DNA of 45,054 nt from Schleiferiaceae bacterium (GTDB taxonomy: Bacteria > Bacteroidota > Bacteroidia > Flavobacteriales > Schleiferiaceae), in contig JAURGG010000006.1 of assembly GCA_030833905.1 (NCBI GenBank), forward strand, positions 1 to 45,054. The letters are read 5' to 3'. Positions within the stretch are counted from its first letter, which is position 1; every line of letters begins with the position of its first letter. The notes under the pieces are model-generated. The model was not told where the DNA came from, ran no database searches, and saw only the letters and a program-made list of their open reading frames with translations. The position numbers were made by a program, and so were the translations under genes. This document shows positions 1-45,054 of this stretch, piece by piece.

Positions 1-2
1 AG

Positions 3-1295
3 TTGGTGACGGGGCTCGGGCCCTTGTACGTGCATGCCAAAGTAGCCGAAACGGTCGCTCTGGCCGACTACTGGACCGATAGGGGTGTGCCGACAGTCCC
101 CGTGTTTTGGATGGCGAGTGAGGACCACGACGCCGACGAGATTCGACGAATTTTTTGGAGGGGCAGGACACAGGGGAGCTGGGCCGCGCCCGCGGCGCCC
201 CTGCGCAGCGGGGCGATGCCGGCGCAGCCCGTGGCCGAGGCGATCAGCCTATGGATGGAGTCTGAGCAGTTGCCCGAGCCCGTGCGTTGGGCGGCGGAGC
301 GCAGCGAGGACGCGTACCGCACGTCAGCGAACCTCGCCGACGCCACGCGAACGTTGATGCGGCTCTGGCATCCTGAGGTGCTCGTGCTCGACGCGTCCGA
401 TGTGCGGCTGAAGGCGGAAGCTGCAGCACTCTGGGACGATGAAATCCGCAACCAAACGTTGTATTCCACGCGCGTCGCGGCAAGCCGTCCTTGGGGTGAT
501 CGCGCGGTGCCTGTTCCGTTTCGCCCCTCTGCACTATTTGCGTTGGATTCGGGTGGGGCGCGGTTCCGCCTGGACCGAAGCGAGGACGGTCAATGGCAGA
601 GGTCCGACGGCCGAGCGATGGGAAGCGACAGCGAGGTCGCACAGTGGGCAGCCGCGCATCCGGACTCGGTCAGCCCCAATGCGCTCCTTCGCCCGATTTA
701 CCAAGAGCACATCCTTCCCAACGCGGCGTACACGGGCGGGGCAGGGGAGTTGGCTTACGCCTACCAGCTGGTGCCGTACTGGGCTCAGACCGGTCGCAAC
801 CACGGTGTGTGGCGCCTTCGGCACAGCGGAATGTGGGTACCTCCAAGGGCCGACAAAGCGCGTGCGGCCTATGATGACCAAAACTTTTGCGGAATGTGGA
901 GTCCCCAAAAGCTTCGCGACCACATTCTGCGGATCTCCGGGGCACCGGAGCCGCAAGCTCGGCCCGTTTTATCGGCGCTCATGAATCTAGCACACCGCTA
1001 CTATGCCCAACCGGGCCTTGAGGCCTCGGTCGAAGCTTGGTTGCGCCGCATCGAGCGCGAAGAAGCTCGAATGGTGGAGCGAATGCGCCGAGAGGCGGGA
1101 CACCGTGAGTCCGTGGCACTTCGCCGACTGGACCTTCTGGCACAGACGCTATTGCCTTCGGGAACGCTACAGGAACGCATTTGGACCCATTTTGATCTTG
1201 TGGAGCACGCGGGTCCCGACGCCGTGCGTGCCTACCTCGATGCCTACAGCCAGCAGGCTGTTTGGGATGAATCAGGCTGGTGGGAATTTACCTGA
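3..1295 (+). CDS. bshC: BshC, putative cysteine ligase of bacillithiol synthesis (5' end cut)
   Basis: BshC is thought to add cysteine to glucosaminyl-malate, the last step of bacillithiol synthesis in the cytoplasm. The visible 430 residues carry the family hallmark [12 protein letters not shown] near residue 32 and a charged, probably coiled-coil stretch in the last third (around the [14 protein letters not shown] segment). Family members are usually about 520-540 residues, so roughly 100 N-terminal residues lie left of the window. The TTG at base 3 is simply the first codon visible and is not proposed as the start. The stop lies 31 bases before guaA, which has its own promoter-like box. 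The identification rests on remembered family motifs; the cysteine-ligase role is inferred from the family. Confidence 0.88.
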
Positions 1296-1312
1296 ACCCG
1301 CGCCGGGCGCCG

Positions 1313-1320
1313 TACTTTTG
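1313..1320 (+). promoter_or_regulatory. -7 promoter box of guaA
   Basis: TACTTTTG matches the Bacteroidota -7 consensus TAnnTTTG. Only six bases separate it from the guaA ATG, so the transcript would have almost no leader. No convincing -33 TTG is visible upstream. Confidence 0.6.
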
Positions 1321-1326
1321 CACACT

Positions 1327-2859
1327 ATGACCGACGCTATCCTCATTCTCGACTTTGGTTCCCAGTACACCCAGCTCATTGCGCGACGGGTCCGTGAACT
1401 CAATGTGTACTGCGAAATCCATCCGTTTCACCACATTCCCGAGGATTGGAAGGCCAAGTTCAAAGCGGTCATTCTCAGCGGCTCGCCGTATTCGACGCTC
1501 GAGGAAGGGGCGCCAAATCCCGACTTGAGCGTGTTCTACGGTCAGATTCCGCTTTTGGGCGTCTGCTACGGAGCCCAGTTTATGGCCCACACCCGCGGTG
1601 GAAAGGTCGCTCGCAGCACGCACCGCGAGTACGGCCGCGCGCACCTCAATCCGTCAGCGGGCGAATCGCGCCTTCTGACCGGAATTCCGACCGGAAGCAC
1701 CGTGTGGATGAGCCACGGTGACAGCATTGTAACTCTGCCGGCCAACGCTGTTATTGAGGCGACGACCGACAGCATTCCTGTGGCCGCGTTCCGCTTTGAG
1801 GGCGAGGATACATACGCGATCCAATTCCACCCCGAAGTGGTGCATTCCGAGCACGGAACCCAGCTGCTCCGCAACTTCATCTATGAAATCGCCGGATGCG
1901 CTCCGACGTGGACTCCCGACAGCTTTATTGATGAGACGGTGGCGTCCCTCAAGGCGCAAATCGGCGGCGGAAAAGTCGTGCTCGGTCTGAGTGGAGGTGT
2001 GGACTCCACAGTGGCCGCGGTGCTGCTCGACAAAGCCATCGGCGACCGACTTCACTGCATTTTTGTCAACAACGGACTGCTTCGCAAAAACGAATTCGAA
2101 GGCGTACTTAAGCAGTACGAGCACCTCGGACTCAATGTGGTGGGTGTTGACGCCAGTGCGGAGTTTTACGGAGCCCTGGCCGGCCAAGAGGATCCTGAAG
2201 CTAAGCGCAAGGCTATTGGCCGCACGTTTATCGAGGTCTTTGACCGCGAAGCACACCGCATTCAGGGCGTTGAATTCCTCGGTCAAGGAACCATTTATCC
2301 CGACGTCATCGAGTCGGTAAGCGTAAACGGTCCGAGCGTCACCATCAAGTCCCACCATAATGTGGGAGGCTTGCCTGACTTTATGAAGCTTCAAATTGTG
2401 GAGCCGCTGCGCAGCCTATTTAAAGACGAAGTTCGCCGTGTCGGAGCAGCCATGGGCCTCAAGCCCGAGCTACTTGGCCGCCATCCCTTCCCAGGTCCCG
2501 GACTAGCGATTCGCATTTTGGGGGAGGTGACTGCCGAGAAGGTTGCGATTCTTCAAGAGGTCGACCACATCTTTATTCAGGGATTGCGCGACGCGGGCCT
2601 ATATGACAGTGTGTGGCAGGCCGGAGCCATTTTGCTTCCCGTCAAGTCCGTAGGCGTGATGGGCGACGAGCGCAGCTACGAGCAAGTTGTTGCGCTGCGT
2701 GCGGTGCAGTCGACCGATGGCATGACCGCAGATTGGGTTCACTTGCCCTATGACTTTTTGGCACGAACTTCGAATGCCATTATTAACCAAGTGCGGGGGG
2801 TGAACCGCGTCGTGTACGACATTAGTTCCAAGCCGCCTGCAACCATCGAATGGGAGTAA
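1327..2859 (+). CDS. guaA: GMP synthase (glutamine-hydrolysing)
   Basis: GuaA converts XMP to GMP with ATP and glutamine in purine synthesis. The 510-residue product has normal length. The N-terminal class I amidotransferase domain shows the nucleophile in LGVCYGAQ and the His/Glu pair in [11 protein letters not shown]. The ATP-pyrophosphatase domain starts with the P-loop GLSGGVDST, and the C-terminal dimerisation domain ends in the typical [10 protein letters not shown] chose the ATG at 1327 because [16 protein letters not shown] is the conserved N-terminus and a -7 box lies directly upstream; the frame stays open further upstream, but that stretch overlaps bshC. guaB, the preceding enzyme of the pathway, is at 22.1 kb, so the two are not in one operon. 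The last 10 bases overlap the next gene. Confidence 0.97.
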
Positions 2860-3983
2860 AACACCTTCTAACCGCCGCGTTTACTGCGGTGTCGCTGTTC
2901 GCTTCAGCTCAGGGCGGAGCCCGTTGGGCCGTAGTGCTTCCGTTTGGTGTTCAGGCTGATAGTTCTGGTACTACGAAGAACGCTATGGCGAATGAGTTCT
3001 ATGCGGGGTTTCGCGCTGCGCTCGACTCGTTTGCCGGTTCAGAATGGCCCATAACCCTCGATGTGTACGACTTTGACGAAGCAACAGGACAGGTCGTCGA
3101 CCACGACTTCAGCATGGAGCTTAATCGCTATCTGAGTCCTTCTGATTTTATGGACGAACTGGCCCAGCTCGATGTGCGCTACGTGGTGGGTCCATTTCGC
3201 GCATCCGACAGTGAATCACTTGCCAAGCATGCTGCGGCAACCACCTATGTGGTAAACCCAGTATCTCGAGAAGTTCGAACAGATGACCTTCCACAACTTA
3301 TTGCCGCAGCGCCTGTTCGCTTTTTGGAGGCTGAAATCCTAGGGCGACTTGCTGCGCAGGACGCTTTGGCACGCCCTAAATCGCGCACGGTACTATTTGA
3401 TTTAGGGGACAAGGCCAGTATGCTTCAGCGGCAAGCATTCGTTCGCGGCTTCCATGCAATGGGTGCGGACACCACCAAAATCCAAACGTGGGACGGCCGC
3501 CCCTCTTCAAATTTAGCGGCACGGGTAGGGGGAGACGATCTTGTTCCAACTCGCTTTGTGCTCTTGGATGACAAAGTGCTCAGTGCTGCCCGAATCTTGC
3601 AAGGGCTTCGACAGCGCCCCGCAAGCCAAACTGAATTTTGGACGGTGAGTAGCACGGTAAATAGCCCGTCGCTTGACGCCTTTCTTCTCTTGCGTCAGCC
3701 GATCATTTGGGCCCAGACGGACCGCCTGGAGTTTGCGCAGTACGAAAATGTCGACGCCCATATCGCTTCGGTGCTTGGAACCTCTCGTTCGCGCTGGGCA
3801 TGGTTGGGGTACGACATGGCAATGATGCTCCTCGAAAACGATCCCGAACACTATACCGGCCCGCGCCGAAGCTACGACTGGGGGCAAACGCCAGGTGGAG
3901 GTCAGTTCAACCAAGCGATCGAACTCTACCGTTTTGATCCTTCTCGCGGTGTGAACCCTGTAGCTGTTCCCGCGTTACCGTAA
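2850..3983 (+). CDS. secreted periplasmic-binding-protein-like protein
   Basis: The 377-residue product begins with a signal peptide ([21 protein letters not shown], cleavage likely after AQ) and is therefore exported. The rest resembles a type 1 periplasmic binding fold: an early strand WAVVLPFGV, then alternating strand/helix segments such as [20 protein letters not shown] and a late [13 protein letters not shown]. In other Bacteroidota, genes beside guaA often encode such a fold fused to LysM domains; no LysM repeat is visible here. The ATG overlaps the guaA stop by 10 bases, suggesting translational coupling. The ligand is unknown, and a role in cell-envelope assembly is only a guess from relatives. 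Confidence 0.65.
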
Positions 3984-3988
3984 GTGCT

Positions 3989-4459
3989 ATGACAGTTCTC
4001 GGAATGTTTTTGCTCGCCTACGTCCTCATGGAGGGTGCGGCATGGGCCGCCCACCGCTACCTCATGCACGGCCCACTGTGGATTCTGCATGCCGACCACC
4101 ACACCAAAGAGCCAGGTTTTTTTGAGAAAAATGACGCCTTCTTTTTGATTTTTGCCATTCCTTCATGGCTCTGCATCATGCTCGGAATGATGTGGGGTGT
4201 ACCCGAGTCTACGGGCTTTGGTTTCGGAATCGCAGCCTACGGATTCACCTACTTTTTAGTGCACGAAATCTTTATCCACCAACGCTTTCGCTGGTGGGTG
4301 CACACCGACAATGCCTACTTTAGGGCTGTGCGCCTCAAGCACAAGTGGCACCACAAAACCCTTGGCAAAGAAGACTCAAACCACTTTGGTCTCTTGTGGG
4401 TGCCTTGGAGTATGGTGCGTGAGGAAGCGCGCAAAATGAAGCAGGAGCGCCGTTCGTGA
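3989..4459 (+). CDS. crtZ: beta-carotene hydroxylase, CrtZ type
   Basis: CrtZ is a membrane di-iron enzyme that hydroxylates the 3 and 3' carbons of beta-carotene to give zeaxanthin. The 156-residue product has the four histidine clusters of the fatty-acid-hydroxylase superfamily: HRYLMH, HADHH, HEIFIH and HKWHH. Hydrophobic segments lie around residues 1-18, 50-70 and 75-95. It starts five bases after the upstream gene and its TGA overlaps the GTG start of the lycopene cyclase, so the two carotenoid genes are translationally coupled. The earlier pathway genes (crtE, crtB, crtI) are not in the window. Confidence 0.93.
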   Translation: MTVLGMFLLAYVLMEGAAWAAHRYLMHGPLWILHADHHTKEPGFFEKNDAFFLIFAIPSWLCIMLGMMWGVPESTGFGFGIAAYGFTYFLVHEIFIHQRFRWWVHTDNAYFRAVRLKHKWHHKTLGKEDSNHFGLLWVPWSMVREEARKMKQERRS

Positions 4460-5151
4460 AGGGTCTCTACTTGCTCTTGATGGGGCTCACGTTTTTAGGC
4501 CCCTTTACCCGGGCCTTTGAACCGCGCATCCGCTATATCGGCCAGACCCGGCATTTGCTTGTGGGTACGTTCTTTATGATGTCCCTGTTCATCCCTTGGG
4601 ACGTGGTTAAAACGGCGAGTGGAGTATGGGGCTTTAACCAAGATTACCTGGTGGGTCCGTCGCTTTGGGGCCTCCCGCTCGAAGAATGGCTGTTTTTCAT
4701 CATCGTACCGTGGGCCACCTTCTTTATTTATGAGGTGCTGCAGCTTTTTGTTCCTTGGACCCAGTCCAAGCGGAGCGCCTTTGTCGTCGTGGAGGTGATC
4801 GCCGCCGCGAGCGCCACCCTTGCGCTGGTGTACCAAGATCGGTGGTACACGTTGACGGCGGCGGGCGGACTTGCGCTGGGCTGCACGTGGTTGCTGTGGA
4901 AGCGTCCCTGGTGGACGGCGGCCTTTTTGCGCAGCTGGGGCGTGGGCCTCGTACCTTTTTTTCTCGTGAACGGAGTCCTCACGGGCATGTTTCTTCCGGA
5001 ACCCATTGTGTGGTACAACAACGCCGAGAATATGGGTCTTCGCCTCGGAACCATACCCGTCGAAGATGCGCTCTACGGTATGTTCATGATGCTCATGTAC
5101 ACCGCGGGGGTTCATTGGTCGCGCAGTCGTTTCCCCAAACGCTCGGAATAG
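4456..5151 (+). CDS. lycopene beta-cyclase, membrane CrtYc/CrtYd-fusion type
   Basis: This family cyclises the ends of lycopene to beta-carotene, the substrate of the CrtZ encoded just upstream. The 231-residue protein is mostly hydrophobic, with about six to seven membrane segments, and consists of two similar halves. Each half has the family signature: PLEEWLFFIIVPW near residue 75 and PVEDALYGMFMMLM near residue 205. The start is a GTG sharing bases with the crtZ stop (GTGA); no better-placed ATG exists. It belongs to the lycopene-cyclase-domain family shared with actinobacteria, archaea and fungi, not to the FAD-dependent CrtY. A promoter box for nusB begins three bases after its stop. 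Confidence 0.9.
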   Translation: MKGLYLLLMGLTFLGPFTRAFEPRIRYIGQTRHLLVGTFFMMSLFIPWDVVKTASGVWGFNQDYLVGPSLWGLPLEEWLFFIIVPWATFFIYEVLQLFVPWTQSKRSAFVVVEVIAAASATLALVYQDRWYTLTAAGGLALGCTWLLWKRPWWTAAFLRSWGVGLVPFFLVNGVLTGMFLPEPIVWYNNAENMGLRLGTIPVEDALYGMFMMLMYTAGVHWSRSRFPKRSE

Positions 5152-5153
5152 GC

Positions 5154-5161
5154 TATTTTTG
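5154..5161 (+). promoter_or_regulatory. -7 promoter box of nusB
   Basis: TATTTTTG followed by C fits TAnnTTTG. It lies 17 bases before the nusB ATG and three bases after the lycopene cyclase stop, giving the nusB operon its own start. Confidence 0.6.
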
Positions 5162-5178
5162 CAGCCTAATTCCGTTCT

Positions 5179-6120
5179 ATGCTTACCCGTCGCCACCTCC
5201 GCATCAAAACGATGCAAGCGCTTTATGCGTACGTGCAGTCCGACCTCAACGACGCCCAACTTGGATTGCGCCGTCTCGAGGACAGCATTAAGGCGATCAA
5301 TGATTTGTACCTCTACGAGCTGAGAATTTTTTGGCACTTTAATCATTTTCTTGAGGAGCGACTTGAGATTGAACAGGCCAAGCAGTTTCCGAATCGTCTG
5401 CGCGAGGCACAACTTCAGCATTTTTTAAAGCTTCCGTTTCTTGCCCAACTGGTTGCAGATGACAGCATTACTAAGGCATGGGAGCAGCACCGAATCCACT
5501 GGGGAGAGTCGGTAGATGTCCTTCGTAAGATCTTTTTCACCTACTGGTCTGAATTTGGCGAAACCTTGATGTGGAACAGCCCCGAGCTCCAGACTGATGA
5601 GGCACAAATCACGCACTTGCGGCAGTTTTACAGGGACTTTTTGGCCAACAACGAAGACCTTCAGCAGCACTACGAAGCCATTAACATGCATTGGTCTGAT
5701 GACCTTGACGCTGCGCAAATGATGGCGGTTCAAACTATGCAGAATGCCCGTAAAAACCGTCCGGTGCTGGTTCCGTTGATTAAAAATGCAGAGGACGGTG
5801 AGTTCGCCAAAGAGCTGTTTCTTCATACGTTGCGCCACCAAGCGGAGTGGCAGGAGCGGATGGCCAAAAAAGCCAAGCAGTGGGACTTTGACCGCATGGC
5901 TCCGGTTGACCGTAGTATCGTGCAAATGGCATTGAGTGAGGTGGTTGCGTTTCCGCAAATCCCAGTAAAAGTGAGTATCGACGAAGCCATTGAGCTCGCC
6001 AAGCAGTACGGATCACCGAAGGCTGCGTCGTTTGTCAACGGAATTCTAGATGCCGTGGTCACCGATTTAAAATCAGAAGGTCGCATTCAAAAGCTCGGAC
6101 GAGGCCTCATTGGGTCCTAA
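5179..6120 (+). CDS. nusB: transcription antitermination factor NusB, long Bacteroidota form
   Basis: NusB binds boxA RNA with S10 and helps antitermination on rRNA operons. The conserved NusB part is split: the N-terminal MLTRRHLRIKTMQALYAYVQ matches the usual first helix, and the C-terminal third (from about residue 210) has DRMAPVDRSIVQMALSEV, IDEAIELAKQYG and AASFVNGILDAV. The 313 residues compare with about 140 in E. coli; the extra middle helical part is usual in Bacteroidota. The DUF1573 lipoprotein gene follows after 11 bases and then yajC, an order common in this phylum. A -7 box lies 17 bases upstream. Confidence 0.95.
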   Translation: MLTRRHLRIKTMQALYAYVQSDLNDAQLGLRRLEDSIKAINDLYLYELRIFWHFNHFLEERLEIEQAKQFPNRLREAQLQHFLKLPFLAQLVADDSITKAWEQHRIHWGESVDVLRKIFFTYWSEFGETLMWNSPELQTDEAQITHLRQFYRDFLANNEDLQQHYEAINMHWSDDLDAAQMMAVQTMQNARKNRPVLVPLIKNAEDGEFAKELFLHTLRHQAEWQERMAKKAKQWDFDRMAPVDRSIVQMALSEVVAFPQIPVKVSIDEAIELAKQYGSPKAASFVNGILDAVVTDLKSEGRIQKLGRGLIGS

Positions 6121-6131
6121 TTTTACCAACT

Positions 6132-6575
6132 ATGAAAACAACAACCATTTTCGTGACTGCCCTTGCCACTCTAGGTGTGGCATGTTCGAATCCTAGTGAC
6201 CGCATTAAGCCTGAATCCGAGCGCATGGCGCTTGAGGCTGTGCAGAGTGCTGAGCTACCCCAACTCACATTCGCCAACGAGTCGCACGACTTCGGAACCA
6301 TCAACGAAGGTGAGGTCGTTGAAACGGAATTCAAGTTTACGAATACCGGTAAGGGGCCACTGATTATTTCGTCAGCCCAGGGCTCGTGCGGATGTACGGT
6401 TCCAGAATATCCCAATGCCCCAGTAGCACCGGGTGAGGAGGGAGTGATTAAGGTGAGCTTCAACAGCGAAGGCAAACCCAACATGCAAAACAAGACGGTA
6501 ACCTTGACAACCAATGCCGTTCCGAGTACCAAAGTGTTGACCATTACGGCCAACGTAACCCCCAAAGCCAAATAA
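6132..6575 (+). CDS. DUF1573 lipoprotein
   Basis: The 147-residue product has a lipoprotein signal with lipobox LGVAC (Cys18 as lipidation site), so it is likely anchored in an envelope membrane. The mature part is a single immunoglobulin-like DUF1573 domain: ESHDFGTINEGE, FKFTNTGKGPL, a CGC pair in SCGCTVPEYP, then a PGEEGVIKVSF strand and an ITANVTP end. DUF1573 proteins are abundant in Bacteroidota, but their function is not established. It sits between nusB and yajC, with one base between its stop and the yajC ATG, so all three are probably one transcript. Confidence 0.9.
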   Translation: MKTTTIFVTALATLGVACSNPSDRIKPESERMALEAVQSAELPQLTFANESHDFGTINEGEVVETEFKFTNTGKGPLIISSAQGSCGCTVPEYPNAPVAPGEEGVIKVSFNSEGKPNMQNKTVTLTTNAVPSTKVLTITANVTPKAK

Positions 6576-6576
6576 C

Positions 6577-6903
6577 ATGAACCTATTTCTACAAGCTGAG
6601 TCCCAAGGTGGAATCGCGGGCTTTTTGCCCCTTATCGCCATTTTGGCAGTGATGTACTTTTTCTTTTTGCGTCCTCAGATGAAGCGCCAAAAAGAAGAAA
6701 CAAAGTTTCGCAACGTGCTTTCAAAAGGCATGCGCGTCGTAACGACCGGTGGGGTGCACGGCAAGATTTCTGACCTCGACGAGCACACATTTGTACTCGA
6801 GTCCGAGAACAGCCGCCTTCGCCTCGAGCGTTCTGCGGTGAGCAAGGAGCTGACTGCCGCTCGCTACCCCGAGAGTGCAAAGACTGAAGAGAAGAAGAAA
6901 TAA
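6577..6903 (+). CDS. yajC: preprotein translocase subunit YajC
   Basis: YajC is a small inner-membrane partner of SecDF in the Sec translocon. The 108-residue product shows the family pattern: a short N-terminus, a membrane helix (FLPLIAILAVMYFFF, about residues 16-31), the motif LRPQMKRQKE, and a cytoplasmic domain with GMRVVTTGGVHGKI and a lysine-rich end. It is the last gene of the nusB operon; a strong hairpin terminator begins 23 bases after the stop. Confidence 0.95.
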   Translation: MNLFLQAESQGGIAGFLPLIAILAVMYFFFLRPQMKRQKEETKFRNVLSKGMRVVTTGGVHGKISDLDEHTFVLESENSRLRLERSAVSKELTAARYPESAKTEEKKK

Positions 6904-6926
6904 GCTATTTCTTTAGAAAAGAAAAG

Positions 6927-6957
6927 AAAAGCCCGAGCGCGAGCTCGGGCTTTTTTT
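6927..6957. terminator. bidirectional intrinsic terminator between yajC and the TPR gene
   Basis: An 8-bp GC stem GCCCGAGC/GCTCGGGC, extended by four A:T pairs, closes on the GNRA tetraloop GCGA. A run of T follows on the plus strand and, read from the minus strand, a TTTTCTTTTC tract follows as well. It can therefore serve both yajC and the convergent minus-strand gene at 6974-7489. Confidence 0.9.
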
Positions 6958-6973
6958 GTGGGGTGCGTTGCGG

Positions 6974-7489
6974 TTAAATTCGCTTGAGTTGGTCCTTGAG
7001 CATTTTGAGCTGGTCGGCCAAAAGCCCTTTGTCATCCAACTTCTTGGCCTCGGTCAACAATGCTTGAGCTTCTGTTTTGCGGCGGCGCGACATGGCCATC
7101 GCGGCAAGCTGCATCTTTGCGAGGGCGCGGTCCTGCTTCATGCGAAGCCCGGTATTTAAGGCCTTGCGCATAAAGGACTCTGACTGCGACATGTTGGTTT
7201 GCGACAGCATGAGTCCGCGCAGAAAGTAGTAGTAGGCCAATTGACCTTTGATCAGGGTTTGTTCGGGGTGCTTTAGGGCGTCGAGCTGAGCTCCAGCTTT
7301 GGTGAAGTTCTGCGAACGCACATACCAAAGGGCCATGAGAATGCGCTCGTTTCGAAAGTGGATGAGGATGGGGATGCCCGCGAGGAGGGTGAGAAAAATT
7401 CCGTTGCCCCAATTCGTCTCAATGAACTGATAGGTGGCAAGCGCAAGGATGGCGGCCGCAATGGCCAAGCGTAGGTAGCGTCGAATCAT
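6974..7489 (-). CDS. membrane-anchored TPR-like protein
   Basis: The 171-residue product has two hydrophobic helices near the N-terminus (about residues 7-24 and 29-46), then a soluble helical region with tetratricopeptide character. Paired helices include LWYVRSQNFTKAGAQLDAL, LAYYYFLRGLMLSQ, SESFMRKALNTGLRM, and a lysine-rich end. It resembles a conserved but uncharacterised Bacteroidota family as I remember it. It lies 20 bases downstream of the Crp/Fnr gene on the same strand and ends at the bidirectional terminator. The substrate or partner is unknown. Confidence 0.7.
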   Translation of the reverse strand: MIRRYLRLAIAAAILALATYQFIETNWGNGIFLTLLAGIPILIHFRNERILMALWYVRSQNFTKAGAQLDALKHPEQTLIKGQLAYYYFLRGLMLSQTNMSQSESFMRKALNTGLRMKQDRALAKMQLAAMAMSRRRKTEAQALLTEAKKLDDKGLLADQLKMLKDQLKRI

Positions 7490-7509
7490 GACGCAAAAAT
7501 AGGGCGGGA

Positions 7510-8151
7510 CTAGTCGAGGATTTCGATGCGGTTGCGACCAAGGCGAACTTGGCCTTCGCTTTCGAGGCGCTTGAGCAGGCGCGAAACCACTTCGCGCGAG
7601 GAATTCAGGGCCTGCGCGATTTCAAAATGGCTCATGTGCACTTCGCGGTCTTCGCTGCGCCGCGCTTTTTCGTGCAGAAAGTGAATTAAGCGCTCGTCCA
7701 ATTGGCGGAACGCCACATCGTCCAAAGCGCTTAGGGCCTCGTCAAACCGCTTTTGGTAGGACCTCAGGACGTAGTTCAGCCACTCGGAATTGCGGTGCAG
7801 CAAGTCCTGAACGACATGGATGGGAACGCAGAGTACCGTGCTGTCCTCTTCGGCGAGCACCTCAAGGCTTGGAGATTGGCCGTAGAGGCTTCCAAAGGTG
7901 TTGCTGCAGGCGCTGCCGGGTTCCAGGGTATAGAGGTAGAGTTCGCGGTCTTCGGCGCTGTCTTTGCGGGCGACGCGCAGGCTGCCTTCTAAGACAATGG
8001 GCACGTACTTCATGCTTTGCCCGGGCTCCATGACGTAGTCGCCCGCACGGAAGTTCAGGATTCGACCTTCGCGGGCCAGCGTTTCGGCCAGTTCGGGTGA
8101 AGCGAAGCCGAGGGCTTCTTGAATTTGGGATACAGGTACCATAGGGGGCAT
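7510..8151 (-). CDS. Crp/Fnr-family transcription regulator
   Basis: The 213-residue product has an N-terminal cyclic-nucleotide-binding-like beta roll (about residues 25-125; GDYVMEPGQSMKYVPIVLEGSLRV, GSACSNTFGSLY) and a C-terminal winged helix (about residues 145-213; SHFEIAQALNSSREVVSRLLKRLE). No FNR-type N-terminal cysteine cluster is seen, and the cAMP-contact residues cannot be judged by eye; the effector is unknown. Two starts compete: ATG at 8151, or ATG at 8142 (three codons in), which would sit nine bases after a weak TAATTTTA box. The intergenic region to the divergent phoH gene is 128 bases and may hold an operator. Confidence 0.88.
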   Translation of the reverse strand: MPPMVPVSQIQEALGFASPELAETLAREGRILNFRAGDYVMEPGQSMKYVPIVLEGSLRVARKDSAEDRELYLYTLEPGSACSNTFGSLYGQSPSLEVLAEEDSTVLCVPIHVVQDLLHRNSEWLNYVLRSYQKRFDEALSALDDVAFRQLDERLIHFLHEKARRSEDREVHMSHFEIAQALNSSREVVSRLLKRLESEGQVRLGRNRIEILD

Positions 8152-8159
8152 TAAAATTA
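8152..8159 (-). promoter_or_regulatory. weak -7-like box of the Crp/Fnr gene
   Basis: Minus-strand TAATTTTA matches TAnnTTTG except for the last base. It abuts the first ATG, so if it is used, translation probably starts at the inner ATG at 8142. Confidence 0.3.
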
Positions 8160-8279
8160 GCGAAAAATGCTAAGACCGCTTTTTGAAGTTTATCAACCTG
8201 GCCTGTGGAAAACTTCGCGCGCTTAACGCTCGCTTAATCAGGCATTCCGGTAATTTCAGCAGAACCAAATTCCGCAACG

Positions 8280-9632
8280 ATGCCCGCAGCTCCGAAGAAA
8301 ATCCGCAAAATTTTTGTCCTTGACACGTCCGTAATTCTGTACGACCACAACGCCATCATGAATTTCGAGGAGCACGATGTGGCGATTCCGATTCCGGTGC
8401 TAGAGGAGTTGGACGAGTTTAAAAAGGGTTCCGACACCAAAAACTATGAAGCACGAGAATTCATTCGAATGCTCGACAAAAAGGCCGAAAACAAATCCCT
8501 CACTGACTGGATTGCGTTGAATGGTTCGAAGCGTGGAAAGTTCCGCGTGGTAATGGACACGCCAGGATTGGGAGTAGATGCGACGGCGGTGTACGGCAAG
8601 GGCAAGAACGACCACAAGATTCTCAACGCCGCACTCTACCTGCAGGAGCAGGAGCCCAATCGCCCCGTAGTGCTGGTGACCAAGGACATCAATTTGCGCC
8701 TCAAAGCAAAGGCGCTGAATGTCGCAGCTGAGGACTACCTCACCGGCAAGGTGAAGGAGACCGATACCGTGTTTACCGGCAGGGCTGAATTGGATGGGTT
8801 TCCTGAAAAGCAGCTTCAAACGCTGTACGAGCAGAAGCGCGTCCCCATGGATCTGGGGCTTAAAACAATTCAGAAGTTGAATTTGCAGCCCAACCTGTTT
8901 TACATACTTAAAAACGGAAAGAGTAGCGGGCTTGGATTTTTCAACTCCCAAACCAGCGATATGGAGCTGGTGGAGAAGTCGGCGTACTATGGAATCAAGC
9001 CCAGAAATGCCGAACAAACGTTTGCTATGCACGCAATTATGAACCCGCACATCAAGTTGGTGACCCTCACGGGGGTGGCGGGCACCGGAAAGACGTTGCT
9101 GGCGCTGGCCGGATCTCTGGAGCAGCGCCGCGACTTCAAGCAGATTTACTTGGCACGCCCAATAGTGCCGCTGAGCAATCGGGATATCGGATTCCTGCCG
9201 GGCGACGCGGAGCAAAAGATCAATCCCTACATGCAGCCGCTTTGGGATAACTTGAAGTTCATCAAGAACCAGTTTGGCGAGCGCGATCGCAACTACAAGC
9301 AGATTGACGAGATGGTGGCCAATGAAAAGATCTTGGTGACGCCCTTGGCCTACATCCGCGGACGTTCGCTGAGCAACGTCATTTTCATTGTGGACGAGGC
9401 CCAGAACCTTACTCCGCACGAGGTCAAGACCATCATTACCCGAGCCGGAGAGAATTCGAAGTTCATTTTTACCGGTGATGTGCGACAAATCGACACGCCC
9501 TACCTCGACGAGCAGTCGAATGGACTCAGCTACCTCGTGGACCGACTCAAGGGACAGCCGCTGTATGCCCACGTATCGCTCGTGAAGGGCGAACGCAGCG
9601 AGCTGGCAAACCTGGCGAACGATTTGCTCTAG
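8280..9632 (+). CDS. PIN-domain PhoH-type ATPase
   Basis: The 450-residue product fuses an N-terminal PIN nuclease fold (about residues 10-150; acidic residues in VLDTSVILYD, EELDEFKKG and TKDINLRLKA) to a C-terminal PhoH ATPase (about residues 240-450; Walker A GVAGTGKT, Walker B VIFIVDEAQN, then FTGDVRQID). Such PhoH2-like proteins are thought to act as RNA helicase/RNase; this function is from the family and is not shown here. A weak TAATTTCA lies 22 bases before the ATG. The gene ends just before the terminator of the convergent pckA. Confidence 0.93.
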   Translation: MPAAPKKIRKIFVLDTSVILYDHNAIMNFEEHDVAIPIPVLEELDEFKKGSDTKNYEAREFIRMLDKKAENKSLTDWIALNGSKRGKFRVVMDTPGLGVDATAVYGKGKNDHKILNAALYLQEQEPNRPVVLVTKDINLRLKAKALNVAAEDYLTGKVKETDTVFTGRAELDGFPEKQLQTLYEQKRVPMDLGLKTIQKLNLQPNLFYILKNGKSSGLGFFNSQTSDMELVEKSAYYGIKPRNAEQTFAMHAIMNPHIKLVTLTGVAGTGKTLLALAGSLEQRRDFKQIYLARPIVPLSNRDIGFLPGDAEQKINPYMQPLWDNLKFIKNQFGERDRNYKQIDEMVANEKILVTPLAYIRGRSLSNVIFIVDEAQNLTPHEVKTIITRAGENSKFIFTGDVRQIDTPYLDEQSNGLSYLVDRLKGQPLYAHVSLVKGERSELANLANDLL

Positions 9633-9643
9633 TCGGGCGGAAT

Positions 9644-9671
9644 AAAAAAGGCGGACCATTCGGCCCGCCTT
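9644..9671 (-). terminator. intrinsic terminator of pckA
   Basis: Read on the minus strand, AAGGCGGGCC and GGTCCGCCTT form a 10-bp stem with one G:T pair and a GAAT loop, followed by TTTTTAT. It lies 18 bases beyond the pckA stop. Read from the phoH side it lacks a good T run. Confidence 0.85.
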
Positions 9672-9689
9672 AACGTCTCCGTCGGTCGC

Positions 9690-11276
9690 TTAGCGCGGAC
9701 CAGCAGCTTTGATTTCATCGCTGGTTCCGGCCTCGAACTTGGTGAAGTTGTCTCGGAACATACCCGAAAGACGTGCTGCACCCGCGTCGTAGGCGGTAGT
9801 ATCGGCCCACGTGGCCCGCGGATCTAGGATTTCGGTGGGGACACCAGGGCATTCCGCAATCCGGGCAAGTCCAAAGCGCTCGTCGGTCGCCGTGGGGGCG
9901 TTGTCCAACTCGCCACCCATCGCGGCTTGAATAAGGCGGCGGGTGTTTTTAAGAGATATGCGGTGGCCGGTGCCGTAGGCTCCGCCCGTCCAACCAGTGT
10001 TGACGAGCCACACTTGAATGTCGGTGCCTTCGAGCTTGTTCATAAGCATTTCAGCATACGCAGAGGGGTGAAGCGGCATGAAGGGTGCGCCAAAGCATGC
10101 CGAGAAGGCGGCCTTGGGTTCGGTGACGCCCGCTTCGGTTCCGGCCACCTTTGCGGTGTAGCCACTCATAAAGTGGTATGCGGCTTGGGCTCGAGTGAGC
10201 TTCGAGAGCGGGGGCAAGATTCCGTAGGCGTCCGCCGTCAAAAAGAAGATGTGCTTGGGCGCGGGGCCTTGCGACGGAAGCACGATGTTGTCAATGAAGT
10301 CAATCGGGTAGGAGACCCTTGTGTTTTCGGTAATAGACTTGTTTTCGTAGTCCGGAACGCCTGCGGCGTTGAGCACCACGTTTTCAAGCAGAGCTCCTGG
10401 GCGAATCGCGCGAAAGATGTCTGGTTCTTTTTCTTCAGTGAGGTCAATCACCTTGGCGTAGCAGCCGCCTTCAAAGTTAAACACGCGTCCCGCAGGGGTC
10501 CAGCCGTGCTCGTCGTCGCCAATGAGCTGGCGATTTGGGTCTGCGCTCAATGTGGTTTTTCCCGTCCCCGAAAGGCCAAAGAAGAGGGCAGTAGCCCCGT
10601 CTGAACCAAGGTTGGCTGAGCAGTGCATGGGCAGAGTTTGGTGCTGGGTAGGCAGCAAAAAGTTCAGCGCGCTGAAGATTCCTTTTTTCATTTCACCGGT
10701 GTAGCCGGTTCCGCCCACGAGAATGGTTTTGTCGTCAAAACTCAAAATGGCGAAGTTGGCCTGGCGCGTGCCGTCGCGTTCAGGGACCGCTTCAAAACCG
10801 GGGGCGTGAATGATGGTCCACTCGGGGTTAAAGCCGTCGAGCTGCGCTTCAGTGGGGCGCAAGAACATGTTGTAGCAAAACAAGTTGTGCTCTGGGAATT
10901 CATTGATCACACGAAGGCTGATCTGCACTGAAGGTTCTGCGCCCGCAAAAGCATCACGCACGTACAGGTTTTTGCCGTCGAGGTAGTCGATCACGCGCGC
11001 TTTGAGGGCGTAGTATGCCTCAGCCTCAAACGGAATGTTCACTTTGCCCCACCATACGCGGTTCTCGGTGTGGCGGTCGCGCACGATGAATCGGTCTTCT
11101 GGGGACCGACCGGTGAACTTCCCCGTGGGGATGTTTAGGACGCCGTTGGCCGTTAATGTTCCGCGGCCCATGTCGAGGGCGAGCTGGGTCAGTGTTTGAG
11201 GATCAAGCTGGTAGCTAAAGCTCGCGCGGTCTAAGCCAGAAATGCTTAAAACGCCTTTAGATTGGGTAAGGCTCAT
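9690..11276 (-). CDS. pckA: phosphoenolpyruvate carboxykinase (ATP)
   Basis: PckA converts oxaloacetate and ATP to phosphoenolpyruvate, the entry step of gluconeogenesis. The 528-residue product has the family motifs: RSPEDRF near residue 57, MHCSANLG, P-loop GLSGTGKTT, metal site IGDDEHGW, NFEGGCYAK, and the C-terminal GWTGGAYGTG. The frame is open to a TTG at 11294, but I chose the ATG at 11276 because it starts the family-like MSLTQSKGVL and leaves about 27 bases after the minus-strand TAATTTTG box. It is divergent from a saccharopine dehydrogenase, with only about 60 bases between the coding regions. Confidence 0.96.
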   Translation of the reverse strand: MSLTQSKGVLSISGLDRASFSYQLDPQTLTQLALDMGRGTLTANGVLNIPTGKFTGRSPEDRFIVRDRHTENRVWWGKVNIPFEAEAYYALKARVIDYLDGKNLYVRDAFAGAEPSVQISLRVINEFPEHNLFCYNMFLRPTEAQLDGFNPEWTIIHAPGFEAVPERDGTRQANFAILSFDDKTILVGGTGYTGEMKKGIFSALNFLLPTQHQTLPMHCSANLGSDGATALFFGLSGTGKTTLSADPNRQLIGDDEHGWTPAGRVFNFEGGCYAKVIDLTEEKEPDIFRAIRPGALLENVVLNAAGVPDYENKSITENTRVSYPIDFIDNIVLPSQGPAPKHIFFLTADAYGILPPLSKLTRAQAAYHFMSGYTAKVAGTEAGVTEPKAAFSACFGAPFMPLHPSAYAEMLMNKLEGTDIQVWLVNTGWTGGAYGTGHRISLKNTRRLIQAAMGGELDNAPTATDERFGLARIAECPGVPTEILDPRATWADTTAYDAGAARLSGMFRDNFTKFEAGTSDEIKAAGPR

Positions 11277-11303
11277 GTAGGGGTCAGTTATCAAGGGTTA
11301 ATG

Positions 11304-11311
11304 CAAAATTA
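11304..11311 (-). promoter_or_regulatory. -7 promoter box of pckA
   Basis: Minus-strand TAATTTTG followed by C, 27 bases before the chosen pckA ATG. It overlaps the end of a perfect 10-bp palindrome, AAGGTACCTT (11311-11320), which could be an operator half or simply chance. Confidence 0.6.
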
Positions 11312-11339
11312 AGGTACCTTGCAGCCTCATTCGACCCTT

Positions 11340-12677
11340 GTGAAAAAGATCGCTGTCCTAGGAGCTGGCCGGTCCGCCGGCCCACTGATTGAGTACTTGG
11401 CTACCCATCCCGATGCTTCGGCGTGGAATGTTACGGTATTTGACCAAGATTCTGAAATTTTAGCCCGAAAAACGGCTTCGCTAGCGAATATTACTGTTGA
11501 GTCGGGCGACCTCCGCAATGAGGACCTGCTCGATCGAATTGTGAAAATGCACGATATCGTGGTCTCAATGCTGCCAGCGACGATGCACCTTCCTGTGGCT
11601 CAGCGTTGTGTACGTGAGGGGAAGCACCTTGTTACGGCCTCCTACATCAGTCCTGAAATGCAGGCCCTCGATTCCGAGGCCCGTGCCAAAGGTTTGGTGT
11701 TTGTCAATGAATGCGGCGTGGATCCCGGAATCGACCACATGTCGACCATGGAAATCCTTCACCGCCTCAAGCGTGAAGGAGCTAGGGTGACGTCCTACGA
11801 AAGTTTTTGTGGCGGAATCCTCGCACCCGAGAGTCCTACCAATCCTTGGGCCTACAAGTTCACCTGGAATCCTCGAAACGTCGTGATGGCGGGATCGGGT
11901 GGGGCAGTGCACTTCATTCAAGAGGGCAAGTACAAGCACATTCCCTACCATCAAGTCTTTCGCCGAACGGAGTTTCTGGAGATTCCGGGCTACGGACGCT
12001 TTGAAGGCTACGCCAACCGCGATTCGCTAAAGTACCAGTCCGCCTATGGTTTGGATGGAATCGGAACGATGTACCGAGGGACCCTTCGCCGCCCCGGGTT
12101 TTGCCGCGCGTGGGACGTCTTTGTCAAGTTGGGCGCGACGGACGATACGTATCCGCTCGAGCACGTGGATCAAATGACCCACCGCGACTTTCTGAATACC
12201 TTCTTGGCCTACCATGCCTCAGACAGCGTCGAGCTCAAGTTGATGCACTACATGAACATCAGCCAGGATTCAGACCTAATGGAGAAGTTCGAATGGCTGG
12301 GCCTGTTCACCGACGAGCCCGTTGGTTTAAACGAAGGGACACCTGCACAAGTTCTTCAGCACATCCTGATGAAAAAGTGGACAATGACCGACGCCGACAC
12401 GGACATGCTCGCCATGATTCACCGCATTGAATACGAGCTAGCTGGAGAGAAGTTTCGAATTCAGTCTTCGTTGGTGGCCAAAGGCCGGTCGGCGGAGGTG
12501 ACCGCAATGTCCTATACCGTCGGATGGCCTGTAGCTATGGCTACTCGCCTGGTGGCTTTAGACTTGGTTCCGGAGCGCGGAGTTCTCATGCCCAACGTCG
12601 CTTCCCTGTACGAGCCCATTCTCAGCGAGCTCGGTGCACGCGGAATCCGTTTCGACGAGCGGGTTCAAAGATTGTAA
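11340..12677 (+). CDS. saccharopine dehydrogenase/reductase family protein
   Basis: The family carries out NAD(P)-linked oxidation or formation of saccharopine in lysine metabolism. The 445-residue product begins with a Rossmann strand and loop KKIAVLGAGRSAGP, followed by the C-terminal catalytic domain with NECGVDPGIDHMSTM, ESFCGGILAPES and FEGYANRDSLKY. I use the GTG at 11340; the frame is open to a TTG at 11319, but the nucleotide-binding strand starts directly after the GTG. A degenerate TACCTTGC lies at 11315-11322. Convergent overlap with rimM is 13 bases. No other lysine gene is nearby, so degradation versus synthesis cannot be told. Confidence 0.9.
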   Translation: MKKIAVLGAGRSAGPLIEYLATHPDASAWNVTVFDQDSEILARKTASLANITVESGDLRNEDLLDRIVKMHDIVVSMLPATMHLPVAQRCVREGKHLVTASYISPEMQALDSEARAKGLVFVNECGVDPGIDHMSTMEILHRLKREGARVTSYESFCGGILAPESPTNPWAYKFTWNPRNVVMAGSGGAVHFIQEGKYKHIPYHQVFRRTEFLEIPGYGRFEGYANRDSLKYQSAYGLDGIGTMYRGTLRRPGFCRAWDVFVKLGATDDTYPLEHVDQMTHRDFLNTFLAYHASDSVELKLMHYMNISQDSDLMEKFEWLGLFTDEPVGLNEGTPAQVLQHILMKKWTMTDADTDMLAMIHRIEYELAGEKFRIQSSLVAKGRSAEVTAMSYTVGWPVAMATRLVALDLVPERGVLMPNVASLYEPILSELGARGIRFDERVQRL

Positions 12678-13183
12678 AGCTCCTCCGGAGCGCAGAGGTA
12701 GATGGTGCGCCCGGGCTTGTCCACTCGTTCAATAAAGGGGTCAATTACGGGAATCAGCACATTCTGTTCACGTCCGTCTACCTTGATTTCAAAGAGGTCT
12801 TGCGCGGGGTATTCCACAACCTGAACCAAGCTCATTTCAGATTCAACACCTGTATTTACTACACGAAACCCTGGGAGTTCGTGGTAGTAGAACTGGTCGT
12901 CATCTAGTTCTGGAAGCAGCGATTCGGGCAGCCACAGTCCACGACCCACAAGGGCTTGCGATTCCGGCTCGCTATCGACGCCTTCAAAGCGCACGATGGC
13001 CTCGTCGGCTTTAACCAATCGAGCATTGGCCACAAAAAAGGGGAGGGCCTTGCCGCGCTCTTCAACAAAGTACGCGTCAAGGCCCTGATATGGTGTGGGG
13101 TCGTCGGCCGTAAGCCGAACCACCACGTCTCCTTTAAAACCGTGCTTTTTTCGCACGTATCCGACCTGGAAGTAGCCCTCCAC
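12665..13183 (-). CDS. rimM: 16S rRNA processing protein RimM
   Basis: RimM binds S19 and assists maturation of the 30S head. The 172-residue product has the N-terminal RimM barrel (FQVGYVRKKHGFKGDVVVRL, about residues 5-24) and the C-terminal PRC barrel (QFYYHELPGFRVV, then EIKVDGREQNVLIPVIDPFIERVD). It follows rpsP after 11 bases, the standard rpsP-rimM pairing. Its 3' end overlaps the convergent saccharopine dehydrogenase gene by 13 bases. Confidence 0.96.
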   Translation of the reverse strand: MEGYFQVGYVRKKHGFKGDVVVRLTADDPTPYQGLDAYFVEERGKALPFFVANARLVKADEAIVRFEGVDSEPESQALVGRGLWLPESLLPELDDDQFYYHELPGFRVVNTGVESEMSLVQVVEYPAQDLFEIKVDGREQNVLIPVIDPFIERVDKPGRTIYLCAPEELYNL

Positions 13184-13194
13184 GGTCGCCTAGA

Positions 13195-13851
13195 TTATTC
13201 TGCGTCGGCTGCGGGAGCCTCTTCGGTAGCGGCTTCAGCAGTAGGAGCCTCTTCAGCGGCTGCCTCAACGGCAGGTACCTCTTCAGCGGCTGCTTCAACA
13301 GCGGGAGCTTCTTCAGCGGCTACCTCAACGGCAGGTGCTTCTTCACCAGCAACTTCTTCTGCAACCACTTCAGCTACAGGAGCTTCTTCAACCACCGCGT
13401 ACTTAGCTGCTACAGCTTCTGCGCGCTTGGCGTTGGTGTCAGCTTCTGCTTTCAGACGATCAGCCTTTGCTTTCTCAGCTGAACTGGTCAAGTTGGTGAT
13501 TTTGTTGTCAACCAATGACTGCTTATCGTTCAACCACTTTGTGAAGCGCTCTTCAACTTGCTCAGCAGTCAGCGCACCTTTCTTCACACCCTCGAGAAGG
13601 TGCTTTTTCATAAGAACACCCTTGTACGAAAGAATTGCACGGGCAGTGTTGGTTGGCTCAGCGCCGCTCATCATCCACTCCAAAGCGCGCTCAAATTTGA
13701 GGTCGATGGTAGCGGGGTTGGTGTTAGGATTATACTGGCCCAAGTCCTCGATGAACTTACCGTCGCGCTTTGCGCGGCTATCAGCTACTACGATGGTGAA
13801 GATGGGGCGACCTTTGCGGCCGTGACGTTGAAGGCGAATGCGTGTTGCCAT
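13195..13851 (-). CDS. rpsP: 30S ribosomal protein S16 with long Ala/Glu-rich tail
   Basis: S16 is a primary assembly protein of the small subunit. Residues 1 to about 85 form the S16 domain ([55 protein letters not shown]). A charged helical linker (about 95-150, [18 protein letters not shown]) follows, then about 65 residues almost only of A, E, P, V and T with a repeated [10 protein letters not shown]-like unit. Typical S16 is 80-90 residues; extended forms are known in Flavobacteriales. The tail is acidic, unusual for a ribosomal protein, and is coded by 30-bp tandem repeats. A -7 box lies 53 bases upstream and rimM follows. Confidence 0.95.
13214..13363. repeat. five tandem 30-bp repeats inside rpsP
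   Basis: Units start at 13214, 13244, 13274, 13304 and 13334. Each begins GG(A/T)(A/G)C(C/T)TCTTC and differs from its neighbour at a few positions; the last is the most diverged. The period is a multiple of three, so copy-number change keeps the frame and would only lengthen or shorten the S16 tail in steps of ten residues. Confidence 0.9.
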
Positions 13852-13904
13852 AGTGAGTTAACGTTTTAGAAGGGTCCTAAACCCAGATGTTAAGATTAGG
13901 GCTG

Positions 13905-13912
13905 CAAAATTA
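13905..13912 (-). promoter_or_regulatory. -7 promoter box of rpsP-rimM
   Basis: Minus-strand TAATTTTG followed by CAG, 53 bases before the rpsP ATG, with an A/T-rich stretch upstream. This leaves the longest leader of the boxes noted in this window, so there is room for leader control. Confidence 0.6.
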
Positions 13913-13960
13913 GTAAAAAAATCTGAATTTCCTAATAGGCTTTTGGCCCTTGGCTGTTGG

Positions 13961-14150
13961 CTACTAGCCACTCGTTACTAGCAACTTGCCACTAGCTATT
14001 CGCTACTAGCCACTCGTTACTAGCAGCTTGCCACTAGCCACTAGCAACTAGCTACCAGTAACACTTGGCCCTACGCCACCTTTACCAATCTCAGCTAATC
14101 TTGCTAACCTTGCCAACGAGGCAACGAGCTAACCTCGCCAACCTTGCCAA
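13961..14150. repeat. intergenic block of short CTAG-rich repeats
   Basis: The 299 bases between rpsP (13851) and the CBS-domain synthase stop (14151) hold no gene. Two 36-bp units with one mismatch lie at 13961-13996 and 14003-14038, separated by six bases (period 42). Each is built of ACTAGC/CTAGC, CACTCG and TTGCCACTAGC words. Decayed words continue to about 14062. A second family follows, with AACCTTGCCAA at 14106-14116 and 14140-14150 around a CGAGGCAACGAG. No reading frame, terminator or transposase is seen. Confidence 0.8.
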
Positions 14151-15527
14151 TTAGGCCAACTGCGCCAGCAAGTCGTGCTTGCTCACAATATGGTCGCCAT
14201 CCGCAGCCTGAACGACCAACGCATTGAAGGCTTCTCCCATAGCGTGGACGCCGTCGAGTAGTGAAGAGGTAGCGGGCAGAACCGGGAACGGTTTGCCCAT
14301 CACGGTACGCACCAGTTGCTCGATTCCACCGTCGCCCGAGGTGAGGGCAGTAATTACGTGCGACTCGGTAAGGCTACCGACGTACGAAGTGCCATCGTGC
14401 ACGGGGAGTTGGCTGATTCCGAAACGCTTGAACTGAACGATTGCGTTGTTGATCGGCTCTTCGGGGAAGATGGTGACCAACGGACGTGCAGCGCGACCTT
14501 GAACGGCCTCGCCGAGCGTCTTCCATTCTTCGCGAAGGAATCCGCGCTCGCGCATCCAGTCGTCGTTGTAGATTTTGCCGACGTAGCGGCTTCCGTGGTC
14601 GTGAAAAAGGACGACGGTGACGGCATCGGCGGGAAGCAAGTGCTTGAGCTGGCGCAGCCCTTGAAAGGCGGAACCGCACGAATACCCAAGCAGGAGGCCC
14701 TCGCGGCGCGCAAGTTCACGTGCTGCTAAGGCGCCATCGCGGTCGGTAACCTTTTCAAAGCGATCAATGAGGCTAAAGTCCACGTTTTTGGGAAGGATGT
14801 CTTCGCCAATTCCTTCAGTGATGTAGCCGTATATTTCTTGGGTGTCGAATTCGCCGGTTTCGTGGTACTTCTTGAACACGGAACCGTAGGTATCGACGCC
14901 CCAAATCTGAATGTCGGGGTTCTTTTCTTTGAGGTACTGGGCGACTCCTGAAATGGTACCGCCGGTTCCGACGCCCACGACGAAGTGCGTAATGCGGCCT
15001 TGGGTTTGCTCCCAAATTTCGGGTCCAGTCGACTCGTAGTGCGCCTGGCGGTTGCTCAGGTTGTCGTACTGATTTGGAAAAAAGCTGTTGGTGATTTCGG
15101 AGTTCAACCGGCGCGCCACCGAGTAGTAGGAGTCGGGGTGGTCCGGAGCAACGTTGGTCGGGCAAACGTGGATTTCGGCCCCCAGGGCGCGCAGCACGTC
15201 CATTTTTTCTTTGGACTGCTTGTCGCTCATCGTGCAAATGAGGCGGTATCCTTTGATAACGGCGGCTAATGCTAGGCCCATTCCGGTGTTGCCCGAGGTG
15301 CACTCGATGATGGTTCCACCCGGTTTGAGGCGGCCGTCGCGCTCTGCGTCTTCGACCATTTTTAGGGCCATGCGGTCCTTAGTGGAGTGGCCGGGATTGA
15401 AGTACTCAACCTTTGCATAGACTTCGCCAGGAATGTCTTTGGTTAAAGCGTTCATACGGATCATCGGCGTGCGTCCAATGGTCTCTAAAATGTTCTCGTA
15501 AATGGGCGGAATTTCTCGGGTCATCAT
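14151..15527 (-). CDS. PLP-dependent cysteine/cystathionine beta-synthase with CBS domain pair
   Basis: The 458-residue product is a fold type II PLP enzyme, either O-acetylserine sulfhydrylase or cystathionine beta-synthase. The Schiff-base Lys is in FNPGHSTKDR (about residue 49), the substrate loop is TSGNTGMG, the PLP phosphate loop is GTGGTISG and the late pyridine-contact motif is YSCGSA. The last ~125 residues form a CBS domain pair (FKRFGISQLPVHD; VHAMGEAFNALVV), which in relatives binds adenosyl ligands. There is no N-terminal heme domain. Its ATG overlaps the TGA of the Rrf2 regulator (ATGA), so regulator and enzyme are coupled. The exact substrate cannot be decided by eye. Confidence 0.9.
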   Translation of the reverse strand: MMTREIPPIYENILETIGRTPMIRMNALTKDIPGEVYAKVEYFNPGHSTKDRMALKMVEDAERDGRLKPGGTIIECTSGNTGMGLALAAVIKGYRLICTMSDKQSKEKMDVLRALGAEIHVCPTNVAPDHPDSYYSVARRLNSEITNSFFPNQYDNLSNRQAHYESTGPEIWEQTQGRITHFVVGVGTGGTISGVAQYLKEKNPDIQIWGVDTYGSVFKKYHETGEFDTQEIYGYITEGIGEDILPKNVDFSLIDRFEKVTDRDGALAARELARREGLLLGYSCGSAFQGLRQLKHLLPADAVTVVLFHDHGSRYVGKIYNDDWMRERGFLREEWKTLGEAVQGRAARPLVTIFPEEPINNAIVQFKRFGISQLPVHDGTSYVGSLTESHVITALTSGDGGIEQLVRTVMGKPFPVLPATSSLLDGVHAMGEAFNALVVQAADGDHIVSKHDLLAQLA

Positions 15528-15997
15528 AGGGTACGAAGGTAGGGTGTAGGGCGAAGGATGCCGCGAACTTCTGAGCTGAGTTCGGATTCACGTGCAATGA
15601 GGTCCGATAAACTAATGGCCTTTAACGCGTGTACGGTTTCGTTTCGGACCTGAACCAGAGCGTCCTGAACTGCACATGCAGTGGGGTTTGGGCATTCCGA
15701 ACACGGTTGGTAAAACCGGTGCGAGGCGCAGGGGAGAAGTGCAATGGGCCCCTCCACCACGCGAAGAATGTCTGCAAGTGAAATTTGATCTGCGGGCAAT
15801 GCAAGCTGGTAACCTCCGTTGCGCCCGGGTTCAGAATGAAGCAGTTCGGCCTCGCGGAGCTCTCTAAGGATTTGTTCAAGAAAGCGGCGAGGACTGTGTG
15901 TAAGCTCAGCCAGTCGGGCCGTTGAAAAGCGTTCGCCGGGCTGCTTCGCCATGCGGTGCAGGGCGTGCAGGGCGTAGACGCTCTTGCGGTTTAGCAT
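15524..15997 (-). CDS. Rrf2-family regulator with four clustered cysteines
   Basis: The 157-residue product has the Rrf2 winged helix (KSVYALHALHRMA, STARLAELTHSPRRFLEQILREL, GRNGGYQLALP) and an ILRVVEGPI linker. Cysteines at residues 90, 99, 102 and 108 occupy the region where IscR and NsrR bind an Fe-S cluster; CymR-type regulators lack them. The spacing differs from IscR, so cluster binding is an inference. Its start overlaps the end of the nuclease gene by seven bases and its stop overlaps the synthase start. It may sense iron-sulfur, redox or sulfur state and control this operon. Confidence 0.9.
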   Translation of the reverse strand: MLNRKSVYALHALHRMAKQPGERFSTARLAELTHSPRRFLEQILRELREAELLHSEPGRNGGYQLALPADQISLADILRVVEGPIALLPCASHRFYQPCSECPNPTACAVQDALVQVRNETVHALKAISLSDLIARESELSSEVRGILRPTPYLRTL

Positions 15998-16770
15998 CCG
16001 TAGATGCGGTTCAGGACCATGGCGAGGCGCACGCCGGCTTGCACCAAGCGCTCCTCGAGGCGTGAATAGTTTTCGTAGCCGTAGCGGTAGCTCAGGTTAT
16101 CAATGCCTTCGGGCGGATAAATTCCGGCCATTCGCAGCGCCTTGGACTCGTTGGCCCAGTCGAGGTAGCTTCCGCTTTGGTACTGCTTTACGCGGTCTTG
16201 CGGAGTCGTGCGCATAAGGTGTTGGCTGTATTCGGTGTACGAAAGCTGCGTTCCGTCAATAAGTTCGCTGTCCCAAATGCGGTGAAGGTTGCTGCTTTTT
16301 CCGAAGTACTTAATCTTAAAATCGTTGCCGCCCTTGTCGTCGCCACGGCCCACGTGAAGTGGTTGGTGAAGGTCGCCAATGAGGTGAACAAGAACTTTAA
16401 TTGCAACGGCCTCGCCGCCGTGCGTGAACTTTTTGGTTTCGAGTTCGCGCACGATTTCTTCGAGCTTTTTGAGGATGTCGCCTTGGGTGGGTGTCCCGGC
16501 CTCAGCGTAGGTCTGATGGTCGCCGATGGTACAGTAGTGCCAGGCGTCCCAGTGGTCGTAGGCCTTGTCGGACTTGATTTCGTCCATCCACGTCGAGCAG
16601 AGCGCGAGACTCTCACCCTGAAGAATGGCAGTAATTTTCTTTTCGGTGCAGGGTTTAAGGTGCGCGGTGGCGATTTCACCGACAATGCGGTGGCCCGTTT
16701 GACCCCATCCAAATGCGGAATAGCTCGCGGTCCACGCGAGGAACACAATTCCAAGTAGTTTTTGACGCAT
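15991..16770 (-). CDS. secreted S1/P1-type zinc nuclease
   Basis: S1/P1 nucleases cut single-stranded RNA and DNA with three zinc ions. I chose the ATG at 16770 (259 residues), which gives a clean signal peptide ending before WGQTGHR; the open frame upstream to 16944 overlaps the divergent gene. The mature N-terminal Trp22 is itself a zinc ligand in this family, so cleavage after Gly21 matters. The other ligands fit: His27, Asp63, His78, His129, Asp133, His139, His163 and Asp167. A minus-strand TACCTTTG box sits three bases before the ATG. It heads an overlapping operon with the Rrf2 regulator and the synthase, an unusual association. Confidence 0.93.
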
Positions 16771-16773
16771 GCT

Positions 16774-16781
16774 CAAAGGTA
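16774..16781 (-). promoter_or_regulatory. -7 promoter box of the nuclease-Rrf2-synthase operon
   Basis: Minus-strand TACCTTTG matches TAnnTTTG and lies three bases before the nuclease ATG, so the mRNA is probably leaderless. A second box for the divergent gene is 21 bases away. Confidence 0.55.
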
Positions 16782-16802
16782 GTAAGCGCTTAACTGCGGG
16801 CG

Positions 16803-16810
16803 TATCTTCG
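16803..16810 (+). promoter_or_regulatory. -7-like box of the acetyltransferase gene
   Basis: TATCTTCG followed by C fits TAnnTTTG with one change (C for T). It lies six bases before the ATG at 16817. Confidence 0.45.
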
Positions 16811-16816
16811 CATTCC

Positions 16817-17407
16817 ATGGAATCACGTGATTTTTTTGTCCACCCCACCGCAGTGGTAGACGACGGGGCCGAAGTCGGACCCGGATGCAAAATTTGGCAT
16901 TTTACGCACATCATGCCTGGAGCAGTTCTAGGCCCCGGATGCAACGTGGGTCAGAATGTAGTGATTTCGCCGGGTGTCGTCCTAGGCCGCAACGTAAAGG
17001 TTCAGAATAATGTCAGTTTGTACACGGGCGTAACCTGTGACGACGACGTGTTTTTGGGGCCGAGTTGTGTGTTTACGAATGTGACGAATCCCCGTTCCGC
17101 CGTCAACCGTCGCGATCAGTACGCCGAGACGCGTGTAGGCCGCGGAGCCAGTATTGGCGCCAACGCCACGATTGTATGTGGCCACAACATTGGTGCCTTT
17201 GCATTTATCGGAGCCGGTGCCGTGGTGACCAAAGAAGTTCCGCCCTATGCCCTCGTAGTGGGCAACCCAGCCCGCCAAATGGGCTGGATGAGTGAGTACG
17301 GCCACCGCCTTGAGTTTAATTCAGAAGGACGTGCGACGTGTCCCGAAAGCAATGAAATCTACGTCCTGAGCGACAATTCAGTGACGAAACAACAACCCAA
17401 TCCTTGA
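16817..17407 (+). CDS. left-handed beta-helix N-acetyltransferase, WbpD/WlbB-like
   Basis: The 196-residue product resembles UDP-2-acetamido-3-amino-2,3-dideoxyglucuronate N-acetyltransferase, used in making O-antigen sugars. Hexapeptide repeats run through most of it ([61 protein letters not shown]). The family-specific [13 protein letters not shown] and the C-terminal [17 protein letters not shown] with a short tail fit this enzyme well. The ATG at 16817 is preferred over an upstream frame extension because the box TATCTTCG lies six bases upstream. No other gene of the sugar pathway is adjacent; the acyl-CoA dehydrogenase follows five bases after the stop. Confidence 0.85.
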
Positions 17408-17412
17408 TCATC

Positions 17413-18567
17413 ATGCATTACCCCATTGAAGCCCAACGCAGCGAAGAGCTCGAACTCATTCGAGCCGCCGCCGCAGAATTCGCCCAACAGCATATTTTGC
17501 CCCACGTCATGGAGTGGGACGAGGCCCAGACCTTCCCGAAGCAGCTCTTTCACGAAATGGGCAAGCTCGGCTTTTTGGGCGTGTTGGTTAGCCCTGAATT
17601 CGGTGGTGCCGGAATGGGGTACGCCGAATACATCACCATTATCGATGAAATCGCTCAGGTCTGCGGCAGTATTGGTCTCAGTGTGGCTGCCCACAATTCA
17701 TTGTGTACGCAGCACATCAATCAATTCGGAACCGAGGAGCAGAAGCGCCGTTGGCTTCCGAAACTCGCCACTGGCGAATGGATTGGCGCGTGGGGCCTTA
17801 CCGAGACAGGTACCGGTAGCGATGCCGGCGGAATGAATACCACCGCGGTGCGCGACGGCGACGGATGGCGTTTGAACGGAAGTAAGAACTTCATCACCCA
17901 CGCCATCAGCGGTGACGTGGCCGTGGTCATCGCACGCACGGGTGAAAAGGGCGACAGCCACGGAATGACTGCGTTTGTAGTTGAAAAGGGCACGCCCGGA
18001 TTTCAAGGCGGGCGCAAAGAGAACAAGCTCGGTATGCGGGCCAGCGAGACCGCAGGGCTATTTTTTGACAACTGCTTTGTTCCCGGTGATCAGGTGCTGG
18101 GTCAGGTAGGAGAGGGCTTCATTCAGTCGATGAAAATTCTCGACGGTGGCCGAATTTCTATTGCAGCGCTGAGTGTAGGGATTGCCAAAGGCGCGCATGC
18201 TGCGGCCGTGCGCTACAGCCGCGAGCGCGAGCAGTTTGGGCAACCTATCGGAGACTTTCAGGGCATCGCCTTCAAGCTGTCTGAAATGGCTACCAAAATT
18301 TACGCTTCTGAGCTGATGACGCGTCACGCTGGATCGCTAAAGGATCAAGGCCTCAAAGTGACCAAAGAATCCGCGATGGCCAAGCTCTTTGCGAGCGAAA
18401 CGGCCGTTGAGGTTTCCACGGACGGGGTTCAAGTTCATGGAGGCTACGGCTACACCAAGGACTACCCCGCCGAGAAGTACTACCGCGACGCCAAACTCTG
18501 CACCATCGGCGAGGGAACTTCTGAGATCCAGAAGCTCGTAATCGCTCGCGATTTTAAGCGTTCGTAG
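17413..18567 (+). CDS. short-chain acyl-CoA dehydrogenase
   Basis: This FAD enzyme introduces a trans-2 double bond in short acyl-CoAs during fatty-acid or amino-acid breakdown. The 384-residue product has [16 protein letters not shown] (FAD and substrate loop), the GSKNFITHA strand, [14 protein letters not shown], and the catalytic base Glu367 in IGEGTSEIQ, the position used in short- and medium-chain enzymes. I start at the ATG 17413 ([14 protein letters not shown]); an upstream TTG at 17404 overlaps the previous stop. Electron-transfer flavoprotein genes are not in the window. Confidence 0.94.
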
Positions 18568-18582
18568 ATCACAAACTCATTG

Positions 18583-18608
18583 GGGAGGGCCGTTAACGCG
18601 GCCCCCTC
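18583..18608. terminator. possible hairpin after the acyl-CoA dehydrogenase gene
   Basis: GGGCCG (18587-18592) and CGGCCC (18599-18604) pair around TTAACG, with weaker pairs outside. There is no T run after it, so intrinsic termination is doubtful. Confidence 0.3.
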
Positions 18609-18664
18609 GTTCGGCCCCCTCGAGGCTTGGAACGTATAGGGTAATTGTGGTTTCTTTGTAAACT

Positions 18665-21600
18665 ATGATGCGGATTCTACGTTTCCTTACTGCGGCAGCC
18701 TTCTTGGTGCTGTCAGCTACACAGGCACAGGCTACCCACGCGTACGGTGGTGAAATCACTTGGAAGTGTTTTACAACCGGGCCGAACGCGGGCAAGTTCA
18801 AGTTTTACATGATTCTGTACCGGGACTGCGGTAGCGGCAATGCGACCCTTCCAGGTGGTACTGTGATTTTGAATTCAAACTCTCCGGCAGGAAACATTAC
18901 ACTGTCACAGGTGGGCACCAATACAGATGTATCACCGACGTGCTACATTACCCCGGCTCCGATACGTTGCAACGTCGCGGCCTCGGGACAAGGTGCCCTT
19001 GAGGAAGCTCGTTTTGAATCGGCATTTTTGAATTTGAACGGAACTCCTCCTGCGGGCGGGTGGGAGTTTAGCTATTCTCTGTGTTGCCGACCCAATACCT
19101 TGACCAATTTGGTCAGTCCAGGTGGTGCCAACCTGTACTTGCGCGCCGTGATGTATCCCTACAGTATCAATGGCATTCAGCAAAACACCAATCCGTGCTA
19201 CGACTCATCTCCTCGCTTTCTCGAGCCACCAAAATCTGTGATTTGTACAGGTTACGAGTACACGTACGCTCAGTTTGCGTTTGACGACGACTTGGATTCG
19301 ATTTACTACGACTGGGCTCCCTCACTGAACTCGAACGGTGCGCTGATTAACTACACATCTGGTTACTCGGCCACAAGCCCTCTTCCCAACGGAGGTGTAC
19401 CTGCCCAACTCAATAACGTGACGGGTAACATTACACTAACCGCGTCATCCGGAGGTTCGTTTGCCACGTCAATTAAGGTCTCTGCATACCGTTGCGGTCA
19501 AAAGATCGCAGAAGTGTTCCGAGACATTCCAATGGCCATTCGTAGTGATTGCCCAAACTTGCCGACGGGTCAGCCGAATACGCCGCCGACACTAGCAATT
19601 ACGAATATCCCTGGATTTCCGCCAATCACACCGGTCATCATTAACAACGATACCGCATACTACGAGGCCACAGTATTTGCTGGACAGCAAGTGAGGTTTA
19701 ACCTTGTATCTCAGGACCCTCAACTACTTCCCAACTTCCTACCACAAACTATTGCCTTCCAACCGAGCGGTGGTCAGTTTGGGGTTCCCTTTACAAACAC
19801 AGCCTCGGGCTGTTTAAACCCCCCGTGTGCGACTGTCGTTCCGGTAGCCCCTCAGGCTACGTTGACGAATCCGTTGAACAACGAAGTGCTGTTTAACTGG
19901 CAGACTTCGTGCAACCACATTGCCTATCAGGGTACCCAGTGCGGTAGTCCGACGAATCAATACACCTTCGCGATGCGGATGCAGGACAATTTCTGTCCGA
20001 TTCCTGCAGTCTCGGTGAAGTCTGTCCTCATCAATGTTGTTTCGACAATTCCGGTTCCGCCAGATATGTCTAATGCGTGTGTTTCACTGAACACTACAGG
20101 TGGAATTGACTTGTCGTGGGGCTATCCCGTCGATACCGGCATGAACTTCGACGCGTACGTGATTTACCATTCGACGAATCCTACCGCGCCGTTTACAGTC
20201 CTTGATTCGGTGTTTAACTACAATCAGTTGTCGTACACGCACAATGCACCAGGCACGGGCGCGCACTACTACTACATCCGAACGAAAGGTGGATGTGGGT
20301 ACATCTCGGTACCAACCGATACCCTGCAAACGATTCAGATGGCATTGACTTCGTTGCCGCCCACAAATTCGTATGTTGCCGACTTGGCATGGAACCCAAG
20401 CTCGTCGAGCTATACCCAAGGCTATGAAGTGTGGCGTCGCCAACTTCCTACGGGGGCATGGGGAATGATTGCCACAACCAATTCGCTGACCTACCGCGAT
20501 ACGGTAAACGTCTGCGGACAAAATTTGGAATACCAAATTCGTACTATCTCGGGCTGTTCGAGCACCAAGGAGTCGGACTTCTTCTCTGATCAAGTGAATA
20601 CCGACCAGCTCGTTATCGATAGCGTTACCACTCAAAACGCTGAAGTGTTTATGGCCTGGACTCCAGGTTCGAGCAACGACATTGTGGACTACTACGTCCT
20701 TCGCCGTGATGCGGCAGGAAGTTGGGTGCCCATTGATACCGTCAAGCCGGGTGCTGCCATGCCGTACAAGATTAAAGGCTCTGTAGAAACAGTTAAAGAT
20801 TTCTACAAGGTTGTTTCGGCCGATTCGTGCGGAAACATTAGCTCAGACCTCTTGGTTCGTGCGGCAAATAATATTGTTCTCACCGAAAACATGGATCCAT
20901 GTGAGGGCGTAATGCGCTTGCGTTGGAATACCTACAAGGGCTGGACCGCAGTGAAAAACTACCAAATCTGGATGGAAGAAACGCCGAATGGTGGCGCTAC
21001 GACCGTGAGCATGATTGGATTGGTCGGGCCAAATGATTCTACGTTTAACCAGCGCAACCTCAACGGTGGCACGACCTACTGCTACTACATCAAGGCGGTG
21101 GATGCCACAGAGACCCTGTTCAGTAGCTCGAACCGTATTTGCATCAACAGTCTGGCCGTACAGCGTTCGCGCCTTCTCTATTTGGCAAAAACTAGCGTTC
21201 GTGAAGACCGTGCCGTAGAGTTGGTGTGCTTCATCGACAAGGACGCTGACATCGTAGACTTTGACGTACAGCGTGCTGATGAGTTGGGTGGTCCGTTCAA
21301 GTCTTTGGGGCGCCTTCCAAAGCCGATTACGGGCCCGTGGGAGTTCCGCTACAAAGACTTTACCGCGAATCCTGAAGATCACCGCTATGTGTACCGTATT
21401 GTAGCGACAGATAGCTGCGGAAACATTGACACGGCCTCAAACATTGGACGTACCATGGTCCTTGAAGTTGAAGAGAACGACAACCTCACGAACTTCTTGA
21501 CGTGGAATCCCTACCAAGATTACATGGGCGGGGTTGATCGCTACGAAATCTACCGTGCCGTGATGCCCAACGGGGGGTACCAATTGATGGGATCCACTGC

Positions 21601-22042
21601 AGATACGTTTTTCTTGGACAATACCCGTCCCTTGGGTGACTACTCTGGGCTCGTGCAGTACCGCGTAGTGGCGGTAGAGGGTCCCAATCCGCTCGTGTTC
21701 CGCGATGCCGACGGAAGCATCTTCCGTTCAACTTCGTCGGTGGCAGTGGCAGAGTTTGCGCCTCGCGTATTTATTCCCAATAGCTTCAATCCGAAGTCAG
21801 ACGTAGCAGCCAACCGCGTGTGGAAGCCCGCCCAAGCGTACGTTAGCCCCGGAAGCTACAGCCTTGAGATTTTTGACCGCTGGGGTCAGCTGGTATTTGA
21901 GACCAAGAATGAGAACAAAGCTTGGGATGGTCGTATGAATGGTGAGTTTGCGCCTTCAGGGGTGTACACCTTCCAGCTTCGCTACCGCAGCATCGAAGGT
22001 GAGGTAGTCGAACGACGCGGAACCTTGAATTTGTTGTACTAA
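18665..22042 (+). CDS. large secreted protein with type IX B-type C-terminal (CHU_C) domain
   Basis: The 1125-residue product has a signal peptide (MMRILRFLTAAAFLVLSATQAQA) and ends with the gliding-motility-associated C-terminal domain: FIPNSFNPKSD, LEIFDRWGQLVFET, WDGRMNGEFAPSGVYTF and a short basic end. In Bacteroidota this domain directs export by the type IX system and surface attachment. The N-terminal ~450 residues include ATHAYGGEITWKC and YRDCGSGN, typical of large Bacteroidota adhesin-like proteins. Residues ~460-1000 look like a series of fibronectin type III modules (DLSWGYPVD; LAWNPSSSS; MAWTPGSSND; LRWNTYKGW; LTWNPYQDY), each with a tyrosine-rich YYI/YVL strand. Role in adhesion or gliding is inferred. 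The gene stands alone. Confidence 0.92.
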   Translation: MMRILRFLTAAAFLVLSATQAQATHAYGGEITWKCFTTGPNAGKFKFYMILYRDCGSGNATLPGGTVILNSNSPAGNITLSQVGTNTDVSPTCYITPAPIRCNVAASGQGALEEARFESAFLNLNGTPPAGGWEFSYSLCCRPNTLTNLVSPGGANLYLRAVMYPYSINGIQQNTNPCYDSSPRFLEPPKSVICTGYEYTYAQFAFDDDLDSIYYDWAPSLNSNGALINYTSGYSATSPLPNGGVPAQLNNVTGNITLTASSGGSFATSIKVSAYRCGQKIAEVFRDIPMAIRSDCPNLPTGQPNTPPTLAITNIPGFPPITPVIINNDTAYYEATVFAGQQVRFNLVSQDPQLLPNFLPQTIAFQPSGGQFGVPFTNTASGCLNPPCATVVPVAPQATLTNPLNNEVLFNWQTSCNHIAYQGTQCGSPTNQYTFAMRMQDNFCPIPAVSVKSVLINVVSTIPVPPDMSNACVSLNTTGGIDLSWGYPVDTGMNFDAYVIYHSTNPTAPFTVLDSVFNYNQLSYTHNAPGTGAHYYYIRTKGGCGYISVPTDTLQTIQMALTSLPPTNSYVADLAWNPSSSSYTQGYEVWRRQLPTGAWGMIATTNSLTYRDTVNVCGQNLEYQIRTISGCSSTKESDFFSDQVNTDQLVIDSVTTQNAEVFMAWTPGSSNDIVDYYVLRRDAAGSWVPIDTVKPGAAMPYKIKGSVETVKDFYKVVSADSCGNISSDLLVRAANNIVLTENMDPCEGVMRLRWNTYKGWTAVKNYQIWMEETPNGGATTVSMIGLVGPNDSTFNQRNLNGGTTYCYYIKAVDATETLFSSSNRICINSLAVQRSRLLYLAKTSVREDRAVELVCFIDKDADIVDFDVQRADELGGPFKSLGRLPKPITGPWEFRYKDFTANPEDHRYVYRIVATDSCGNIDTASNIGRTMVLEVEENDNLTNFLTWNPYQDYMGGVDRYEIYRAVMPNGGYQLMGSTADTFFLDNTRPLGDYSGLVQYRVVAVEGPNPLVFRDADGSIFRSTSSVAVAEFAPRVFIPNSFNPKSDVAANRVWKPAQAYVSPGSYSLEIFDRWGQLVFETKNENKAWDGRMNGEFAPSGVYTFQLRYRSIEGEVVERRGTLNLLY

Positions 22043-22068
22043 CCGATAAGGTTCATAACTTATTGTGG

Positions 22069-22104
22069 AATCCGCCCCGGCAACGGGGCGGATTTCGTAT
22101 TTTT
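22069..22104 (+). terminator. intrinsic terminator overlapping the guaB promoter
   Basis: A perfect 11-bp stem AATCCGCCCCG/CGGGGCGGATT closes on a GCAA tetraloop (22080-22083). The T-rich sequence after it, TCGTATTTTT, also forms the -7 box of guaB. Upstream gene end and downstream gene start thus share the same bases. Confidence 0.8.
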
Positions 22105-22105
22105 G
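22098..22105 (+). promoter_or_regulatory. -7 promoter box of guaB
   Basis: TATTTTTG followed by C, 24 bases before the guaB ATG and fused to the T tract of the preceding terminator. Confidence 0.6.
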
Positions 22106-22117
22106 CATGCAACTTAA

Positions 22118-23602
<1,485 letters not shown>

Positions 23603-23604
23603 GC

Positions 23605-24345
23605 CTAGGGAACCGAAACCTTTTGGCGCCGCTCGAATTCTTGGTAGCAGTCGATGAGGCTGACCAAGAGTTCGTAGTCCGTGGCTGAATGGATTGCGCT
23701 TTGGTTGTAGCGGCAAAACAGCAGCACCTCTTCAATACGTGATTCAGTCAAGCCGGTGAGCTCAAAGAGTGCCTCGCGGTTTCGGCTTTCGGCGAGCTGA
23801 ACGCGGTACTGGTCTGAGTTGACGAGCGCGGCGAGTTCGCGAAGTTGGCGCGGACGGTTGCCGAACTGGTCGTACAAAAAATCAACGGGGTTGGCGAGGG
23901 TAGGTGCTTTGGGCTGCGGAACCTGAATGGCGCTTCCGCTCGGCCGCGCAGGCTCTTTGAGGACGACGTCTTTAGGAAGGTTGCTCGTGAGTTTGTAGGC
24001 AGTGACGGGGACCTCTTCGAGCAAAAAGTTACGCGGCGGCATTGTTACACGCACCGAATCAGCATTGCGCGCCACGACGTATCGGTAGCCGAATCCGGGT
24101 CGGCTAAATACAAGTGTATCGTTGGCTTTGGCACTGAGGCGAAAGCGCCCTTGACCATCTGTTGCCATTCGTTCTTCGCTGCGGGCGTTGACAATCATGA
24201 CGTCGGGAATCCGTTCAAGAGATTGTTCTTCAGTGACAAATCCCTGAAAAACGACGCGTTCTTGGCTGAATGCCAAGCTGCTGAATAGGGTGAGGGCAAG
24301 AAAGAGAAGAAAATTCCGCACGTAGCCCAAACCTACAACATTCAT
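23605..24345 (-). CDS. exported protein with carboxypeptidase-regulatory-like domain
   Basis: The 246-residue product begins with a signal peptide (FLLFLALTLFSSLAFSQ). Residues ~30-105 look like the beta-sandwich often found at the start of TonB-dependent receptors (VFQGFVTEEQSLERIPDVMIV, TDGQGRFRLSAKANDTLVFSRPGF, VRVTMPP). The second half is helical and charged, with no barrel; it contains LLFCRYNQSAIHSATDYELLVSLIDCYQEF. It resembles small Bacteroidota envelope proteins of unknown role. The start at 24345 is the first ATG and gives a slightly long signal peptide. No partner gene is adjacent. Confidence 0.7.
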   Translation of the reverse strand: MNVVGLGYVRNFLLFLALTLFSSLAFSQERVVFQGFVTEEQSLERIPDVMIVNARSEERMATDGQGRFRLSAKANDTLVFSRPGFGYRYVVARNADSVRVTMPPRNFLLEEVPVTAYKLTSNLPKDVVLKEPARPSGSAIQVPQPKAPTLANPVDFLYDQFGNRPRQLRELAALVNSDQYRVQLAESRNREALFELTGLTESRIEEVLLFCRYNQSAIHSATDYELLVSLIDCYQEFERRQKVSVP

Positions 24346-24398
24346 GCCTCGCTACGCCGTCGATAATCGCGATATTTGCAGTTCTATTCGCAGAAACC

Positions 24399-26090
24399 AT
24401 GGCAGACGACAAGAAGGTTATTTTTTCAATGTCGGGGGTGAGCAAGATCCTCCCCAACAACAACAAGGCAATCCTCAAGGATATTTACCTCGGATTTTTT
24501 TACGGAGCCAAAATTGGCATTATCGGTCTCAACGGATCGGGTAAGTCGACACTGCTCAAAATCATTGCTGGAATCGAGAAGAGTTTTCAGGGAGACGTGG
24601 TTTACTCACCAGGCTACAGCATCGGCTACCTCGAGCAAGAACCGCAACTGGACGAGAGCAAAACCGTAATAGACATCGTCAAAGAGGGTATGGCCGAGAC
24701 CGTGGCCGTCCTTGAGGAGTACAATTCGATCAACGACCAGTTTGGATTGCCCGAGGTGTACGAGAATCCCGACGTGATGGACAAGCTAATGGCCCGCCAG
24801 GCTGAGCTTCAGGATAAGATTGATGCGTCGAATGCGTGGGAACTGGACCAAGTTTTGGCCCGAGCCATGGACGCCCTTCAGGTTCCGGACGGTGATACGC
24901 CGATTTCGGTCCTTTCGGGTGGTGAGCGCCGCAGGGTAGCCCTGTGCCGTCTGCTGCTTCAGAATCCAGATATCCTCTTGCTGGACGAGCCGACCAACCA
25001 CCTTGACGCCGAGTCGATTTTGTGGTTGGAGCACCACCTGCAGCAGTACCCCGGAACCGTCATCGCGGTGACGCACGACCGCTACTTCTTGGATAACGTG
25101 GCTGGTTGGATTCTCGAGCTGGACCGCGGCGAAGGAATTCCGTGGAAGGGCAACTACTCAAGCTGGTTGGACCAAAAGACCAAGCGTCTAGAGCAAGAAG
25201 AGAAGCAGGCCAGCAAGCGCCGCAAAACCCTCGAGCGCGAGCTGGAGTGGGTGCGCATGAACCCCAAAGGCCGTCAAGCGAAGAGCAAGGCGCGTTTGAG
25301 CAGCTACGATAAGATGCTCAGCGAAGAGCAGAAAGAGAAGGAGCAGCGCCTCGAAATCTACATTCCGAACGGCCCCCGCCTTGGCACGCACGTCATCGAT
25401 GCCCTGCACGTGAAGAAGGCTTTTGGTGACAAGCTTTTGTACGAAGATTTGAACTTTACCCTGCCTCCTGCGGGCATTGTCGGAATCATTGGCCCGAACG
25501 GTGCCGGTAAGACGACCATCTTCAAAATGATTATGGACCAACTCACGCCGGATGCCGGCGAGTTTAAGGTCGGGGAGTCGGTGAAAATTAGCTACGTCGA
25601 CCAGTCGCACGCCAAGCTACATGCCGAAAAGTCCATTTTTGAGATTGTGGCCGACGGCCAAGAACAGTTTGAGCTTGGAGGACAGTTAGTGAATTCGCGG
25701 TCGTACCTGTCGCGCTTCAACTTCAGCGGAGCCGACCAGTCCAAGAAGATTGGCGTGCTGTCGGGTGGTGAGCGCAACCGTCTGCACTTGGCATTGGCCT
25801 TGAAAGAAGGCGGAAACGTACTTCTCTTGGACGAACCGACCAACGACCTTGATATCAATACTTTGCGCGCCCTTGAAGAAGGTCTTGAGAGCTTTGCGGG
25901 CTGTGCGGTAATTATTTCGCACGACCGTTGGTTCTTGGACCGCGTCTGTACGCACATTTTGGCGTTTGAAGGAGATTCTGAGGTGTACTGCTTTGAGGGC
26001 TCGTTCAGCGACTACGAAGAGAACAAGAAGAAGCGCCTCGGTGGTGGCGTAGAGCCTCGTAAGTTCAAGTACAAAAAGCTGGTGAAGTGA
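24399..26090 (+). CDS. ettA: energy-dependent translational throttle protein EttA (ABC-F)
   Basis: EttA is a soluble ABC-F ATPase that binds the ribosomal E site and gates entry into elongation by ATP/ADP ratio. The 563-residue product has two ABC cassettes: Walker A GLNGSGKST and GPNGAGKTT, signatures LSGGERRRVALCRLL and LSGGERNRLHLALAL, Walker B ILLLDEPTNHLD and VLLLDEPTNDLD. The arm insertion and a basic linker (KRLEQEEKQASKRRKTLERE, then MNPKGRQAKSKARLSSYDKM) match EttA rather than Uup or YheS. There is no membrane domain. A GATATTTG, one base off the -7 consensus, lies 20 bases before the ATG. The TGA overlaps the hisS GTG. Confidence 0.95.
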   Translation: MADDKKVIFSMSGVSKILPNNNKAILKDIYLGFFYGAKIGIIGLNGSGKSTLLKIIAGIEKSFQGDVVYSPGYSIGYLEQEPQLDESKTVIDIVKEGMAETVAVLEEYNSINDQFGLPEVYENPDVMDKLMARQAELQDKIDASNAWELDQVLARAMDALQVPDGDTPISVLSGGERRRVALCRLLLQNPDILLLDEPTNHLDAESILWLEHHLQQYPGTVIAVTHDRYFLDNVAGWILELDRGEGIPWKGNYSSWLDQKTKRLEQEEKQASKRRKTLERELEWVRMNPKGRQAKSKARLSSYDKMLSEEQKEKEQRLEIYIPNGPRLGTHVIDALHVKKAFGDKLLYEDLNFTLPPAGIVGIIGPNGAGKTTIFKMIMDQLTPDAGEFKVGESVKISYVDQSHAKLHAEKSIFEIVADGQEQFELGGQLVNSRSYLSRFNFSGADQSKKIGVLSGGERNRLHLALALKEGGNVLLLDEPTNDLDINTLRALEEGLESFAGCAVIISHDRWFLDRVCTHILAFEGDSEVYCFEGSFSDYEENKKKRLGGGVEPRKFKYKKLVK

Positions 26091-27415
26091 GCCAAGCACG
26101 ACCCGCCAAAGGAACCCGCGACTTCGCCGCTGCCGACGTAATGCGCCGCCGCCACGTAGTGGGCGTACTTCAGCGTGTGTTCGAGCGCTACGGGTTTGCA
26201 CCCTTAGAAACTCCGTCGTTTGAAAACCTCGATACGTTGATGGGGAAGTACGGCGAAGAGGGCGACCGCTTGATTTTTAAGATTTTGCGATCTGGCGACT
26301 TTATGAAGTCGGTGGCGGACCCGTCGCAACCGAAGGCCTCGGAATTGACGGACAAGGCGCTTCGCTACGACCTGACGGTTCCTTTTGCCCGCTATGTGGC
26401 CCAGAATGCAGGTCAACTGGCGATGCCATTTCGGCGCTACCAAATCCAACCGGTGTGGCGGGCCGACAATCCGCAAAAGGGTCGCTTTCGCGAGTTCTAC
26501 CAATGCGACGCCGACGTAGTGGGTACTTCGAGCCTGTGGCAAGAGGTTGAATTGGTGGCTATGTACCACCATGCTTTTGCCGAGCTTGGTCTCGATGTAG
26601 CGGTTCGCGTCAACCACCGCGGTCTACTGGCCGGAATCGCTGAAGTTGCGGGGCTGGGCGATCGCCTGATTGATTTTACGGTGGCCTTGGACAAACTCGA
26701 CAAGATTGGTCCCGACGGAGTCCGTGCCGAATGGCGCGAACGTGGATTTACCGACGCCCAGTGTGCGGCGCTTGAGCCTGCCCTGCAGCCCATGGGTGAC
26801 CTTAATGCTACGTTAGACCGAATGGCTGCGTGGCTTTCGGCATCAGAGGTAGGGTCTGCTGCGGTCGAAGAGCTCCGCTGGCTTGTGGCGCGGGCAAGTG
26901 CCACGGGTCGCTTGGAGCTCGACGTGACCTTAGCCCGCGGGCTGAACTACTACACGGGCTGCATTTTTGAAGTGCAGGCACTTGGAGTGGCTATGGGCAG
27001 CGTCGGAGGCGGAGGTCGCTACGACAACCTTACCGGTATTTTTGGCGTTCCGGGCCTCAGTGGGGTCGGAATCAGTTTTGGTCTTGACCGCATCGTGCTG
27101 TGCCTCGAGGAACTCGGTCTGTTGCCAGATTTGGCTTCAGGGCCGCAAGCCATGGTCTTTCAGTTCAGCGAAGCCGAGTCTGACTTTGCCTTTCAGGTGG
27201 CCGAAGCGCTTCGCGCTGCAGGAATTCGCACTGTACTTTATCCCGAGCCGGCGAAAATCAAGAAGCAGTTTGACTACGCCGACAAAATTGGCGCGGGTTA
27301 TGCAGTGATGGCGGGAGCGTCAGAGCAAGCCGAACAGTGCGTGCAGATCAAGAACTTGCGCACAGGAGATCAAGCGCGCGTCGCGTTGGCTGATCTTGCG
27401 AGTTTTTCGTGGTAG
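26087..27415 (+). CDS. hisS: histidyl-tRNA synthetase
   Basis: HisS charges tRNA-His. The 442-residue class II synthetase shows KGTRDF at the N-terminus, LRYDLTVPFARYVA, motif 2 in FRRYQIQPVWRADNPQKGRF, the histidine-specific GLNYYTGCIFEV (HisA loop), GGGGRYDNL and motif 3 GISFGLDRI, then an anticodon-binding domain (IRTVLYPEPAKIKKQFDYADKI). The start is a GTG embedded in the ettA stop (GTGA), giving MSQARPAKGTRDF. Coupling to ettA places two translation factors in one transcript. The convergent DUF2490 gene ends eight bases away. Confidence 0.96.
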   Translation: MSQARPAKGTRDFAAADVMRRRHVVGVLQRVFERYGFAPLETPSFENLDTLMGKYGEEGDRLIFKILRSGDFMKSVADPSQPKASELTDKALRYDLTVPFARYVAQNAGQLAMPFRRYQIQPVWRADNPQKGRFREFYQCDADVVGTSSLWQEVELVAMYHHAFAELGLDVAVRVNHRGLLAGIAEVAGLGDRLIDFTVALDKLDKIGPDGVRAEWRERGFTDAQCAALEPALQPMGDLNATLDRMAAWLSASEVGSAAVEELRWLVARASATGRLELDVTLARGLNYYTGCIFEVQALGVAMGSVGGGGRYDNLTGIFGVPGLSGVGISFGLDRIVLCLEELGLLPDLASGPQAMVFQFSEAESDFAFQVAEALRAAGIRTVLYPEPAKIKKQFDYADKIGAGYAVMAGASEQAEQCVQIKNLRTGDQARVALADLASFSW

Positions 27416-27423
27416 AATACGAC

Positions 27424-28029
27424 TTAGAGCTTAATACGAGCTCCAAGCCGTACGATTCCAAAAGTTGCATTCAGAGAGCCATTTCGGCCAAAGTCAGATT
27501 GCTGGGACCAACCTGTGGTGAACTTCCAGGTTTTGTTGGGTTCCCAGTTCATCGAAGCGGTGTGCCGAATCCTGCGGGGGTCAGACCATGGCGCAAAACT
27601 GGACATCCACAGCTCCGAACCCCATTCTGGAGTCAGACGGCCGAATTTGCGTTCTGCATACATTCCGAAGCGAACGCGCGCAGCGCGGTTGACGTGGTAG
27701 CGTGTTCCGAGAGTGATGTCGGCGATTTTAGTGCCTTTGTAGCGGGGCTTCCACGACTTTTCTAATGCAATGGTGTGGCGCGGATTCACCTGTGCGTTCA
27801 GGGGGGCGCGGAACTCGTAGAAGTACTTCCAGTTGCGTCGCGCATCGCGGGTGAGCCGAAGGTCTGAGAATTGCTGGTATCCCGAGCTCCGCCAGCGCGA
27901 CTCAAATGAGGCTCCGAGGTCCCAGCGTTTGTTCACCGCGTACTTCACGTTAAGTGCGGTCCAAACTTCGGTTTGGGCATGCACTGCAAGCGCACACGCA
28001 AGAGCGGTGGCAACGGCCAGCAACCTCAT
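27424..28029 (-). CDS. DUF2490 outer-membrane protein
   Basis: From the ATG at 28029 the 201-residue product has a signal peptide (MRLLAVATALACALAVHAQ) and then a series of amphipathic strands with aromatic girdles (TEVWTALNVKYAVNKRWDLGA, YFYEFRAPLN, FGMYAERKFG, WKFTTGWSQQSD) ending in a charged-hydrophobic strand. This suggests a small outer-membrane beta barrel of the DUF2490 family, which is uncharacterised. The frame is open nine codons further up, but that would overlap the preceding stop and spoil the signal peptide. It is the last gene of the minus-strand photolyase operon, one base after the stop of the small membrane protein. Confidence 0.8.
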   Translation of the reverse strand: MRLLAVATALACALAVHAQTEVWTALNVKYAVNKRWDLGASFESRWRSSGYQQFSDLRLTRDARRNWKYFYEFRAPLNAQVNPRHTIALEKSWKPRYKGTKIADITLGTRYHVNRAARVRFGMYAERKFGRLTPEWGSELWMSSFAPWSDPRRIRHTASMNWEPNKTWKFTTGWSQQSDFGRNGSLNATFGIVRLGARIKL

Positions 28030-28030
28030 A

Positions 28031-28303
28031 CTAGAGTCCGAAAAGGGCCGCAGCAAGGAGCGCGCTAAAAATGATGTACAGCAAGGGACGAATCATTTTG
28101 TGGACAATGTCCTTGGCGCAGCGCTCGCCCCGAAAGGTGAGGATTCCGCGCGAAGGATCCAAGGGGTGGGGCTGAAGCACCTTTCGGCGGATCATTTCTT
28201 GGTGAAGCAGGGATTCGCTCAGGCGAATTCCGCCTTTAGGATTCTCGTAGCGGTACACCATTCCGCGGAAGTAAATCGCTATGATGTGAAGGTCGTGCTG
28301 CAT
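28031..28303 (-). CDS. small uncharacterised membrane protein
   Basis: The 90-residue product has one hydrophobic helix at its C-terminus (LLYIIFSALLAAALFGL) and a basic soluble part. I do not recognise a family. A second ATG at 28261 would give 76 residues starting MVYRYENPKGG. The first ATG is nine bases after the cryptochrome stop, so it fits translational linkage. It sits between the DASH cryptochrome and the DUF2490 gene in the same transcript. A single C-terminal helix could make it a tail-anchored protein. Its position suggests, but does not show, a role linked to light response. Confidence 0.6.
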   Translation of the reverse strand: MQHDLHIIAIYFRGMVYRYENPKGGIRLSESLLHQEMIRRKVLQPHPLDPSRGILTFRGERCAKDIVHKMIRPLLYIIFSALLAAALFGL

Positions 28304-28312
28304 TCGGCCAAG

Positions 28313-29536
28313 TTAGCCACGGCGAAGCCAATGTGCACGAAAGGTCCCGTCGGCGTCGTAGTCGGATGCTTGTTTGGCGGTATTGAAGCGGCGAACGGGG
28401 CGCGGATCATTGCCGACTCCCGCGATGTAGGCCCAATTGGCCCAATTGCTTGCAGGATCGTAGTCAAGGAGTTGCGATTCAAAGTAGGCCGCGCCGTACC
28501 TCCAGTCCATGCCGAGGTCGTGAATGAGGTAGGACGCCATGTTTTGCCGCGCACGGTTGCTGCTGAACCCTGTTTCGGCCAGTTCGCGCATGCCGGCATC
28601 AACAAAATCATCTCCGGTGGTGCCGTCCACCCAGCGTTGAAAGGCCTTAACGTTGAATCCATTTTTTGGCGGAACCTCACGAAATCCCTTCTTCTGGAAC
28701 AACGTGGGCCCTGCCGTGTATGCTACCCACTGAAAGTACTCGCGCCATAGGAGTTCGACGCGAATCCATTCCACGTCTGGACTGCCACCGAGTTCGTCCT
28801 CGAGGTCCAAGCAGGTTTGCCAAATTCGCTGTGGGCTAATAGCTCCCGAGGCGAGCCAGGGTGAAAATTTCGTCGAAAACTCCGTTCCGAGGAGCCCGTT
28901 GCGCCGGGTTTTGTACACCGCGGCGCCATCTGGATTCTTAGTGTAGGCATCAAGTCGGGCGAGCGCCGCGGCTTCGCCCGCTTCAAACGGAAAGGCCTCA
29001 CTCTGTGAAGTGGGGCTGAAGTCGTAGGCCTCAGTATGCAATTCTTCAAGGTCGAACAAGAATGCTTCGCGCTCGATACGGTGCCGAAAAGGGGTGAACG
29101 TGGGTGGAAGCCGATCCAAGCCGCCGGGGACTTCGCCAGGTGTCAGTAGGGTATGGGTCCAAAAGGCCCGCGTTGGAATACCGAGCGCATTCACTTCGGA
29201 TTCCTGGCGCCGTTCTTCAGTTGCTACGGCTCGGCTGTACAGCAAAGTGTGCGGCCGGTTGGCACGTAGCCAATCCAAAATGCTTCCAGGCGTTTGCTGC
29301 AGTTCCACTCCGTGGGCCTTGAGCTCGTGAGCGAGGGCACTCAGTCCTTCGCGAATCCACGTGGCCCGCTTGGGGCTCATTCGCGGAATTCCACCGAGTC
29401 CCTGAGCGCGGTCAAGGTGATTCCACGCGTACACCGCCCGCAGTTCGTTACCGGTACTGTGTGCGAGTTCTCGGGCGGAATCCCAGCAAGCGTTGTCGCT
29501 TAATCTCTGGTCGTGACGCACCCACCAAACGATCAT
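28313..29536 (-). CDS. DASH-type cryptochrome/photolyase
   Basis: DASH proteins are FAD flavoproteins that repair cyclobutane dimers in single-stranded DNA and may also act as light sensors. The 407-residue product has an N-terminal alpha/beta photolyase domain (VWWVRHDQRLSDN) and an FAD domain: TKFSPWLASGAISP (about 222-235), ELLWREYFQW (261-270), SSNRARQNMASYL (325-337), then DWRYGAAYFES, LLDYDPASNWANW and GVGNDPR. These are the DASH versions. The C-terminus stops soon after FRAHW without the usual PEL ending. Its ATG overlaps the TGA of the Fe-S photolyase gene, so the two flavoproteins are made together. Confidence 0.93.
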   Translation of the reverse strand: MIVWWVRHDQRLSDNACWDSARELAHSTGNELRAVYAWNHLDRAQGLGGIPRMSPKRATWIREGLSALAHELKAHGVELQQTPGSILDWLRANRPHTLLYSRAVATEERRQESEVNALGIPTRAFWTHTLLTPGEVPGGLDRLPPTFTPFRHRIEREAFLFDLEELHTEAYDFSPTSQSEAFPFEAGEAAALARLDAYTKNPDGAAVYKTRRNGLLGTEFSTKFSPWLASGAISPQRIWQTCLDLEDELGGSPDVEWIRVELLWREYFQWVAYTAGPTLFQKKGFREVPPKNGFNVKAFQRWVDGTTGDDFVDAGMRELAETGFSSNRARQNMASYLIHDLGMDWRYGAAYFESQLLDYDPASNWANWAYIAGVGNDPRPVRRFNTAKQASDYDADGTFRAHWLRRG

Positions 29537-31053
29537 AAATAATTTATTTTAAGTAAGTTGGATTCTGCTTGTTCAAGTAACGATTCACGGTGGTCGGGCT
29601 TCATCTTGTCCCAGGTCCGGTACACCATGCCCACACGAGGGTTGCGCTCGAGAAGGTGTCGGTTCCGCGCATAAAAATGCCAGTACAGGGCGTTGAAGGG
29701 GCAAGCGCGTTCACCCACTTTTTCGGCAACGGAATAGGCACAGTTGGCGCAGTGATTGCCCTGCTTGTGGATGTAGGCACCGCTGCTGACGTAGGGTTTG
29801 GTTCCGACGATTCCGCCGTCGGCGTACTGGCTCATGCCCCGAGTGTTGGGCATTTCGACCCATTCGAGGGCGTCGATGTAGATTCCGAGGTACCAGGCGT
29901 CAAGTTCGCGCGGGTCGAATCCGGCCAAAAGCGCGAAGTTGCCCACGACCATAAGCCGCTGGATATGGTGGGCATAGGCGGTGCGAAGGCTTTGGCCCAC
30001 CGCGACCTGCATGCAGCGCATCTGGGTTTTGCCCGTGTACATCCAGTCGGGGAGTGGTCGCTGGTGGTTGAAGTAGTTCAGCTCGGCGTATTCGGGCATT
30101 TGGGCCCAGTAAATTCCGCGAACGTACTCGCGCCAGCCGAGAATTTGGCGGATAAATCCCTCAGCGGCGGGCAGTGGGAAGGTCTCAGGATCGCTCCGCC
30201 AGGCCTTTTCAGCCGCTTCAATCACTTCACGCGGATGAAGCATTTTGGTGTTTAGCGCGAACGATATTCGGCTGTGAAACAGAAAATCCTGGCCCTCAGC
30301 GAGCGCATCTTGGTAGCGGCCAAATAAGGGGAGCCCGAACTGAATAAAGTGGTTGAGAAGAGCCAAGGATTCACTGCGGTCGCAGGGCCAAGGGAAGTCG
30401 TCAGCAAGTGCGTCGCCCCAGCGCGGGATTTCGTGGCGGTCCAGGCGAGCGTCGATCTCGCGTACGTCATGGTGAGCCCGCCATTCGGCCGGAACCGGCT
30501 GCTTCGGGTCCCAAGCTGCGCGGTTGTCGGAGTCGAAGTTCCAGGTCCCGCCCTCAGGCTGCCTGGATGCATCGAGCAAAACACCATGGCGCACGCGCAT
30601 CGCCCGGTAGAACGATTCCATGAGGTAGGTCTTTTTGCCGGCAAAGTGGGTGGCAAGTGTGCCGCGTTCGGTGAGAAAGTGTTCGCTGGGTACACAGGTT
30701 CCGATACCGTGAAGCGCTTGATCAACCCGGTATTCGTCGGGCTCTTGGTACTCAACGACCAAGTCGGTGCCCACCGAAAGTTCGCGTTTGAGGGCCTCGA
30801 GGTTGGCACGAAGGCTTCCTTTTTGGCGCGGATCGTCGAGTGTCCAGTATTCTACCCGGTGCCCGGATTGGCGAAGGTGCTGTGCAAACTGCTGGATTCC
30901 GTGCAGAAATGCCAGCATCTTTTGGCGGTGGTGGGGTGCGTAGCGGAGCTCCTCGCCCGACTCAAAAAGGGCATACACGACATCCTCGCGCACCTCGCGA
31001 AACCAGGAATGCAGCGGGTTGAGTTGGTCGCCGAGGATTAGGCGAAGAATCAT
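29533..31053 (-). CDS. iron-sulfur photolyase/cryptochrome (FeS-BCP/CryPro, PhrB-like)
   Basis: This family repairs (6-4) photoproducts or signals light, with FAD, a 4Fe-4S cluster and in studied members a ribolumazine antenna. The 506-residue length is typical. It starts [15 protein letters not shown] and has the FAD region [11 protein letters not shown] and MQVAVGQSL. Cysteines at 347, 435, 438 and 451 have the same spacing as the cluster ligands of Agrobacterium PhrB (350, 438, 441, 454, from memory), with HCANCAY and RACPFN around them. Its start overlaps the DUF2256 stop and its stop overlaps the DASH start, both as ATGA. Repair versus signalling cannot be settled from sequence by eye. 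Confidence 0.95.
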
Positions 31054-31205
31054 TCGAGCTGCTTTTTCTTGGATTCAGCGCGGCAGCGGTCCGAGCAAAA
31101 CTTGACCTGGTCCCAATCGCGTTCCCACTTTTTGCGCCACGTAAAGGGTCGACCGCAGTGGGTGCAGTCCTTTTGGGGCAGATTGGATTTAGCTACGCCG
31201 CGCAC
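31050..31205 (-). CDS. DUF2256 small zinc-ribbon-like protein (51 residues)
   Basis: I found this by translating the minus strand between the photolyase and the flavin reductase. A GTG at 31205 gives [14 protein letters not shown] and the sequence runs through [20 protein letters not shown] and [10 protein letters not shown]. The two CxxC-type pairs (Cys14, Cys17, Cys37, Cys41) and the W-rich basic centre are the DUF2256 pattern, a family whose members are about 50 residues long and often lie beside photolyase genes. It probably binds zinc; its function is unknown. The start is four bases after the flavin reductase stop; the TGA overlaps the photolyase ATG. No ATG start is available in this frame. 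Confidence 0.88.
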
Positions 31206-31209
31206 GGGG

Positions 31210-31839
31210 TTAAAGCTGCTCAGGATGGGATTCGGGCTGGGCGTAGCTCAGCGCTACCAGCGCGCTGCTGTGGTGGTAGGTGTCGAGTCCCTGGGCCAAA
31301 AGGAGGTCGTCAGGATGCTGCACGTGACCTCTGGGGTGCACCGTCGCCGACGGGTGCACGTGAACCTCAACAACCGAACCCAAGACGAGTACGGTTCCGC
31401 CTGCGAGCTGGTGTTCTTCAGTGAGCTGCAGTCCGTAGGCCACCACGGCGTCGTGGATCCGGGGCGCGTGAAGCGTTTCAAACGCTTCCCAGTTAAGACC
31501 CACCGCGTCCAGTTCGCTTTCGCCCTCAGGGTACTTAGCGCTGCACTGGTGGAGTTGCTGGGCCTGAGCGGTTCCGCCCGCGAGCACGTGAAAGCCAAAG
31601 CAGCCTTGGGCGCGCACGTAGCGAAGCCCCTGGTGTTCTGCAGTCAACGGGCGAAAAAGGAATCCGAGCTGCGGCGGATTCGCGCTAACGTGAAGTGTTT
31701 GGCTGAACACGGCCGCATTGGCGACACCTTGGGGCGAAAAGCTGGTGAGCAACCCCACCTGCCGCGGGCCGCCCAACGAATTGAAGAACTGTGCGCGGAA
31801 GCGGGGTTCCCACGCGTTCCAAGTTTCCGGAGTAAGCAT
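31210..31839 (-). CDS. flavin reductase-like FMN-binding protein
   Basis: The 209-residue product fits the flavin-reductase-like split barrel: [29 protein letters not shown] at the N-terminus, [11 protein letters not shown], a middle part with the pattern [31 protein letters not shown], and a C-terminal strand [13 protein letters not shown]. Such proteins reduce or bind FMN/FAD. Within this operon it may keep photolyase flavins reduced or provide flavin, an inference from position only. Its ATG follows the SDR stop with no gap; the small DUF2256 gene begins four bases after its own stop. Confidence 0.85.
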
Positions 31840-32520
31840 TTAGGGGCGCAAGCTGCTCATACCGCCGTCGACGCCCAAAACTTGGCCGCTGATCCATGGA
31901 TTGTCGATTAAGGCGAGGCCGGCATGGGCTAGTTCGCCCACCTGACCCACTCGCTTGAGGGGGTGGCGCTCAGCTGCAGCGGCAGCACGTGCCTCGTTGC
32001 CCAACAGCTTTGAAGCCAGGGGAGTGTCGGTGAGCGAAGGAGCCACCGCGTTCACGCGCACGGCAGGCGCCCATTCGGCGGCCAGCGACCGAACAAGGCC
32101 TTCAACGGCCCCTTTGGCCATGGCGATGCTGGCGTGGTAGCTCATTCCTTGGCCCACGGCCACGGTGCTGAATAACAAGGCGGCACCTTGAGCTGCACGC
32201 AAGGCCTTTTCGGCTTTTTGCAGTGCCAAAGCTGCACCCAGTGCATTGATTTCGAAGTCGCTGCGGAATTCTTCTGGTTTGTAGCCCTTGAACGGCTTAA
32301 GGTTGATGCTGCCCGGAGCATAGATGAATCCGTCCAGCGCCTCCGGAAGTCCTGAACCGTCCCAATTCAGGATGTCGGCTTGAAATTCTGTTAAATTGGG
32401 GTGGACAAGGCCCGATTCGCTGCGCGACAGTCCGACTACGGCGTCCCCGCGGTTCAAAAGGAGTTCCGTGAGGGCGCGTCCGATTCCGCTCCGGTGCCCA
32501 ACGACAAAGTAGGTTTTCAT
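31840..32520 (-). CDS. SDR-family oxidoreductase with unusual active site
   Basis: The 226-residue product begins MKTYFVVGHRSGIGRAL, the Rossmann dinucleotide loop of short-chain dehydrogenases, and ends with the family SGQVLGVDGGMSSLRP. The usual catalytic Tyr-x-x-x-Lys is missing: the segment reads SYHASIAMAKGA, with Ile four residues before the Lys. A Tyr is present eight residues before the Lys. I recall SDRs next to photolyase genes with similar HASIAxAK segments, so this may be family-wide. The ATG at 32520 is chosen because the Rossmann strand follows at once. It is the first gene of the light operon, divergent from hutH. No clear -7 box is visible for it. Confidence 0.85.
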   Translation of the reverse strand: MKTYFVVGHRSGIGRALTELLLNRGDAVVGLSRSESGLVHPNLTEFQADILNWDGSGLPEALDGFIYAPGSINLKPFKGYKPEEFRSDFEINALGAALALQKAEKALRAAQGAALLFSTVAVGQGMSYHASIAMAKGAVEGLVRSLAAEWAPAVRVNAVAPSLTDTPLASKLLGNEARAAAAAERHPLKRVGQVGELAHAGLALIDNPWISGQVLGVDGGMSSLRP

Positions 32521-32543
32521 ACCATGGCTAACACCGCCGGGAC

Positions 32544-32551
32544 TACTTTTG
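32544..32551 (+). promoter_or_regulatory. -7 promoter box of hutH
   Basis: TACTTTTG matches TAnnTTTG, 17 bases before the ATG at 32569, the same distance as in nusB. It lies downstream of an earlier in-frame ATG (32524), which argues against that start. Confidence 0.55.
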
Positions 32552-32568
32552 TTGAAACCCTTGACCGC

Positions 32569-34077
32569 ATGGCGCAGCACCCCCTCAACCTGACCCACCA
32601 TTGGACCCTTTCGGACTGGCAGCACGTGGCCGAAGGCCGCGCAGATTTGATGTTGAGTCCGTCCGACCGCAAGCTCGTGGCCGCAAACCGAGCCGCAGTC
32701 GAGCGCGGAATCGAGTCCGGCCGTGTCGTCTACGGGGTCAATACCGGTTTTGGGGCGCTTTGCACGACCGCTGTGGCGCGCGAAGATTTGCGTGCACTTC
32801 AGCGAAACTTAATCATTAGCCACGCGGCGGGCGCGGGTCCATTGGCCGAGCCGGCCATTGTTCGCCTCATGCTGGCGTCGAAAGCGCGGAACCTTGCACT
32901 GGCGCACTCCGGCGTTCGCCCCGAACTCCTCGATGCGGTGCTGACGCTGTACCGTGCTGATGCGTTGCCCGAAGTTCCGCTTATGGGTTCACTGGGTGCG
33001 TCCGGTGACTTGGCGCCACTCGCGCACCTGTCGCTTGCCTTGCTCGGTGAAGCCCACGTACTGCACCGCGGGCACCGCAAGCCGGCGGCTCAGTTCTGGG
33101 AAGAACTCGGCGTGGAGCCCCAAGTGCTCGAGGCCAAAGAGGGACTTGCGCTCATCAACGGAACCCAGTTCATGCAAGCTGTGGGTCTGGCGTCTGCACT
33201 CAAGGCGGCACAGGTGGCTGCCTGGGCTGATGCCGTCGGAACCGCTTCACTACTGGCCTTTGACGGAATGCCTTCGCCGTTTGAGGACCGGGTTCACGCC
33301 TTGCGTCCGCACCAGGGTCAAGGAATGGTGGCGCAGAACATTCGCTCCTGGGCTGAGGGATCGCCGCTGTGGCACTACGAAAAGCCGCATGTGCAGGATC
33401 CGTACTCCTTTCGCTGCATGCCCCAAGTTCACGGCGCAAGCCGCGATGCATGGCGCTACGTCGTGGGCGTTCTGCAGACAGAGTCCGCATCTGTGACCGA
33501 CAACCCTTTGGTATTCACTGAAAGCGGAGATGGGGTGAGTGCCGGACATTTTCACGGACAACCGCTAGCACTAGCCTTTGACTACGCCAAAATTGCGAGT
33601 GCCGAGTGGGGCAGCATCAGCGAGCGCCGCATCAACCAACTTACGCTGGGCAAGCGCGGCCTTCCGATGTTTTTGGCCGCAGACAGCGGTGTCGAAAGCG
33701 GACTGATGATCGTACAGTATGCCGCGGCGGCTCTGGTGAGCCGAAACAAGCAGCGCGCCACGCCCGCAAGTGCCGACAGTATTGATAGCAGTGCGGGCCA
33801 AGAGGACCACGTCAGTATGGGCGCCAACGCAGCAACTGATTTGTACGAGGTTTTGGGCAACGTCGAGCGCATTCTTGCCATGGAATGGCTGTGCGCCGTG
33901 CAGGCCTCTGAACGCAGCGGTCGAAACCTCGGTCCGCGCCTCGAAGCCCTAAAGCAGGATTTTCGGTCGAAGTACCCGGCCACATCTGGAGATTACTACG
34001 CCCACGAGGCGATGGAGGCTTCGCTCGCGTTTGTTGCGGCCGCCAAGCTCAGCAGCCTGGACTCGAGCGCGTTTTAA
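32569..34077 (+). CDS. hutH: histidine ammonia-lyase
   Basis: HutH removes ammonia from histidine to give urocanate. The 502-residue form has the MIO-forming Ala-Ser-Gly in GSLGASGDLAPLAHL at residues 144-146, next to the position in known enzymes (Ser143). Other motifs are YGVNTGFG, HAAGAGP, NGTQFMQA, QDPYSFRCMPQVHG and NPLVF. The frame is open upstream, with ATGs at 32524 and 32401. I chose 32569 because a promoter box ends 17 bases before it and the length and MIO position become typical. The rest of the histidine utilisation pathway is not here. The stop overlaps the convergent rsmE stop by three bases (TTAA). Confidence 0.95.
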   Translation: MAQHPLNLTHHWTLSDWQHVAEGRADLMLSPSDRKLVAANRAAVERGIESGRVVYGVNTGFGALCTTAVAREDLRALQRNLIISHAAGAGPLAEPAIVRLMLASKARNLALAHSGVRPELLDAVLTLYRADALPEVPLMGSLGASGDLAPLAHLSLALLGEAHVLHRGHRKPAAQFWEELGVEPQVLEAKEGLALINGTQFMQAVGLASALKAAQVAAWADAVGTASLLAFDGMPSPFEDRVHALRPHQGQGMVAQNIRSWAEGSPLWHYEKPHVQDPYSFRCMPQVHGASRDAWRYVVGVLQTESASVTDNPLVFTESGDGVSAGHFHGQPLALAFDYAKIASAEWGSISERRINQLTLGKRGLPMFLAADSGVESGLMIVQYAAAALVSRNKQRATPASADSIDSSAGQEDHVSMGANAATDLYEVLGNVERILAMEWLCAVQASERSGRNLGPRLEALKQDFRSKYPATSGDYYAHEAMEASLAFVAAAKLSSLDSSAF

Positions 34078-34787
34078 ACGTTTTCGAAGCGCTGGGCAAA
34101 GGCAGCCACCGCATAGAGTCCCGCTGTTTCGGTGCGCAGCCGGTGCGGCCCGAGGTGTACTAAACCAAAGCCAGCCTTTTGGGCTTCAGCGACTTCGGCT
34201 GCAGTGAAGTCGCCTTCAGGTCCGATGCACACGGCCCACGATTCCTCAGGCGATGCGCGCAGCTCACTAGGTAGAAATGCGGGATTTACCCCATCAACGA
34301 GCGCGGCAATCGCCTTTCGCTCTGCAGCGCATTGGGCGACCGCTTCACTGAAGGCGATGGGTCCATTCAGTACAGGTAGGATACCCTTTTGGCTTTGCTT
34401 GCACGCGGCCTGCATCACGCGTACCAGCCGGTCGTGCTTCAGGTGCTTGCGTTCGGATCGGGCGCATTCCAAAAGGGTTACCGCATGAATCCCCATTTCC
34501 ACAGCTTTTTCGAGCAGCCACTCGGTGCGGTCGGCGTTCTTGGTAGGGGCTAGGTACAGGTGTAAATGGCCCGACACCATTCCGTAGTTGGAATGCTCAA
34601 CCGCGTCTGCGACAACGGCTTCGCGCTTGCCCACAAAGCGAATTGGGCCGTCCCACGCCGACCCGAGACCGTCGAGCACGCGTACCGGATCTCCGTCGTT
34701 GAGCCTTAGGACACTTCGCGCATGACGAGCCTCTTCTTCGCTGAGAATGAGGTTGCTGCCTTGGCGAAGTCCCCAAAAATGATGCAT
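34074..34787 (-). CDS. rsmE: 16S rRNA m3U1498 methyltransferase RsmE
   Basis: RsmE methylates N3 of U1498 in 16S rRNA using S-adenosylmethionine. The 237-residue SPOUT protein has the N-terminal PUA-like part (LSEEEARHARSVLRLNDGDPVRVLDG), EWLLEKAVEMGIHAV, and the cofactor-binding knot (VCIGPEGDFTAAEVAEA, LGPHRLRTETAGLYA). It begins directly after the rimK stop and is the last gene of the tsaD operon. Confidence 0.95.
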   Translation of the reverse strand: MHHFWGLRQGSNLILSEEEARHARSVLRLNDGDPVRVLDGLGSAWDGPIRFVGKREAVVADAVEHSNYGMVSGHLHLYLAPTKNADRTEWLLEKAVEMGIHAVTLLECARSERKHLKHDRLVRVMQAACKQSQKGILPVLNGPIAFSEAVAQCAAERKAIAALVDGVNPAFLPSELRASPEESWAVCIGPEGDFTAAEVAEAQKAGFGLVHLGPHRLRTETAGLYAVAAFAQRFENV

Positions 34788-35699
34788 CTAGGCTCCGATT
34801 TTGTCCTTTGCCTTGGCCTTAGATTGACCGTGGTTGGTGGCGATGTAGTCGATGATGTGGCCCGCCACGTCAATGCCGGTCACGGTTTCTACGCCGCGAA
34901 GTCCGGGGGAAGAGTTGACCTCCATAATCAATGGCCCGCGGGCACTTTGCAGCATGTCTACTCCGGCTACCTTAAGTCCGAGCGCCTTTGCGGCCTTGAC
35001 GGCCATCGCGCGTTCGCTGGCCTTCAACTTAATCGGAATCCCGCTGCCCCCGCTGTGCAGGTTGCTCCGGAACTCGCCTTCGCGGCCTTGGCGCTTGTAC
35101 GCGGCTACGACCTGTCCACCGACTACGATGGCGCGGATGTCGGCTCCTTTGGCTTCTTTAATGAACTCTTGCACCAAAATATTGGCATCGAGTGAATAGA
35201 AGGCCTCGATTACGCTGCGGGCGGCCGTTTTGGATTCCGCCAGCACCACGCCCTTGCCTTGGGTACCCTCTAAGAGCTTGACGACGAGCGGAGCTCCGCC
35301 CACCTCTTTAATCAGGGCATCGACGTCCGAAGGCTGCTTGGCCACCGCGGTGCGCGGAATCGCCACGCCCTCTTTGGCCAAAATTTGAAGGGCGCGGAGC
35401 TTGTCGCGTGAACGCACAAGGGCGAGGCTACTTACGGGCGTAAAAACCTGCTTCATCTCAAGCTGGCGAAGCATGGCGGCGCCGTAGTCGGTAATTGAGG
35501 CTCCGATGCGCGGAATCACTGCGTCAACCCCCTCAATACGATGGTCACCGTAGTAAATATCCAATTCGTTGGCTGATAGGACGGCATAGCTCCGCCCAAT
35601 ATTCATCACCTTGGCGCTGTGGCCGCGCGATTCAGCCGCTTCAACCAAGCGGCGGGTAGAGTAGAGGTTGCGGTTGGCCGAAAGGATGAGCAGGTTCAT
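34788..35699 (-). CDS. rimK: RimK-type alpha-L-glutamate ligase
   Basis: RimK adds glutamates to the C-terminus of ribosomal protein S6 and can make polyglutamate. The 303-residue ATP-grasp protein shows DAVIPRIGASITDYG, SRDKLRALQILAKEG, the ATP loop LVVKLLEGTQGKGV, QEFIKEAKGADIRAIVVG and the metal site IMEVNSSPGLRGVE. A lysine-rich tail (SKAKAKDKIGA) follows. Its ATG overlaps the stop of the retropepsin-like protease gene (ATGA), and rsmE begins directly after it. In Pseudomonas, RimK is paired with the protease RimB, so the pairing here is meaningful. Confidence 0.93.
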   Translation of the reverse strand: MNLLILSANRNLYSTRRLVEAAESRGHSAKVMNIGRSYAVLSANELDIYYGDHRIEGVDAVIPRIGASITDYGAAMLRQLEMKQVFTPVSSLALVRSRDKLRALQILAKEGVAIPRTAVAKQPSDVDALIKEVGGAPLVVKLLEGTQGKGVVLAESKTAARSVIEAFYSLDANILVQEFIKEAKGADIRAIVVGGQVVAAYKRQGREGEFRSNLHSGGSGIPIKLKASERAMAVKAAKALGLKVAGVDMLQSARGPLIMEVNSSPGLRGVETVTGIDVAGHIIDYIATNHGQSKAKAKDKIGA

Positions 35700-36127
35700 T
35701 GTGGTGCAGAATGCGGGGTAGTTTGCCGCGAAAGGTACTTCGCGGATACGTTCTTTCGGCGGACATCCACGACAAAGCCGCGCTTTAAAAACGTGCGACC
35801 GAGTAATATGGGGTGGCGCATGCGAGAACGGTCCGAGAGACTGAATTCCTGGAGGACCAATTCGCCGTAGACACTGAGTTCGAGGTGCACGAGGTAGCGC
35901 TCCTGGAGGTCGCCGAAACTCGATTTAACCGTAGCCTTGCGAAACTGAATATGCCGTGTTTGGCGTCCGTTGGCCCAGCTCACGACGAGTTCGGACCCGT
36001 CCACGTGGTAGTTGATGCAGTGGATCGCGCAGTGGTAGGCACCGGTGTCCACGCGGGCCTCAACCGAATGCCAATCGAGCTGCGGGAGCGCAACCTCTTC
36101 GCTGCGACCTAGGCTGCGCTTAATCAT
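35696..36127 (-). CDS. retropepsin-like ATP-dependent zinc protease (RimB-like)
   Basis: From the ATG at 36127 the 143-residue product is a single aspartic-protease-like barrel (DUF785). It has the active-site Asp-Thr-Gly-Ala in ARVDTGAYHCAIH, a strand HIQFRKATVKSSFG, and the later HPILLGRTFLKRGFVVDV. Proteins of this group are called RimB when beside rimK and are thought to modulate RimK or act on its glutamylated target. The frame extends nine codons further into tsaD; the inner ATG gives the family-like MIKRSLGRSEEVALPQLD. It overlaps tsaD by eight bases and rimK by four. Confidence 0.87.
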   Translation of the reverse strand: MIKRSLGRSEEVALPQLDWHSVEARVDTGAYHCAIHCINYHVDGSELVVSWANGRQTRHIQFRKATVKSSFGDLQERYLVHLELSVYGELVLQEFSLSDRSRMRHPILLGRTFLKRGFVVDVRRKNVSAKYLSRQTTPHSAPQ

Positions 36128-37166
36128 GCTGCGAAGGTACTTCGAGCCGTGCACTCGCTGCGCGCCCTAAGTCACTGAAGCGTTGTTCGCTAAACGCGTA
36201 GTAGGCCACCGCTCCGATCATCGCCGCGTTGTCGGTAGCGTAGCTCAGGGGCGGAATTCCCATGGCGATTCCTTTGCGGGATGCCCATTCTTGAGCTTTG
36301 CGGCGCAGCAGGCGGTTGGCAGCCACTCCGCCAGCTAGCACGGCGTAGCGGTGCTCCGGGCGGAGCGCGCGTTCAAGTCGCTCCAAGAGCGGTTGAACAA
36401 GCGCCTGGCGTGCCGAGGCGCACCAGTCGTTGAGGTCGTCCGTTAACGTGTTAGGGTTTGCCTTGATCTCCTTTTGGATTCGGTACAAAATGCTGGTTTT
36501 AAGCCCGCTGTAGCTGAAGTCGAGCCCGGGCGTTTGCATTTTTGAAAAATTAAAGCGGTCCGGATCGCCCAACTCGGCTCGGCGGTCCACTTCGGGTCCA
36601 CCGGGGTAGGGAAGTCCAAACATCTTTGCAGCCTTGTCGAAGGCTTCGCCGACGGCGTCGTCCATGGTTCCGCCCAAAAGCCGAAAGTCAAAGGGGCCGT
36701 GCACGTCAAAAAGCTGGGTGTGACCGCCCGAAACCACCAAGGCCAAGAAGGGAAACCCCTGCAGCGGCTCATCCTGAATTCCGGCTTCGGTCAGGGCGTG
36801 GGCAAGCACGTGCGCCTGGATGTGGTGCACCCCAATGAACGGAATTTCAAGAGATTGCGCGATGGACTTGGCGGTTCCGTGGCCGACGAGCAGCGAGCCG
36901 AGTAGGCCGGGACCCTCGGTGGCAGCGACTGCGTCGAGGTCCGAAAAACGCACTCCGGCCTGCTGAAGGGCCGCCTCAATCGTCGGAACCACCGTTTGGC
37001 TGTGGGCCCGCGACGCGAGTTCTGGAACGACGCCCCCGTACTGCTCGTGCACCGACTGGCTGTACACCACATTCGAGAGCACGGTGAGCCCGCGAAGTAC
37101 TGCAGCCCCACTGTCGTCGCAGCTGCTTTCGACAGAAAGAATTAAAGGAGCAGTCGCGGCGTTCAT
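36120..37166 (-). CDS. tsaD: tRNA t6A37 threonylcarbamoyl transferase TsaD
   Basis: TsaD transfers threonylcarbamoyl to A37 of ANN-decoding tRNAs with TsaB and TsaE. The 348-residue product has the ASKHA fold: LSVESSCDDSGAAVL, GGVVPELASRAHSQ, TEGPGLLGSLLVG, the metal-binding His pair in HHIQAHVLAH, the VSGGHTQL loop, GVAANRLLRRK and YATDNAAMIGAVA. It heads the minus-strand operon tsaD, protease, rimK, rsmE. A TAATTTTG box lies four bases before its ATG. Confidence 0.97.
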   Translation of the reverse strand: MNAATAPLILSVESSCDDSGAAVLRGLTVLSNVVYSQSVHEQYGGVVPELASRAHSQTVVPTIEAALQQAGVRFSDLDAVAATEGPGLLGSLLVGHGTAKSIAQSLEIPFIGVHHIQAHVLAHALTEAGIQDEPLQGFPFLALVVSGGHTQLFDVHGPFDFRLLGGTMDDAVGEAFDKAAKMFGLPYPGGPEVDRRAELGDPDRFNFSKMQTPGLDFSYSGLKTSILYRIQKEIKANPNTLTDDLNDWCASARQALVQPLLERLERALRPEHRYAVLAGGVAANRLLRRKAQEWASRKGIAMGIPPLSYATDNAAMIGAVAYYAFSEQRFSDLGRAASARLEVPSQHD

Positions 37167-37170
37167 GGCA

Positions 37171-37178
37171 CAAAATTA
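37171..37178 (-). promoter_or_regulatory. -7 promoter box of tsaD
   Basis: Minus-strand TAATTTTG, four bases before the tsaD ATG, so the mRNA is probably leaderless. The tamB box begins seven bases away on the other strand. Confidence 0.6.
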
Positions 37179-37184
37179 GGGCGC

Positions 37185-37192
37185 TACCTTCG
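37185..37192 (+). promoter_or_regulatory. -7-like box of tamB
   Basis: TACCTTCG followed by C, one change from TAnnTTTG, four bases before the tamB ATG. It has the same TTCGC form as the box at 16803. Confidence 0.45.
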
Positions 37193-37196
37193 CAGC

Positions 37197-40100
37197 ATGG
37201 CTGCGCGCGGACTACGAATTACGGCATTAGTGGGCGGGAGCCTGCTTCTCATGCTCATTCTTGCGCTCGTGGCGGTACGCGTCCGTCCCGAATTGGTGGT
37301 GCGCCCGGTTGAAAATTACCTGCGGAACTATCTATCTATTAATCCGTTGTCGGATTCAGCAGCCATTGATTTTGAACGCATTGAATGGGTTCCGTGGCGC
37401 GGAATCCGGATTCACGGCCTGCATGTGCACCGCAATAATGAGGGGGTGTACCTGCGGAGCGTACAGCTCGATGGGGTGGGATGGGCCGACGGTGGCCCGT
37501 CAGTCGCTACGTTGGTCTTGGACTCGCTTGTGGTCACAGGTACGCCCAGCGGCGATTGGATGCACTGGTTTGATGCCTGGATAGATCCCAACGACACTTC
37601 GTCGACTCCGATTTATGCATCTGTGAATCAAGTAGAAGTGGACTTTTGGATGCGGTCACTTGAGGGCGATACCGTTCTCGCTCCTTCGCAGCTTTCGCTA
37701 ACTGGAATTCGTGTGGCCGCCTCTGAACTCAGTGTTTCAGGTGACTTTAATGTGTCAGTTCCAGGCGCTGGAGAGCTTACCGCAGAGTTTACGGTGCGGC
37801 CTGAGGAATCGAATGTGGTACTCTCGTACCAGCGCTGGCTGCTTGGAGCGCGCTATACCCCAGCTAGTATTGAATTAAAACTTAAAGATGATTCAGTTAA
37901 TTCATTGAATTTAAATTTATTGCATCAAGATAATTCATGGATTCTTGAACGCACTAAGGTTGCGTGGGATGGAGTGGAAGGAACCGCGGCTGCACTCTGG
38001 GGACCGTCCATGCGTTGGCTCGAGCTGGAATGGTCAGGCATCAATGCAAAGGTCCAAGAGCGTCAGGGACGTTGGATGTTGGCTGTCCAGGCCGATTCAA
38101 CCCAAGCTGATTCAGATGCTTCTTGGGCGGCACACGGGATCCTTAAAGGGGTCTATAGTGAGGGCAACTGGACACTCAATGGCGTTATGTTGCATCTTCG
38201 AGCTTCGGATTCTCACTTGAAGTTTGGACCCATTGAAGCGTCTGGTAGTAATACCTCATGGAAACTTCGCCTCTCAGAACAGAATTACGGACGAATTACG
38301 GCGCAAGGAGATTACAGCGCGGAATCGGTTACTGCAACGTGGACGCCGGTACAGGTATTTCGGCCCGTCGCTTCGCTTCCTTCACTTGCGTCGCTTGACA
38401 TCAATTGGTCGTCGCGTGCCCCATGGGACCTGCAGCTTACGGCACGCGACAGCTCGGGTATCGTTGGAGGTGCGACAGCATCGTACCGTTCTGAATTATG
38501 GTCGCTTGCGGGCAGTCTCGGAGGGTATCGAGTGAGTGCGGAATTTGATCGGACTCCAGATCGTTGGTCGATTCCTACTCGGGAACTGCACCAATGGGCA
38601 GAACTTGCGGTATCTCGCCGTTTGGATGTCCTTGATTCTGTGGGGCTCAAATCCCTTTCAGTCAAAGGCCCGGAACTCAATGCCTCGGTCAACCATGGCC
38701 TGGACCAAACCACAGCATCAGCGTTTTATTCGCACGACGAAACCACTGCAAGTTGGCGCTACACGGCGTCCGAGAGCAAGGCAGAGCACTTTTTGGATTG
38801 GACGGGAAGTGAAGCGGCGCACCTTCACCTTGTCGGTCGCTCACGGGATAGCCTTCGCGTGACTGCTCAGGCAACGGCTCCGCATTCTCGAGGCGGAACC
38901 GCCGAGGTCTCAATGTCCGTTTGGCCGCACCAGTCGGTGTGGTCGGGATCCTTGAATTCGGGTTCTGCATCTGCCTGGTACCGTCCAGAAGATGGCGATA
39001 CTTTAGAACTAACGGGCATCCTCACCGGTGCACAATCATGGACCTATGACTTCGCCAACCAGCGCTTAGCGCTTGACGATCCCTTGTCGTGGAGCAGTCC
39101 AGAGGGCAGCATCGCCGTGGGCGGAGCGCTCAGTTCCAACGAGGGAGAGGTTTTGCGCGTTCAAGCACGCAACGTAAACCTACCCTTTTGGTCGCACATT
39201 GCAGGCCTTTCTGGGGTGGGTCTTGGAGGTGCGCTTCGTCTCGATGCCATCGTGGTCGGTCAGCTTTCGGGTTGGGAGGTTTCGGGCGGAATCCGTACCG
39301 AGAACCTAAGCCTTCGCAACCAGTCAGTGGGTGAGGTGAGTCTTGAACTTGACTACCTTCAGGACGCCGCGCACACGGACCTTAGCGTAATTTGGAACCA
39401 CCGCGATACCGTGCTGCTCGACCTTCGCGGAGTCCTTGACGCAGATCATTTTGCAGCACAAACGCAGGTGCTGAATATCCCGGTGCGCTGGGTCCGACCC
39501 TTTGCAGCAGGGGCTGTTGACGAGCTTGACGGTCGCCTCAAAGGCAAGGTCAACCTCGAATCCAAGCCAGATTTCAGCGACTTCAACTGGTACGGTAGCG
39601 GATTTTGGGCCAATGCCAACCTGGAACTGCCATCCATCGGACTCGGACTCAAAAGTTCGACCCCGTGGACGCTCACCAAGAGCGGTGTTGTCCTCGGGCC
39701 CGCCCGATGGGCCGACCACCGTGGCGTAGGTTCGGCTGAGATCCGAGCAAAAGTCGCCTTTGAGGGCCCCGAGTTGGTCGACCTCACGTTCAAGACCGAG
39801 CGGATGCTCGTACTCGACCTACCTCCCAACTCCGACTTTTATGGCTATGTAGTGGGATCTGGCCAAGGTCGCCTGCGCGGAACGGCCAACGCCCTTCGCC
39901 TAGACATTCAAGCCAAATCGGCCGACTCCTCGGTATTTGTGCTTCCATTGGATGCGCCGGTATCTCTAGATGAAGTTGAATTTCTGCATTTTAAATCCCG
40001 GTCTTCTCCGGACGCTCCGCGCGTTAGGCGACGGCGCACCGACGATTTTCGATTTGACCTGCACCTCGACCTCGAGGTTACCCCCGACGTGTTGGCGCGG

Positions 40101-41006
40101 CTCATTTTGGACGAAACCGTGGGTGACGTGATCGAGGCGCGGGGTGCGGGGCCGCTTCAGTTGGACGTACCGTGGGTGGGAGACATGGCGCTTCGCGGCA
40201 ATCTTGTGCTCAACCGCGGAACCTACCTCTTCACGCTGCAAAACCTTATTAACAAGCCGTTTAGTCTGCTTCCCGGCGGAACCATCAACTGGACCGGCGA
40301 CCCCTATGCGGCTCAAATGGACCTCACAGCGGTGTATAAAACACGAGCAGATGTGCGGGACTACCTTGCTTTGCCTGAATCGGGACGCCAGAATGTTGAC
40401 GTTGAATTGCACGCCACTGGACCACTTTTTCAGCCGCAGTTAGCATTTGGAATTCGGCTCCCCAACGCAGGAGAACTGGCGCAAGCTGCGCTCTCAAGTC
40501 GCTTGAGCTACCCCGACGAACGCACCACACAGGTGCTTAGTTTGCTCACCATCAGTTCATTTTGGGTAGGTTCATCGCCCTTGGCCGCACAGGGCATGCA
40601 GGCGGTTGAGAGCAATACTTCGCAAGTGCTGGCATCTCAGTTCACCAACTTTGTGACCCAAGGTTTGGGAGCAGATTGGGACGTCAACCTGGCCTATTCG
40701 ACCAATACAGCGGCGGCCCAGCGTGAAATGGAAGCCAGTATCGGCCGCAGCTTCTTAGACGACCGCTTGAGCATTCAGACAGAATGGGGAATTCCGATTG
40801 GGCAAAGCCAACCCAGCATTGGATTGGGTGATGTTGAGGTCAGGTACCAGCTCTCTGACGACGGTCGGTGGTCAGCAAAGGCCTACCAACGCCGCAACGA
40901 CCAGAACATGCAGTCGGGAGTGGTGGGTTCGCAGCGCCAAGGTGTCGGACTGCGCTGGGAGCAGAGCGGTGCCTCCTGGAGCGACCTTTTGCGCCGCGGG
41001 AATTAG
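37197..41006 (+). CDS. tamB: TamB-like translocation and assembly module protein
   Basis: TamB is an inner-membrane-anchored periplasmic protein that bridges to the outer membrane, used in outer-membrane protein assembly and lipid transport. The 1269-residue product has one N-terminal membrane helix (LVGGSLLLMLILALVAVRV, about residues 11-29), a long repetitive beta-strand groove region and the C-terminal DUF490 domain (about residues 950-1269). That domain includes LRGNLVLNRGTYLFTLQNL and LPGGTINWTGDP, then DVNLAYSTNTAA and FLDDRLSIQTEWG near the end. Length is typical. A short A/T-rich patch lies at 37868-37938. The stop overlaps the ribBA stop by three bases. Confidence 0.93.
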   Translation: MAARGLRITALVGGSLLLMLILALVAVRVRPELVVRPVENYLRNYLSINPLSDSAAIDFERIEWVPWRGIRIHGLHVHRNNEGVYLRSVQLDGVGWADGGPSVATLVLDSLVVTGTPSGDWMHWFDAWIDPNDTSSTPIYASVNQVEVDFWMRSLEGDTVLAPSQLSLTGIRVAASELSVSGDFNVSVPGAGELTAEFTVRPEESNVVLSYQRWLLGARYTPASIELKLKDDSVNSLNLNLLHQDNSWILERTKVAWDGVEGTAAALWGPSMRWLELEWSGINAKVQERQGRWMLAVQADSTQADSDASWAAHGILKGVYSEGNWTLNGVMLHLRASDSHLKFGPIEASGSNTSWKLRLSEQNYGRITAQGDYSAESVTATWTPVQVFRPVASLPSLASLDINWSSRAPWDLQLTARDSSGIVGGATASYRSELWSLAGSLGGYRVSAEFDRTPDRWSIPTRELHQWAELAVSRRLDVLDSVGLKSLSVKGPELNASVNHGLDQTTASAFYSHDETTASWRYTASESKAEHFLDWTGSEAAHLHLVGRSRDSLRVTAQATAPHSRGGTAEVSMSVWPHQSVWSGSLNSGSASAWYRPEDGDTLELTGILTGAQSWTYDFANQRLALDDPLSWSSPEGSIAVGGALSSNEGEVLRVQARNVNLPFWSHIAGLSGVGLGGALRLDAIVVGQLSGWEVSGGIRTENLSLRNQSVGEVSLELDYLQDAAHTDLSVIWNHRDTVLLDLRGVLDADHFAAQTQVLNIPVRWVRPFAAGAVDELDGRLKGKVNLESKPDFSDFNWYGSGFWANANLELPSIGLGLKSSTPWTLTKSGVVLGPARWADHRGVGSAEIRAKVAFEGPELVDLTFKTERMLVLDLPPNSDFYGYVVGSGQGRLRGTANALRLDIQAKSADSSVFVLPLDAPVSLDEVEFLHFKSRSSPDAPRVRRRRTDDFRFDLHLDLEVTPDVLARLILDETVGDVIEARGAGPLQLDVPWVGDMALRGNLVLNRGTYLFTLQNLINKPFSLLPGGTINWTGDPYAAQMDLTAVYKTRADVRDYLALPESGRQNVDVELHATGPLFQPQLAFGIRLPNAGELAQAALSSRLSYPDERTTQVLSLLTISSFWVGSSPLAAQGMQAVESNTSQVLASQFTNFVTQGLGADWDVNLAYSTNTAAAQREMEASIGRSFLDDRLSIQTEWGIPIGQSQPSIGLGDVEVRYQLSDDGRWSAKAYQRRNDQNMQSGVVGSQRQGVGLRWEQSGASWSDLLRRGN

Positions 41007-42121
41007 TACAGCGATTCGTTGCGTACAATGTGCAGCCCGTAGCCCTCAATACCCACGCGGCGCATAGGGTTTTGGGTGAGGAGTGCGACATTCTGAAGGC
41101 CGAGTCCATGCAAAATTTGTGCGCCCACACCATAGTCGAGTGGGTCGTTGCCCATTGCGCGTGCAGGAGCAGGAGGGGTTTGGGGGTTCCACTCCGTCCA
41201 GTCCGGAGCAGATCCGCGCTGGTTGAGGCACACGATGCACCCTTGGCCTGCCTCGGCAATGCGCTTCATTGCGGCTGCGAAGTGGTCGCCATCCGCACTA
41301 AACGGCATACCGAATGAGGCCCACGGTGTGGTTCCAAACGGACCGCTTTGCATGCGGACTAATACTTCATCGCCCTCGTGCCACGAACCGAAGCTAAAGC
41401 TGGCATGGCGCTGGTCAGAGGTGGTTTGCGCATAGATGCGCACCTGCCATGGTCCGTAGGGACTGTCAAGGCGGTATGTTTTGATCTCGTGCACCAGGCG
41501 GTCCCGTTCCATTCGGTAGCGAATGAGCTGCTCGATGCTGATGATCTTCAAGTTGTGCTTTTCTGCCATCACCGCGAGTTCTGGAAGGCGTGCCATGCTT
41601 CCGTCCTCGTTCATGATTTCGACGATTACGCCTGCAGGGCGGCTGCCCGCCAATCGGGCTAGGTCAATGGCGGCCTCAGTGTGGCCGGCGCGACGGAGTA
41701 CGCCCCCTGGACGGGCTCGAAGCGGAAAGATGTGGCCTGGGCGCCGAAAGTCGCTGGCTTGAACGCCGGGGCGAGTCAGTGCATTGATCGTTTTGGCGCG
41801 GTCGTGCGCAGAGATTCCGGTCGTGACACCTTCGCCTTCGAGGTCGACGCTGACGGTGAATGCGGTACCATGGGGATCCGTATTGCGGTCGACCATGGCG
41901 TGAAGGTCGAGCTCGTCGCAGCGCTGGTCCACCAGCGGAACGCAGATGAGGCCTCGCGCATGCGTGGCCATAAAATTCACGGTTTCAGGGGTAATTCCCT
42001 CGGCCAGCGCCACCAAGTCGCCCTCGTTCTCGCGGTCTTCGTCGTCGACCACAATGACCATTTTGCCGGCGCGCAGGTCGTCTAGCGCGTCTTCGATGCT
42101 TGAAAGCGAAAAATTATCCAT
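41003..42121 (-). CDS. ribB: RibBA with intact DHBP synthase and degenerate GTP cyclohydrolase II domain
   Basis: RibB converts ribulose 5-phosphate to 3,4-dihydroxy-2-butanone 4-phosphate for riboflavin. Residues 1 to about 205 hold the full DHBP synthase: DDEDRENEGDLV, THARGLICVPL, TDPHGTAFTVSVD, RPGHIFPLRARPGGVLRRAGHTEAAIDLA. The rest (about 206-372) aligns with RibA but lacks its three zinc cysteines: VRMQSGPFGTTPWASFG stands where active enzymes have the CxTGD...CDCG segment, and RQEGRG is replaced by NQRGSA. DYGVGAQIL, LLTQNP and GIEGYGL survive. The second half is therefore probably inactive as cyclohydrolase. Its ATG overlaps the glycosyltransferase stop by eight bases. Confidence 0.92.
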   Translation of the reverse strand: MDNFSLSSIEDALDDLRAGKMVIVVDDEDRENEGDLVALAEGITPETVNFMATHARGLICVPLVDQRCDELDLHAMVDRNTDPHGTAFTVSVDLEGEGVTTGISAHDRAKTINALTRPGVQASDFRRPGHIFPLRARPGGVLRRAGHTEAAIDLARLAGSRPAGVIVEIMNEDGSMARLPELAVMAEKHNLKIISIEQLIRYRMERDRLVHEIKTYRLDSPYGPWQVRIYAQTTSDQRHASFSFGSWHEGDEVLVRMQSGPFGTTPWASFGMPFSADGDHFAAAMKRIAEAGQGCIVCLNQRGSAPDWTEWNPQTPPAPARAMGNDPLDYGVGAQILHGLGLQNVALLTQNPMRRVGIEGYGLHIVRNESLY

Positions 42122-43292
42122 GTGTTCGTGGGGTGGGCTCCCAAATGCCAGAAGTTCCGCCGCGAAGGTAGCGAACGAAGCCGAGCGCCAGCGCCAAGTT
42201 CATCAGCAAAAGGTGGTGCAGGGTGCGCAGTCCGGGGACGTGATTGAGTGCCGCTGCCAACCCTGCGCGAAGCAATAGGGTATAGCCGACCAAGGCCGTG
42301 AACAGCAGCCAGACGCGTTGGCCCAGCTCAGACCATTCGGGGCCGGGGCCCAGACCGAGTAGGATTCCGCCCAAAACCAGTAGCGGAGTGAGCCAGCGCA
42401 AGAGCTTGTGGCCTACAAACACCGCCAGAACGCTAGGGCGAAGCGTCCACATAGACGTGGCGAATCGCCCGATGTTTTGCCAGTTGCCGTGGGCGATCCG
42501 GATCTTGCGGCGAAATTCCTGCTCACTGTCGTGGCTGACGTCCTCGCTTCCGCGGGCTGTTAATGACCAAGCGACGTGCTCGCCACGCAGCATGGCCGAG
42601 AAACTCAAAAAGAAGTCTTCCATGAAGGTTCCGGGCGGAATCGGCCGAAACGCATCACGGCGAATCGCGTAGAGGCCGCCCTCGACACCCATGGCACAGC
42701 CCGTGCGTTCGTACTCTACGCGCTTGGCGAAGTTCTCCCAGTTCATGTACCAGCGCTCTTCTTCGGCAATGCTGGCCGGGGCGGAATGGTTCATTCCGCG
42801 GTAAAAAAGCGAACCACCCACGACGCTGGCCTTTGGATTGCGCTGGGCTTCGCGCATTAATTCACGGGTGCAGTCGGGGGCAAAAAGGATGTTGGCGTCG
42901 GTACCAATGATCCAGTCACTCTGGGTTTCGGCCACGAGGCGGTTGATGATTTTTGCCTTGCCGGACCGCGATTCCATGCGGATCCAGTGGACGCGGGCGT
43001 CCCGGGCGGCGTATTCGGCAAGGATGCTGTCCGTGCGGTCCGAGCTGAGGTCGGAACCGACCCACACTTCGAGGTTGCCGGGGTAGTCCTGACTGAGCAA
43101 GCTGTCCAGCTTTGCCGCGAGCACTGCCTGTTCGTTGTAGGCCGCAAACACGACGGCTACTGATGGCCAGTTCTCGTCCGATGGCGGAACCGCTAGGGCG
43201 CGTCGATCCCTTCCCACCGCACGAACGACGAGCGGAAAGAGGGTGTAGGGCACCAAGGCAAGGCTCCAAAGCCACCACGCAATCGCTTCCAT
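42114..43292 (-). CDS. membrane glycosyltransferase family 2
   Basis: The 392-residue product has an N-terminal membrane helix, a GT-A domain (about residues 43-270) and three to four C-terminal helices. Family motifs are VVFAAYNEQAVLAAKLDSLL, the nucleotide-sugar site GSDLSSDRT, the metal-binding TDAN (131-134), MEDF and the processive-type QEFRRKIRIAHGN. This resembles processive beta-glycosyltransferases, but the sugar and product are unknown. It starts within the stop of the GT4 gene (TAATG) and overlaps ribBA, making a coupled chain for envelope polysaccharide and, oddly, riboflavin. Confidence 0.9.
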   Translation of the reverse strand: MEAIAWWLWSLALVPYTLFPLVVRAVGRDRRALAVPPSDENWPSVAVVFAAYNEQAVLAAKLDSLLSQDYPGNLEVWVGSDLSSDRTDSILAEYAARDARVHWIRMESRSGKAKIINRLVAETQSDWIIGTDANILFAPDCTRELMREAQRNPKASVVGGSLFYRGMNHSAPASIAEEERWYMNWENFAKRVEYERTGCAMGVEGGLYAIRRDAFRPIPPGTFMEDFFLSFSAMLRGEHVAWSLTARGSEDVSHDSEQEFRRKIRIAHGNWQNIGRFATSMWTLRPSVLAVFVGHKLLRWLTPLLVLGGILLGLGPGPEWSELGQRVWLLFTALVGYTLLLRAGLAAALNHVPGLRTLHHLLLMNLALALGFVRYLRGGTSGIWEPTPRTHG

Positions 43293-44422
43293 TAGGGTGC
43301 AAATGTCGCAAGTTCGCGGGCAATGCCTTCAGCCGCACTTTGATCTGAAAAGTGCATTCGGGCGTGGCGGGCTGCTGCGGCCCCAAGCTTGGTGCGCAGT
43401 TCGGCGTTGTGGTGGAGTTGGTCCATCGCCGCGGCAAATTCAGTGGGAGAATCGGCCAAGAGTAAATGCGTGCCGTGAATTGCATTCAATCCTTCGGCCC
43501 CAAGCGAAGTGGTGACGATCGCTTTGCCCCGCGCCATTGCCTCGAGGAGCTTGATGCGCATTCCGCTTCCGCTGCGAATGGGGGCGATAAACATTCCGTA
43601 GTCCGCAAAGTTGGGCTGGTCCGCGCGGTAGTGTACGCCTTTGGGCGCGGAACCAAAGGGCCACAGCCGGCTGTACACGTCCACTTCGGCGTGGTGAAGG
43701 TGGGGAGCCACCTGGTCGAGGAACCACTTCATACCGCGTACGTTGGGAGTCCAGTCCAGTGCCCCCAAATGGTAGGCCTTCGGCGCCGAGGCCCCCGACT
43801 CGGGCCACGAACCGTGCACGGGGTCGTAGGTGCATGCCAAGGTGTGAACGGGGCCAAAATCGTGAAACCAGCGAGCGTCCTCTGGGCTGATGGCCCAGAT
43901 TCGGTCCACGCGCTGGGCCACTTGGGATTCCCAAATTTTGAGGCGTTTGGCCTGAAGGGCCACGTATCCCCGGCGGAACCACGGTTCATCACTCAAGCCA
44001 CGCATCCAAATGGCATGTTCGACGTTGTGTGCGCGCAGTACGGTCGGAACCGAACCCACTTCGTCGAGGTAAACCGCCATAAAAAGACTGTCAAAGACCA
44101 CCACATCTGCGGTTTTAGCCCGCGTGCGAACGACTTCCGAAACCTCGGGAGTCCAAAACCTGCTGGCATAATAGCTCGCGCGCGAAAAGAGGTTGGCGAG
44201 GGCCGTGCCCACACTGGGCTTGGTGGACGCTGAAACGGCTTCGAGCGTCACACCCTGAATGGGGCTCGCGGGGTGCTCGACCCAGTGCTTTTCGGTATTC
44301 AAGGCAACCACATGCACCTGGTGGCCCAGGGATGCTTCGAGGCGAATCAGCGATTCCATGGCTAAGCTGCTGCCGTCGCGACCCGGAAACGGGACCTTGT
44401 TGCACAGGTGAAGAATCCTCAT
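43292..44422 (-). CDS. glycosyltransferase family 4-like protein
   Basis: The 376-residue product is a GT-B enzyme: N-terminal MRILHLCNKVPFPGRDG with a phosphate loop, DVVVFDSLFMAVYL, RAHNVEHAIW, the middle linker, then the C-terminal donor domain with LDWTPNVRGMKWFLDQV and the nucleotide-binding APIRSGSGMRIKLLEAMARGKAIVTTSLGAEGL. It transfers a sugar from a nucleotide donor; acceptor and sugar are unknown. Its ATG overlaps the stop of the permease gene (ATGA), and the next glycosyltransferase begins inside its stop, so envelope glycan assembly is likely. Confidence 0.92.
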   Translation of the reverse strand: MRILHLCNKVPFPGRDGSSLAMESLIRLEASLGHQVHVVALNTEKHWVEHPASPIQGVTLEAVSASTKPSVGTALANLFSRASYYASRFWTPEVSEVVRTRAKTADVVVFDSLFMAVYLDEVGSVPTVLRAHNVEHAIWMRGLSDEPWFRRGYVALQAKRLKIWESQVAQRVDRIWAISPEDARWFHDFGPVHTLACTYDPVHGSWPESGASAPKAYHLGALDWTPNVRGMKWFLDQVAPHLHHAEVDVYSRLWPFGSAPKGVHYRADQPNFADYGMFIAPIRSGSGMRIKLLEAMARGKAIVTTSLGAEGLNAIHGTHLLLADSPTEFAAAMDQLHHNAELRTKLGAAAARHARMHFSDQSAAEGIARELATFAP

Positions 44423-45054
44423 CCCTTAGCCGTTCGCAGTCGAAGGGTGAACTGTCCGTCACGAGCTGCCCACACGGTGAGTGCAAGCGCAAAGGGCCCG
44501 AGTACGAGGTTGGGTCCCCACATGGCCCAAAAAGGGCTAAGTACCCAAGTGCGGCCGAGCTTTTCAGCAACCATTGTAAGCACGTAGTGCAGCAAAAAGA
44601 GCAGTACGCTGGCCACAAATGCCCATCCGAATCCGCCCCGCTGAATGATGCTGCCAAGCGGAGCCCCAATGAAAAACAGCAGCACGCAGGCCATGGCTAC
44701 GCTAAATTTCTTGTGCCACTCGAGGTAGTGGCGGGCCAGGTGCTGGTTGCGCCACTCGAGTTCTGACCCAATTTGGCGCATGTAGTCCCGGTTGGTCTGT
44801 GCGAGATTCAAGGCGTTTTGCGTAGCGCGGTACCGGTGAATGGGCTGGATTCGGTCCCATGCGGAATAGTCTCCGCCCCAGTCCGCACCACCCGCATTAG
44901 CAGCATTGATGCTGTCGGAATTCCACCCCCCGAGCTTGCGCTGCATGCTGAGGCTAACTTCGCTCATGCGCTTCGAAATCTGACTGTTCAGCTCGGTGAT
45001 AGAGGTGTCCAATTGATTAATTGTGAGCATATTGTACTCGTTGCTACGCTGGAT
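44419..45054 (-). CDS. LptF/LptG-type permease, C-terminal part (cut by window edge)
   Basis: LptF and LptG form the inner-membrane part of the lipopolysaccharide exporter with LptB. Only about 210 residues are visible; the frame is open to the end of the window, so the N-terminal half is missing. The seen part has a soluble stretch (TELNSQISKRMSEVSLSMQRK), then EWHKKFSVAMACVLLFFIGAPLGSII, the hallmark of the second membrane half, and two to three more helices (FVASVLLFLLHYVLTMV, MWGPNLVLGPFALALTV). Which of the two subunits it is cannot be said. It lies upstream of two glycosyltransferase genes and overlaps the first by four bases. Confidence 0.87.
   Translation of the reverse strand: MQRSNEYNMLTINQLDTSITELNSQISKRMSEVSLSMQRKLGGWNSDSINAANAGGADWGGDYSAWDRIQPIHRYRATQNALNLAQTNRDYMRQIGSELEWRNQHLARHYLEWHKKFSVAMACVLLFFIGAPLGSIIQRGGFGWAFVASVLLFLLHYVLTMVAEKLGRTWVLSPFWAMWGPNLVLGPFALALTVWAARDGQFTLRLRTAKG

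Follow-up and report, generated by a model that had tools for sequence, protein, structure and literature searches.

The window analysed here, a 45,054-nucleotide stretch of DNA from a Schleiferiaceae bacterium, encodes a short-chain dehydrogenase/reductase (SDR), termed SDR*, in which the catalytic Tyr is replaced. SDRs form a very large enzyme superfamily, and that tyrosine is usually taken as essential. Comparison with relatives shows that its absence, at position 132, is a fixed trait of the SDR* family and no local oddity; moreover, SDR* is no chance neighbour of photolyases. A nearby His is invariant in this Tyr-less family, and the genomes with SDR* nearly always have extra photolyases, so SDR* probably works with the light-repair system as a partner that has gone unstudied. 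The reading that we tentatively favour makes SDR* an active oxidoreductase of the NADP(H) type that works through His129 and Lys136 and, jointly with the adjoining flavoprotein FlRed, serves the photolyase/cryptochrome system, most likely in tetrahydropterin reduction.

The SDR* frame runs on the minus strand from an ATG at 32520 to a stop codon at 31840–31842. A longer GTG frame, reaching 32625, finds no support in where relatives start. A preliminary description had presented the protein as an SDR without Tyr-x-x-x-Lys, with Ile in the Tyr place, a single nearby Tyr eight residues from the Lys, and intact Rossmann loop and C-terminus, and these points were borne out. The segment concerned, SYHASIAMAKGA, was confirmed in SDR* and holds Tyr128, His129, Ile132 (at Lys-4) and Lys136, with no Tyr other than Tyr128 near the Lys. 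The glycine loop reads G8-HRS-G12-I-G14 and, like the C-terminal VDGG, is intact. SDR* has the Rossmann fold and GxxxGxG loop that define the SDR superfamily; of the marks of classical SDRs, it has the Ser (or Thr) at Lys-17, here Thr119, and lacks Tyr-x-x-x-Lys. Its Pfam match is adh_short_C2 (PF13561, E 1.3e-33). The 25 NCBIfam matches listed, of 169, all fall below cut-off (the best, PRK07041, at 92.5 versus 257 bits), and for six further SDR* members the same holds among the matches listed at E up to 1e-30. L002 and L003, two other SDR-like genes in the genome of the window, retain YAASK, and that genome carries a separate FabI-like gene.

Table 1. Features of SDR* and adjoining genes in the window. 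Counts out of 48 refer to distinct family-level homologues; counts out of 81 refer to the window protein plus the best 80 of at least 587 relatives.
Feature	Position	Strand	Remarks
SDR* (226 aa), short-chain dehydrogenase/reductase lacking the catalytic Tyr	31840..32520 (stop codon included)	minus	open frame
FlRed, split-barrel flavin-reductase-like protein	31210..31839	minus	PF01613; first base right after SDR* stop codon
DPRP photolyase (FeS-BCP type)	29533..31053	minus	PF04244
DASH-type cryptochrome/photolyase	28313..29536	minus	TIGR02765, 367 bits versus cut-off 317.05
Nucleotide-binding loop GHRSGIG, Gly8-Gly14	32479..32499	minus	G8 and G12 48/48; G14 46/48
Thr119, Lys-17, classical catalytic Ser place	32164..32166	minus	80/81; Ser there in 28/31 control SDRs
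Tyr128, Lys-8, upstream Tyr of the preliminary description	32137..32139	minus	mostly Phe among relatives
His129, Lys-7, slot of FabI tyrosine	32134..32136	minus	48/48, 81/81; FabI column match
Ile132, Lys-4, replacing catalytic Tyr	32125..32127	minus	Val 48 / Ile 33 of 81
Lys136, catalytic-type Lys	32113..32115	minus	81/81

Eighty genomes were searched at family level, and close SDR* homologues were found in most. The 64 extracted proteins gave 48 distinct ones once identical and X-rich rows were removed, a chimera (L026) having been dropped before. All 48 have His129, Lys136, Ser118, Thr119 and Glu140, and 45 have Arg33; position 132 is Ile in 26 and Val in 22, and Tyr in none. A scan of the genome collection matched at least 594 stretches, at least 587 of them encoding a relative, and the best 80 of these were kept. 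They come mainly from Bacteroidota, but include Thiocapsa, Lamprobacter, Halochromatium, Methylomonas and two Verrucomicrobia-type records. Adding the window protein gives a set of 81 sequences, which shares some genomes with the set of 48. Here position 132 is Val in 48 and Ile in 33, again never Tyr, while His129, Lys136 and Ser118 are each present in 81/81 and Thr119 in 80, the remaining one having Ser. Conservation in both homologue sets rules out a local pseudogene, decay or a sequencing error.

The same 81 sequences (window protein plus best 80 of at least 587) bear on what might replace the lost Tyr. The preliminary description had named as its refuting case that the upstream Tyr takes the normal catalytic position, and had raised His as another candidate. 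Since position 128 is Phe in 67 of the 81 (Tyr in 13, His in 1), Tyr128 is no substitute for the catalytic Tyr and such a takeover is unlikely, while the candidate His, at 129, is invariant. Tyr67 was considered as a further stand-in and is also unlikely, with Phe in 2/81. A control set of SDRs from the relatives comprised 32 rows, of which one fragment was set aside to leave 31 alignable stretches; it consists of the best PF13561 matches and is therefore rich in FabG. Tyr stands at Lys-4 in 28 of the 31, the exceptions being one SDR* and two FabI. In this control alignment the Tyr of the two FabI proteins falls gap-free in the His129 column, and their Met in the Ile132 column.

The photolyase context noted earlier was likewise confirmed. 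In the window SDR* is followed, gap-free, by FlRed, then by the DPRP photolyase and the DASH cryptochrome. The closest solved protein to the FlRed family profile is 3fge (E 1.7e-89), and the best solved match to DPRP is 7ykn, named 6-4 photolyase (FeS-BCP, CryPro; E 8.9e-161). Directly past the DASH gene is a 90-aa frame (28031–28303) with no Pfam or NCBIfam match, which also follows DASH in the close relatives L056 and L062. On its other side SDR* (ATG 32520, minus strand) is divergent from a histidase gene (first ATG 32524, plus strand). Plausible start codons of the two are at most about 50 bases apart (32518–32570), which leaves no room for promoters clear of both the opposite gene and one another.

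Neighbourhoods were read at 120 loci, six of which gave no SDR* gene call. A frequent order in relatives is MerR/B12-binding regulator (labelled LitR), ECF sigma factor, CrtI, PSY, IDI, PTPS, FolE, SDR*, FlRed, PHR. Five Cytophagales records (Belliella, Arthrospiribacter, Mongoliibacter, Lunatimonas, Aquiflexum) have PTPS-FolE-SDR*-(two small genes)-FlRed. There is no photolyase among the annotated flanking genes of Mongoliibacter (L127), the one record of the five whose flank is annotated. At the best 80 of at least 587 loci, the genes within 6 kb of SDR* include PHR or DPRP in 32, FlRed in 28, PTPS in 15 and FolE in 14; 57 of the 80 loci have at least one of the neighbours sought and 23 have none, several loci ending at contig ends. 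Some other lineages have SDR*-FlRed beside photolyases with no pterin gene nearby, and the Thiocapsa, Lamprobacter and Methylomonas members have no photolyase among their few annotated neighbours.

The genome of the window itself has, on contig C171 (L152:5508-12277), a complete light-type operon of MerR/B12 regulator, ECF sigma, CrtI, PSY, IDI, PTPS, FolE and photolyase. It is without exactly the SDR*-FlRed pair, which in relatives lies between FolE and the photolyase and here is located in the window. Two other proteins recur at SDR* loci. One, cluster C18 (e.g. L141:7532-7993, L147:7393-7881), is about 154 aa long, has no Pfam match and in 11 loci adjoins SDR* or photolyases. The other, cluster C22 (L119:10093-11538 and nine more), is an NmrA-like protein with DUF2867 found near SDR* in Bacteroidota loci, frequently in ones that lack FlRed.

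Co-inheritance was followed in 99 genomes of the class, from 57 families by kinship labels, chosen so as not to select by neighbourhood. SDR*, scored as present at E up to 1e-55, was in 39 of them. With the genomes treated as independent, an overstatement because they are related, Fisher values were 4e-12 for a PF03441 photolyase (39/39 with SDR* versus 22/60 without), 1e-14 for at least two PF03441 copies (28/39 versus 1/60) and 2e-15 for PF04244, or DPRP (29/39 versus 1/60). Within the 13 families that have both states, PF03441 copies were higher with SDR* in 11, tied in two and lower in none (one-sided sign test 0.0005). The FlRed subfamily, delimited by E below 1e-45, where a clear gap sets off eight weaker matches (about 1e-26 to 1e-29) that were left out, was in 30/39 of the class-level genomes with SDR* and 2/60 without. 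SDR* and FlRed are non-adjacent in 12 of those 30 genomes, so adjacency alone does not explain their co-occurrence. Histidase, the divergent neighbour in the window, served as a control and had no association with SDR* in the 99 genomes (35/39 versus 55/60, counted by hand). Among the 39 SDR* genes, 22 have a photolyase gene within 10 kb and 10 are near neither FlRed nor a photolyase gene. DPRP itself occurs in 30 of the 99 genomes, 29 of them with SDR*; the exception, G164, has FlRed and no SDR* match. Within the family to which the window belongs, eight genomes give no strong SDR* match; these have 0, 0, 0, 1, 1, 1, 1 and 3 PF03441 matches, and 66 of the 72 other genomes have at least two (both counted by hand).

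In the reading that we favour, the site would be Thr119-His129-Lys136, spaced like the Yx6K of FabI, and His129 with Lys136 would take over the tyrosine's part in polarisation or proton relay. The invariant His129, Lys136 and Ser118, together with the conserved nucleotide loop and Arg33, speak for an enzyme whose polar group has moved; Arg at the place of Arg33 is typical of NADP preference. SDR* would work with the adjoining flavoprotein FlRed for the photolyase/cryptochrome system, and its most likely job would be a reductive step on a light-linked route to tetrahydropterins (from FolE through PTPS to an SDR), in the place occupied elsewhere by sepiapterin reductase, which acts there in tetrahydrobiopterin synthesis. 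Such a route would feed photolyase-related cofactor chemistry. What His129 does, like the activity itself, the NADP(H) preference (from Arg33), the substrate and any link to a photolyase cofactor, is inferred here. In a bolder form, which we think distinctly unlikely, FolE, PTPS, the Hx6K SDR and the split-barrel flavoprotein would constitute an undescribed pathway that supplies the photolyases and cryptochromes of Bacteroidota with a chromophore or cofactor derived from a tetrahydropterin (or of pterin/flavin type), with the SDR working by His in place of the Tyr usually taken to define the superfamily.

Light-linked pterin synthesis has a precedent in Pseudomonas mendocina, where, according to one study (PMC9758184), transcripts of folM, folE and phrB increase in the light, with control of the LitR type, though with a different SDR. 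Three genomes (G003, G025, G037) have PTPS beside a photolyase and no strong SDR* match; SDR* is therefore no obligate partner of the PTPS-photolyase operon, and the idea of the pterin pathway as its obligate context is weakened. The operon PTPS resembles mammalian PTPS, and the second PTPS copy of the same genome does so equally, so the likeness does not single out the operon copy and is weakened as proof of a tetrahydrobiopterin-like route. PTPS copy number gave no contrast, being mostly two in genomes both with and without SDR*. It is possible, if doubtful, that SDR* is an active rewired SDR with a non-pterin substrate. It would then reduce C=C or C=N bonds, its substrate being a flavin, lipid or carotenoid-derived light-stress product and FlRed its redox partner. 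This would fit a pair that accompanies different photolyases, often without a pterin gene, the presence of FolE and PTPS within 6 kb at only 14 and 15 of the best 80 of at least 587 loci, and a site spacing shared with FabI, a C=C reductase. It accords less well with the PTPS and FolE linkage in several Cytophagales records, and with Mongoliibacter, where the annotated flanking genes include no photolyase.

The preliminary description had offered either another chemistry or a role as sensor or regulator. The former is possible; the latter, at least in pure form, finds less support in the sequences. A pseudoenzyme, binding NADP(H) and serving photolyases or FlRed as sensor or scaffold, would explain both the absence, in all 81 sequences (window protein plus best 80 of at least 587), of a residue usually called essential and the co-inheritance with FlRed and photolyases. 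A scaffold, however, need not keep His129, Lys136 and Ser118 in 81/81 and Thr119 in 80/81, and FabI, according to a review (PMC9260719), shows that SDRs can function without Tyr at Lys-4. We therefore consider the pseudoenzyme unlikely, and a dead sensor less likely than an active enzyme. Far less probable still is that there is no functional link at all, SDR* being an unrelated enzyme that merely sits within the light regulon or in light-exposed lineages. The relatedness of the genomes, by which Fisher values overstate independence, and the 10/39 SDR* genes near neither partner agree with it; against it stand the within-family contrasts, never in the opposite direction (11 up, 2 tied, 0 down), the flat histidase control, the 22/39 SDR* genes within 10 kb of a photolyase gene, and an SDR*-FlRed pair that stayed with photolyases despite its different place in the window's genome.

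Full-text searches of an open-licence library listed no description of SDR* or of its photolyase link. Where a clade has fixed both the absence of the Tyr and an alternative His, it offers a natural test of the extent to which catalytic machinery can be rewired. That SDR* so closely tracks extra photolyases (DPRP, DASH, longer PF03441 forms) suggests that light-driven DNA repair has a metabolic partner not recognised before, and the antenna/cofactor question of these bacterial photolyases becomes testable with one operon.

In fold, SDR* is confidently predicted to be an otherwise complete classical SDR, although a shared fold does not show activity. The AlphaFold2 model (69 sequences) has pLDDT 92.8 and pTM 0.90, and its top structural matches are SDRs with Z about 30, the best being 6y4d (Z 30.3, 225 residues aligned, rmsd 1.7, about 29% identity). 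Among the matches listed, the nearest solved relatives by sequence and fold are classical SDRs. These (noroxomaritidine reductase 6y4d/5ff9, Ralstonia ADH 4bms, FabG) have the fold, glycine loop, Lys136 and C-terminal part in common with SDR*, and retain the Tyr at Lys-4 where SDR* has Ile/Val in 81/81 (window protein plus best 80 of at least 587). In the alignments 6y4d and 4bms have His at Lys-7, like SDR*, plus Tyr at Lys-4; a plausible history, on these sequences, starts from an ancestor that had the two residues, with later loss of the Tyr and fixation of the His.

Sepiapterin reductase and FolM-type pterin reductases are SDRs of pterin pathways, and SDR* follows PTPS and FolE in several lineages; those enzymes retain YxxxK, whereas SDR* has Ile/Val at Lys-4. 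SDRs without Tyr at Lys-4 are already known. One is 2,4-dienoyl-CoA reductase (DECR), with Ser there and other partner residues; peroxisomal DECR (4fc6) is among the Foldseek matches listed for the SDR* model. Another is FabI, a working SDR with the motif Yx6K according to a review (PMC9260719), which gives the classical triad as S146-Y159-K163 in 7alpha-HSDH and FabL as likewise without the Met of Yx2(x)Mx3K. FabI is not among the 50 matches listed in either structure comparison of SDR*, which is no argument against kinship. What appears to be new is the fixed Hx6K signature together with the tight coupling to photolyases and FlRed. The FabI/InhA enoyl-ACP reductases, divergent SDRs with Yx6K, share with SDR* an active residue at Lys-7 and a hydrophobic one at Lys-4, and differ in having Tyr where SDR* has His129 (81/81, window protein plus best 80 of at least 587) and Met where it has Ile/Val. 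From this spacing and the column match, SDR* is best described as Hx6K, the FabI spacing with His, on a classical-SDR backbone.
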